From the NCBI RefSeq assembly GCF_021347895.1, contig NC_067130.1:24449817-24513816 (forward strand): a stretch of DNA of 64,000 nt. Reading direction: 5' to 3'. This document shows, in pieces, positions 1 through 64,000 of this stretch. How positions within the stretch are numbered: the stretch's first letter is position 1; every line of letters begins with the position of its first letter. The notes under the pieces were generated by a model. The model was not told the DNA's origin. It worked only from the letters and a program-made list of their open reading frames with translations, and made no database searches. Both the position numbers and the translations under genes were made by a program. Origin of the DNA: Acanthochromis polyacanthus. Lineage: Eukaryota > Chordata > Actinopteri > Pomacentridae.

Positions 1-1420
1 GTGTCCGACTGAAACATTAAACAACACAATGATGAGATTAATTACCAAATAACAGAGAGTAATCATCAATTAGTCATATAGTGTTTCCTCAGCAAAATCT
101 ACTTGATTAGTTTGGTCTTGTTCTGCTAGAGGATGTCTTTTTTTTTCTTTGTCTGATTGGTTTCCAAGTACAGTATAAGAAAAACAGACTCACCCCAGTA
201 GGGATAACACCAGGCATCCTTATATCCACAGAGAAGTTGTTAGGGTTTGTTAAGACCTGCTGCTGCTTGGTTCTGGACAAACAGTCACTCGGATTCAAGA
301 TGGCTTCCTGAGGCCTTAGTGTGTAACACAAAAAATATTTTATAATTTCTGATTTAGAAATATCCACTCAGCAAACTACAATATCACTGGATTCATATGC
401 CTTGCTATGCTTCATCACACCAACCAATATATGACTCACTACAGTCACTTCTGGAAATATTCAGGCCCCTTCCCTTTTTTGCGCACTGTATTGTGTTATA
501 GATATCATTGTAAATACCTAAAATTGGGCTTTTCCCCCTGAATCTATATATTTTAACCTTTAATGACAAAATGAATACATGTTTTTAGAACTTTTAGTAA
601 ATTCATTAAAAATCAATACCTGAATATTCTCATTTATAAAAAAATATAGTCATATCCATGCTGTGGCTCCATATTGTGGTCAGATATATCCTGTTTCCTT
701 TAAAAATCTTTGGTATGTGTCTAGTACCTGACTGGAGTCCATCCAAGTAAACTGACTAGGTATAATCTCAATTAATACAGAGGGCTTCAGAAAAGAAGGG
801 TAGGGGCATCTGGCAAAAATCTGTTGAAATGTTGGAATTCAAATTGTTAGCTCAGAAAATCAGGCACTATTTGGGAATAGATTTTGAGGGCAAATTGGAC
901 TCCATTTTTAAGGGTAGCAACCGATTTATGCCTGTCTCAATAGACCAACTGAGAACAGCCCCCTAAACAGTCACTCTAAAGTCTGTGATTGTATTAAATG
1001 CCTACAGCATCACCCAGCAGCAGAATCTTAATGAGCATATCCAAAGACAGAGAGCTTAACTCATCTATGCACAGCACATTCGTAACCTCATCATTTGCTT
1101 AAAAATATGAACTATCCCTGGCAGGGAGACAGGATTACTCAGTTCATAGGCTACAGTTAGATCCAGTGTAACATAGTAGCCAGCCTTGGGTTGAGTCCTC
1201 AGCTTCATCACATTTGTCAGGATATTTTTATTTTACTTTCCATAAGGTAGTAACTACATTATCATCACACACGGACAGCATCGTATGCATTTAGGAAATC
1301 ATAAATACCTACGCTATTGGTTAAACAGCTTGCCAGTAGTTTAGATACAGTATTTTGCTAATTAGTGGAAAATTCCATATCATACATCACTAGATGAACT
1401 ATCCAATCTTGTGTGTATTA
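1..1420. other. AT-rich intergenic stretch without a recognisable gene
   Basis: I see no coding exon, RNA gene or recognisable transposon here. The one reading frame of note (107-367, minus strand) is short, low in complexity and has no family features. The stretch ends at the TA dinucleotide where the first Tc1-like element is inserted. Confidence 0.6.
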
Positions 1421-3055
<1,635 letters not shown>

Positions 3056-3504
3056 TATAAATATTGCACGAGTACTTTGGTGCTCTGTCTCTGTGGTGGG
3101 TATGTCTAAATGAAGCTGTGAGTAACATTAACATAAAAATGGCCAATGTCTGAATGACAGAATGGTGTTATCTTAACAAATTGCTGAACCCAGCTATATT
3201 ACGTATCACTTCTGTAAAGAACTTCAGTTAGTCTATGTTCTTAACACAACGCTGTCCAATGAGACAAAGGTCGACCTTCAAGTTACGAGCAAGCATTTAT
3301 TCATTCATTCTTCTTCCCTGTGAATCCTTGTAAGTCCAAATATACATGGTGTGTCTTGTTCAGGGTCAAGCTGGTAATACAATGGATGGTCATCTGCTTT
3401 TTCTTTTCCAGCTGTTGTTAGCAGTCTATGACCTTCTTTTTGTGACTGCTTGTGGGATCTCGCCTCAAAGCCTGGTGATAGGTGATATAGTCCCCAAGTA
3501 GTGT

Positions 3505-3704
3505 AGATATTATTGTGTAGTACTCAACTTACGTAGTACCACTGTGCATTTCCCCCTGTCTGCCAGTAGGATAGTGATGCTGTAACCTTTGCTTAGAGAT
3601 GTTAGTCCCTTAATTCTTGAGCTTTGGTTAAAAGGAGGTGTTTTTGTGCTAGTAAATGCCACTGAAATCTTTATCTCATATGAAATATGTTCATATGAAA
3701 ACAT
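3505..3704 (-). mobile_element. Possible Penelope-like or other retroelement RT fragment
   Basis: The minus-strand frame contains SYSITILLADRGKCTVVL in shifted form after a stretch of short exon-like sequence. It resembles the 'ILPADKGRCTVV' block found near the start of the reverse-transcriptase region of Penelope-like elements. Only about 60 residues can be read. The surrounding 3058-4731 shows no other gene. The call rests on one short motif. Confidence 0.3.
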
Positions 3705-4731
3705 CTTTGACTGTGTGCAACTTAAAATTTCATGTGGTCAGATTAATCTGAATGCAAGCTGATCATGAAGGTGCTTTGGTACCCCTCTGGTGGTCATGGT
3801 AAGCAACTACATTAAGCCACAGTGGTGGAAAGTGGTGTTTTTTCTTCTTCACTATCTGCCAGTCTGACTGTCTGCCTGCCTGATGCATGAAATAAGCTAT
3901 TTAGCTGTTGCATGTTCCAAATGTAAAGAAATCTGCACCTGATTATTTTACAAAAACAAAGAGGTCCATTGCCAATACCTCTAATGATAAAGAGTGCAGG
4001 AGCATACTGAGTGAAGCAATAAAGAAAAAAAGCATTACATTCAATTACAATGCCTAATGCAGTGCTAGGTCTGCAGAACTAAATAAAGATCAATTACAAT
4101 CATGATTTCAACTTCCCACAATTTTATCAACATGATCACTCACAGGATTACTTTTAAATGTGGTCTTCATGTAGAAAATTCAGCATACACAACAGTCAAT
4201 GTACATGAAGTCTTTCGAATTGATTCTTGGGTAAATATGATATTCAAATGTCCTTTGTCAGTCTATTGAAAGTAATTCTTGGTCATAAACCTACCTGAGT
4301 GAACAGCAGCCGCCTACCAACATCTACTGTAGTCTGCATATGAGTCATTTAGAGAGAAATGGTAAAGTGTAGTGCCTACTGATAAACAGATGTTCAGCAA
4401 ATGAGAAATTTAGCTAGTGCCCAGTTTATGGGAGTGATATCAGACAACCTCTAGGTTGGAGGACAAAATGAATATTGCTTCAGATTAAATATTTTGCATA
4501 TATCAAGTCACTGTCGTTCAATCAGTGCAAAACTAGAGTATGCAAATTATTCATCACCATGCAAGGTCAATTAATATTATGCTCTACCAAGAAAAGGAAG
4601 TGGGGAGGTGTGATCAAATCATGTGATGCTAACAATGAAAAGTTAGTCTGGAGCACTGAATTTGCTTCTGAACCAAAGGAACTCTCCAGTGTATTTTATT
4701 TCAAGACAAAAATAAGAGCTTTTCTTCTTAC

Positions 4732-4828
4732 CTTGTAGATCCATACAGAGAGGGTTGTATTTCCATGCTGTCGCTGTGACAGACGAATGCTAGCACCACT
4801 GCGTAGAACACAGGGACTCTCATCCTAC
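4732..4828 (-). CDS. Putative first coding exon of a secreted protein
   Basis: On the minus strand a splice acceptor (CCACAG) is followed 5 bases later by an ATG at 4823. The exon then encodes MRVPVFYAVVLAFVCHSDS followed by MEIQPSLYGSTR, and ends at a good donor, AAG|GTAAGAAG. The first 18 residues look like a cleavable signal peptide: a short basic start, a hydrophobic core and small residues before the likely cut. The coding part is 92 nt, so it ends with two bases of a split codon. I could not identify the protein or find a convincing next exon downstream on the minus strand (below 4732). It may be the start of a gene whose other exons lie outside the window, or a chance frame. Confidence 0.4.
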
Positions 4829-5739
4829 CTGTGGTTATTACAGCGTAAATTGTCGGGCTGCCTATGTGAAAGAGAGGCTGTCAGCAAAAAATTGATACTA
4901 TATATAATTGGTGAATAAACTGCACAGTAGAGTGCCTGTCATACCTGTTTTCCCCTCTGAGCTTCGTTGAGATGGAAAGATGCAAGGAAGATGAAAGTAT
5001 ATCCCAGCAATGACCTCACTTCCTTACCATATTGGGACGTAATTAACCCTTGGTTCCTGCTTCTTTTGTTAAATAACGAAGTCTGTATGGAGACACCACC
5101 TGAAAAAAGCATATGCATGACTTGACTGCCAAAGTGATGTGACCGCAAACACAGATAAGAGAGCATAGATGTGAAACCCAGTAACATAGTCAATGCATTT
5201 TACTTGTGTATTTATATTTGACAATATATACTACGTATACAAGTTTCGATAAGCCAGCTTGACAAAGTGACAACAGTTAGTTCTGTAACATAAAGTGCAA
5301 CATGGACACTTTCATCATTGTAAAGCATGGAGTAGTTGGAGCAACTTTGTTTTGTTTCTTTTTGTTCGATTGCTCTATGACTTTCGTATTAGCTTCAGAT
5401 TTGATCTAAATATTTCAGATTAACTGTACAGCAGTTGTCTTTAACTTCTGTATATGATTACTTTGTCGCACCATATCATGTGACAAAATTAGGATTTTAG
5501 CAGTGCAGAGCAGCAGGTTGCAGATCAGCAGGTGAAATGAGCTGCTTTTAATTCAGCACTTTACACTCATCCTTTTGTCATACAGCAGAAACAGAAAAAT
5601 ATGTAAACTACACACCACCAAGTTGCCTGTAACCACTATTTTGTCTGGCATAATCCAGCCAGATGCCCTCACACGGACACATGCACTGATATACATTAAG
5701 TTTTTCTTGGCACCTCTACTTCTATCTCTCTATGCACCA
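4829..5739. other. Intergenic, nothing recognised
   Basis: No exon, repeat family or RNA gene could be supported. A minus-strand frame at 4939-5193 has no family features. Confidence 0.5.
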
Positions 5740-6055
5740 CTTACTCCTCACTAGGGTCGTGAGGGGCTGGAGTCTATCCCAGAAAGCATGGGACACCCTG
5801 GACAGGTCACCAGTCTAGCACTGGGCTACACATAGAGACAAACAATCACACTCACATTCACACCGACGGAAAATTTAGAATCACCAATTAATCTCAGCAT
5901 GTTTTTGGACAGTGGAAGGAAACAGATACCCAGAGAAAACCCACACATATACAGGGAGAACATGCAAACTCCATGCACAAAAAGGCGGAAGGCGGGGACA
6001 TGAATCGGGGATCTTCTAGCTGCGAAATTGCTACCCACCAAGCCACTGCCCAGCT
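5740..6055 (-). mobile_element. tRNA-derived SINE-like repeat, diverged copy
   Basis: Read on the minus strand, this matches the same repeat seen at 41303-41675 and 17430-17668. Shared landmarks are the 'GGAGTTTGCATGTTCTCCC' block (inverted here), the 'ATTCTAAATT..CCG' block, and the 'TGGGATAGACTCCAGCCCC' block followed by 'CACGACCCT'. The tRNA-like head near 6030-6055 is badly eroded. This is an old copy. Confidence 0.7.
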
Positions 6056-6109
6056 TTAAGTGCAGACTTCCCGCTTTAATTTTAGGGTACTAACATCCAA
6101 ATCAGGTGA

Positions 6110-6760
6110 TCAGTGTAGGAATTACAAAACATTTTTATGTGCCTTCCACCTTTTTTAAGGGATCAAAGTAACTGGACAGTTGGTTGCTCAGCTGTCCCAT
6201 CATCAGGTGTGTATTTTTCCCTCATTAATTACTTTACAAGGAACAGATAAAATGTCAAGAGTTCATTTTAAGTGTGGTATTTACATTTAGACTCTGGTGA
6301 GGTCAACTCTCAATATGAAGTACACAGAGCTGTCGCTATCAGTGAAGCAAACCATCAACAGGCTGAAAAATCAAAACAACTCATTTTGCTATCCAGCAAA
6401 AACATTAGGTGTGGCCAAATCAGCTGTCTGGTACATTTTTAAAAAGAAAGAATGAACTCAGCAACGCCAAAAGACCCAGAAGACCATGGAAAACAAGTGT
6501 GGTAGATGACGGAAGAATCCTCTGCCTGATTAAGAAAACCCCTTTACAGCAGGTGGTCAGATCAAGAACACTCTCCAGGAGGTAGGCGTATCTGGGTCAA
6601 AGTCAACTACATACAGAGCGTTCACCACAAGATGTAAACCACTGGTGAGCCTGAAAAACAGTAAGGCATAAGAGTTTTCCAAAAACATCTAAAAGAGCCT
6701 GTGCAGTTCTGGAACAACAACATGCATTTAATGAAGTTAGATAAGCACAGGTCAATTATT
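6110..6760 (+). mobile_element. Decayed Tc1-like transposon, N-terminal transposase remnant
   Basis: The plus strand reads like the 5' half of a Tc1-type transposase gene with many stops and indels. It includes a start region near 6315 (ATGAAGTACACAGAGCTG), a helix-turn-helix region ending in GTGTGGCCAAATCAGC, and the linker and second binding domain up to about 6680. Clear ends and a catalytic domain are missing. 6760-7500 shows nothing else. Confidence 0.6.
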
Positions 6761-7514
6761 AAAACCATTGTCCAGATGACTGTTTGCCTATAGTGGTGTT
6801 CACAACTTCAGTCTGAAACGTCAGAGCATCATCTCTCATTGAGAAATTCAGTTTAAAAGCACTCAATACAAGGCACATTTAGTGATTTGGGGGTCTTGCT
6901 GGATTTTCACATTGATTTTAACAATGTTAAAGTATTTTGTTCACTTGATTGAAAACTTAATAATGCATAATAATACTGTCAAAGAAAAAGTCCCGGCTTA
7001 AAGTTTTTACTTAGACGTTAAAAGTAAAAGAGAAGAATATAGAAAGAAAGAAAGTAAAGCAATGTCAATTCTGTTCTTCACTTGCTTTTAAAAAATAGCA
7101 AAAACAGCAGATAACTAGGGATATAAACGATTGTAAATCAATACATTGTCATTAATAATTTAACCGATTAAAAAGAATATTATCTCATAATACAGAAGAC
7201 AAGACACGTGATGTAGCTACCACAAAGCATATTGTAGATTTGAAGATTTGCAGGGCAACTGTATGAGTGTTCCTCCTTGCTTTCTAAGGAGGGAAAATAT
7301 TGCAGCTTTTCTAGGTCTGCTAATTACGGTAGTCGGGTAGACAAACTTGCCAAACATAGAGTTTAATGTTTTGAAAATTCCTCTGAGTTGCCATCTGGTG
7401 GCTGTCCTGTTTAGCTAGATGCAGCTGATATCAGTGCGACAGCGAGAGCAGCTGTAATGCCAATGCTGCAGGACTCTTTCAGCAACATTATTACTAAAGT
7501 GATGAACTGTATAA

Positions 7515-7835
7515 GTGATTCTCTCTTGATACATTTGATAGATACTGACCACTGTAGACCTGGAACGCCCCACAAGAGCTGCAGTTTTGGAGATGCTCTG
7601 ACCCAGTCACCTAGCCATCACAATTTGTTTTTTGTTAAACTCATTCAAATCCTTACGCTTGTCTATTTTTCCTGCTTCTAACACATCAACTTCGACAACA
7701 AAATGTTAACTTTCTGTCTAATATATCCAACCCACTAACAGGTGCAATAAAGGAAACATAATCAGTGTTATTAACTTCACTTGTCGATGGTCATAATATT
7801 GTGCCTGATCGGTGTATTTACTAAGCCTCTGTTTG
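7515..7835 (-). mobile_element. Decayed Tc1-like transposon end plus transposase N terminus
   Basis: The minus strand holds a family terminal motif at about 7800-7835 (TACACCGATCAGGCAC...) followed by a transposase start. That start has a Lys-Arg-Lys-Asp-Leu-type basic N terminus, a region near 7615 reading as 'IVMARxLGQSISKTAALVGRSRSTVVS' in broken form, and then loss of similarity. The same family's other portion occurs at 30305-30735. It is truncated and non-coding. Confidence 0.6.
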
Positions 7836-9860
7836 ATCAAGGCTAGCTAGATCTCCTGGGTGAGGGTGTGTGATGTTAAAAGCCCTGAAACCTCCAATGA
7901 CTGGTGGTTTTGGATTTAGAGGGAGCCACTGCTAATTGCTTTACTGTGCCAAGCTGGTATGGAAGAAGTGGATGCACTCAAACTGCCACTGCCATTCTCC
8001 TGCACTTAAGGGTGGCCCTTTATATTCACGAGCCAAAGCCGTGTTTGTACATGGGTCACACTACCTGACCACTGTCCTTCGACCAGTTGAACACCTCAAA
8101 AACAATTTGCTAAATTTAACCCCTTTTTAACCAAAACTACAGTGATGAGATTTGAGGCATTTTTGTAAGTTAGAAAAAGAAGAATATTTGCATGCATTGT
8201 CAACATTTTTGCTCAGTGTATAATTATGCTTTGTCTAAAGGTGCACACTAGAAGAAATTCCAGCGCTGTCACACAGGATGCTCCCTCTAATTGAAATGTG
8301 ATTCAGTAGATAAACTTCAGGAATTGACTCCCTTGCTTGACTTCTAAACCACACTCTCATTAGGAGGTAAGCTGGCCTACAGCACATTCACACAATATAC
8401 ACACATAAAGTATATTACAGTACTAAAGGGTAATATAATTCATCATCCATCTATTAATTGCATCACTAGCTTGATTTAACTAAATGGCACATTTGATTCT
8501 ATTCCAAAAACTAGCAACCACAATCATCTTAGAGGATATTTTACTGTATGGACAAGAACACCTACAAACAGGTAAAACTGCTCCAGTGTCCTAAATAATG
8601 TGATTTCCTGCTTTCCCCTGGTTCTATATTTCTTCTATAGGTCTAACTGCTCAGACTTTAAAATGATAGAAACAGGTCAAAACAAAACCTAGACAGAAAT
8701 GTGAATGACTCTGATATTAACGGATCCATGCCTGTTGGAATTAATAGCCACAACAGTTTCCTCTATTACACGATACATGATATGCAGTTTCATGTTGTAA
8801 TAGCAGGGGTAGTAAACAGTATGTTTTAGCTTTGAAACAGGATGTAACAGTAACGATTGGTCAACTGCAACCACAGATAATAGCATGATAGTAAATGTGG
8901 TTTAAATAGAATTGCAAAATCTTAAAATGAAATGAAAAAAAAAAACTCTCTCGACTCTATTACCCACCATGGAGCTCCTGCCTTGCTTATCTGAGACAAT
9001 CTGTTGCTGCAAATCACAATTAACTTGATACCTAGAGGATGCTTATAAATGGCAAAGGACAAAGTCATTGCAACGTTCTGCTTGCTTGGTGACTCATCGC
9101 TGATAACAGAAAGAGGAGTGTGAAGGGGAAGTGCTGTGCTGACATCACAACCCAATGAGGCAACAGAGGAAACTATGGAAACAATGTCCTTCCTACTCGT
9201 GGACCACACCACGTACTTCATCGTTAAACAATAGGGTTTAACGTGTAGCATTTTCACCGTCATACGGACACCCATAAAGCAATTCAAACTACTGTAACAT
9301 TTCAGCATTTTGGTACACATGGCTGATTGCTTCATTTTTTGACAGCTGTTTGATAGCTAACAGCAAATATGTAGCTAATGCTGAGATGAGTACGAAATAG
9401 GACATCTTCTAGAGTGAAAATAGATGTAAACGTAAAGACAAAAGGGCCTACATTGTGTCCCTTTTCACAATAAAAGCAAAAATGCTTTTTGTTTTTTAAA
9501 GCGCAAAGACACCATTACCGTTACAGTAAACACATTTCACGGCTGAACAGGAAGCGACAAATGGCCATCTTAAACTCGAGTTGAGCGATCGCTACGATAC
9601 ACATATCTGGCCCTCTATCTAAGCAAGCTACATGTAAGAGAAAAGACAGTAACTTGGTTAGCTTTTTACCTACCTAATGAGGTTAACTGTCACGTAGGTG
9701 TTGTGCATGAGCTAACGTTAGCTATATTTTGCGTTGGTTTGTGTTTGACTTGAGGCGGTATTTGAGCTGCAATCAGTCTCACTGAAGATGTCTAAATTAT
9801 AGCATTTTAAATTGCGATTAAGCCGAGACATAGAATTTAAATAAATTGTATAACAGATAC
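7836..9860. other. Intergenic or intronic stretch without a firm gene
   Basis: No exon could be proven. A 137-codon minus-strand frame at 8922-9335 shows no family features. Within it two short exon-like pieces (about 9300-9350 and 8985-9040) are bounded by AG and GT in compatible phase and could belong to the exon at 9861-10009, but this is guesswork. Confidence 0.4.
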
Positions 9861-10009
9861 CTGTTTGCTGCCGCTGGAAGTCTTTCAAGCGCCTGAACTG
9901 AGGAGCTCAGCTGAGCTGAAGCACTAACATCCACACCTTCTCTTTTCAAAATAAAAGCATCCTCTCGGCAAACATACAGCTCAGGAACGCCCCGCACACA
10001 CACGTACAT
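9861..10009 (-). CDS. Putative 5' coding exon of an unidentified gene
   Basis: The minus-strand reading from ATG at 10009 gives MYVCVRGVPELYVCREDAF, then ILKREGVDVSASAQLSSSV and QALERLPAAANR. It ends at a textbook donor, AACAG|GTATCTG. The composition is protein-like, the local base composition is richer in GC and CpG than the surroundings, and an in-frame stop lies just upstream of the frame. The coding piece is 149 nt and ends two bases into a codon. The region upstream (10010-10200) is CpG-containing with an ETS-like ACTTCGGAAGT motif, which would suit a housekeeping-type promoter. I do not recognise the protein. Confidence 0.35.
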
Positions 10010-10200
10010 TTGTTTGTAATTTGTGGTCTTCACGAAGGCGCAACAGTCATAGCCGAGTCCCAACAACTATTTGCATCTAATATGTAGATGTGTGTCGTGT
10101 CACAACAGGGGAATGGGAAATGCCCCTTCGGTACTTTATAAACCATGGGAATCATTTTACTTCGGAAGTCTTACGGATTATTTTTTTGCTAATTGATAAA
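10010..10200 (-). promoter_or_regulatory. Possible CpG-containing promoter
   Basis: The stretch upstream of the putative exon at 9861-10009 has more CpG than its flanks and contains ACTTCGGAAGT near 10160, an ETS-type core. There is no clear TATA box at a proper distance. The call depends on the neighbouring exon being real. Confidence 0.25.
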
Positions 10201-10847
10201 TGAAAGACTGACATAGAACACAGAAAAGAAAATACGCATATGTCCTAATTATAGAGTGGTCTTCATTGAGAAGAAATATCATGGACCCATCTGTATGTCT
10301 GCAATGTGAAATGAGGAAAGCTCAAATAAACAGAGAAAGAATTGTGGCTGTCGTTTTGTTGACATAAACGTCTACAACATGATGTGGAAGTAAAGACATT
10401 AATAAAACTCTGTCAGCCTAGTATCAAACGTTGAATGTACAGCTGGATCAAGTATGTTTTAATAGGAAGACTACACTGGGTTTAAGAGGGGAACATTAGA
10501 TTAAGGATATGTGGTGTATTGGCAAACAGCAGACACACCTCTTAAAAGCTCGATAATATCCAGCTTAAGGCACTAAAATGATGCACAGGAGCATTTAAAA
10601 CCACCCCAAACAGCAGCATTACAGGTCAAATGGGAGAAATGCCACAGGAAATAACGAGAACACAGACAACACTAAATTGCTGGATTAATTTCCAGATCAT
10701 CATCAGTCAATTCAACAACAGTCCAGCAGTTTCACTATCAACAATACAGCCTTGTATACTTTCAAAGGTCATAGTATACTTTGCATGCTAAGTGCAAATT
10801 CTAAGTGCATTCTATAAAAGAAGAATCTCCAGATTATACAGACCTGC

Positions 10848-11262
10848 ACTACCTGTCAAAGGTTTTAGAACACCCCCGATTTTTCCAGTTTTTTATTGGA
10901 CATTATGTATGTTAATGTCTCATTGTACTCTGAAATGAAATCATTGAACAAATAAACAAATAAAGTTTAAAAAAAATGTATTTAAAAGCCAAAATGTATT
11001 CTAAGCTTTTGACTCATCAAAGTAGCCACCTTTGACAGATATATCAAGTGAACACTCTCATGGCATTCTTTCCACAACGGAAACGAAATATTCTTCGGAA
11101 AGTTCTTCCCAACTCTGTTGCAGGAGTTCCCATAAATGTGTGGCACTTGTTGATTGCTTTGCTTTCACTCTTCTGTCCACTTCATCCCAAACCAGCTCCA
11201 TGGGGTTTAAGTTTGGAGACTGTGCTGCGACTGTGATTTGGACACGCTGGATTAAATGGTAC
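10848..11262 (-). mobile_element. Tc1-like transposon end fragment (family 2)
   Basis: It starts with the terminal motif CTACCTGTCAAAGGTTTTAGAACACCCC. The minus-strand frame at 11058-11264 reads as the C-terminal part of a Tc1 transposase, including SPNLNPMELVWDEVDRRVKA, where PNLNPxE..W corresponds to the catalytic Glu motif. Only the 3' end of the element remains. A second fragment of the same family lies at 24845-25222. Confidence 0.75.
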
Positions 11263-12302
11263 ACTGTTCAAAATAATAAAACATTACACTGCCTGGCAGA
11301 TGTAACTACAGTGGGGAGAAAGGGACCGTAGAAGACGTAATCATACGTTGTTAAAAAAAATGAGACAGAAGGAATAAAATTAATCTAAAACTTCAGGAAA
11401 ATAAAAATAAATTTTGACGCTATAGACATTCAATAAAGCAACCGTAGAAGGAAGTGCTATTCAACAAATTTCATTGAAATGATGAGACATCCTGATCCAT
11501 ATTCCTTACCACTTGGTGGCGGTAATGAACCAATACGTTGTTTGCTAATCGCCAATAAACCTCAAAGAAGAAGTGGGCTCTTTTTTTTTTTTTTTTTAAT
11601 AGGCTTCTGTTTGCTGGTGGAAGTATCACCACAGCAAAAATATTGTGTGTTAAACTGTAGCGGATAGTTTGCTATCACCAAAAAGTGTATGCTGAATCAT
11701 AACACCATGTGACCCCGTGTTTTGCCAGGTATGTTTCTCAGTGTTACTAAATGCTGCAGATAGAACGTGAGCTTAAGTTATTATTTCCTGTGCTGTTTAC
11801 ACTGACTAAACGTAACCTAGTTGCGTCTTTTTTTCTTTCACCTAATCTGTCTGTCTTAATAAGAATGGAGCATAGCATAACATTACAGCTGCTGGTTGTT
11901 TACAGTCAAGCGCATGTTATCCATAGTAGCACAGCATGTGCTCATACAGTAGTGCTAGACGGCACAAAACGACAGAGCTACGTCAGTATTCCAGAATAAA
12001 TAGTCAGTACATCGCGTTTTATTTCCCTATTGTACGACCGAAGTAGCCTTTGCATCGCAATGCCACTTTAGCAATACCAGATTCACACATGGGAATTACT
12101 TCAGCTTTTCAGAGGGTTTATAGAGAGGGAGCCTTGTTTAAGCCCTGATTGCACTTCGTTTCTACATAGCCATGTGCTTCATGTCAAGTCTCGTCAAGTT
12201 TATTATTATCCCAGCTCAGCACAAGGGATACAGCAGAATTCAACTCATTCCATTTTATTCAGTTGTTTATGTAACATATATCACCACATAACACTTAACA
12301 TA
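11263..12302. other. Intergenic, nothing firm
   Basis: A T-rich run at 11581-11597 and short frames only. No gene, repeat family or RNA is supported. Confidence 0.5.
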
Positions 12303-13732
12303 CACTACCAGTCAAAAGTTTGGACTTCTTTAGACTCACCCTCTCGTTCAATGTTTTTTTCCTTAACTTTTACTACTTTCTACATTGTAGATACATACTG
12401 AAGACATCAAAACTTTGATGCAAGACGTATGGACTCATGTAGCAAGCAAACAATTGTGAAATAACTAAATATGCAAGTTATGTTTTATATTTTAGATTGT
12501 TCAAGATAGCCACTGTTTGTTTTGATTACTGCTTTGCACACTCATGGCGTTCTCTCCATGAGTTTCTTGAGGTAGTCACCTGAAATGGTTTTCACTTCAC
12601 AGGTTTGCCTTGTCAAAGTTAATTTGTGAAATTTCTTGCCTTCTTAATGGAGTTGGGACCATCAGTTGTGTTGTGCAGAAGTCTGGTTGGTACACAGTTG
12701 AGAGTTCTATTTGACAACATTTAGAATCCATATTATGGCAAGAACCAATCAGCCAAGTAAGGAGAAACGACAGTCCATCATTACTTTAAGAATTGAAGGC
12801 CAGTCAATCCGGAACATTGTAATAGCTTTGAATGTATCCCCAAGTGCAGTCGCAAAAACCATCAAGAGCTACGAGCAAACTGGCTCACATGAGAACTGCC
12901 ACAGGAAAGGAAGATCAAGAGTCACCTCTGCTGCTGAGGATAAGTTCATCTGAGTCACCAGACTCAGAAATGGCAAGTTAACAGCACCTCAGATTAGAGC
13001 CCAGATAAATGCCACACAGAGTTCTAGTAGCAGACACATCTCTACATCAACTGTTTAGAGGAGACCGTGCCAATCAGGCCTTTTTGTTCAAATAGCTGCT
13101 AAGAAACCACTGCTAAGGAAAAGCAACAAGCAGAAGAGATTTGTTTGTTCAAAAAAAAACACAAGGATTGGCCATTAGACCAGTGGAAATCTGTGGTTTT
13201 GTCTGATGAGTCCAAATTTGAGATCTTTGGTTCCACCCACTATGTCTTTGTGTGACACAGAAAATGTTAATGGATGGTCTCTACATGCATGGTTCCCACG
13301 GTGAATCATGGAGGAGGAGGTGTGATGGTGTGGGGGTGCTTTGCTGGTGACACTGTTGGGGATTTCTTCAAAATTGCAGGCACACTGAACCAGCATGGCT
13401 ACCACAGCAAGGGCTAATTGACCAAGAAGGAGAATGATGGAATGCTGCTTCAGATGACCTGGCCTCCATAGTCACCTGACCTAAACCCAATCCAGATGGT
13501 TTTGGATGAGACGGACCACAGAGTGAAGGCAAAAAGGCCAACAAGTGCTCACCATCTCTGGGAATTCCTTCAAGACTGTTGGAAAACCATTTCAGGTGAC
13601 TACCTCATGAACCTCATGGGGAGAATGCCAAGAGTGTGCAAAGCAGTAATCAGCAAAGGTTGGCTATTTTGAAGAATCTAAATTATTAAACAAGTTTTGA
13701 CTTATTTCACAATTTTGTTTGCTACATAATTC
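12303..13732 (+). mobile_element. Tc1-like transposon (family 3), right end truncated, transposase decayed
   Basis: The left terminal motif CACTACCAGTCAAAAGTTTGG follows a TA at about 12301. The plus-strand transposase begins near 12735 (MARTNQPSKEKRQSIITLRI) with the helix-turn-helix segment intact to 12953 and then stops. Later pieces keep catalytic-domain signatures in broken frames: 'WxSVVLSDESKFEIFG' around 13185-13230, 'GGGGVMVWGCF' around 13310-13345, and 'PxSPDLNPIxMVLDETD' around 13465-13520. The right inverted repeat is visible to about 13732, where a LINE-like tail replaces its outer end. The copy is inactive. Confidence 0.85.
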
Positions 13733-14065
13733 CATATCAGAATCACAATCACTTTATTCATCCCCGAAGGGAAATTCAGTATATGTTCATATATGTTCAT
13801 TCATAGTTTTGATACCTTCAGTGAGGCTCTACAATGTAGCCTTTAAGTCTAATCTTGAAGGTAGAGAGAGTGTCTGCCTCCAGAACCTAAATTGGGAGCT
13901 GATTGTGGGAACCACAAGTTATGGTGGAGCTTGGTCATTTAGAGTTTTATTTGTGAGAATCAGGGTTTTAGGTTCTAGCCTGGATCTTACAGGGAGCCAA
14001 TGAAGAGAAGCTAATGCGGAAAAAATATGACCTTTGTCGCTGGTTTTTGTCAATTGCAGTAGTTT
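13733..14065 (-). mobile_element. LINE-like 3' end fragment
   Basis: The motif ATCACTTTATTCATCCCCGAAGGGAAATTC at 13745-13774 (inverse of 'GGGGATGAATAAAGT') also occurs in variant form near 28494 and 60600. It looks like a dispersed retroelement tail. The following 13800-14060 resembles a widespread fish non-LTR repeat with a 'TTACAGGGAGCCAATGAAG' block. No family name can be assigned from sequence alone. Confidence 0.45.
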
Positions 14066-15835
14066 TAAATGCATGGACAGTGTGGACTGAGTCTGGCAAG
14101 TGTCTTTCTTACACTTAAGGGAGACCGATTACTGTAGTATCAGGTCATCTGGCAGAGCACTGGCTTTCACTACTGTATCAGTGTTGAGTTTCTTAAAGTG
14201 TGCTTAGAGGATGAGGTGTGTGTTGGGGAGGAAACATCAGTGTTGTAATCACACAGAGGGATCTTATACTGTGCAATGGCTTGTTTACCTTGCCAGATTT
14301 GTATATCTTGTGTAGGTAAAGTGAGTGTTGAGTTTTTTGGGGTGTAGTCCCTCTTAGTCAGTTGATGCCACATGGCAGGTTAGATCTTGCATTCTGACTG
14401 CTGCTTCATGACCTGCTTTTATTCTGCCTTCAAGATTTTCAGCACCTTATATACTTCAGCTGTGAACCATTGCTTTTGGTTTGCAGCTGCATTTTGATGG
14501 TTTTAGTTACCAATATGCATGGCAGTTCCTCATGATGAAATAGGACTCCATTCCATACAATTGCAGTAATTTGTATCAATATGTTCCACACATAGACAGT
14601 ACTGCCAAGCATGCGCACCACTACCCTTATGTCATAGTCTTTGTATGAACCTGTAGACTGTATGGTTTAACCAAACCCTAGCTAAGGCTAGATTAAGTGA
14701 ACTAGTGTTTGTCATTGGCCCACATTACAGTAAGGATATGCTATAATTATAGCACATAAGGAAATAATATAGTGTTCCTCCTGAGTATCTACAACAGAAT
14801 GCATTTTATTTTGTAAAACTAAATGATAAATTTAAAGCAAAATTGGACCAAGTCATCCAGTATACAGTAATGCTTTTAGATATAATTTTAGTGGCACTAG
14901 AAAAAATGCAAGATTGTAAAGTGTGTTAAGCAAAGTGACAAAACAACTAAATAAGAGTTGGTAGTAGGATATAACAGCTGTTATTATACAGGGCTTTAAA
15001 TGATTAAGGGAAATACAACTCCAAATTTTTCCAGTGATTGAGTTATTGTTGGCAGCATTACTTTCCAAATGCATTCTGCTCACATGTTCCATGCATTCAT
15101 ACTGAGGATCTCCCAGACATGTAACAAGTGTAATCAATTTTAAGAAAAAAAATAACACATAGTTGGAATGTACTAGTGGCACAGCAGCTTAAAATCCTGG
15201 CCTTGTAACTGTAGTGTCCCCAGTTCAAATCTATCTGTAATACTTTGTGTCAGCTGTGTGAAGACTAGTAGATTATCGTGGTGAAAGTATAGGCTCCTTG
15301 CACAACAATGGCGTTCAAACTGAAGGGTGTGCGTGGATACTTCCAGTCAAAACTTCCGGTTATTTGAGAAGGAAAGCGGGAGATAGTGAGCAGGAAAGCA
15401 GACAGCGATCAGAGAGATATTTTTACAATGAGTGTTTTAGGATTCAAGGGAAATGATTAGCCTTTCAGAGAGTGGGATCTTCAGCACTTCATTGTTGTGT
15501 GCCTTTATGTACCGTTTCGTCATGTCATAACAAGGAAGTAAGTTTCCATACATTCCCCGTTGACGCTGCAGTGCGAGCTGAGTGAATGCAGAAGATCCAG
15601 CGAGATCACTTCAACCCGACCAAAAACACACGGGTTGAAGTGATTTTAAGAAAACAGATTTCAGTGTGACTGTAGGGGGGCTGAGGAATTAACAAACGTT
15701 TTTGCTTCTTTGGACGTGGTGGAATTTCGGGTGTAGACATTTTTAAACGCATGGAGCAGTGTGCAGCAGCGTCTATAACCAAGCAACTCGTGACAGGACC
15801 ATAGGACAGGGCACACAGAGAAGCACAGATATATA
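14066..15835. other. Intergenic, no firm gene
   Basis: Only short frames. A tRNA-like pair of boxes around 15170-15235 (AGTGGCACAGCAGC and CCAGTTCAAATC) could be a SINE head, but no conserved body follows that I can support. Confidence 0.4.
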
Positions 15836-17415
15836 CACTGCTCAAAAAAATTAAAGGAACACTTTTTAATCTAAGTATTGCATCAAATCAGTGAAACATG
15901 TGGGATACTGATCTGGTCAAGTAAGTAACTGAGGGGCTTTTTAGTCAGTTTCAGCTGCTTTGGTGTTCATAACATTAACAACAGATGCACTAGAGGGGTA
16001 ACAATGAGACAACCCCCAAAACAGGAATGCGTTTACAGGTGAAGGCCACTGACATTTTTTTTCTTTCCTAATCTTTTCTGACTGTTTTTCACTAGTTTGC
16101 ATTTGGCTAGGGTAAGTGTCACTTCTGGTAGCATGAGGCGATACCTGGACCCTACAGAGGTTCCACAGACAGTCCAACTCCTCCAGGATGGCACATCAAT
16201 GCGTGCCATTGCCAGAAGGTTTGCTGTGTCTTTCAGCACATTCTCAAGCACATGGAGGAGATTCCAGGAGACAGGCAGTTAGTCTGGGAGAGCTTAACAG
16301 GGCTGTCGAAGGTCCTCAACCCATCAGCAGGACAGGTATCTGCTCCTTTGTGCATGGAGGAACAGGATGAGCACTGCAATAGCTCTACAAAATGACCTCC
16401 AGCAGACCACTGGTGTGAATGTCTCTGATCAAACAATCAGAAAGAGATGTAATGAGAGTGGTCTGAGGGCCCAGCGTCCTCTAGTGCCCGCTGTGCTCGC
16501 TGACTGGCACCGTGGAGCTCGGCTGGCATTTGCCATAGAACACAGGAATTTGCAAGTCCACCACTGGCACCCTGTGCTTTTCACAGATGAGAGCAGGTTC
16601 ACCCTGAGCGCATGTGACAGGCATGAAAGGGTCTGGAGAAGCTGTGGAGAATGTTATGCTGCCTGTAACATTGTTCAGCATGACCGGTTTGGTGGTGGGT
16701 CAGTGATGGTGTGGGGAGACATATCCATGGAGGGACGCACAGACCTCTACAGGCTGGACAATGGCATTCTGACTGCCTTTAGGCATCAGGATGAAATCCT
16801 TTGACCCATTGTCAGACCCTACATTGCTGCAGTGGTTCTGGATTCCTTCTGGTGCACGACAAAGCCCAGTCTTATGTGGTAAGAGAACTCATGCAGTTCC
16901 TGGAGGATGAAGGAACTGATACCATTAGCTGGCCGCCATGCTCACCTGACCTGAATCCAATAGAACACCTTTGGAACATTATGTTTTGTTCCATCCAACA
17001 CCATCAGGTTGCTCCTCAGACTGTCCAGGAGCTCAGCGATGCCCAGGTCCAGTTGTGGGAGGAGATACCCCAGGACACCATCTGTCGTCTCATTCAGAGC
17101 TTGTCCCGGCATCATCAGTCATGCATACCAGCACATGCAGGCCATACAAACTACTGAATACCATTTTGAGTTGCTGCCAAGGAATTTCAGCAAGATGGAC
17201 TAGCCTGCCACATCAGTTTTTCACTTTGATTTTGGGGTGTCTTGAATTTAGCCCTCCTGGGGGGTTGATAATTTTCTTTCCCATCAAACAATGTGGCACT
17301 TTTCATTCATAACACATTATCCAGTCCATATCAATGCTAATATCCAGTTTGTTTTTTTCCCCGTATTTAAATATGATGTATTTTCAAAGTGTTCCTTTAA
17401 TTTTTTTGAGCAGTG
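15836..17415 (+). mobile_element. Tc1-like transposon (family 4), full length with TA duplication
   Basis: The ends are CACTGCTCAAAAAAATTAAAG at the left and its inverse at the right (17395-17415). They are flanked by TA (15834-15835 and 17416-17417), for a total of 1580 bp. Here the inverted repeats are short, in contrast to copies A and C with repeats of about 210 bp. A broken transposase occupies 16133-17157. Confidence 0.9.
16133..17157 (+). pseudogene. Tc1 transposase, frameshifted
   Basis: It starts MRRYLDPTEVPQTVQLLQDG, a homeodomain-like helix-turn-helix start. A stop follows at 16280, then the frame resumes in another phase (16367-16804) and again from 16801. Catalytic landmarks are visible: Asp in [19 protein letters not shown], Asp in FLLVHDKAQSYV (Asn of the usual HDN replaced by Lys), and Glu in [11 protein letters not shown]. 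At least one stop and two frame changes separate these, so no enzyme is made. The final frame runs to the family's usual C terminus. Confidence 0.85.
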
Positions 17416-17429
17416 TATATAGAAGACTA

Positions 17430-17668
17430 GACACGCTAGGGGCTGCACAGTGTATAGTGGTTAGCACTTCCGCCTTGCAGCAAGAAGATCCCTGGTTCAC
17501 ATCCCGGCCTGGGCCTGGGATCTTTCTGCATGGAGTTTGCATGTTCTCCCTGTGCGTGGGTTTTCTCCGGGCACTCTGGCTTCCTCCAACAGTCCAAAAA
17601 TATGCTGAGGTTAATTGGTTACTCTAAATTGTCCGTAGGTGTGAATGTGAGTGTGTTTGTTTGTCTAT
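17430..17668 (+). mobile_element. tRNA-derived SINE-like repeat, 3' truncated
   Basis: It begins directly beside the right end of the Tc1 copy. The polymerase III A box (TATAGTGGTTAGCAC) and B box (CTGGTTCACATCCC) of a tRNA-like head are visible near 17455-17505. The conserved body (GGAGTTTGCATGTTCTCCC, TTTTCTCCGGG, CTCTAAATTGTCCGTAGGTG) follows and stops near 17668. The full-length relative is at 41303-41675. Confidence 0.8.
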
Positions 17669-17968
17669 TTATTTTCTCTTCCTGACTTCAGCCAACAGGT
17701 TTATATTCTCAACTCTGTGTGAACGGAAAACAAAATGCTCATAAAGGCCTCTCGGAACAACGGCAGCGTCTTCATGACACACAGCAAACCATGATGGAGA
17801 ATGAATAAAGAACAACATGGATCAAAGGACACAAATAAATCTGACATTTAGTTAATGATTTCGCTGCAGTAACTAAACGCATAGTAACAAGATACATAAA
17901 ACATTCTTATATATATAATCTATTTATTTATTTATTATTAATATTAATTTATTTTTATTTAGCATATA
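17669..17968. other. Spacer before Tc1 copy C
   Basis: AT-rich, ending in a TTATT-rich run (17920-17960). No gene seen. Confidence 0.5.
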
Positions 17969-19595
17969 CAGTGCCTTGTGAAAGTATTCGGCCCCCTTGA
18001 ACTTTTCAACCTTTCGCCACATTTCAGGCTTCAAACATAAAGATATAAAATTCTAATTTTTTGTCAAGAATCAACAACAAGTGGGACACAATCATGAAGT
18101 GGAACGAAATTTATTGGATATTTTAAACTTTTTTAACAAATAAAAACCTGAAAAGTGGGGCGTGCAATATTATTCGGCCCCTTGCATTAATACTTTGTAG
18201 TGCCACCTTTTGCTGCAATTACAGCTGCAAGTCGCTTGGGGTATGTCTCTATCAGTTTTGCACATGGAGAGACTGAAATGCTTGCCCATTCTTCCTTGCA
18301 AAACAGCTCGAGCTCAGTGAGGTTGGATGGAGAGCGTTTGTGAACAGCAGTCTTCAGCTCTGCCCACAGATTCTCGATTGGATTCAGGTCTGGACTTTGA
18401 CTAGGCCATTCTAACACCTGGATACGTTTATTTGTGAAACATTCCATTGTAGATTTGGCTTTATGTTTTGGATCATTGTCCTGTTGGAAGATAAATCTCC
18501 GTCCCAGTCTCAGGTCTTTTGCAGACTCCAACAGGTTTTCTTCCAGAATGGTCCTGTATTTGGCTCCATTCATCTTCTCATCAATTTTAACCATCTTCCC
18601 TGTCCCTGCTGAAGAAAAGCAGGCCCAAACCATGAGGCTGCCACCACCATGTTTGACAGTGGGGATGGTGTGTTCAGGGTGATGAGCTGTGTTGCTTTTA
18701 CGCCAAACATATCGTTTTGCATTGTGGCCAAAAAGTTGGATTTTGGTTTCATCTGACCAGAGCACCTTCTTCCACATGTTTGGTGTGTCTCCCAGGTGGC
18801 TTGTGGCAAACTTTAAACGAGACTTTTTATGGATATCTTTGAGAAATGGCTTTCTTCTTGCCACTCTTCCATAAAGGCCAGATTTGTGCAGTGTACAACT
18901 GATTGTTGTCCTATGGACAGACTCTCCCACCTCAGCTGTAGATCTCTGCAGTTCATCCAGAGTGATCATGGGCCTCTTGGCTGCATCTCTGATCAGTCTT
19001 CTCCTTGTTTGAGGTGAAAGTTTAGAGGGACGGCCGGGTCTTGGTAGATTTGCAGTGGTCTGATACTCCTTCCATTTCAATATGATTGCTTGCACAGTGC
19101 TCCTTGAGATGTTTAAAGCTTGGGAAATCTTTTTGTATCCAAATCCGGCTTTAAACTTCTCCACAACAGTATCTGGGACCTGCCTGGTGTGTTCCTTGGT
19201 CTTCATGATGGTCTCTGCACTTTAAACAGAACCCTGAGACTATCACAGAGCAGGTGCGTTTATACGGAGACTTGATTACACACAGGTGGATTCTATTTAT
19301 CATCATCAGTCATTTAGGACAACATTGGATCATTCAGAGATCCTCACTGAACTTCTGGAGTGAGTTTGCAGCACTGAAAGTAAAGGGGCCGAATAATATT
19401 GCACACCCCACTTTTCAGTTTTTTATTTGTTAAAAAAGTATAAAATGTCCAATAAATTTCATTCCACTTCACGATTGTGTCCCAATTGTTGTTGATTCTT
19501 GACAAAAAATTGAAATTTTAAATCTTTACGTTTGAAGCCTGAAATGTGGCGAAAGGTTGAAAAGTTCAAGGGGGCCGAATACTTTCACAAGGCAC

Positions 19596-19598
<3 letters not shown>
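17969..19598 (-). mobile_element. Tc1-like transposon copy C, apparently intact
   Basis: A complete 1630-bp element with TA on both sides (17967-17968, 19599-19600). The long inverted repeats (about 215 bp) begin CAGTGCCTTGTGAAAGTATTCG. Each has an inner copy of the motif around 'GCAATATTATTCGGCCCC', the IR/DR layout. The two ends differ at only a small number of positions. The transposase frame inside is uninterrupted. Together this makes it the best candidate in the window for a recently mobile, perhaps autonomous, DNA transposon. Confidence 0.93.
18187..19206 (-). CDS. Tc1 transposase, intact open reading frame (339 aa)
   Basis: Cut-and-paste transposase acting in the nucleus on the element's own inverted repeats. 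Residues about 1-110 carry the paired helix-turn-helix DNA-binding domain (KISQALNISRSTVQAIILKW), with the GRPSKL-type linker joining its two halves. The DDE catalytic core follows: first Asp in VLWSDETKIQLFG, the glycine-rich HGGGSLMVWACF strand, second Asp in [13 protein letters not shown], and Glu in [11 protein letters not shown], 34 residues later (DD34E). The C terminus ends AAKGGTTKY, as is usual for the family, and 339 aa is the normal length. The start is the only Met that gives the standard N terminus. No stop or frameshift is visible. Whether it is transcribed cannot be judged here. Confidence 0.93.
   Translation of the reverse strand: MKTKEHTRQVPDTVVEKFKAGFGYKKISQALNISRSTVQAIILKWKEYQTTANLPRPGRPSKLSPQTRRRLIRDAAKRPMITLDELQRSTAEVGESVHRTTISCTLHKSGLYGRVARRKPFLKDIHKKSRLKFATSHLGDTPNMWKKVLWSDETKIQLFGHNAKRYVWRKSNTAHHPEHTIPTVKHGGGSLMVWACFSSAGTGKMVKIDEKMNGAKYRTILEENLLESAKDLRLGRRFIFQQDNDPKHKAKSTMECFTNKRIQVLEWPSQSPDLNPIENLWAELKTAVHKRSPSNLTELELFCKEEWASISVSPCAKLIETYPKRLAAVIAAKGGTTKY

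Positions 19599-19600
<2 letters not shown>

Positions 19601-19640
<40 letters not shown>
19601..19640. repeat. (TA)n microsatellite at a transposon target site
   Basis: About 40 bases of TA repeat directly beside the right end of the Tc1 copy C element. Tc1 elements insert at TA, so the repeat may be the old target or an expansion of the duplicated site. Confidence 0.85.
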
Positions 19641-19644
<4 letters not shown>

Positions 19645-19646
<2 letters not shown>

Positions 19647-19845
19647 AGGATCTAGACTGGAACAGGATAGAGTTTATTGACATTTACAATAAACAACACA
19701 ATTATAATTTTTTAATATTTCTCTTTTTAGGCTGTTATATACATATAACAAGGAGACAGACTAGAACAGGGTAGAGTTTATTTTCATTTACAATAAACAA
19801 CACAATTACAATAAACAAGAGAATTATTATTAATATTTACTATTA
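19645..19845. repeat. Tandem duplication of about 100 bp
   Basis: Two similar blocks, 19650-19735 and 19750-19840, share 'AGACTGGAACAGG', 'TAGAGTTTATT' and 'CATTTACAATAAACAACACA'. They are AT-rich and non-coding. Confidence 0.65.
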
Positions 19846-20252
19846 TTTATTTATCTCTCTCTCTACACTGTTATATATTTACAGCAAACCCCTCTCTCCT
19901 CAGAGCTGCTTCCCACTTCTTCCTCAACCCATAGTCTTTGGGAAACCTACATGGAGTAAAGAAAAAAGTAGACAGAGAAGTAAATAAGTATGTACACAAC
20001 AACATATTTAAAAAGAAATCATGCTAATAAATTCAGTACAAAGAGCAGAATCAGCCAATATACTGGAGACCAAAGCTATTTAATTTGATAAGTACAGCCT
20101 TGTTTAGTAACATTTAAATTATTTGAGAGCAGTCCTAAAGAATTGCCTGTAATCCCAATCATAAAATGGGTTTGGAGGAAGAACATAGATGGTAATCTGG
20201 ATATATATGAGTTAGGCTTTATAACTACTATTGGTAGTATTGGTGGTATTAA

Positions 20253-21518
20253 AGGGGAACTTCGTTTTTTTTCAACCTGGGGTCTGTTTTCATATGTCAT
20301 TTCATACATGTGAGTGATGAAGAAGTTAATTTTCGACATAGCTCCAGTATTTAGCCAGGCAGGCAGCTTAGCAGCTCAGCTAGCGAAAAGTATGGGGCAA
20401 CTTGCCCCCCCGCATCAACGTCTGCCCTAACGTGCTTTTTCCCCCACACTGACCGGCTCGGATAGTCTCAATGAGTGTCCCACAACATACTAGAGATGAG
20501 AAAACCTCCACGTTAGATGGCACACAAAACACAAAACCGGTGTTTTGGCGCGAGCTATCACACGATTTCGGAACGAGATTTGCTTTCTAGCGTCCTTAGA
20601 TTTAGATACAGACTACAACAAAGAGCGATCGCCAAGTAATGTGGAGGTTTTCGTTCACTTCTCATCTCTCGCTGCTCTGCTCCTCAGCAATGTCATAATT
20701 TACCTTTATCTGGACTCTGTGTTCAGACTGATGAGCACCTGGTGTCTCCTCAGATGGGCTGTGTGCCTCAACACTTTAAAATCTCAACCATGAAAAACTG
20801 CACACCCTGGCTCCAGTGTTCACAGATAAATTCTGAAGTACGCAAGTTGAAGATGATCGGCCAGGGAGCTGTTAAGAAGGTAAATGGATTTTACATTGTA
20901 TGGCAGTCTAATTTATTGTCTGTGGATGAGCTAGCACAAACAGGACATCAACAGAAAGCGTTAAATCTTATCTGCCCGTTTGAGTGAGGATTTACCAGTT
21001 CAATCAAATCAAGCACAAAATGCTACACATTCTATTTTATCTTTGGACTTGTGCTAGGTAATGCAAAAAGATAAAAAAAAAGATTAACTTCAGGATTTTT
21101 ACAGAATTACATATAGCACTATGCTGACAGCATCAAACGGGTGAAAATGAACTGTGAAGACACAGGCTGTGTCCGAAATGGCATACTAACATACTACATA
21201 CTACATACTCAATGAGTATATACTGTATACTACGTACTATAAGGTTTTCGTTCACTTCTCATCTCTAGTATGTTGTGGGACACTCATTGAGACTATCCGA
21301 GCCGGTCAGTGTGGGGAAAAAAAGCACGTTAGGGTGGACTTTGACGGGGGGGGGCAAGTTGCCCCATACTCTTCGCTAGCTGAGCTGCTAGCTGAGCTGC
21401 TAAGCTCACTGCCTGGCTAAATACTGGAGCTATGTCGAAAATTCGTTTCTCCATCACTCACATCTATAAAATGACATATGAAAACAGACATCAGGTTGAA
21501 AAAAAACAAAGTTCCCCT
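20253..21518. mobile_element. Kolobok/T2-like MITE carrying a captured pomk exon
   Basis: Long inverted repeats of roughly 265 bp (about 20253-20515 and 21265-21518) flank the segment, each beginning AGGGGAAC at the outer end. TTAA sits on both sides (20249-20252 and 21519-21522), and the ends read TTAAAGGGG. From general knowledge, TTAAAGGRR is the terminal motif of T2-family MITEs of the Kolobok superfamily. Inside the left half are about 130 bp of element-specific sequence (20516-20645). Then comes an inserted 575-bp copy of the pomk exon and intron start (20669-21243). A 24-bp element sequence stands on both sides of the insert (20646-20669 and 21243-21266). No transposase is encoded. The element sits in an imperfect ACT/AGT trinucleotide tract. 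Confidence 0.85.
20669..21243 (+). pseudogene. pomk: Transduplicated pomk exon fragment
   Basis: The block is almost identical to 25646-26222, which holds most of pomk coding exon 1, its splice donor and the first part of the intron. In 575 bases I see one substitution (20906 region, CAGTCTAA versus CAGCCTAA) and two single-base deletions. One deletion is in the coding part (GTGTTCAGAC versus GTGTATCAGAC near 20722), which shifts the frame; the other is in an A run in the intron. The copy lacks the exon start, the initiation codon and the splice acceptor, but retains the donor AAG|GTAAAT. It is a non-functional fragment, though it could act as a decoy or alternative 5' exon since it lies upstream of the true exon on the same strand. 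Confidence 0.93.
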
Positions 21519-21522
21519 TTAA

Positions 21523-21725
21523 TAGTAATGCGACTACTACTAGTAGTAGTGGTAGTACACTGACTACTGCTGCTGATACTGTCACTATACTACAACTTGT
21601 AGTACTATTACAAATGCTGATACTACTTCTACGACTCTAATGGCTATTTATACTACTACTGCTGCTTGAACTTTTGGTATTACTATTACTGCTTGTACAA
21701 CTATACTACAGCTACTATTAATCGT
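21523..21725. repeat. Imperfect ACT/AGT trinucleotide tract
   Basis: A run of degenerate ACT, AGT and GCT triplets follows the MITE, and a short similar tract (20222-20248) precedes it. The MITE therefore appears to have inserted inside one older trinucleotide repeat. Confidence 0.75.
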
Positions 21726-21972
21726 CTGGTATTTGGTTGTCCAGCTGTTAGCGCTAGTTAGCCACTAGTAAAACACTAACGCTGTCTGAGCCAGCGAGGA
21801 AGCTGATTCAACATCATTCATATAATGTTAGACAAGACACACTGTACCTCTTTTCAACACGTTAAAAATAATTCTTCAAACCTTAAACCTGTACAGGTCA
21901 ACTAACCTAAATGTTAGCTTCATTGCTTCCACTAGCTTAGTGTCAGCACAGCGCTGTCTTGCTCAAACGTAC

Positions 21973-22126
21973 CTTCGTAATTGTCAATAAAACTGGACAG
22001 GTACATCTTGTACCCCTTTTCCCGTTTACTCCGGGGGGTAGAGCACTCCTTTCGGATGAGTCTGTGGACATCTGATATGGTAAGCTTGGGCAGGTCTTGG
22101 AGGCACCGTGTGAAAAACATCGCCAT
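21973..22126 (-). CDS. Putative first coding exon of an unidentified gene
   Basis: The minus-strand ATG at 22126 sits in a good Kozak context (AAGATGGCG). It opens MAMFFTRCLQDLPKLTISDV and continues HRLIRKECSTPRSKREKGYK and MYLSSFIDNYEG. The exon ends at the donor GAAG|GTACGTT. Upstream on the same strand there are two ETS-type sites (ACTTCCG, CTTCCG) between 22160 and 22195 and no TATA box. I do not recognise the family with certainty; short N-terminal modules of this kind with a 'GYK' motif occur in multi-copy, transposon-associated fish proteins. The intron would run toward lower coordinates, and I could not find the next exon. Confidence 0.45.
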
Positions 22127-22159
22127 CTTGACAGTCCAGAAGTAAAGACGCTCACACAC

Positions 22160-22200
22160 GAGAATGCGGAAGTAGAACGGAAGTAAAGTTATACACTGAG
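22160..22200. promoter_or_regulatory. Candidate ETS-type promoter, possibly bidirectional
   Basis: GCGGAAGTAGAACGGAAGTAAAG at 22167-22189 contains two GGAAGT cores just upstream of the putative minus-strand exon. pomk lies downstream on the plus strand, and its 5' UTR exon was not identified, so a divergent promoter is conceivable. This is inference from motif and position only. Confidence 0.3.
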
Positions 22201-22929
22201 CGAATAGATGATCTGTAATCTTAGATTGCTAGTAGAAAGAAAACACACGCTGTTCTTTTTTTGTAAGATGAGTATTTTTTGTATTTTATCAGATGGTTCA
22301 CAGTGCAGCAGTCAGGTAGCGATGGGAAAGAAAGAGGAGTGTTAACCCGAAGAGTTTCCCTTGGTGGAAATCCACCAGACACGTTGCAACTTGTTTACTC
22401 ATGTCTGGCTTTTCCACACTGTTGCTACAGCTTGTTTTGTCAGTATATGTTGTTGAAGCATGCTGCTGGAAAATTTAACTAAAACATCTTCCTGCAAATT
22501 GAATGTGGCAGAAAAATCTTATGGAATAAAATAATATGATTGCATTTCATGGCACTAGTTGGAACAGACTGACCTTGTTTTTGAACATCTTGATGTAATA
22601 TAAATTCTTGGAACATTAAAAATTAAAAATGAAAATTATATTGAGTTCTCGGCAAAGCGAATAGATATAACAAGTTACCTATTCCAGTATGTAAAGTAAT
22701 CAAGTTCTATATCTTCTTTATAACTAAGTTAGTGGTGTACAGTAAAAGAAAAAAGAAACCTGTTAAATTTTCTTAAAAAAACAAAACAAAACAAAAATCA
22801 TTGAGGTGCCTAAATAGACAGCATTTCAAAATGGCCTGCAATAAGCTGTAGGTGTCTTCACTAGACTTTGCAACAATGTTCTAGCAAATCTCATAAAATT
22901 TGAAAAGTGTGAAATAGTTGAATATTTTT
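22201..22929. other. Intergenic, nothing firm
   Basis: AT-rich. An untranslated pomk exon could lie here, but none can be identified from sequence alone. Confidence 0.4.
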
Positions 22930-23915
22930 CATCAGTTACTTAAGAAAGTGAAAATGTTGTTGACTTATTCCACACAGAGTGAAATATTTGAGCCTTTTGT
23001 ATTTTGAATTTTGGTGATTTTTGACATAAAGCTCTTGTTTCTCATATTTTTCTTGACACAACCCTATCTGGGGTATTATGGGGTTCATGTCATGGTTAGG
23101 AAACCATTTGGTAACAATTTTTGTACTGTAGGCAGGTGCCAAGTCGTACTGGAAAATTAAAACTTGTTAGGCGATCAAAGCAAGAAGTTGTCTAAAACCT
23201 CATGGTGTATGACTGCATTGACTTTGGACTTGTTAAAACACACTGGACCAACACTAGCAGATGACAACATAATCCAAATCATCACAGACTTCAGAACCCT
23301 CGCACTAGACTACAAACACATTGGATTCTGTCCCTCTCCACCTTTTCATCACAGTCAAGGACCTTGATTTACAAATGAAATGCAAAGTTAACTTTGATCT
23401 GAAAAGAGGACTTTGGACCACTGAGCAGCAGTCTGGTTAACTTGATATTAGGAATGCATGTACCTTCTTTCCTGAAGACATCTGTGATTGGTGGCCCTTA
23501 AATCACTGATGCTAGCCTCAGTCCACCCTGCAAAGTTCTCCAAAGTTCTTGAATCAATTTTTCAAAGCAATCCTCTCAAAGCTGAAGTCATCCCTATTGC
23601 TTGTGCATGTTTTTCTATCTTGCTTTCCCTTTTCAGTCAATCTTTCATTATTATCTTTTGATACAGCACTATGCTAACCAATGACCCTTTGTCTACCCTC
23701 CTTGTGCAGGGTGTCGAGTCTTGTCGAGATCCTGAATTCCTGATTTTCATAAGCTATAAGCCATAAACATCAAAAATAAAACAGAAAATGACTTCAAATA
23801 TTTCACTTTATGTGTAACGAGTGTAGAATAAATTGCAATTTTATTTTCCTAAATAACAGATGGGAAATAAGAAACTTTTTCCAGATGTTCTGATTTTTTG
23901 AGATGCACTACTATG
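22930..23915 (-). mobile_element. Old Tc1/mariner-like transposon, decayed
   Basis: Two related ends in inverse orientation carry 'AGTGAAATATTTGA' (near 22977-22991 and, inverted, 23796-23810). On the minus strand a broken transposase is visible, including 'FQYDLAPAYSTKIVTKWF' at about 23080-23150, which corresponds to the second-Asp motif FQQDxAPxH. The outer right end near 23905-23915 reads as the inverse of 'AGTGCATCTCAAAAAATC'. A similar terminal piece occurs at 27064. Many stops; inactive. Confidence 0.6.
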
Positions 23916-24844
23916 TACTGGGGAAAAAATCACTAAGGATTTCTGCTCACAGTTTCTTTAGTTAACATCTGAAGAAATTCTACTACACAGTTCTGGACCA
24001 AATTGGAGAAAAACACTAACGTCAATGCATGCATTTCAACATTTACAAAAATTTTTTCTTAAGGGACTTACTTGCAGAGTATCCATATCAAGGGCAACAG
24101 TTCAACCTTAAAACTGTCGCAGAGAATTGATTCAACTTTCCAAGATTTTAGATGTAACAAACCTAAAGGTATAATCGGTCAACTTGTATGGTGGGACTTG
24201 TATCATTGTCATTCTTCAGAATCAGATTCTGCCTCCAACATGTTTGACTGAAATACTCAAATATTACATTTTACCATTGTGTACAGTAGAGTGGTTTATG
24301 GGGCCAAAACAGAGACAGTGTAGTTTGTCACTGAAAATAGAATTTGGCATTGAAAATACAGATTGGAAAACGAAAACATTTGAATTGAATTATTTGTGAT
24401 TTAACAAAAGAACATGCTGTTGTATATTGCTTTGATTTTATGTTATTTCTTATGTTTGTAAACTTGTATGATAGTCAAGAGGAATCGCATCCTAGTGATT
24501 ATTAAGAGAGGGGAAGAAAAGAAGAAATGTTCAAAAATTTTGCTCCTCAATTCTGAGTCAAGATGAGATGGAAGATTTTTGAGTTTTTTGGTCATATAAA
24601 TGAAAATTTTGTTTTGAAGAAAGAAAAAATAGAAATTCAACCTCAAAAATACAATCCATATGCATAGTCGTCAGAATAAAAGGGTATACGGGTATTTATT
24701 TGGCCTAGGTGACAGGCAGCCTTGTAAATAGTAAATGGTATCATGAGACAAGAGGACTGCCTTGGACTTTGTCATGGATTAGTGGAGGGTGGGATATTCA
24801 GTAAAATACATTTTTAAAAGATGAAATTGTTGAAATTTGTCATT

Positions 24845-25222
24845 TACACTACTGGAAAAAAGTTTTAGAACACTCAAAATTTTCCATTTTTTTTAATTGA
24901 AAATTATGCACTTTAATGTCTCATTGTACTCTGCAATAAAAGCATAGAACAAATAAACATTTTAATTTAATAAAGAAATCATGGAATCAGTGTAGAAACC
25001 AAAATGTATTCGACACCTTTGACTCATCAAAGTAGGCACTTCTGGCAGACAGCTGAACATACTTGTGGTTTTCTTTCCACAATGAAAATAAAATATTCTT
25101 CAGAAAGTTCTTCCCATATAGTTCCCATAAGTTCCCATAAATGTGTGGCACATGTAGGTTGCTTTTCTTTCACTCTTCTGGCTCATCCCAAACCAGTTCC
25201 ATGAGGGACTGAGCGTACCATT
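24845..25222 (-). mobile_element. Tc1-like end fragment (family 2)
   Basis: It is co-linear with 10848-11262: terminal motif 'CACTACTGGAAAAAAGTTTTAGAACACTC', then 'TTTAATGTCTCATTGTACTCTG', 'CTTTGACTCATCAAAGTAG' and the transposase C-terminal remnant. The copy is diverged and truncated. It lies just upstream of the TG repeat and of pomk. Confidence 0.7.
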
Positions 25223-25302
25223 TTGTTCTTTTTGGATATAATTAGACACAGCTGACCAATCACAGTGGCGTGTGTATATGTGTGTGTATATGTATGCATA
25301 TG

Positions 25303-25306
<4 letters not shown>

Positions 25307-25371
<65 letters not shown>
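25307..25371. repeat. (TG)n microsatellite
   Basis: About 32 uninterrupted TG units, preceded by a TATG-rich lead (25268-25306). The frames called across it (Val-Cys or His-Thr runs) are artefacts. Confidence 0.98.
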
Positions 25372-25373
<2 letters not shown>

Positions 25374-25587
25374 TCGTCCTCCAATAGTTACACATTGGAA
25401 CTTGACTTATCAAAGAGCAAGCATCACCTTGCTTTTTACCTGGAGAGTGCTCCTGGACCCCTTGACAAAATTATTGGGTGATTTTTACCAAGAACATTAT
25501 AGTAGGTACAATTGACTACACTCAAAGCACTGACCACACCCAATGGTCCTCTAACATATTTATTTTTCATTTTAGATGCTGAGCACC

Positions 25588-28377
<2,790 letters not shown>

Positions 28378-28484
28378 ACTGACAGCTTCCTTAGAAATAC
28401 CATAAATGTACAATCTACATTGGGGCAACAGTTTCACAGTTGCAGTATAATAAATGCTACTAAAGTATTCTTTAATCTGGTAGC

Positions 28485-28565
28485 AATTAGAATAGAATGA
28501 CTTTATTGATCCCTGAAGAGAAATTCAATTAATTCAATAAAATAAATAAAATAAATTCAATTAGA
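28485..28565. mobile_element. LINE-like tail fragment
   Basis: 'GACTTTATTGATCCCTGAAG' followed by an AATTCAATTAATTCAAT/AAATAAAAT run resembles the retroelement tail seen near 13745 and 60600. It lies just behind the pomk stop codon, within its likely 3' UTR. Confidence 0.5.
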
Positions 28566-28814
28566 ACACCACATTACTGTATTCATAATGTTTCTGTACT
28601 TTTTTGTTCCTGATCAACCCATGCTTCATCTCATATGAAATTTAGTTGTTTTTAAACATTTTCAGTTTATCTAATGCAAAAAGTGATATGTAACTAATGT
28701 ACTAAACTACTCTGAAAACGTCTTTCTCTTGCAACACAGAAACAAAAGTTCCATCTTTTAAAAAATATTTTATGTGCTCAAGTTAAATAAATAATACTAT
28801 ATTACTATATATAC

Positions 28815-29215
28815 AGTCAGTTCCCTAAACTATTCTATCTGAAACATCAAGGCCTGACTAATGAGACAGTACTTAGTAGAGGACATCACCAAGTAACACA
28901 TATGCATACTTTGTGTAAAGCACTTGTTAAACTGGCAGCAGAACAGCCCCAGACTGTAATACTCCCGCCACCATGCTTGACAGTAGATGTGGTGTCCTCT
29001 CCCCCAAACATATTTCTGTTTTTTGTAGCCAAATAGCAAAATGTCTGTTTTGTATGACTACAGAAATTTCCTCCAGACAGCCTTTTCTTTGTCTTTTTGC
29101 AGCATGGTGACGCAAAACAAACCTGACTGTGGATGCTGATACCAGTGTTCAGGCAGCTTCTGATTGATTACAAAGTTTCTTTTGGTTGATTCTTGGTTGA
29201 CTCCCTCCAACTTTT
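28815..29215 (-). mobile_element. Decayed Tc1-like transposase fragment
   Basis: The minus strand holds the glycine-rich signature as GGGSITVWG-like codons in shifted frame (28960-28990, 'CCGCCACCATGCTTGACAG'), the segment before it ('FWGRGHHIYCQAW' region) and the first catalytic block, all interrupted. Ends are not recognisable. Confidence 0.55.
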
Positions 29216-30304
29216 TACATCACCAAAACTGTATGTATATTTTTGACCCAACAGACTTGTCATATTTCCAGATGATCTATAATAATTCTGTGAAAGAAAC
29301 AAATAGTATGATTGTTGTTTTCTATGGCTGGGCAAGTTTATGCATTACTGTGTTAACGTATTAATGCGGACAATTATTTTATCCTGTATTAACAGTTATT
29401 ATTTTGGAATCCGTAGCTCTCTGGTTCTAAAAGCACATACCATCAAACCACGGATCACAGGAGGGCTAGATGTTGATCAGTACTTGGGATGGGGGTCATC
29501 ACGTCTCATCTAAACTAACAGTGGAGGGAGGCTTTGGCTGCATTGGATGCAGCATGTGGGAGAAGCATAGGTAAAAGAAAGACAAACTAACAAAGGTGAA
29601 ATGGTTAGCTACAAACTGCAAGGTGATTTAGTCTTGTGGAAGATGTCGATCTGAGGAACATTCTTAGGCTTGCAACCAGTGACGGCAGATATGAGCCTCA
29701 AACTGCATCACTGAATGTGTTTTTTTTTGTTTTTTCACTGAGATTCTCCAAAGGACATCTATTACCAACATGGACTTCACAGAATAAAAAGTCTTCTGCA
29801 CACTCAGTCCCAGCTGTGTAATTTTTTGTGCTCGACCACTTCACCTCACTCTAACAGGGACAGCTGTTACTGAGCATAGACCATTTATGCTGCTCCCTGA
29901 TGAAACAAAAGTGTTTCTGCTGGTACCTGTTCAGAAAAAAAATAAGAATACAGAGTTTAAAATGTTAACTTGTTGCTGCTGGGAAGATTCCAGTTATAAT
30001 GTTGTGATCGTGATTCTTTAAGGGTAACTTGTTCATCATTAACTGACCAGATAAAACGTTAATGCTCTGGCAATGGCAAATAACTTTAGTCTTGTATTTG
30101 ATTTTACTGCATTAATGTTTAAGTTGAGATTTAGAAAATCTATTTTAACTGCTACTGTGTAGAATGAATACTGCTGTTGAAAATCATCTTGGAGTGTTTG
30201 CAAACCAAATGTTATTGAATTTTTGTTTATATAGCAGTACATTTAAAATAAGTGTGCAAGACACTGATTTTGATTTCATTATTGAATTTCGCACATAATG
30301 ATAT
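29216..30304. other. Intergenic, possible old repeat
   Basis: Around 29340-29400 and 30045-30065 there are 'GTTAACGTATTAATGCGG' and 'AAAACGTTAATG' motifs that resemble ends of a fish DNA repeat, but I cannot define an element. No gene seen. Confidence 0.35.
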
Positions 30305-30740
30305 ATATCCACTGATCATCCACAACATTGTGACCACTGACAGGTGAAGTGAATAGCGTCGATCATCTTGTTATAATGCAACGTTGTGCTGGGAAACCTT
30401 GAGTCCTGACCTCCATGTCATGTGGATATTTGACATGTACCACCCACCTAAACACTGGAGGTCAACCAACCCCCACAGCAACAGCAGTCCTTGGTGCCAG
30501 TTGTCACTCTCAGTTGGAGAGTGCACCCCAACATACCACAAAAACTGCCCAGGAGTGGCCCAGGGAACATGACAGAGATGAAGTGTTCACCCAGATTCCA
30601 CACTCCCCAGATCCAAATCTTGTTGAGCATCTGTGGGATGTGCCAGGACAAGCCTGATCTGTAGGTCCCACCCTGCAACTCACAGGACACCCCCAGAAGT
30701 CTTGTGTCCATGCCCCACTGGGTCAGAGGAGTTTAAGCAG
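30305..30740 (+). mobile_element. Tc1-like transposon, internally deleted and decayed
   Basis: It starts with the same family end as 7515-7835 (inverse there): CCACTGATCATCCACAACATTG at 30310-30331. It jumps from the end repeat to transposase core sequence at about 30380 (GTGCTGGGAAACCTTGAG). The Glu-motif region follows as 'SPDPNLVEHLWDVPGQA' at 30610-30655, with Pro-Asn-Leu-Val replacing PNPIE. It is non-coding. Confidence 0.65.
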
Positions 30741-30885
30741 CATATACAGTCATGGAAATTTTTTTTTAGACCACTCTTGTTTTCTTCAATTTCTTGTTCA
30801 CTTAAATGCCTGGTATCATTAAAGATATATTATCTTAAGAATACAATGAACACCACAAAAAATGCAGCTGATTACATAATACTTC

Positions 30886-33657
30886 ATGTCCTTTTTCCAA
30901 AGTATGTTAATTAACGACCTGATTTTAGATAACAAGTTAGACAGCATCTTTTTAACAGAGACATGGCTTGGCACTGACGCATCAGTTGTTCTCACCGAGG
31001 CTTGCCCACCAAATTTTAATTTTTTATTTTCGACCAGGGGTGGTAAAAGAGGGGGTGGAACTGCCTCTATCACGAGAAACACACTGAACTCAAATGAAGT
31101 CTCCTTTAACAGTTATATATCGTTTGAGCATCATGTCTTTGTTTTTAGCAGTCCTCCTATTCTTTGCATCACGGTTTACAGACCACCCCACCATCATTTT
31201 ACCTCTTTTATCAGTGAATTTTCTGAACTATTGTTAATCATACACACCAACTATAACAGAATTTTAATATCTGGTGATTTTAATCTACATGTTGATAATA
31301 GCTCTGACTCAATGTCCAATGAATTTTTAAATCTTTTAACTTGTATGGATTTTAAACAGCACGTCACACAGCCGACTCACAATAGAGGACACACCCTGGA
31401 CCTGGTCATAACCTATGGCCTGTCCACTGGTGTGTCCTCTGTCGTAGACCTGGCTGTGTCTGACCACTACTGTGTGTATTTTAACATCATCAGTTTTAAC
31501 CACCAGGTGGCCCCGGTGGGAACGGTGAGGAAACGCTATGTTACTTCTGAAGTGGCTGCAAATTTTATGGAGATTTTAAAGAGCACTCCTGCCGAAATTT
31601 TACCTGCATCTTGTGATTTTATTGTTGACAATTTTTACAGCAAACTGAAAACAACACTGGACTCAGTTGCTCCACTTTTAACCAAAACCATAAAAACAAA
31701 ACCTACACCACCGTGGAGAAATAATGACGAAATCAAAAAGCTCAAAAGAAATTGCAGGAGTGCAGAGAGGAGGTGGAGAAAAAACAAACTGACAATTCAC
31801 TATGAAATATTACGTGAACAACTGAAAATCTACAATAACTCAGTCAAATTGGCACGAATCTCTCATTTCTCAAGACTCATCACAGACCATAAAAATAACA
31901 CCAAATTCCTGTTCTCCACCATCGATCTTTTAACAAATAGTAATTTTAAAAAATCTTACAAACCCCCATCAGATGACCTCTGTGAGGACTTTGCAGACCA
32001 CTTCAGAAGTAAAATCGATAATATCAGATCCAGTCTTTTACCCCAACAGAATTCATTTTTTAACATGCCTGTACCACCACTTTTACCTGAGGAAACACTG
32101 GAGAGTTTTGCCCTGGTGGACGCTAGGACACTTGGTCGAGTTTTCTCCCAAGTACACCCAACAACCTGCCTTTTAGACCCAATTCCCACATCACTTTTAA
32201 AAAAATTTTATGGCTTTTTTGAGGAACAGATTTTAAATATTGTAAATTGCTCTCTTCAGACGGGTGTCTTCCCCGCCGCCTTTAAAACATCAGTGGTGAA
32301 GCCCCTTCTGAAGAAGAGTAATTTAGACCCCAACATTTTTAATAACTACAGACCTGTGTCCAACTTACCATTTTTAAGTAAAATTTTAGAAAAGCTGGTT
32401 TTTAATCAAGTAAATGATTTTTTAAATAGTATCAATATTTTAGAGAAATACCAATCTGGTTTTAGGATGAACCACAGTACAGAGACAGCCCTTTTAAAGA
32501 TTTTAAATGACATTAGGTATAACACAGATTCACAAAAACTTACAGTCTTGGTACTACTGGATCTAAGTGCTGCCTTTGACACAGTAGATCACCACATTTT
32601 ATTAAACAGACTGAGAAACCTTGTCGGCCTCTCTGGTACTGTTTTTAACTGGTTCAGCTCCTATCTCACAGATCGATATTTCCGTGTAAGTTTGGACACA
32701 TGTTCCTCCAGAACTCATAAAATAAATTGTGGGGTGCCCCAAGGGTCAATTTTAGGTCCAATTCTTTTTAATCTATATATGCTTCCCCTTGGGGACGTCA
32801 TCAGGAGACACGGCATCAGCTTCCACAGTTATGCAGATGATACACAGTTGTACATTGCCGTGTCTCCTGAAGACACAGGGCCAATTGATGCTCTTTTTAG
32901 CTGTATTTTAGATATTAAGTCATGGATGGCAGAGAATTTCCTACAGCTCAACCAGGACAAAACAGAGGTCTTAGTCATTGGTCCTGAAGGCAAGAGAGAG
33001 AAACTTTTACCAAAACTACAAGATTTTAAACCAACACAATGTGTAAAGAACCTGGGCGTCATTTTTGACTCTGAGCTGAATTTTATTCCACATATTAAAA
33101 ATGTAACAAAAATAGGTTTTTATCATCTTAAGAATATAGCCAGAGTCCGCCCATTTCTCTCTCAGGCCAGCATGGAGGTGCTAATGCATGCTTTTATCTC
33201 TTCTCGTTTAGACTATTGTAATGCCCTGCTCTCTGGTCTTCCCAAAAAGACCATCTCTAGTTTGCAGTTACTACAGAACTCAGCCGCACGTGTGCTGACG
33301 AAGACCAGAGGGCGGGCTCACATTACACCGATTTTAAAATCGCTGCATTGGCTCCCCGTGTGCTTCAGGATCGATTTTAAGGTTCTTTTATTAGTTTTTA
33401 AATGTCTTAATGGTCTTGGGCCCTCTTATTTATCTGACCTGCTTTTATCATATCAACCCTCGCGGGTCCTGAGGTCCTCCGGCACTGGACTTTTAATTAT
33501 TCCAAGAGTAAATACAAAAACCCACAGGGAGGCTGCTTTCAGCCATTATGGCCCTCGAATATGGAATAGCCTGCCGGAGAGCATCAGGACTGCAGAGACT
33601 GTTGATGTTTTTAAAAGGAGGCTCAAGACTCATCTTTTTGGTTTGGCTTTTAACTGA
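30886..33657 (+). CDS. L2 LINE endonuclease-reverse transcriptase, open but N-truncated
   Basis: 923 codons without a stop. The N-terminal third is an AP-type endonuclease: FLTETW near residue 25, VYRPPHHHF, SGDFNLHVD, and the late SDHYCVYFNI block with catalytic Asp and His. The middle is the reverse transcriptase: NNYRPVSNLPFLSKILEKLV, QSGFRMNHSTETALL, LDLSAAFDTVDH, GVPQGSILGPILFNLYM, and the catalytic YADDTQLY. The C terminus keeps LGVIFDSELNF, SRLDYCNALLSG, LQNSAARVLT and LHWLPVCFRIDFK. The annotated first Met may come from host or Tc1 sequence, since the true N terminus is lost. Because the frame is still open, the insertion should be young, but missing the first endonuclease strand it is unlikely to be autonomous. 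Confidence 0.9.
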   Translation: MSFFQSMLINDLILDNKLDSIFLTETWLGTDASVVLTEACPPNFNFLFSTRGGKRGGGTASITRNTLNSNEVSFNSYISFEHHVFVFSSPPILCITVYRPPHHHFTSFISEFSELLLIIHTNYNRILISGDFNLHVDNSSDSMSNEFLNLLTCMDFKQHVTQPTHNRGHTLDLVITYGLSTGVSSVVDLAVSDHYCVYFNIISFNHQVAPVGTVRKRYVTSEVAANFMEILKSTPAEILPASCDFIVDNFYSKLKTTLDSVAPLLTKTIKTKPTPPWRNNDEIKKLKRNCRSAERRWRKNKLTIHYEILREQLKIYNNSVKLARISHFSRLITDHKNNTKFLFSTIDLLTNSNFKKSYKPPSDDLCEDFADHFRSKIDNIRSSLLPQQNSFFNMPVPPLLPEETLESFALVDARTLGRVFSQVHPTTCLLDPIPTSLLKKFYGFFEEQILNIVNCSLQTGVFPAAFKTSVVKPLLKKSNLDPNIFNNYRPVSNLPFLSKILEKLVFNQVNDFLNSINILEKYQSGFRMNHSTETALLKILNDIRYNTDSQKLTVLVLLDLSAAFDTVDHHILLNRLRNLVGLSGTVFNWFSSYLTDRYFRVSLDTCSSRTHKINCGVPQGSILGPILFNLYMLPLGDVIRRHGISFHSYADDTQLYIAVSPEDTGPIDALFSCILDIKSWMAENFLQLNQDKTEVLVIGPEGKREKLLPKLQDFKPTQCVKNLGVIFDSELNFIPHIKNVTKIGFYHLKNIARVRPFLSQASMEVLMHAFISSRLDYCNALLSGLPKKTISSLQLLQNSAARVLTKTRGRAHITPILKSLHWLPVCFRIDFKVLLLVFKCLNGLGPSYLSDLLLSYQPSRVLRSSGTGLLIIPRVNTKTHREAAFSHYGPRIWNSLPESIRTAETVDVFKRRLKTHLFGLAFN

Positions 33658-34252
33658 TTTCTTTTGAACTTTTAATTCTTCTATTATGTTATTTTTAGTT
33701 CTTATATTCTTATAGCTCTTCTGCACTTCTGCATTTTATCAGTATTATATCTTAAAACCTTATTATTATTATTATTATTTATTTACTATTTATTAATTAT
33801 TTACTATTTATTATTTATTTATTTGTCTATTTTATCTCTACATTTTTAACTTTCTTAAAGCTTTTAATTTTTATGCATTATACCTGCTTTTTTTCTCGTT
33901 AGTCTTTTAGTTCTTAGCTTCAGTGTTTCCTCATGGGAGGCCTCCACACTGGGATGTATGCCCAGTCTGCCCGCGGGGGGCGTTGCCCTGGAGGCCTCCT
34001 GGGCCCGAGGGGCTGGGGCGGCTCTGCATTCAGTGCGGGGTCTGCCCCTGCCCATCGGCGTCTGGGTGGTCTCTGTGGCGGCGCTCTCTGTGGGCTGTGA
34101 CGCATCTAGGTGTGGAGGGCTCCCATAGGTGTTTCCCCACATGGTTCCTCAGTGCCCTGCCATGTCTCAGCACCGTGTTGTGTGTATGTGTGTGTGAGTG
34201 TGTGTGTGAGCGCATGTGTATGTACATTGTATGTTGTGTATGTGTATATGTG

Positions 34253-34289
<37 letters not shown>

Positions 34290-34492
34290 ATGTATGTATG
34301 TATGTGTGTATGTATATATATATGTGTGTGTATGTGTGTGTGTGTATATATATGTATATATATTGTTGGTTACACTATGTTTTTTATTCTCTTTGTTGTT
34401 TTATTCTTTTATTTTGTGAAGCACTTTGTGTTGCATTTTAAATGGATGAAAGGTGCTATATAAATAAAGTTTGATTTGATTTGATTTGATTT
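30900..34492 (+). mobile_element. L2-clade LINE, slightly 5' truncated
   Basis: Non-LTR retrotransposon inserted in the outer Tc1. It has a long coding region (30886-33657), then a 3' region with TTA-rich and G/C-rich blocks and TG/TA microsatellites (34180-34370). It ends in 'GAAAGGTGCTATATAAATAAAG' followed by TTGATTTGATTTGATTTG repeats, the short tandem tail typical of L2/CR1-type LINEs. The upstream endonuclease start is missing. The exact left junction with the Tc1 sequence is uncertain by about 30 bp. Confidence 0.85.
34190..34370. repeat. TG/TA microsatellite cluster in the L2 3' region
   Basis: Interleaved (TG)n, (TA)n and (TATG)n runs. The frames called across them are artefacts. 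Confidence 0.95.
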
Positions 34493-34535
34493 AAAGATTT
34501 TTCATTTTTATGAACAAAAAATACACACAAAAGTA

Positions 34536-34574
<39 letters not shown>

Positions 34575-37500
34575 CGCTCAACGAAGGATGTAAAAAAGTA
34601 ACGCTGCCACAGTGCAATGTAAGCTTGACAAGAAGGATTTATATAGTGGTGGTATTGTGATTAGCTGGGATTACAAAGGCCTTATAAGTTATGATAGATA
34701 ATCTATAAATGGTTGCCAAATGTCCGTAAATTTTTCTACCTTATCTTCCATTATGTAGCGGATCTTCTCCATGTGTAATGGTACAAATTTCAGTCAGCCA
34801 CATTTTAAAGACAGGAGCCGTGTCAGTTTTCCACAGTGTTAAAATATTTTTTTTTGCAACTACCATCCCATAAACAACTGTATGTTGCTGAGAGGACCTG
34901 AGACGCAGAAGGGAAGGAGAGGTCCCCAACAAAGCAATCACAGGGTCTGGAAGTAACTGGCATTTATAAATATTTCCAAAAAATTGAAATATTTCTTTCC
35001 AGAAGTTATGTAACTTTGTGCAGGTCCAAAATAAGTGGGTCAGAGAGCCTTCTGCACATTTACATCGGTCACATAAAGGGGAAGTGGTGGGAAAGATTTT
35101 ATGCAATTTAGTTTTAGAATAATGAAGTCTATGCAGAACTTTAAATTGAATTAATTTATGTCTCGCATTTCAACCCAGTATTTATAGAGCAAGATTGAAT
35201 CTTACTTAGGCTCTCCTCCCAGATCTCGTTTTCAATCTGCAAACCCAGCTCCTCTTCCCATACATTTTTCAAAAATAAAGTGTTACAGTTCAACTGGTCA
35301 AAAAAAGGTTGACAAACCCTGACACCAATTTCTTTGAGGTGGGTGAGCTCGAAAGAAGTTTATAAATAGGCATTTCTTCTGGCAGAGACTCGAATTTAGG
35401 AATATTTTGTCGGATATAATTTCTAATCTGCAAATACCGGAAAAAATGCGACGATGAAAGGGAAAAATTTGTTTCTTAGTTGAGAAAATGAGGCAAGCTG
35501 CCTGTCAATATACATGTCTTTGAGGGTAATTATTCCCTTCTGTCTCCAAATGTCAAAAGATGCATCGAGCAAGGATGGTGGAAACGCATGATTACAGAAT
35601 ACTGGTGTATGAATTGAGGTGTTTGGTAAAATGCAATCTTTTTTGATCTGATTAAGAATCTTCAAGCAATTTGAAACAATAAAATTATTTACTTTAACAT
35701 TTGAGCCAGAAGGCGAAAAAAGGAGGGCAGAAAGAGAACTATTTTTAACCTGATCACTCTCGATGGCCACCCAAGGGGGGATTTCTGAGTTACAATTGTA
35801 AACTTTCTGCCAATACACAAGAGCTCTACAGTTTGCCACCTAATAATAATGCTGAAAACGGGGCAAACCCAGTCCACCTAACATCTTGGGCTTACACAAA
35901 TGTGCTTTTGATATTCTATGAGTTTTATAGCCCCAGATGAAAGGCAGGACTACTGAGTCTATTGCCTTAAAAAATTTCTTTGTCAACCAAATAGGCAAAT
36001 TTTGAAAAAGATACAGACATTTTGGAAGTGAAACCATCTTTATAGCGTTTATTCGGCCTACCATTGAGATAGGAAGGATTCTCCATCTCTCTATACCCTG
36101 CTTCAGTTTCTCCAGTTTATCCAAATAATTGTATTCATATATATATATTTGGGATTTTTGGGTAAAATAACTCTTAAGTACTTTAATTTATCTGTTATTT
36201 TGAAAGGAATATTTTGTGTAAATTGAGGATCCAGATCAGCCCCCAAGCCCATGAATTCACTTTTTTGCCAATTAATAGTATACTCAGAAATTTCTCCAAA
36301 AGATTTTACCAGGTCGAGCAAGGTTGGAACCCAGCGTTCAGGTTGAGTGAAAAAAAGAACAACATCATCTGCATATAGGGAGATGTAATGATCAACATTC
36401 CCCAGGTGAACTGGGCTAATGGCTACACTTGTCCTTATTCCGATGGCCAGGAGTTCAATCACTATGGCAAAAAGCAAGGGGCTCAGAGGACAGCCCTGGC
36501 GGGTACCTCTATGTAGCAGAAAAGGCGCTGACCGGTCTTGGTTGGTTAGGATCGAAGATGAAGGACGTTTATACAATAAAGACACCCAAGATATGAACTC
36601 ATACCCAGACCAAATCTTTCTAAAATTGCGATCATATACGCCCATTCAACCTGGTCAAACGCCTTTTCGGCATCAAGGCTAAGAACAGCTACCTTTTGAG
36701 CTCCCCAGTGTTTATGGTACATGATGTTCATCAGTGTTCTAACATTGTAAAATGAAAACCTTTTGGGTACAAACCCAGTTTGGTCCAGATGCACGATTGA
36801 ACCAATATGAACATTTAATCTATTTGCCAACAGTTTTGTAAAGATTTTTAAATCAGTGTTCAGCAAGGTGATTGGACGATAGGAGGAAGGCTCCAGTTCA
36901 TCTCTACCCTCTTTTAACAACAATGAAATATTAGCTTCATATAATGTGCAAGGAAATTCTTGTGTTTGAAACGAGTGCTTAGACATTCTAAGCAGAAGAG
37001 GGGCAACTTTTTCTGCATTTTTCTTATACATTTCAATACCAAAACCATCTGGACCAGCGGTCTTACCGTTAGGGAAAGATTTTATAGCTGATAATACCTT
37101 CTGAATAGTAATATCTGCATTAAAGGCATCCCGTTCTGAATCACTTAACATGGGAAAATCTAACTTATCCAGCCAAGACCGTAGAGCCCCTTTGGGTTTA
37201 GATTTATAGAGATCTTCGTAATATTCTTTAAAGCGGCCATTAATAGCTTTTGGGTCGAAAACAGTTTCACCAGATTTTGATTTGACCTTATGGATGGCTC
37301 TATTCACCTGAATGCCTCTCAGCTGTTGAGACAGCAAAGCATGGGGTTTATCCCCCAGTTCAAAATGTTTTTGTTTAATTCTAATCAGTTGGTCACTTAC
37401 TTTGTAAGATAAAAAAAGAGTTGTACTCATATTTCAATTTGAGAATTTCTTGCAAAACAGAAGAAAAAGGAGAGGCTTTATGAGCTTGTTCAAGCTGAGT

Positions 37501-37636
37501 CAGTCTATCTCTATGTCGAGCATACGTTGATTTCTTTTTTTAGAGAGGATTCAAAAGAGATGATATGCCCTTGGATGACCACTTTAAACATTTCCCATAA
37601 CACTGAATCTGAAGCATCCTGTTTATCATTATTATT

Positions 37637-38122
37637 ATCCCCCGCCTCCACGAAGTGGAAAAGGGGGATATAGGTTTGGCCTCCATCCGTCCGTCCGTCC
37701 GTGCGTCCGTGCTTCTGTGTGTCCGTCCGTCCGTCCGTCCGTCCGTCCGTCCGTGCATCTGTCCATCCATCTGAGATGAAGGGGACAGCTTTTCTCGGAA
37801 ACTATTACAGCTAGGATTACGAAATTTAGTGTGTAGCTTCACACCATGGACACCTTGATCAAGTTAGAAAATGAGACCTGTGCGATAATATTTAACAGAG
37901 TTATGACCCTTGATCACTATTTTGGATATAGACTCATATGAAGGGGACAGCTTTTCTCGGAAACTATTACAGCTAGGATTATGAAATTTAGTGTGTAGCT
38001 TCACACCATGGACACCTTGATCAAGTTCGAAAATGAGACCTGTGCGATAATATTTAACAGAGTTATGGCCCTTGATCACTATTTTGGAAAAAGACTCATC
38101 GACATCACATGTGGCGGGGGAT
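37637..38122. mobile_element. MITE inserted in L1 ORF2, with internal 162-bp duplication
   Basis: Ends ATCCCCCGCCTCCAC (left) and GTGGCGGGGGAT (right) are inverse of each other, with ATT on both sides (37634-37636, 38123-38125). Removing it rejoins the L1 protein reading across the gap. Inside are a CCGT tetranucleotide run (37688-37755) and two copies of a block of about 162 bp (from 37776 and 37938) starting ATGAAGGGGACAGC. There is no coding capacity. Confidence 0.8.
37685..37756. repeat. (CCGT)n microsatellite
   Basis: Repeated CCGT units with a few interruptions inside the MITE. Confidence 0.95.
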
Positions 38123-39259
38123 ATTGATGACCATGTTGTCTTGTTTTCAATAAATTCTGAAATTTTGTCAGTTATAAAATGGCAGAAAGATTTGTCGGAG
38201 AGAAGAAGCGTATTAAACCGCCAAGAGCATGGTTGTTTTGAATATCGCAAATCTAACGATAAAGAGGTTGGAGAATGATCTGAAATGAGAATGTTGTGAC
38301 ACTTGGTGGAGGCCACATTGGAAATCAAGTTAGAATCAAGCAAAAAATAATTTATCCTAGAGTAAGATTTGTGTACTTGTGAAAAATAAGAATAGTCTCT
38401 TTCCGTGGGATTGCACAATCTCCATATGTCAACCAGATTGGTCACATTCATCATTGTATTCAGAATATTTGAGGAAAGTGTCACTTGAGAAGTTGGCGTG
38501 GATTTATCTAAGTGCGCGTCAAGCACACAATTGAAATCACCACCAAGTATCACATGTGTTTCAGAGAGATTAGGAATCAAGTTGAATATTTTTCGAAAAA
38601 AAGCAGGGTTATCAAAATTAGGACCATATACATTTAACAGTGTGACCATTCATATGAATGAATATAGCCTGTTACCAAAAGAAAACGACCATTTGGGTCT
38701 TTTACAGTGGAAACGTGTTTAAAAGCGACAGTTCTTCTGATCAAAATTGCCACACCTCTAGCCTTACTTGAAAACGTTGACTGAAATATCTGACTGGCCC
38801 AACTACATCTGAGCAAATGTTCTTTCGTAGAGCTAATGTGCATCTCTTGTAGGTAAACAATATCTGCAGATAATGACTTTAAGTGAGAGAACTCCTTAGC
38901 TCTTTTAAGCACATGACCAAGTCCACGTACATTCCAACTAATAAATTTAATGCCACCACTCTGCCCTATTGAATTATGAAGCAGTCCTAAAGTAATGAAT
39001 TAGCAGCGTATACATAAATGTTTTTGGAAGAAAATAAAGTGAACACAACAACAAGGTAACATTAAGAAACACATTTACCCCCCTCCCCCCATCCCACTTT
39101 CCCAAACAAAGCGAGATCATGTACCCCACATTCTCACGTAGGGATGGCTGGAACATAACCTCAACAACACAGCCTTAGTGAGCATCTCCAAACTTAAGTC
39201 ACATTATATGTCCGAGAAAAGCGGTCGAAAAGTCAACTTTTATCCCGAGCACACACCAT

Positions 39260-40106
39260 TAAGATGGCCAGCACAGCAAATCAGACTTCTCCCAGGGAAT
39301 CTGCGTAGGTGTGGGCATCTTGCAGTGAGGTAAACACCTTGACTGAGTTTCCGAGGGAAACTTTAAGTCGCGCTGGATAGATGAATATTTACGCACATCC
39401 ACGAATGCCTGGTGCTGTTTCATCACCTCACCCGGGAAATCTGGAAACATGTAGATCCGCTTGCCCTCGAAACTCAAAGGAAAGGACTCGCGTGCAAGTT
39501 GCAGTATCTTCTCTTTGATGTTGTAGTGATGTATGCAGCTATGGTTACGCGTGGGCGATCACCATCCCGGGGAATCTGTGCACCAAGCCGGTGCGTGTGG
39601 TCCACTTTTAATGGCTTGAGGAACTTGTCTGCCCCAAGAGGCTCTGGGAGAAACCTCGACAGAAAGTCCTCTATCTGACCCTTTTCCGTGCCTTCTGGTA
39701 TCCCTACGATTTTGATATTCTGCCTGTGAGAGCGAGCTTCCAAGTCAACAACCTTGTGGCGAAGTGCTTCGTTGTCAGAGTGGAGGGAGGTGAGAGCGGC
39801 CTCTACCTGTGTGAGGCGGTGGTCATGGTTAGCGCTAGCATCTTCAACATCTTTAACTCTGGTGCCCAGACTTGCCACAGATGCTTGAGTGGCTGATAAA
39901 GCCGCATCGAGCGTGTTGAATCTCTCCTCCATCCTATTCTGCAATCCACGAATCGCAGACAGGACGTCTGTGGGCTCATCGTCATCCAACTTGCTAGCTG
40001 TAGCATGGGTTAGCTTGTCGTCTCCGGCTAGCTCCCGTGGATCAACGTCAGTCTCATTGTGAAGTCTCTTCGGTCTTCTCCCACGGTCTCCTCTTGGCCT
40101 CGTCAT
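39260..40106 (-). pseudogene. L1 ORF1 protein, frameshifted near its C terminus
   Basis: RNA-binding chaperone of the LINE. From the Met at 40106 there are about 210 readable codons: a charged N terminus (MTRPRGDRGRRPKRLHNE), a coiled coil (LQNRMEERFNTLDAALSATQ and VTSLHSDNEALRHKVVDLE region), then the RRM-like RSHRQNIKIVGIPEG block. The frame is lost near 39474 and the remaining C-terminal domain continues in another phase (39259-39477: FEGKRIYMFPDFPGEVMKQH). One indel therefore separates the two parts. Confidence 0.8.
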
Positions 40107-40436
40107 GTCAGCGGTGTTAAAGAACAGGTGAGTTCTTGTTGACTCGGGAAATCGTCGAGAAATATCAAATAATGACCAGAATGAAATAAAAGTTTGGAGA
40201 GCTCAGCAAAAGTACGTCTACTCCATTCGGTGCTCACTAGAGCCCCCCCATTTGACATGCTTAAGCTTAATTGTATTCCCATGATATAAAAGAGGCCATT
40301 TCATGTCATAAGCAGCACTGCACATGCAAAGGCCTACAGTGGTTTGCTGCTTAAATTCAAGCTGTGGCACAATTCATATGTTGTCAGCTCTCACATAATG
40401 CCTTAAACAAAAGAATTATATGAAGCCACCAAAGGC

Positions 40437-41170
40437 AGCCATCTTAGCACTGCTGGAAATTGGCAGGAGTGAGAGACAGGTAGCAAAAAAACTGAAGATC
40501 TCCAAGACAGCCATTCATTACACCAAGAAATAACAAGCCAAACATGATACTACCAAATTGCTAGATGGATGTGGCAGGAAATGTCTAAGGTTCCCTTCAG
40601 TGATAAATCTAATTGTCAGTTGATGCCCACTCCAGGCAACTTACTGGTTAGGAGGAAGCCTGGAGAAGCCTACAAGCCAGACTGTCTTGCTCCTACAGTA
40701 GAACATGGGGGTGGATCAGTGACGATCTGGGGTTGTTTTAAGTATGGGTGGAACAGGGCAAATACAACTGTGTGAAGGGTGAATGAACCAGGTCATGTGC
40801 ATGGCTACTCTTGAAAACAGTCTTCTTCCATCAGATGAAAAACTCTTTCTTGCCTCCAGTGAGTTGATTTTCCAACAAGACAATGCCCCTTGCCACACAG
40901 CAAGGTTAGTTACAGCCTGGATGGAGAACCAGAACATTGGAACAATGCCTTGGCCTGCTCAATTGCCAGATCTTAATCCAATTGTAAACTTGTGGAAATC
41001 ATCAAATGCAAAATGGAAAACCACAAGCCCAAAAACAAAGCAAATTTGTTTGAATTTGTGCCACAGGAATGGGCTGCTGTGACAGCAGAACAATGTCAGA
41101 AGCTGGTGGAGAGCATGCCAAGATGCATGACTGCATTCATCAAAAACAATGGTTATGCAATCAAGTACTA
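40437..41170 (+). pseudogene. Transposase remnant of the outer Tc1 element
   Basis: It begins MKPPKAAILALLEIGRSERQ, a helix-turn-helix start, and stops after 'KISKTAIHYTKK'. Later pieces are 'ADCLAPTVEHGGGSVTIWGC' in broken form (40680-40740), the second-Asp motif LIFQQDNAPCHTARLV (40865-40910) and the Glu-motif region AQLPDLNPIVNLWKSS, where Val stands in place of the catalytic Glu. Much of the DNA-binding linker and first catalytic block is deleted. It is inactive. Confidence 0.8.
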
Positions 41171-41302
41171 ACTCCTGTACGTATCATGTGACCAAAACAG
41201 ACAGAAAACAAAACATGGAATACCTAAAAGCACTGTTTTTGGCAGTACAATGCCATAGCTATTGATGTATAAACTTAAGTGATTTTGGTTATCAAGAAAA
41301 CC

Positions 41303-41675
41303 AATGCTAACCGCTACTGCACAGTGGTGTAGTGGTTAGCACTTTTGTCTTGCAGCAAGAAGATCCCTGGTTCGCGTCCAGCTTTCCTGGGATCTTTCTG
41401 CATGGAGTTTGCATGTTCTCCCTGTGCATGCGTGGATTTTCTCCGGGTACTCCGGCTTCCTCCCACAGTCCAAAAATATGCGGTGGTTATTTGATGATTC
41501 TATATTGCCCGTAGGTGTGAATGCGAAAGTGATTTTTTGTCTGTATAAGTAGCCCTACGACAGACTGGCGACCGGTCCAGGGTGTCCCCTGCCTTTGCTC
41601 GACTCAGCTGGGATAGGCTGCAGTCCCCCGCGACCCTAATGAGGATTAAGCAGTGTATAGATGATGGATGGATGG
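41303..41675 (+). mobile_element. tRNA-derived SINE-like repeat, full length
   Basis: Flanked by a perfect 9-bp target duplication, AAGAAAACC (41294-41302 and 41676-41684), within the outer Tc1 element. The tRNA-like head has an A box (TGGTGTAGTGGTTAGCAC) and B box (TGGTTCGCGTCC) near 41327-41380. The conserved body includes GGAGTTTGCATGTTCTCCC, TTTTCTCCGGG, ATTGCCCGTAGGTGTGAATG and AGCTGGGATAGGCTGCAG. It ends in a GATGGATGGATGG tail. Truncated relatives are at 17430-17668 and 5740-6055. Confidence 0.88.
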
Positions 41676-41816
41676 AAGAAAACCTGGGAAAGTGACTTGA
41701 TATCAGCTCTTAAATTAAATTGTTTCTGTTGTTATTATTTTTGTCCAAACAAATGTACCAGGAAATAAAATGAACAAGAAATTGAAGAAAATGAGGGTTG
41801 TCTAATTATATATATT

Positions 41817-41937
41817 TTTCCTCATAAATTATGCCCCTGACTGGCACCACACTCATTTTTTAAAGTCCTATTGTTGCCAATCACAAGACGAAAAAAATCT
41901 GTCTCTTCAGGTGAAAAATTAAAGTTTTATGGTTGGT
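41817..41937 (+). repeat. Repeat unit shared with 45323-45445
   Basis: About 120 bp starting CCTCATAAATTATGCCCCTGA and ending TTTTATGGTTGG match 45323-45445 at roughly nine in ten bases. Here it joins the broken right end of the outer Tc1 and is followed at once by the TA and start of the next Tc1. Confidence 0.8.
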
Positions 41938-42017
41938 ATATATTGCCAAAAGTATTCACTCACCTGCCTTGACTCGCATATGAACATAAGTGACATCCCA
42001 TTCCTATTCCATAGGGT

Positions 42018-43339
42018 TCAATATGATGTTGGTCCACCCTTTGCAGCTATAACAGCTTCAACTCTTCTGGGAAGGCTGTCCACAAGGTTTAGGATTGTGT
42101 TTAAGGGAATTTTTGACCATTCTTCCAGAAGCGCATGTGTGAGGTCACACACTGATGTTGGACGAGAAGGCCTGACTCTCAGTCTCCACTCTAATTCATC
42201 CCAAAGGTTCAATGACCCCCACCGATACAACGACCATCGTTGAGTAGTCAGACGAGTTTTGGTATTGGTCTTTGGAATAATAGCCCTGGACACACCTCAC
42301 AGAGGTTTAAAAGCTGAGGCAACATCAACCACCACCAGAACTGAAGAAGCTTCTTGGATAAGAGGTGAAACGTCTTCAAGGAATTTTCTTAAAGTCCAGT
42401 GGATTGATTTAAACAACTTTGGATAACCATGACCTGGATGAATGAGAACCTACACAGTCATCCAAAAGGTGTTCTATTGGGTTGAGGTCAGGACTCTGTG
42501 CAGGCCAGTCAAGTTCATTCACACCACACTCTGTCATCCATGTCTTCATGGACCTTGCTTTGTGCACTGGTGCACAGTCATGTTGGAAGAGGAAGGGGCC
42601 AGCTCAAAACTGTTACCACAAAGTTTGGGAGCATGGAATTGTTCAAAATGTCTTGGTATGCTGAAGCATTCAGAGTTACTTTCACTGGAACTAAGGGGCC
42701 AAGCCCAGCTCCTGGAAAACAAGCCCACACCATAATCCCCCCTCCACCAAACTTTACATTTGGCACAATGCAGTCCGACAAGTATGGTTCTCCTGGCAAC
42801 CGCCAAACCCAGAGTCGTTCATCAGATTGCCAGATAGAGAAGCGTGATTGGTCACTCCAGAGAACGCGTCTCCACTGCTCTAGAGTCCAGTGGCGGCGTG
42901 CTTTATACCATTGCATCCGACGCTTTGCATTGCACTTGGTGATGTATGGCTTGGATGTAGCTGCTCAGCCATGGAAAATCATTCCATGAAGCTCTTTGCG
43001 TACTGTTTTTGAGCTAATCTGAAGGCCACATGAAGTTTGAAGTTCTGTAGCGATTGAGTCTGCAGAAAGTTGGCCACCTTTTGGCACTATACGCCTCAAA
43101 ATCCCCTGATCCCTCTCCATCAGTTTATGTGGCCTACCACTTGGTGGTTGAGTTGCTGTCGTTCCCACACGCTTCCACTTTCTTATAATACAGCTGACAG
43201 TTGACTGTGGAATATTTAGGAGCGAGGAAATGTCACGACTGGATTTGTTGCACAGGTGGCATCCTATTACAGTTCCACGCTGGAATTCATTGAGCTCATG
43301 AGATGTGACCCATTCTTTCACAAATGTTTGTAAAAGCAA
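42018..43339 (-). pseudogene. Tc1 transposase, stop codons and 250-bp insertion
   Basis: The start at 43339 gives MLLQTFVKEWVTSHELNEFQ and a helix-turn-helix (RDISSLLNIPQSTVSCIIRK) up to a stop at 42965. The catalytic part follows in another frame: [20 protein letters not shown] (first Asp) and [20 protein letters not shown]. After that come a frame break, the insertion, and the C-terminal end with 'LVDSLPRRVEAVIAAKGGPT' near 42018-42100. It is not functional. Confidence 0.82.
42208..42457 (+). mobile_element. Retroposon-like insert in the Tc1 copy
   Basis: It interrupts the transposase and is bordered by near-identical 12-bp sequences (TCATCCCAAAGG near 42196-42207; TCATCCAAAAGG near 42458-42469), which look like a target duplication. 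Its right part, 'GAAGAAGCTTCTTGGATAAG' to 'AACCTACACAG', resembles a dispersed fish repeat that I suspect is a Penelope-like 3' end. Identity not proven. Confidence 0.55.
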
Positions 43340-43444
43340 TCTGCATGCCTAGGTGCATGATTTTATACACCTGTGGCCATGGAAGTGCTTGGAACACCTG
43401 ATTCTGATTATTTGGATAAGTGAGCGAATACTTTTGGCAATATA

Positions 43445-43446
<2 letters not shown>

Positions 43447-43516
<70 letters not shown>
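43447..43516. repeat. (GT)n(TA)n microsatellite
   Basis: About 27 GT units followed by TA units, directly next to a Tc1 right end. Confidence 0.97.
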
Positions 43517-45322
43517 CAGATGTGAGAACTCGTTAAATTTAAGCATGTTACTATATATATTCAAAACATAATGAACTAGACGAGGGCAGAACCACGCCCA
43601 TGCATGATACTCTGTATCAATTTTGATCATCCTACATATATCCCTTCCTACTTGATCAGTTGACCTGTAACTCCACAACTGAGCAGGGAACCTTAGACTG
43701 ATCTTCAGTGCCAAGTTTGATTATCCTGACTTCAGCACTTGCAGAGATATCTGACCGGACATACCCACCCACGTACATACTTACCCAGCCAGATACCGTA
43801 GCGAATGCAGTAATCCCGCTGATGTACGTCAGGCGTGGTTAACAACCTGAAATTTCTTCAAAAAAATAACTTCAATTTCAACATTATTTTGCCTCAGTTT
43901 ATCGTTTGTGCTTTACATTACAACTAACAGATCACAGTGTATCTACAAAGGCACAAAATGTTTAGTCACAAGCATGCAGAATGCAACAACATAGTGTTTT
44001 ACGTTATGATCAAAATAACTTGTCAAGGTCTAGAAGTTCTTTTAAATTTACAGTTTTACAAATTTACAATTTGCAGTTAATGTCTTCTCTGTAATTTTAA
44101 CCCTTTGCAAAGTTATCCCGTGGACCAGAACAGACCATCTGGAGGGCCTGTATTACTTTTAGGTATGATAGGTGAAATCACTCTAATACTACTGACCTAC
44201 TGTTACTATACTATACTACTGTTACTGACCTAAAAAAAATAATGATTTTAAAACTCACAGTACTTCAAATAGTTTTATGAAAAGTGGTACCATAAGCAAT
44301 ATGTCAGGCACATGTTTTACTTGTTTTGATTTCTTCACCAAAGTCAGTTTTTATTCATTATAACCTTGTTAGCAAAGAGACGTTGCATTGGGAGAGATGG
44401 TAGCACTAATACATGGTTACAGTTGTCAGCATTAAATGCTGACAACTGCTGTTTTAAAGTAGTTTATGCACAATGATTCGTAGAAAATCTGTTTCCCAGT
44501 TCATTGCCTCTTTATGCAGATTTGATGCCCGTGTTGTTAGCCATATGGATTAATTTTCTTGGATATTCCAAAAGATGCTTATGTCAAACAAATTGAGCTC
44601 ATATTTTGTGATCTGTCAATCTGTCATTAGCTAAAATGGTTTCATCAGAGGAAGGTCTAATAACATATTTTGTTGGGAATAAATTTATTTCTGGTGAATC
44701 TCGCCTCACTCTGGATTGTACCGAAAACTGTGAGCACCAACTGCTTTCATCAAAAACACACCCTGAACATTGTTAGCTGAAAGGTTTGGAAGCAGAGTGG
44801 TCTAATTCACTTTCTGTAATTTTTGAGAAATATAGGTTCAAAGTTTTGTGTTTCCAAGAAAAGTCTAACATTCGAAGTGTGACTGTAATGCTATATTTGG
44901 GTGTGGTTAGATGACTAAATTAAAATCTAGACCATAAAATATTACAGAAATTATATAAAATTCTGTTCGGATTTTTTGTGGGTTAAACCACTCTGCTTCT
45001 AACCCCCTCAATTACACGTGTATGATTGTAAATTATAAACCACTACTTCATTCATACTGGGTGTTGAATCAAGAAATGTATAATGCATAAAATAAACCTG
45101 CTTCTGTTGAACATTTAACATTGATTGCTCATTTATATATATTTTTCATAAAATTATTTGATGTACTGTGAGTTGGAAAACCATGATTTTTCTTTTCGCC
45201 CAATGCCAATGTTATACAACTCTTGAAGTTAGGACCACTATTGGAGTGGTTTTGCCTATCATACCTCAACAATTGTCTTGATATTAGCCATAAATTCAAA
45301 AAACATAATTTCAGTACTTTTT
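43517..45322. other. Intergenic, no gene recognised
   Basis: Repeat-like text at about 43570-43850 ('AGTTTGATTATCCTGACTTCAG', 'GAGATATCTGACCGGACATAC') suggests an old dispersed element without visible ends. The rest shows no exon or repeat I can name. Confidence 0.4.
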
Positions 45323-45445
45323 TCCTCATAAATTACGCCTCTGACTGGCACCACACTCTACATTTTTTGAAGTCCTACGGTTGCCAATCACAAGACGAAA
45401 AAAATCTGTTTCTTCAGGTGAAAAATTTAAGTTTTATGGTTGGCG
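45323..45445 (+). repeat. Repeat unit shared with 41817-41937
   Basis: Second copy of the block of about 120 bp, lacking the Tc1 insertion that follows the first copy. Its flanks differ, so it may be a dispersed repeat fragment. Confidence 0.8.
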
Positions 45446-45769
45446 AAATGTTATATCACATATAAATCTGGACTGCTCAGGGCCACATGATGAAATGGTA
45501 TACACCAATACACTAAATGTACTTCATATGGTACTTGTTGTTTAAGGTGCAAGCTCCCATGCTTATTGGGGGCATACACTCACGTTGTATGGATCATGGT
45601 ACATTTTGGTATGTATTTTATATTCCAAAATGGATCCAGGGTCTTATCTGGTCACTCAACCTGATAACAGATAGAGATGAGTAGCAAATTGCAGGAAAAA
45701 CCTGAACTTGTTGCCATAAAGTTACAGGTAACTGGATTCAATAGAAAATCGTTTTGATAACCTTTTTCC

Positions 45770-46110
45770 TGTGATGAAACATTTCTATCCTGATAGGGTG
45801 GTCTCTTCCAAAATGACAGTGCCTTCATAGGACACAAGTGCTACTCATCATTTGTTGAGTACTGCAGTTTTGTGCCTTACACGCTATAGCCTTCACAATC
45901 TCCAGATCTCAACCCAATTGAACAACTGTGGGAGATTTTAGATGTGTTACTTGTCATTTCTCTTCACCACTATCATCAGAATACCAAATGTTTGAAAATC
46001 ATTCAGAGGAATGATGTCTCATTTCTCCAGTAGGGTTTTAGAGACTTGCAGAATCAATGCCAAAATGGATCGAAGCTGTTCTAAATTCATTAACTTTGAT
46101 CATTATAATG
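45770..46110 (+). mobile_element. Decayed Tc1-like transposase 3' fragment
   Basis: The second-Asp region ('FQNDSAFIGHKCY', 45800-45845) and the Glu region ('[18 protein letters not shown]' in broken form, 45890-45945) are readable on the plus strand with gaps. No ends. It lies 280 bp downstream of the fshr stop codon. Confidence 0.55.
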
Positions 46111-46389
46111 GAATGGCAAATAACAATCACATTATAAATATGCATGTAAAATAATTCAAAAATTAATGAATAACTTCTCATATGCCATAGTATGCTCTGG
46201 TTAGGTTCTGCGAATATGTAAGATGCAAGATAGTTACGGCTTGAAAAATCGATTAATAGGATTATTAATCAAATTTAAATGACTTTTTTGTGGCAAAGTG
46301 ATTTCTGCACATTTTGGGATGTGTATGCTGGCATGTGGGGCAGACATTGTGTCTCTGTATGGGTGGGGAGCAATACTGACAAGCTGGCT

Positions 46390-49300
46390 TCAGTAGAGGT
46401 GTGCTTGCCGCTGGCAGAGCCCCATCCGACTCAGCAACATCAGGATATCTCTGTGAAATGCTTTGGTCAGGATAGCATAAAAAAATGGGTGTGCACAAGA
46501 GTTGAGAGGATAGAAAAGCACCAGCAGCACCTATGGAGAAAAATGTGAATCAGGCTTTACTTTCAACTGAAAAATGTCTAGATTAAAGCTTAAGAACAAT
46601 TCACACCTTAGACTCTGTGAGCGTCATCAGTGGTTGGTGGAGAGCTGCAGACAAACCACAGAAACAAATGGGAGTCAGACACAGAAAGTTAGTGAAAATG
46701 AGAACAGCCATGCGTTTGGCCATGCCGGTGTCACATCTGCTGGAGTCATGCTGGGGATTGTGAACCATACAGTAGATGTGGAGGTAACATAAGCACACCA
46801 CTATAAAAGCAATGACATTAACAATCAAGACAGAAACAATGTAAGTCTGAGCAGCAATTGTCTCAGTGTCCATAGGTAAGCAAATGCTGACTTTCTGGTA
46901 ACTGCTAACACCAACCACTGGCAGCAGTGCTACAATCACACACAGCAACCACCCAATGAGCATTAGCACAGCTGCATGACGTAACCTAATTTTTCTGTCC
47001 GGTCTCATTGCGTAGAAGATGGTGTGCCAGCGCTGAAGGCTGATGAAAGTTAATGTGAACACTGACAGCTCACTGGCAAACACTGACAATGTCCCTGCAA
47101 GATTGCAGCCACTTCCTGTTTGCCAGGCAATAGCATAATGGTAATAATGGGAGCGTGTATAGAAGTCGACAGATGCAATAAGCAGCAAGTAGATCCCCAT
47201 ACAGCAGTCTGCAAATGCCAGGTGACCCATAAGAAAACGGGTAACGGACAGCTTCTGTTGGCTGGTCAGCAGGATGAACAACACCGACAGGTTGGTTGAA
47301 ATGGCTAACAAACTGACCACCCAGACCAAGACCCTCAGAAAGCCTTGGCTCATTACATCCTCACAGGGGTTCAGGGCATCAGGCAGTGGGGTACATAAGA
47401 GTCTGTTGTTGCTGTAAAGTGCATTACATAGTGTAAAGTCAAAATCTTCACTGGCATGCTCTTTAGATAATTCCACATGAAACAAACTTTCAGTCTGAGA
47501 CTGTCTGGTCGGGCAAATGAGGCTGTTGCTGGGAGTGTGATTTATCCAACCATTTCTTTGAAGACCAAAGTTGTCTGTCAGATGTTGGGAGATTTTGTGT
47601 CCAAGATGTCTCTGAGAGATAGCTCCAAAGTATTCTTGCAGCCTCCCTGAAGCAGTCCCTGTGAGGTTGCAGATAACTTCCTCAGAATGTCTTTATGGAA
47701 ATGAGAAGAATAATTAAACAGTTAATGAACTACAAACACTTCTTGCCATGCATGCAAATAATGCAGAAGTGGCACTACACTAGACAATCTTACAAGATTT
47801 TTTTAATAAGTTAGTTAAAATAGCTTTGTTGCAAAAAAAAAGAGAAACATTTCCCTTGCATATTGTAAGTACACTAATCAGCCACAACATTAAAATCAAA
47901 ATCTGTCTGAAGGTCGCACATACCTATCTACAATGAGAAACAAAGAAATTTTGCTCTTAATTTATATGCTTGTGGGGGTCAGGGTGGACCACAGCAACCC
48001 TTGAAATCATATTTGACACCCCTGTGGCCACCCTGGATCTAACAGGTTCATACTCTGAAGCACTGATTTCGAAGTTTCAGTGAATGCAGCTGTGGTATGA
48101 ACACAAGTACAAGCAGCATTGGTAACTGTGTACCAGGAGCTAGTCAGCTGAGCACCCGAACATCACAGAAAGTACAAAGGCACAGTTTCCCACTTAACAG
48201 GGGTTCATGCTTAAACTTCAAATCATTAACCGGAGCTGAAATTTAATTTGCTGTCCTCAGCTTTTTGTAGGAGTCTTACCTCAGAGCCTATTGAATATCT
48301 ACATCCTTACTGATTATGGGTATCTACAAAGAGAAAGGGCTTTGCACATTTATGCACAACAGCAATAGCTTCATTAATTGCTTATAACAGCAGCTTAACA
48401 TGTAAAATGTTAAATATCCAAAACACATTTCTCTAAATTGTCATTTCCTTGAAATCGCACTAGACCAATACAGTTTTTGTGAGCACATCCATACACTATA
48501 CTGTGGGCATAAGGGTAGTTTGGCATGTAAAGGACAAATACATGAAGAAAAAAATGCAGTGGTAAAGCAGTTCTCTCAATTCTCCTACTTACCCTCTCCA
48601 TCTTTTCAGCATTTTTAAACCACAACAATGGCTTGGGAATGTTAGTTCAGCACTCTGTAAATGGAGAAAGGCCCTAAATGGGGGAAGTACTTTCAGGGCC
48701 CATGTGTTTTTAGCTTGGAGCTTTTCAATGGTCTCCATGCCTATTGAAGGCAAAGAGCTTATTTTGGTTTCTGAAACATCTCTGGAAAGACAGAAAAGAA
48801 CTGAGATAAATTCTTGAGAGCACAAAGCTGGCCCCTTCTGTATTTTAATAGATGCAAAAAAATTCAGATAAATAGTCTTAATTATTCCAAGTAGAACCCC
48901 GATTCCTCATTTAGCAAACATTGTACTTTTCAGTTACTCACAAGTGAGTTGGGCCGTGAATCACACCATAAAAGGCAAACTCATCTATTCGTTCCAAATC
49001 CGCATTTCTGTGAAGGTACCTGAACAATGGAGAATGATGAGGTGAAGGTAAAGTAACATGGTCAGAATGTATCTGGGCTTTTCTTTATACTTATAATTCC
49101 CAATACTAACATACACAAAATTCCACAAAAGTGTAGTGAATGATTAATCAAATCGTTCACTACAAGACTACAGGAGCAGACAAGCAAACCCAGTTGGCAA
49201 AGTTCAAATACATAAAGAAAGGCACCAAATAAACACAAAGAATTTGCATGTGAGTAAATTAGTAGTGAGTTAAATCTTGTGTTAATTTATGGTTATGGCC

Positions 49301-52077
49301 ATTTATGGTTTCACCCATACACTTCCTCCAGTCTGCTCCCATTGAAAGCATAGTGCTGGACCTCTTTCACACCGTTGTTATTCAGCATGCTAAAAAAAAA
49401 AAAAAAGGAAAGAAAAAGGACTGCCCTGTAAACCTTAAATTCACAATTAAGTTTGCATTCAACAAAGAGGAAAATGAATTCCCTATTTGTGAAAACCTGC
49501 TGTATGAAGTCAAAACACGCAATCATAATATCTCCTCATATCACAGTATTAAGAGACATACTTGTATTTACCCAGCTGCTATTTTTTGTTAGTTTAATTA
49601 AAGCAAATGTTGAGTCTAAGAAAATAACACATAAAATAACATCCATCCTGTTTTGCAAATGCTGGCTCACCTGTTTGAGAAATTTGATTCTTGCAGACTC
49701 TACCCTTAAGTGGGTCATGGATGATACAAACATGAGGCCATATTTTACTTGTGATCATACATTTCAAAATGGATGAAAGTGATTGATTTTAAAATCTGAT
49801 GTAATTAATTATGATGATATAATGATATATTATCAATTTATTAATAAGTGTATTTGCCTATTACATTTTTAAATGATGGGGGAAAATGACATATTAAATT
49901 GAGCAGAAGTTCTGTTTAGACTTTTGCCAACACATAATTGCTGAACAAATATACTCCTATTATTTCTTTTACAAATTAAAGAAAGCTGTCTTTGACTCAC
50001 TGTGACCATGATATGGCAAGTAATAATTTAAAATAACTAATGCAATTTATTTCAAGATGCAGAAATGCAGAAAGCAGCATCTTACAGCTTCAAAATGCCT
50101 TTATGCTGATTTGAAGGGAAAAAAAGAAGAATGCAATTAGATTACAGTGAACAATCATACTGGTCTAAACCTATTAGAGAAAAATCAATATAACTTACAA
50201 GCACCACACATTTGCCAATTTAATTAGTCTGAAAATGGTATTTACAACTTACATGGTCAAAGAATTCACAGATATTCCAATGAAAGAATTAGCAGGTATG
50301 ACTTGTATGAAGACATTCTCCACTATTTCCCTGTTTAAAAGATGAACATGGAACATTTTACACCAGTTGAATGTTCAAAACTATTATCAAACAATATACT
50401 TTGCAATTATTTACTCTTAAATGCTACATACAAAATAAAATCCTCTTCACTGGACTGAATATACTGCAACCCAGGAAAGGAAGTGAGACCTGTGTTTGTG
50501 ATCCCACTGCAATGAAAGGAACTTGAGTCAGGAACCAGTAAACAAACAACTGTCAACTAGAGACGTCACATTGCTTTCTTGTCAAGATATGATTATTTTG
50601 TCCGGTAATAGGCAAACGGAATTCTACTTACAGGTATTTTAACTTAGGCAGATCCTTAAAGGCCTCTTTGTCAATGTATGATAGTGTTTTCATATCAGTT
50701 AGTTGTCTATTGGAAACACAACATATTTTTGTTTCATCAAACATACCTTTTCATGCATAATTTATTTTTCTTGCTGAAAAAAAATCCATAAAAGTTTAAT
50801 TTAAAGAAATATGCCCATGTTCGTGTACAAGCGTTGAGCAGCTAAAAGGCCTTCTTACTCTTATTTACAATAACGAAATACATTATGGTCAATATAGTAT
50901 TACTAATACTACTACAGGACAGGGCCATTATGAGACTTCTATCTGTATTTATAGTGGCACAAATAGGAGGTTTGATTTTAATCACAGTCAGGTTGCACTA
51001 CTGAAAGCTTACTTACATGTGCGTGACCCTGGACAGGTTGTGGAAAGAATGCCTCTCTAGATATTTAAGAGTATCATCATCAGAGATGTATCTAAAAAAC
51101 AGACAAGCAAACAAAATATAATATAAAATACAATACAGAGACTCAGACTGTTGTTGGATTTGCAGCAGTTTGCACTCAGGCTTTATGCAAGAACAACTTT
51201 CATGGACAGATTTGTTTTTGTGGCATTTATGAATGACCTACGACAACAGATCACTTTTAGAATTTTTTGTCAGGCATAAAAAGGGTCCTAGGCCCCTTTG
51301 CACAATCCGTAAAAGTGGACGAGGTAATTCAAATACTTATTGAATTCCTCATCCATAGCAGTGTCCACTGGGGAAACATAAGACTCGGGACTGTTGTCGA
51401 GCAGCTCCTCCTGACTGGCTACAGCCCTATGGATTTGTGGGGGAACTGGTAATGGGTCAAAGCTGGACTCTGTGTCTGCTGGTTTCAATTGTGGCTGATC
51501 ACCACAGCTTTCTCATATCAGCGCAAACAGTGGTTGCAGGCAGGGCAGGACTGACAGGGAGAGCAAGAGGGTGAGTGAGGGAGAAAGCAGGAGCTGGGAT
51601 TATGACAGGCTTGTGTTTTAGATTTTAGTGTTTACAATGTTCAGTGAGGTGTTTGCTTTGGTACTGTTTAGTTGTCTTGATAAGTGACATCCTTCACTCT
51701 TGCCAGTTGGACTGGTTGGAAAGAAAAGAGTTAATGTTTGAAGAAATAAAGAATCTTACATGTGAGAAATGTTAGCCAAGTTGGCAAAGGCATTCTGAGG
51801 AACAGAAGAAAGCTTTGTCCCCACAAGCCACCTGAAACAGAAACACGAGTCTTTTCAGTCTAAACACAATAATTACTGGCAGAAAACAGTGTTGAGAGAA
51901 TTTAGTTACTTACACCTCTTGTGTGCTGGAGTGGAAAACAGGCATGACTTCGGCACCAAAACACGACACACTGTTGATGTCCCAGTCACACTGGCAATGA
52001 AGTGGACAATATTCCAGAGAAAGAGTAACCTTGACAAGAATGAAAGCAAAAAAAGAGGGATTCAAATTAGGTCTCAT
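46390..52077 (-). CDS. fshr: Glycoprotein-hormone receptor, fshr-like (11 coding exons)
   Basis: Gonadotropin receptor of the plasma membrane, coupling mainly to Gs. Minus-strand exons (high to low): 52077-51914, 51831-51760, 51091-51017, 50706-50632, 50506-50432, 50330-50253, 49389-49321, 49019-48942, 48781-48593, 47690-46607, 46530-46390. All junctions are GT..AG; the phases fit and the total is 2100 nt (699 aa). Exon 1 holds a signal peptide ([20 protein letters not shown]) and the Cys-rich cap [10 protein letters not shown]. Exons 2-8 are leucine-rich repeats of 69-78 nt, as in FSHR. Exon 9 ends in the hinge motif [14 protein letters not shown]. Exon 10 has NPCEDVM and TM1-6; exon 11 has TM7. 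Changes from the family: Gln511 in QRW (normally ERW), Asn625 in FTNF (normally FTDF), His667 in HPFFY (normally NPFLY), and a tail that stops at QAHLY. Lack of the LHCGR-type extra exon and the hinge spacing favour fshr, but lhcgr or a diverged paralogue is not excluded. Confidence 0.88.
46531..46606 (-). other. Extra 76-bp intron between TM6 and TM7 of the receptor
   Basis: Donor TCTAAG|GTGTGA and acceptor CTCCATAG|GTGCTG join GAG-TCT-AAG to GTG-CTG-CTG in phase 0, giving [13 protein letters not shown], which matches the receptor family across the junction. Reading through gives TESKV and a stop. In mammals this whole region is one exon. Confidence 0.85.
47876..47905. mobile_element. Short Tc1 end fragment in fshr intron
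   Basis: ACACTAATCAGCCACAACATTAAAA resembles the end motif of the family at 30305. Nothing else of the element remains. Confidence 0.4.
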
Positions 52078-52312
52078 TGTAAAAGCAGAGCATCAGTGGT
52101 ACAGACAAATCAGTTTAGAAAGTGACTGGGCTGTCCTGGATGATGTCAGTAGACATTACAAAACTAGCACTTCTGGTTTAGAGCTTCAAAATAAAACTAT
52201 TAAAGTAATGCTGTGTAATACAAATTATCAAATAGATTTACATAGCAGCTGTTGTTAGCATTCATTGTACATACAAAATCCTTTTTTATTTCAGCTAAGC
52301 ATTTTTTCTAAT

Positions 52313-52316
<4 letters not shown>

Positions 52317-52376
<60 letters not shown>

Positions 52377-52377
52377 T
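52317..52377. repeat. (CA)n(TA)n microsatellite
   Basis: About 20 CA units then TA units, directly left of the foldback element. Confidence 0.95.
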
Positions 52378-52605
52378 ATGGCATGCCGTTTAGGAAATTA
52401 TATATATAATGAAACTTGATATATATATAATGAAAGTCGATATATATATAACGAAACTTGATATATATATAATGAAACTTGACATATATATAATGAAAGT
52501 CGATATATATATAATGAAACTTGATATATATATATAATGAAAGTCGATATATATAATGAAACTTGATATATATATAATGAAAGTTGATATATATATAATG
52601 AAAGT

Positions 52606-52659
<54 letters not shown>

Positions 52660-54126
52660 CGACTTTCATTATATATATATCAACTTTCATTATATATATA
52701 TATCAAGTTTCATTATATATATATCAAGTTTCATTATATATATATATCGACTTTCATTATATATATATCAACTTTCATTATATATATATCTACTTTCATT
52801 ATATATATATCAACTTTCATTATATATATATCAAGTTTCATTATATATATATATCGACTTTCATTATATATATATATATCAACTTTCATTATATATATAT
52901 CAAATCTTTTTTTCCTACCGAGCCCCGCAAGGGACATGTCCGTATGGCGAAGCGACAATGAAGGACACTCACCCGGACGAGAATTTTATTGAGTTTTATT
53001 TTGAAATCGGCCTGAAATACACAGACATTCAAGCAGTGCGATGCGCTAAGAGTCTGCCATGCAGACCAGCGATCCTGATAATGGTAGAGGGTATGTCACA
53101 ATAAAAATGTCTCAGTTTGGACAGAACAGCAGCCTTCAGCTGAAATCCAGTACAATTGTGTCCCATCAGTGGCGTGATCATGGATGTGTCCAGGCAGCAG
53201 CTGACCTCTGCCTCGTAATTAGCCTTAAGACCAGCTATAAAGATAAACATAGATATTATCATTATCATCAACATATGGTGCATGTGTTTAACCTTTAAGC
53301 TATGTAGGGATGCAAATGTAGTCGAAGCTAAGTAGCTAAGCTAATGCTAACACGTTCAGTGTTCAGAATCAAAACATCTCTAAAAATTACCTGTTTTCTC
53401 AAACGTAGTTGCCGTTCCCTGTGACAACCATGAAGACAGATAGATAATCACAGAAGAGCTCATGTGAAGAGCAAATGTCCAATAAGGTTCCTGTTTTTGT
53501 TTGCCATGTTCTTCCAGGGCTCAGTAGGAAAAAGTCTGAATATATGGAATGAAACTTTGAATAGATGGAATGAAAATCTGAACATTCTATATTCCGACTT
53601 TCATTCCATATATATATCTCAACTTTCATTATATATATATATATATATATCGACTTTCATTATATATATATATCAAGTTTCATTATATATATATCGACTT
53701 TCATTATATATATATCAAGTTTGATTATATATATATCGACTTTCATTATATATATATCAACTTTCATTATATATATATCAAGTTTGATTATATATATATC
53801 GACTTTCATTATATATATATCGACTTTCATTATATATATATCAAGTTTGATTATATATATATCGACTTTCATTATATATATATCAAGTTTCATTATATAT
53901 ATATCGACTTTCATTATATATATATCGACTTTCATTATATATATATCAAGTTTGATTATATATATATCGACTTTCATTATATATATATCGACTTTCATTA
54001 TATATATATCAAGTTTGATTATATATATATCGACTTTCATTATATATATATCGACTTTCATTATATATATATCGACTTTCATTATATATATATCGACTTT
54101 CATTATATATATAATTTCCTAAACGG

Positions 54127-54132
<6 letters not shown>
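52378..54132. mobile_element. Foldback element built of a 21-bp AT-rich satellite
   Basis: The outer ends are inverse copies: ATGGCATGCCGTTTAGGAAA at 52378 and TTTCCTAAACGGCATGCCAT ending at 54132. Inside, units of about 21 bp (ATATATATAT plus an 11-base core such as CGACTTTCATT, CAAGTTTCATT, CAACTTTCATT or CAAGTTTGATT) point left to right in 52660-52905 and 53590-54115 and in the inverse direction in 52400-52610. A (TA)n centre lies at 52608-52660. A 680-bp unique block interrupts the array (52906-53585). The ends sit in TA repeats, so the target duplication cannot be defined. The YIYI- or KVDIYI-type frames here are artefacts. Confidence 0.85.
52906..53585 (+). other. Unique block inside the foldback element
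   Basis: Non-repetitive, higher-GC sequence. A plus-strand reading near 52955-53080 gives ATMKDTHPDENFIEFYFEIG, then LKYTDIQAVRCAKS. This resembles the N terminus of IS3EU-like or similar eukaryotic DDE transposases ('FYFxxGxxYxDI'). The frame ends at 53104 without a catalytic domain. The block could be what is left of the autonomous element's coding region. At 53535-53600 lie non-expanded forms of the satellite core (GGAATGAAACTTTGAATAG). Confidence 0.45.
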
Positions 54133-54157
<25 letters not shown>

Positions 54158-54788
54158 CATACATACATACTATGGAAGCGAATGTCACTCAAAACTCAAA
54201 TTCAAAAGCATTAGCAGAAATGCTTTTGCATTTCAAAGTCATGGCTGCACTTTTTGACTCAAAAATAAAATTAAAAAGCAATATTCCAAAATGCAATTTA
54301 ATTTTCTTCTTCGGACAAAGTACGTTTTATCAGTTTGTTTCCTGGCTATGAAAGACACAAGCGGAAACAAAAAACTCAAGCCGTTTTTTCGTTTTTTCAA
54401 AAACAAAAAAACAGGAAATGGTTCATTTTTTCGTTTTTTCGTTTTCACCCCCAAAATGAAAATACGACTCTATATTTCGTTTCATTGGTGGGCGAGGTTT
54501 CGGAGCCCGCCGGTGCGGTGCCCATCACAATAAAGCTCCCGAAATAATAACTCTAATTTAGCATTTCCCAATGTGTTTTGCTCGCGCAACGCCGCTCGGG
54601 GTGCTGCGCAGCAAGAAATACGGCCGGCGTCTTGTTCCGGTCAGCCGCTCCACTCAGCGCTGTTTGACAGCGCATTTAATCCATCTTAACTCTGAATATT
54701 AAACCGATTTTCACGCGTTTTTTATTTTTATTTTTTTTGCTACAAACGTCATACATGTAGCTATGATCAGTGGTGTAGTCTACGTGAT
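54133..54788. other. Intergenic with T/C-rich runs
   Basis: A (TA)n(CATA)n lead at 54133-54170, then A/T-rich text with several 'CGTTTTTTC' runs (54380-54450). No gene or named repeat recognised. Confidence 0.4.
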
Positions 54789-54965
54789 ACGCAGGTATAC
54801 ACCCCACCACGAGAAAATTTTTCCAAATTTCTGTATACCCACTTAAAAATGCGCAAAGATACGTATACCCAGGGGTGTAAACACGCAGGTATACGCCTTA
54901 TACCCACTAGAAAAGGTCCCGAATTTCCATATAACCACTCAAAAATGCGCAAACACATGTATTAG
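54789..54965. repeat. Imperfect tandem duplication of about 104 bp
   Basis: 'CGCAGGTATAC', 'CCCACTAGAAAA'-type and 'CACTTAAAAATGCGCAAA' motifs at 54789-54858 recur at 54893-54955. Non-coding. Confidence 0.65.
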
Positions 54966-55521
54966 TATGTTTGTTTTTTTTGACATAACGTTCACTTTTC
55001 TCTGTGTCAGGAAGCGGTGAAGCTGTATGGGACAGGGGAAGGTGTCTGGCTGAGAACAGGGCTCACTAAAGGCCGACCGCGGTCCGGATCCGGACCCAGA
55101 CGCAGTCTATACGGGTGTAAATTTGACAGGTCGCTTCTATTTTACCGGTGCAGCTTTCCAGTGTTTATCATTGGTCTATCAGCTCAGAAACGCACAGACC
55201 AATTATGTACAGTTCAGGCATCCCACGTGACGCTGCTCAGCCAATGACGTCGCTGAATCGCATCGCAGCTCTGCCTTCAAAAAGTAGCTGAGAGATGAGG
55301 GACAGAGAGGACAGTAGTGATGGGAGTTCGGCTCTTTTTTAGAGAGCTTTTGGCACTGCTTCCAAAGAAAAGCCGGTTCTTTCGGCTCCCAAACGGCTCC
55401 TAATTTATTATTCTTTGTAGCCTCATATTTAGCCTAACCAGGCAAATATGAATCATTTGTATTTTGACAAACTCTTTTTCATTCAGTGTTTTTATGAGAA
55501 GCCTTATAATTGACTCATTTT

Positions 55522-56932
55522 TTTTCCCACAATATTTTGATTTTGATTTTCACAGCAGTGGAAACATTTTTACATTTGTATAAAATAGAATACAAACTGT
55601 TCTGCTGCCTTTTTACATGTATATATACAAACACCCCCCCCCCAAAAAAAAAAAACAACAAAAAAAAAACAAAAAACAAAACTAAAATAAAAATTGACAA
55701 AAGGTCATAACAGTCGAACACAAACAATCTGCTTCTCTCCTCTATAAATCTTAGTGCAAGTCCGGTTGCAAGCTATCTCTTATATGAGAATGTACACACA
55801 ATTAAAATGTAGGTGTTGAAACTGCATGGTCCAATCATTCATCTGTCTGAGGGTCTGCTAAATCTTGGTCTTTGACATAGTTCACAAAGGGTCCCCAAAT
55901 GTTCTCAAAGACCTGCTGTTTGCCTTTCATGATGTAGGTTATTCTTTCTACTGGGAGATTTGAGAGCATCTGTTTCAACCACTGGCCAATACTTGGTCTA
56001 CTCATTGATTTCCACATTAATGCAATACACTTCTTGGCAGTGAGCAAACTGAGGTCTATAAAAGCTCTTTCATGTTTTTTATACCTGGAATTTTTTGGAT
56101 ATAGTCCCAGGAGGAAAAATTTTGGGTTTATTGGAATTTGCTTTGAAATAATTTTTTCAATTGTCTTCGTCACCTCTTCCCAAAATTGACTTATTTTTCT
56201 ACATTGCCAGATACAGTGGAAAAAAGATCCCTTCGAATCAGTGCATTTTGTGCAGTTGTCTGGAATGTTTTTGTTGTATTTGTTTAATTCAACTGGAGTG
56301 ATGTAGTTCCTCATTAACCATAGTGAATTAATTTATAGCGTGAGTTTATGGATTTTGTGTGTGCTTCAGCACAAGCTTGACTCCAGTCCTCCTCAGAAAT
56401 TTCCAGTCGCAAGTTTTCTGACCAAGCCTTCGGCTTATAATATGAGTTTTCAGATGATGAAGATGTTACCCAATTATAAATTTCCGAGATGAGACCTTTT
56501 CTCTGACTGTTTTTTAGCATAATTTTTTCTAATGAAGTTTGTTGGGGTTTTCTATGTTCATTATTCTGACTAGTTCTAATAAAGTTTCTAATCTGGAGGT
56601 ATTTGAAAAAGTGATTTTTGCTAAGGTTATAAGTGGCAGTAAGCTGCTCAAAGGTCATCAAAATATCTGAGTCTGGTGGGTAAAGATTTTGAATTGTTTT
56701 AATGCCCTTACAGCTCCATTGCTTGAATCCTGAGTCGGCTCTTCCAGGAGGAAAGAGCTGATTCCCCCATATGGGACTAAACTGAGTTAGTCTTTGTGTT
56801 TCTTTTAAATACTTTTTAACATCAAACCAGACCTTTATCATATGTTTTAAAATGGGATTTTTGGTTTGTTTTCGTAATCTTTTTGCTGTATCTGAATGAA
56901 TATATAAGGGTAGAGGCAATTGCAGACCATAA
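55522..56932 (-). mobile_element. 5'-truncated L1-type LINE with 18-bp target duplication
   Basis: Identical 18-bp sequences TTATAATTGACTCATTTT stand at 55504-55521 and 56933-56950. The insert between them is oriented minus, with a T run (poly-A of the minus strand) at its left edge. The coding remnant is ORF2 C terminus in two frames: 56919-56314 (KQWSCKGIKTIQNLYPPDSD, FKYLQIRNFIRTSQ) and 56314-55835 (CTKCTDSKGSFFHCIWQCRK, FWEEVTKTIEKI). An A/C-rich run is at 55627-55690. It differs in sequence from the L1 at 34493-40254, so it is a second lineage. Confidence 0.9.
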
Positions 56933-57119
56933 TTATAATTGACTCATTTTGTACATTTTCTCTGTTACAAAAACAGGTATTCTTGCTTTTGTTTATTATT
57001 TCAACCAAACTTTTTTGCATAAAAAATAAATGAACAAAACTCTGCACATGAACCCACAGAACCAGAACAGAAACAGAACCAGACTCAGTATTCAAACAGT
57101 ATAAATGTCCTCAGAGCAG

Positions 57120-57585
57120 GTTGACATTTAGAAAAATCAGATGGCTGAGCTTGGATGGGCTGATACCATTTCTTCTTTCAGTGAATATCTGCCGTGTTTT
57201 TGAGAAGATTCTCTCAGATGGAAGAAGTTGTCTCTCCTCCATCACCTTCACCAGGTGGGGCAGACTGAGGCCTTGTCCTGCTCCAGCTCAGTGGGTCATC
57301 TGCTGGTTGGATGAGGGGTTCCTCTAGATATGATCCTCCATTACCACATCAGCTGTAGGATTTCTCCTGAATCATCTCCTGTAGCTCTTCCATCAAAGAG
57401 GCTCCACGCAGCAGAAGTTTGAGGTTCCTCCTCCACTTGGTCCTCTAATGGTGGAGGTGTCAGACTGCTGCTGCTGCTATTATTCTCTGAAGTGTCTCAT
57501 CAACAGCTCTGTCGTCATTGAAGGCAAGCTTCTTTAATCTAGGATCCAGTAACATGTTTTCTGCTAGGACAGTGTTAAACTCCAT
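57120..57585 (-). pseudogene. hAT transposase C-terminal remnant
   Basis: The minus-strand reading gives NMLLDPRLKKLAFNDDRAVD with a small change at the start, then ETLQRI; later 'EEPLIQPADDPLSW' and 'LPSERIFSKTADIF' with stops and shifts between them. This is the end of the catalytic domain and the hATC dimerisation region of a BED-type hAT transposase. It is broken. Confidence 0.75.
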
Positions 57586-57680
57586 ACTCCATTAAATACG
57601 TTAGGAGTCGGCTCTTCAGATTCACTACAAAGCATCGGCTCTGAGAGTTGTATCTTTTGTGCCTTATACATCTCTAGAGG

Positions 57681-58290
57681 ACAGACTGTGGTCACATGCT
57701 GACCATGTTTGGCTCAGCAAACAGCTGTAAGGCAGCTTTCTCAACTATGAACATAATCAAAATATGTTTTGAGAACGGCTCAAACAAGCAGCAGCTCAGC
57801 TCTCCCATTAAGCCGCAGAGATATTAGGGGAGTGATATGAGACAGACAAAAATGTGAAAGTGTTCAAATGTTTACATTTATGAGATTTATGTATTGTTAA
57901 AGATGTATAGAAGTTAATTCAGGTTGTTCAGTCATGCTTTTTTAAGTTCTGCACTTTATTTTAAGATATACAGTTATATATAAGTTATTTATTAATAAAT
58001 GTCAAAATATTTTTGAACCGTACTGAATTTATTTGACGGTCAGTTTTTGATTACAGGCAGACTCTAATAAAACTACCAGGTTACATCAGCATATATCACA
58101 GTAACTCAAGTTAGACAATATTATGTTCTGGACCTTTGCTGACTGGACCTCTCTGAATTTTAGCTGAATACCCCTGGCTTTGAAGAAGAGGGACATGAGT
58201 CTAACTGTCAGGGCCCTCTCCTCATTCCCTCCCCACCTGGCATCCCAAACAAAACCCCCTCCCTTATACTTTTCCTCCCTGTCTTGCCTC
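57681..58290. other. Intergenic, nothing firm
   Basis: AT-rich to 58060, then more mixed. No exon or named repeat recognised. Confidence 0.4.
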
Positions 58291-59032
58291 GGCTGAATCC
58301 CAAACCGCCCCCTACACACTCCCCCTCCACTACCGAGTGTCACTCCAAAAGAAGTCACACTCGCAGCTGTGGAGGGCACCTATTATTGAAGGGGGAGGGT
58401 ATAAATACGATCGTCAGGAATGGGATGCCCTGTCGCCTCACCGGAGAACGGAAGACGTCATCGCCATGGTAACACAAAGACGCCTACTGTCATGGCTGTA
58501 GGGCTGTGGCACAGGTTGCAATTAACAAGGATCGCTGCAGCTTCCAGAAGACGAAAGCATCCCACTTGTTTTTCACTCACATTTTTTCCAATCCTATTAT
58601 CTGGCATTTCAAATCCAACAAATGAATGAATAAATGAATTCTGTCAGTTGTGTTCAAATTTTAAGGTGTCAGGGGGTGCACAGTTAAATCAAACGTCAGC
58701 AGAGAAGATTTGTTTCTTTTGATTTATCTTTTTACACCACTCTTTTTGTGATGTTCTGTCAGTGTGAAAAAGGCGTGGGAGAAATAAAGGACGCATGTGG
58801 AACTCACATCAATATGTTTGTTTCCTCCTCCATTTCGACGTTGCACTTCCTGAAAAAGTTGTCCAGAGTGAGCATCGATGCAGACTCGTTATTTAAGGGC
58901 TGAACAGTCCACTCCCCCTCCGCACTACGCGGTTTGGGACGGCCCTTAATATGGAGGACCCTCCGCGGGAACGCGCAAACGGAGGGGTAGGTGTGTAGGG
59001 ATAGTGTGTAGGGGGCGGTTTGGGATTCAGCC
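58291..59032. mobile_element. MITE with perfect inverted ends and CTC target duplication
   Basis: The first 29 bases (starting GGCTGAATCCCAAACCGCCC) are the exact inverse of the last 29. CTC stands on both sides (58288-58290, 59033-59035). Total 742 bp, non-coding. The inside is GC-rich at both ends and holds GGGTATAAATACG at about 58398 and GACGTCATCG at 58454. Its size, GGCTG start and 3-bp duplication match the element in the pomk intron, so the two are probably of one class (PIF/Harbinger-like). Confidence 0.85.
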
Positions 59033-59075
59033 CTCCTGTCTCACATCCATCCCTTTTCCTCTGCTTTCCATCACA

Positions 59076-59123
59076 GCACGGCACCTGAGTGGAGTTCGGC
59101 TTCACAGCCGTCTCCACTCAGGT
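59076..59123. other. Strong hairpin
   Basis: CACCTGAGTGGAG and CTCCACTCAGGTG form a perfect 13-bp stem around a loop of about 18 bases. It is beside the MITE and upstream of the GC-rich block. Function unknown. Confidence 0.6.
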
Positions 59124-59319
59124 GATCAACCTGCTCCACGAGTCCCGGGCAGCTGGAAGAAATCATCCTGATTACTCACCAAGCAATAAGTACCGGCTCA
59201 ACACTCTACACCCTGCAAGATTGTTGAAATAGACTTTGCTGTCAGTTACGCTGTAGCCTCCAGAAAGTTTGTTGAAAATTTGATGTTTTTCTAACGTATC
59301 TCTCTCCTGCCTTCTTCCA

Positions 59320-59785
59320 GACCCAGCTGCCCGGGAACTTACCCACCCGAAACCCTCACCTGAACCCTCCAACCCATTCGGCACCGGTCCCCTCCCCACT
59401 CGGATCCCCCATTCCGCCCGGACCCCCTCCTGGAACCCCCGACCCATTTCCCTCCCGGCCGCTGGAGCTGCAGCAGCCAACCGGCTGCTCCCTGCCTCCC
59501 GGAGCCCCTCCCGGAACATCACCGGCGAGACGCCGTCTCTGCCCGGCCCGTCCAACACCTCGGCCCCTCGGATCGTCAGAATGCTAGGTCTCGTTCCCTC
59601 CGAACCCCTCCTCCTCCATCGAACTCTGAGCCCTTTGACGACTGGCCGCCAGGGATCCCCCACAGCCATCTGCGACGCTCCGGTCCCGCCCGGACCTTGG
59701 ACAACCGCCGATCCCCGTCCCCAGACCCACCCGGCCGCATCCTCCCTCCACCAGCATCCCTGTTCCTGCATCCAGGTGTTGTGAC
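59320..59785 (+). other. GC-rich, proline-codon-rich open block
   Basis: After a polypyrimidine tract and CTTCCAG acceptor (59315-59321), one plus frame stays open for about 90 codons with many Pro (for example PLGSPIPPGPPPGTPDPFPS). Another frame is open to 59784. On the minus strand a 199-codon frame is also open (59172-59771), as expected for GC-rich sequence. No domain is recognisable. It may be an exon, a captured fragment or just base composition. Confidence 0.3.
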
Positions 59786-60539
59786 ATTTTCACACTCCCC
59801 GGAAAAATCTGACTTCCCCTTCGCGTGAACGCGCGCGACTTACGTTTCACTCTGTGGCCACTTGACTGTTTTTGTTGTTTTCGGGTTAAATGTGACGAAG
59901 TCCCGAACTGCAGACATGTTTTCCTGTTAAATATGATTAGCTGACATGTTTTTCGTCCTCTTCTCATCCGTATGTGCGCACCCACCCTAAATGGCATCGG
60001 GAGAGATTCTGCGCTACTCTCAGCTTCACTCCTATGAGGACATCAGGACAGGACAGGGTGTAATCGCCAAATATTGTTTATATTCCATCAGTGTTCTACA
60101 CGTGCCAATAAAATTGTTCACTGAGAAAACTTTATATCTCCTTATTTAAAATCGGACTCCCCTAAGAATGCAAGGTATGGCATCAAAATGTCTGGTATTT
60201 ATGTATAAAGTCTTTAATATAAGTATAGTTCTTAAGTATAAAGTCATTTGTTATTGTTGGTATTTTTGTTGGGCCAGTTAACAATATAATAGAATTTAAA
60301 TTCTTTAATCCCACACCTGGGAAACTATTTGCTACAACAGCTAAAACACCAAATCACAAGTTATAAAAAAACAAACAAAAAAAATAGTAAATTAGTCTTT
60401 AAGGACAGAATAATAAAACAAGGGGCTAAATGATCACAATATGGCAGATTAAGAACAGAGAGGCTATTTTAAAACTAGGACTTTAACAGAAATGTGCAGG
60501 TTGAGTTAAATATTTTCATATTTATATATAGCTATATGT

Positions 60540-60660
60540 GCACTGTGCTTTCTGTGTGCTGCAATCTTTCTCTTTTTCAATGTCCTATTGCTGCTGTACA
60601 ATAGTAATTTCCCTGCTGTGGGATTAATAAAGGTTTAATCTGTCTGTCTGTGCATATTGT
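60540..60660 (+). mobile_element. Retroelement 3' tail
   Basis: 'TGCTGTACAATAGTAATTTCC', 'GTGGGATTAATAAAG' and a TCTGTCTG tail are typical of a LINE/SINE 3' end and resemble, inversely, 13745 and 28494. Confidence 0.55.
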
Positions 60661-60691
60661 ATGATATGAAATAAAATCTGGAGTCAGATTC

Positions 60692-60950
60692 AAAATCTGA
60701 CTCCCCTACTATTTTTGGAATACAAGAAGTGGCAGCCTCCAAACGTTCTCAGCTACAACATCTGCACCTCTGCTGCTGCTGTGTGAAGTATCAAGTATGT
60801 AGTCATCACAGGAGAGAAGTTGCATGGGGAGTCAGATTTTTCCGGGTCACTTAACAAAATCTGACTCCCCTACTATTTTGGAATACAAGAAGTGGCAGCC
60901 TCCAAACTTTCTCAGCTACAACATCTGCACCTCTGCTGCTGTTGTATAAT
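60692..60950. repeat. Tandem duplication of about 100 bp
   Basis: Blocks 60690-60780 and 60852-60945 match closely ('AAAATCTGACTCCCCTACTA', 'GGAATACAAGAAGTGGCAGC', 'ACATCTGCACCTCTGCTGCTG'). The spacer carries an inverse copy of the first motif (GGGAGTCAGATTTTTCCGGG at 60826). A related CCCGGAAAAATCTGACTTCC lies at 59798. Confidence 0.8.
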
Positions 60951-61246
60951 GTCATGTGTACATGGTGCCACCGAGTTTTTTGCTTGGAAATTGGAAAAAT
61001 GTAACACAATGCCATCTGAGTGATAACAGAAAATATGACAAAAGAAAGAAGTCAGTAGACCAATCACACTCCAAATGAAAGGAAGCCATATTGGTTAATG
61101 TTTACTTTTATGAGAACAATATTAAGCAATAATTCTTTGCTAACTATTTACAAAATACACATACATATGGACACCTCCTTTTATGAGAATAAAATCAACA
61201 TAATTCTTTGCAAACTATCACACAGACACACACACACACACTCTCT

Positions 61247-64000
61247 CTAAACACAAGCAGCACAAATAAATGGATCATCATCCGAAGGTCGATTGACACA
61301 GGCGTGGTGGTACCACCGGGGACAGCTATCACAGCCAATCTGAAATATAAAATATATTACTGTATTTACATTATTATAAGAAATGGACTCTGATTATACT
61401 TTGAATATCATTAACTTAAACTAAGACCACTACTATTATGATAACCACTCGCTTATATTAGATAATTTGACAGTTTTACCCAATATGGCTCGTCACGATC
61501 ATCACAGTCCTCCTCCCCACAAAAGTGACAGCGCTGACTCAGGTTCTCTATTTAAAACATTTTTAAAAAATCTTTGAAGGTGTATTTATCTATCTTTTTC
61601 AAGAGATTAGCTATGATTTTATTCTGTGTGAGCCTTTGAAATGGCTCACTTTACATTACAACAAAATTCATATTCATAGGATTTTCAATAACAACCATGA
61701 ACCTACCAGTCCTTAGTAGCAGTGTTTTTGCGATCTGAAAACGATGCCTTTCCAGGTCCTCAGCTGACGTTTTGAATTTCATTTCATTTTCGCCCTTAAT
61801 AATGCTCTCAGCAAACTGAAAATAGAAATTAACAAATTATTTTTAAAAAGTAATGTATTTTTCATTGTTTATAGATAGCATAAAAGATCTCGTAGTACAG
61901 AGGTTTCACATAGGCATAAATATAGGTTTATTTTAACAGTTGAAATCATCATAATTCATGTTAAGATGCTTTCTCAGAAACACATCATATTAATGACTGA
62001 TCTAGGAGCATTATCCGTGAACTAATGTAACACTTACCATGAGGGCGAAGACCCCACATGATGTACAATCCTTCTGGATTGGGTGGGGGAGAGTGCTAAT
62101 GGCCACTCTGGATATATTGCATCCCTTGTCTCGTAGGAATGCTCTAAATATTGAAAAAACAAGCAAACAAAAAAAAAAACAACATTTAGCATGTTTTAAA
62201 TTCAATTTGGAATATGTGCTATGCAAAATTCTAAGATGTTCTGGGAAAATGTAGCATTATTTACCTTGTTGCTGCCTGGCATTTCTTCATTTGGGCGAGG
62301 GATTCCCCAAATGGATCGAAGAAGAGAGCCCTCTTCTCAGAGGGGAAGATGACCTATATGGAAATACAGACAATGTATGTACATTGTAAAGATACACAAT
62401 GCAGATTAATTTTTCTTTACCTTTAAGAGCATAGATGAGTCCACAATGAAGAGAAATTACAAAGAGGATAAAAACCTCAGTTTGCACAGCTTTATTCTAG
62501 AGTAGCACATACAACTCCAAGATTATACCAACTTTCATGGGTTAGATTAAGAACTATAAGAACTATTTACAAATTATTATATACACAGTATACAGTACAA
62601 TAAATCTAGTAAAATTATAAACTCACCATCAGCAACCAATGATGACTTTCATTGATAATTCCGAGAAGCATCTTGTATGCCATCGGATCCAACTAAAACA
62701 TGAAAGGAGAAGAAAGCATTTGTGTTAGCTTCAGATAAAATAAAATAATAGAAAAAACATACTAAACGTTGTCTTTAACAATCATTCAGTGCATTAAATT
62801 GAAGTGTAAACCTTCAGCTTTGAACGATTTTGCTTCCAGATGTCTGTCATAGCAAAGGTGTCGATGAGTCTGGCCTTTTTTTTGGACTGCTGATTGAAGT
62901 CCTGCACAAGGACTGTGAGGTAGCCATTAATAACCTGAAAAAAATGAGGTATTCTCAGATGCTGAAAATCATATAAATACAAAATATGATTGCAGAAGGT
63001 ACATTCTGTCCATTATTCACCTGATCAGACAAATAATTATAGATCAGTTCATAGTCAGATATCAATAAATAATTATAGAGGTATTACCTCACTTTCTAAT
63101 TCCTTATTTGGAGCTGTCCTTTCAATATCTGAAAAAAAATAGCTTGTATGGCCCTATTTTTGCCATGAGCACAAAAGGGCTCTTTCCTGCCCATGCATCC
63201 CGGATGCCTGTAAAACAAATAGTATTGAAGTGTCAGTTAAACAGCATCTTTCTGGGTAATACAATTAGTCCATGATTTTCAACCTAACATTTTAAGAAAT
63301 TTTTTCATACACTTTTCTATCATGTCTGCTGCTACTGGAGCTGCTGGTGAAATGGCAGCGAGGTCTTGAACTGCAGGGGTGGCAGAGGGGACTGGAACTG
63401 AGGCAGGTGTGGCAGAAGCATTGGCCGATGCTGGAGCAGGTGTGGCAGAAGCAGGGGCCGATGCTGGGGCAGGTGTGGCAGAAGCAGGGGCAGATGCTGG
63501 AGCAGGTGTGGCAGAAGCAGGGGCCGATGCTGGAGCAGGTGTGGCAGGAGCAGGGGCCGATGCTGGAGCAGGTGTGGCAGGAGCAGGGGCCGATGCTGGG
63601 GCAGGTGTGGCAGGAGCAGGGGCCGATGCTGGGGCAGGTGTGGCAGGAGCAGGGGCCGATGCTGGGGCAGGTGTGGCAGGAGCAGGGGCCGATGCTGGGG
63701 CAGGTGTGGCAGGAGCAGGGGCCGATGCTGGGGCAGGTGTGGCAGGAGCAGGGGCCGATGCTGGGGCAGGTGTGGCAGGAGCAGGGGCCGATGCTGGGGC
63801 AGGTGTGGCAGGAGCAGGGGCCGATGCTGGGGCAGGTGTGGCAGGAGCAGGGGCCGATGCTGGGGCAGGTGTGGCAGGAGCAGGGGCCGATGCTGGGGCA
63901 GGTGTGGCAGGAGCAGGGGCCGATGCTGGGGCAGGTGTGGCAGGAGCAGGGGCCGATGCTGGGGCAGGTGTGGCAGGAGCAGGGGCCGATGCTGGGGCAG
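61247..64000 (-). CDS. Ulp1/SENP-type protease with PHD finger, 5' end outside the window
   Basis: Minus-strand exons: >64000-63311, 63207-63088, 62934-62812, 62692-62627, 62353-62265, 62143-62038, 61815-61707, 61547-61480, 61339-61247; all GT..AG in matching phase. The first visible exon is an 11-residue Pro/Ala repeat. The C48 protease region follows: KIGPYKLF, EVINGYLTVLVQDFN, then catalytic His in ESHHWLLM, Asp in LFFDPFGESLAQM, and Gln and Cys in IQKDCTSCGVFALM, the standard order for SUMO-type proteases. The C terminus is a complete PHD finger (CHFCGEEDC...WIGCDSCPRWYHHACV...FICAACV) ending at the stop. In exon 2 the frame slips at an 8-T run (63132-63139); seven would keep it open. Protease-PHD proteins of this kind are, to my knowledge, multi-copy and transposon-associated in fish, so this may be a mobile-element gene rather than a host SENP. 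Confidence 0.8.
63397..64000 (-). repeat. 33-bp coding minisatellite (Pro/Ala repeat)
   Basis: At least 18 units of 33 bp run to the window edge. On the coding (minus) strand each gives APASAPAPATP. The units nearest 63397-63500 carry a few substitutions (GCAGAAGCA instead of GCAGGAGCA), while those to the right are nearly identical, which indicates recent homogenisation. The length is a multiple of 3, so copy-number changes keep the frame. Confidence 0.95.

Follow-up and report, generated by a model that had tools for sequence, protein, structure and literature searches.

Repair-mediated capture of nearby DNA into vertebrate TEs is already known, zebrafish included. In the available text of Pace, Sen, Batzer and Feschotte (Pace et al. 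2009, PMC2671141), repair-mediated duplications are insertions that interrupt TE copies. The donor lies within 5 kb for 824 of 1,136 insertions into human TEs, proximal insertions are up to 619 bp long, partial exons and introns appear among the donors (four such donors in human), and 80 cases come from zebrafish. At the junctions, microhomology spans 2-9 nt and target duplications of 4-21 nt are seen in some cases, the two occurring together in 3/39; poly(A) was present in 0/39 proximal cases examined. Class 2 templated sequence insertion polymorphisms, as portrayed in the accessible part of PMC5110952, are without target duplications and have distant templates. Uptake of gene fragments by an animal transposon has been described for Turmoil-1 (PMC2572040, available in part).

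Here we describe a piece of the gene pomk lying inside a TTAA-type foldback MITE of Acanthochromis polyacanthus, within a window (the whole stretch of DNA analysed) of 64,000 nucleotides. Very probably this piece, of about 573 bp, was copied in place during the repair of a staggered break in what was likely a resident MITE. As in the insertions collected by Pace et al., so far as the available text defines them, a block of at least 50 bp interrupts a TE copy, the donor lies on the same chromosome at a distance of more than 50 bp and less than 5 kb, the block is shorter than 619 bp and without poly(A), and its junctions combine microhomology with a short target duplication. The right-hand microhomology, 2 bp, is in the range given there; the left-hand one, a single base, falls below 2-9 nt. 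At 22-25 bp, the duplication is slightly longer than 4-21 nt. A templated patch, microhomology and the absence of poly(A) are also shared with class 2 insertions as the accessible part of PMC5110952 presents them, from which this locus differs in having a target duplication and a close donor. The lack of a poly(A) tract at the 3′ junction of the block sets it apart from LINE-mediated class 1 templated insertions. Similar to Turmoil-1 and Pack-TYPE elements (PMC8903248), in the portions of those papers that are available, a host coding piece lies between the inverted ends of a DNA transposon. Unlike those elements, the MITE has one filled copy and gives no sign that it moved after being filled, which is the simplest reading rather than a proof. 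The open-licence literature, as partly available, yielded no fish case of a Kolobok-type MITE containing a host exon.

A pomk block inside a foldback MITE

The element and its flanking target duplications are placed as follows, from the sequence itself and, for the MITE, also from inverted-repeat comparison and family copies.

20253-21518 (+): foldback MITE of TTAA type, holding the pomk block
20249-20252 (no strand): left TTAA target duplication of the MITE
21519-21522 (no strand): right TTAA target duplication of the MITE

The inverted ends read TTAAAGGGGAACTTCG/T, and the arms form a long inverted repeat in three pieces that are 88, 90 and 99% complementary. When the block is removed, the single-stranded MITE folds into an almost full-length hairpin of -289.6 kcal/mol (DNA parameters, G-T pairs excluded). 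A first-pass annotation of the window had reported inverted ends with TTAA on both sides at 20253-21518, and both are seen in the sequence.

The block, its donor and the surrounding parts of pomk have these coordinates:

20669-21243 (+): pomk block, made of part of exon 1, its splice donor, the start of intron 1 and about 82 bp of a repeat
25646-26222 (+): donor of the block (alignment and self-comparison)
25576-25857 (+): pomk first coding exon, 282 bp (open frames and translation)
27607-28377 (+): pomk second coding exon, to the stop (open frames, PDB match and translation)
26142-26894 (no strand): repeat with inverted ends in pomk intron 1, outer limits approximate

Exon 2 of pomk matches PDB ‘Protein O-mannose kinase’ chains (best E 5.4e-107), and exons 1 and 2, when joined, translate as a single open frame to the stop. 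The block (575 nt) and its donor (577 nt) align over 577 columns with 99.5% identity, a match that is not due to chance, and they differ by one substitution and two 1-nt deletions, both deletions being in the copy. The alignment agrees with the earlier description of a 575-bp copy differing from 25646-26222 at three positions. When the window was compared with itself by megablast (word 20, low-complexity filter on), the match of block and donor was the longest and most identical; next came a tandem array (63.4-64 kb) and an inverted pair of 222 bp (1.4 and 2.8-3.1 kb). The array, at 63398-64000, repeats about every 33 bp, with as much as 98% identity between copies, and runs to the end of the window.

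Copy and donor lie on the same chromosome and the same strand, separated by a gap of 4,402 bp (4,977-4,979 bp from start to start), with the copy upstream of pomk, and the coordinates bear out what the first-pass annotation had said of their order and orientation. The splice donor that it described as kept in the copy is the GT at 20880-20881. Its statement that exon 1 had been copied holds for the coding part, the splice donor and the start of the intron, and has to be narrowed in two respects. First, the block carries just 212 of the 282 bp of pomk coding exon 1, with one 1-nt deletion in this coding part, and the beginning of the exon, with the start codon and the 3′ splice site, is absent. 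Second, the last ~82 bp of the block are a different dispersed repeat, resident in pomk intron 1. The corresponding 5′ ~82 bp of the intron 1 repeat occur at many genomic places; because they were copied with the block, the repeat predates the duplication. Because the block contains intron and repeat sequence, its template was DNA or unspliced RNA.

A family of empty copies

The 33-nt end of the MITE has 1,963 matches in the genome at up to 3 mismatches (973 forward, 990 reverse), and a reversed-pattern control for the same end gave 0 forward and 0 reverse. Empty copies elsewhere, for which the first-pass annotation had proposed a search, do exist, and 38 of them were fetched. In the whole-element search of the 957-Mb assembly, 40 candidates were scored, namely the MITE copy, pomk and these 38 others. 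Before about query base 472-497 the block matches pomk alone, and this pomk-specific part was found in two places of the assembly, the copy and pomk, with no match in the 38 other copies. Other filled copies were also looked for, and the MITE described here was the only one found among the 40 candidates.

TTAA is present at both fixed ends in 29 of the 38 other copies; in the remaining 9, one end is altered, interrupted or truncated. The bases outside the TTAA vary between family copies. On C1, exact family ends mark 30 loci. In 22 of them, which represent 18 distinct elements, a second end is present, the nearest lying 328 to 766 bp away. The other 8 have no second end within about 1.5 kb, and two of these are the ends of a single longer element, L086, discussed below. 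The interiors of the C1 loci were compared with the family consensus only.

Some long family members were considered as parallel captures and rejected. L049 (1,026 bp; G000:C15:818241-819858) is a family member in which a AGCTGAGCTGCTA-like short repeat has undergone a long expansion in the right arm. L017/L087 (1.24 kb; L087 at G000:C4:7964522-7965962) is interrupted by what is apparently another, nested repeat with its own inverted ends. Neither of the two looks like the capture of a host gene.

T2-MITE and Kolobok elements are characterized, in the available part of PMC6004289, by a TTAA target, an AGGRR end and a THAP domain. The MITE studied here resembles them in its TTAA target duplication, in a terminus, AGGGG, that fits AGGRR, and in having a longer relative that shares its ends and contains a THAP frame; it also begins with AGGGGAACT, as does one Xenopus Kolobok end tabulated in that paper. 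The longer relative, L086 (G000:C1:62565337-62571083), is a 5.5-kb element, both ends of which are common to the MITE. Its frame matches Pfam THAP (E 1.5e-11), and THAP alone matched when its six frames were compared with Pfam, a DDE catalytic motif not being found. L086 is a candidate for a relative of the element that formerly supplied the family with transposase. Further relatives of the THAP frame are present at many places, mostly interrupted by stops and some of them near family ends, as with the frame at C3:3037861 beside the family end at C3:3037742. The MITE family likely belongs to Kolobok, an assignment based on an incomplete set of features.

Insertion signature around the block

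On each side of the block stands one copy of a short MITE sequence:

20645-20669 (+): 25-nt MITE sequence, first copy of the duplication
21242-21266 (+): 25-nt MITE sequence, second copy of the duplication

This 25-mer, AGGTTTTCGTTCACTTCTCATCTCT, occurs twice in the MITE, directly flanking the block. A scan of the 38 other family copies (same strand, up to 4 mismatches) finds it exactly once in 35 of them, with AGTATG or a one-base variant of it coming next, and finds it absent from L031, L044 and L048. The block separates positions that adjoin each other in 35/38 other copies, a comparison in which paralogous family copies stand for the empty state of the MITE. On both sides of the block, the 25-mer and the sequence that follows it are intact. 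MITE and pomk share 1 base at the left junction (T at 20669) and 2 at the right junction (AG at 21242-21243), and because these end bases can be assigned to either, the length of the duplication is 22-25 bp. Neither poly(A) nor filler was found at the block junctions, the 3′ junction reading ACTATAAG/GTTTTCG.

In the folded MITE, the duplicated 25-mer spans the largest bulge of the hairpin, opposite a 9-nt gap in the left arm. The nine left-arm positions are filled in 32 of 35 aligned other copies, and in L024, L041 and L054 the same nine columns are altered in other ways.

Relative age of the MITE and the block

Several comparisons bear on the order of events. First, 36/669 sites of the MITE part depart from the family consensus, against 1/573 for the block compared with pomk (Fisher p 2.7e-9), and the same contrast outside CpG/TG/CA is 15/426 against 1/573 (Fisher p 2.4e-5), the consensus differences including inherited subfamily differences. 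Second, when only private bases are counted, that is, those present in no other aligned copy, the figures are 11/665 for the MITE and 1/572 for the block (p 0.008). Outside CpG-type sites, 5 private bases are left and the difference is not significant (p 0.09), so that the private-site count gives a weaker age contrast than the consensus count.

Third, 36 copies were aligned; being chosen by similarity to the MITE copy, they are a suitable set for seeking siblings, though they do not survey the family as a whole. The two most similar differ by 3.9%, and the nearest relative of the MITE copy is 6.3% away. The sample thus shows no transposition that would be as young as the block. Since cut-and-paste movement need not leave a sibling, the lack of one only argues against later transposition.

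A single substitution in 573 bp puts the age of the block at about 0.09-0.29 million years, with 95% limits of about 2 thousand to 1.6 million years, if each site changes at 1e-8 to 3e-9 per year. The first reading had called the copy recent, and at 1/573 substitution against pomk the block does look so; an older block could also seem young through gene conversion with pomk.

Origin of the block

In the staggered-break repair that we favour, offset nicks some 22-25 nt apart in the right arm of the MITE would have produced overlapping ends. One of these would have primed synthesis on pomk, through synthesis-dependent strand annealing or microhomology-mediated template switching. After about 573 bp had been copied, the new strand would have been displaced and joined at AG to the other, filled-in end. 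With less assurance, the arm hairpin may have favoured breakage at the place of insertion: hairpin-forming inverted repeats are reported to cause breaks (PMC3855049, in its available part), and a hairpin cut at the 25-mer bulge is a suggestive idea only. The product is a partial duplicate of pomk, from which we infer the break and its cause.

One rival is an abortive gap repair, in which excision of the MITE began and the gap was refilled from a sister copy, synthesis switching template to pomk and then returning. It too would give an in-place insertion with microhomology and a repeated stretch, and the block does sit within the element. It is hard to separate from staggered-break repair on sequence alone. 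However, it requires transposase activity, and the aligned family sample shows no recent movement; further, both element ends and their TTAA sites are intact. We judge it unlikely.

The first-pass annotation had proposed a transduplication, with the MITE taking up the pomk piece and the filled MITE then transposing to 20.25 kb. Since the block lies wholly between the inverted ends and both TTAA are intact, the filled unit would be mobile in principle, and a cut-and-paste jump can leave no sibling copy. Several observations speak against such a capture and re-insertion. The heaviest is the distance to the donor, just 4.4 kb away on the same strand, since an independent re-insertion would rarely land so close. 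Further, there is one filled copy only, and the block has its own 22-25 bp duplication and microhomologous junctions within a single arm. The MITE is also far more diverged from its family than the block is from pomk, and the aligned sample holds neither a close relative nor a recent pair (6.3% for the nearest relative, 3.9% for the closest pair). Transduplication is, in our estimation, decidedly improbable.

Retrotransposition, in which a LINE enzyme would have put an unspliced pomk transcript into a nick, could account for the duplication of 22-25 bp round the block and for the intron sequence, which unspliced RNA would contain. It is nevertheless hardly credible here, as the 3′ junction is without poly(A) and the duplication starts at TGTGG/AGGTTTTC rather than at a TTTT/A site on either strand (criteria from the available part of PMC5110952). 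That the block is a false join of the assembly is equally hard to credit, given three differences from the donor, a duplicated MITE stretch at the junctions and MITE sequence on both flanks, none of them expected of a collapsed or misjoined repeat.

Consequences for pomk and its neighbourhood

Staggered-break repair would have left a copied splice donor upstream of pomk, and two predicted features bear on its effect:

20688-20879 (+): predicted 192-bp exon-like unit, from a pyrimidine-rich CAG to the copied donor
21973-22126 (-): predicted first coding exon of a gene divergent from pomk, ending at a GT donor

The CAG at 20685-20687 is preceded by sequence with a pyrimidine content of 0.82. The acceptor of pomk exon 2 has the same value, which 1.5% of the 2,056 + strand YAG sites attain. 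Within pomk, the same AG already has a pyrimidine content of 0.76, so the MITE contributes little within that stretch. The predicted 192-bp exon has one open frame and would join pomk exon 2 in phase. A joint reading would have the hairpin cut at the bulge opposite the copy-specific 9-nt deletion, the cut patched from pomk and the new 192-bp exon serving as an alternative POMK start that lacks the membrane anchor. The MITE would then be its own fragile site and an exon trap, its pyrimidine-rich arm fused to pomk. We consider this combination very improbable, in what it says of the cut, the patch and the new exon as in the picture of a fragile site and trap.

No Pfam or PDB match was found for the first 52 residues of the divergent minus-strand gene, and the CpG ratio near 21973-22126, 0.57-0.62, is moderately raised and is equalled elsewhere in the window. 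With the predicted minus-strand exon standing between the copy and its donor gene, transcription of pomk likely begins downstream of the copy, at a predicted position between about 22.1 and 25.5 kb, and the copy is thus likely upstream of the pomk promoter. The effect on pomk splicing put forward in the first-pass annotation is possible but conjectural.

Two long uninterrupted frames are also present in the window. One of 344 codons at 18187-19221 (-) lies between inverted repeats at 17927-18183 and 19383-19643 and resembles a Tc1-type transposase. The other, of 925 codons at 30880-33657 (+), resembles a LINE endonuclease and reverse transcriptase.

As read here, the locus would be a young, clean single event, a vertebrate ‘exon inside a transposon’ for which no transposition is needed and repair alone is enough. 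It also calls for caution in annotation: when a MITE holds part of pomk together with a good splice donor, gene capture by a transposon may be wrongly assumed. Should the block turn out to be polymorphic within the species, it would serve as a marker of templated repair in the germline.
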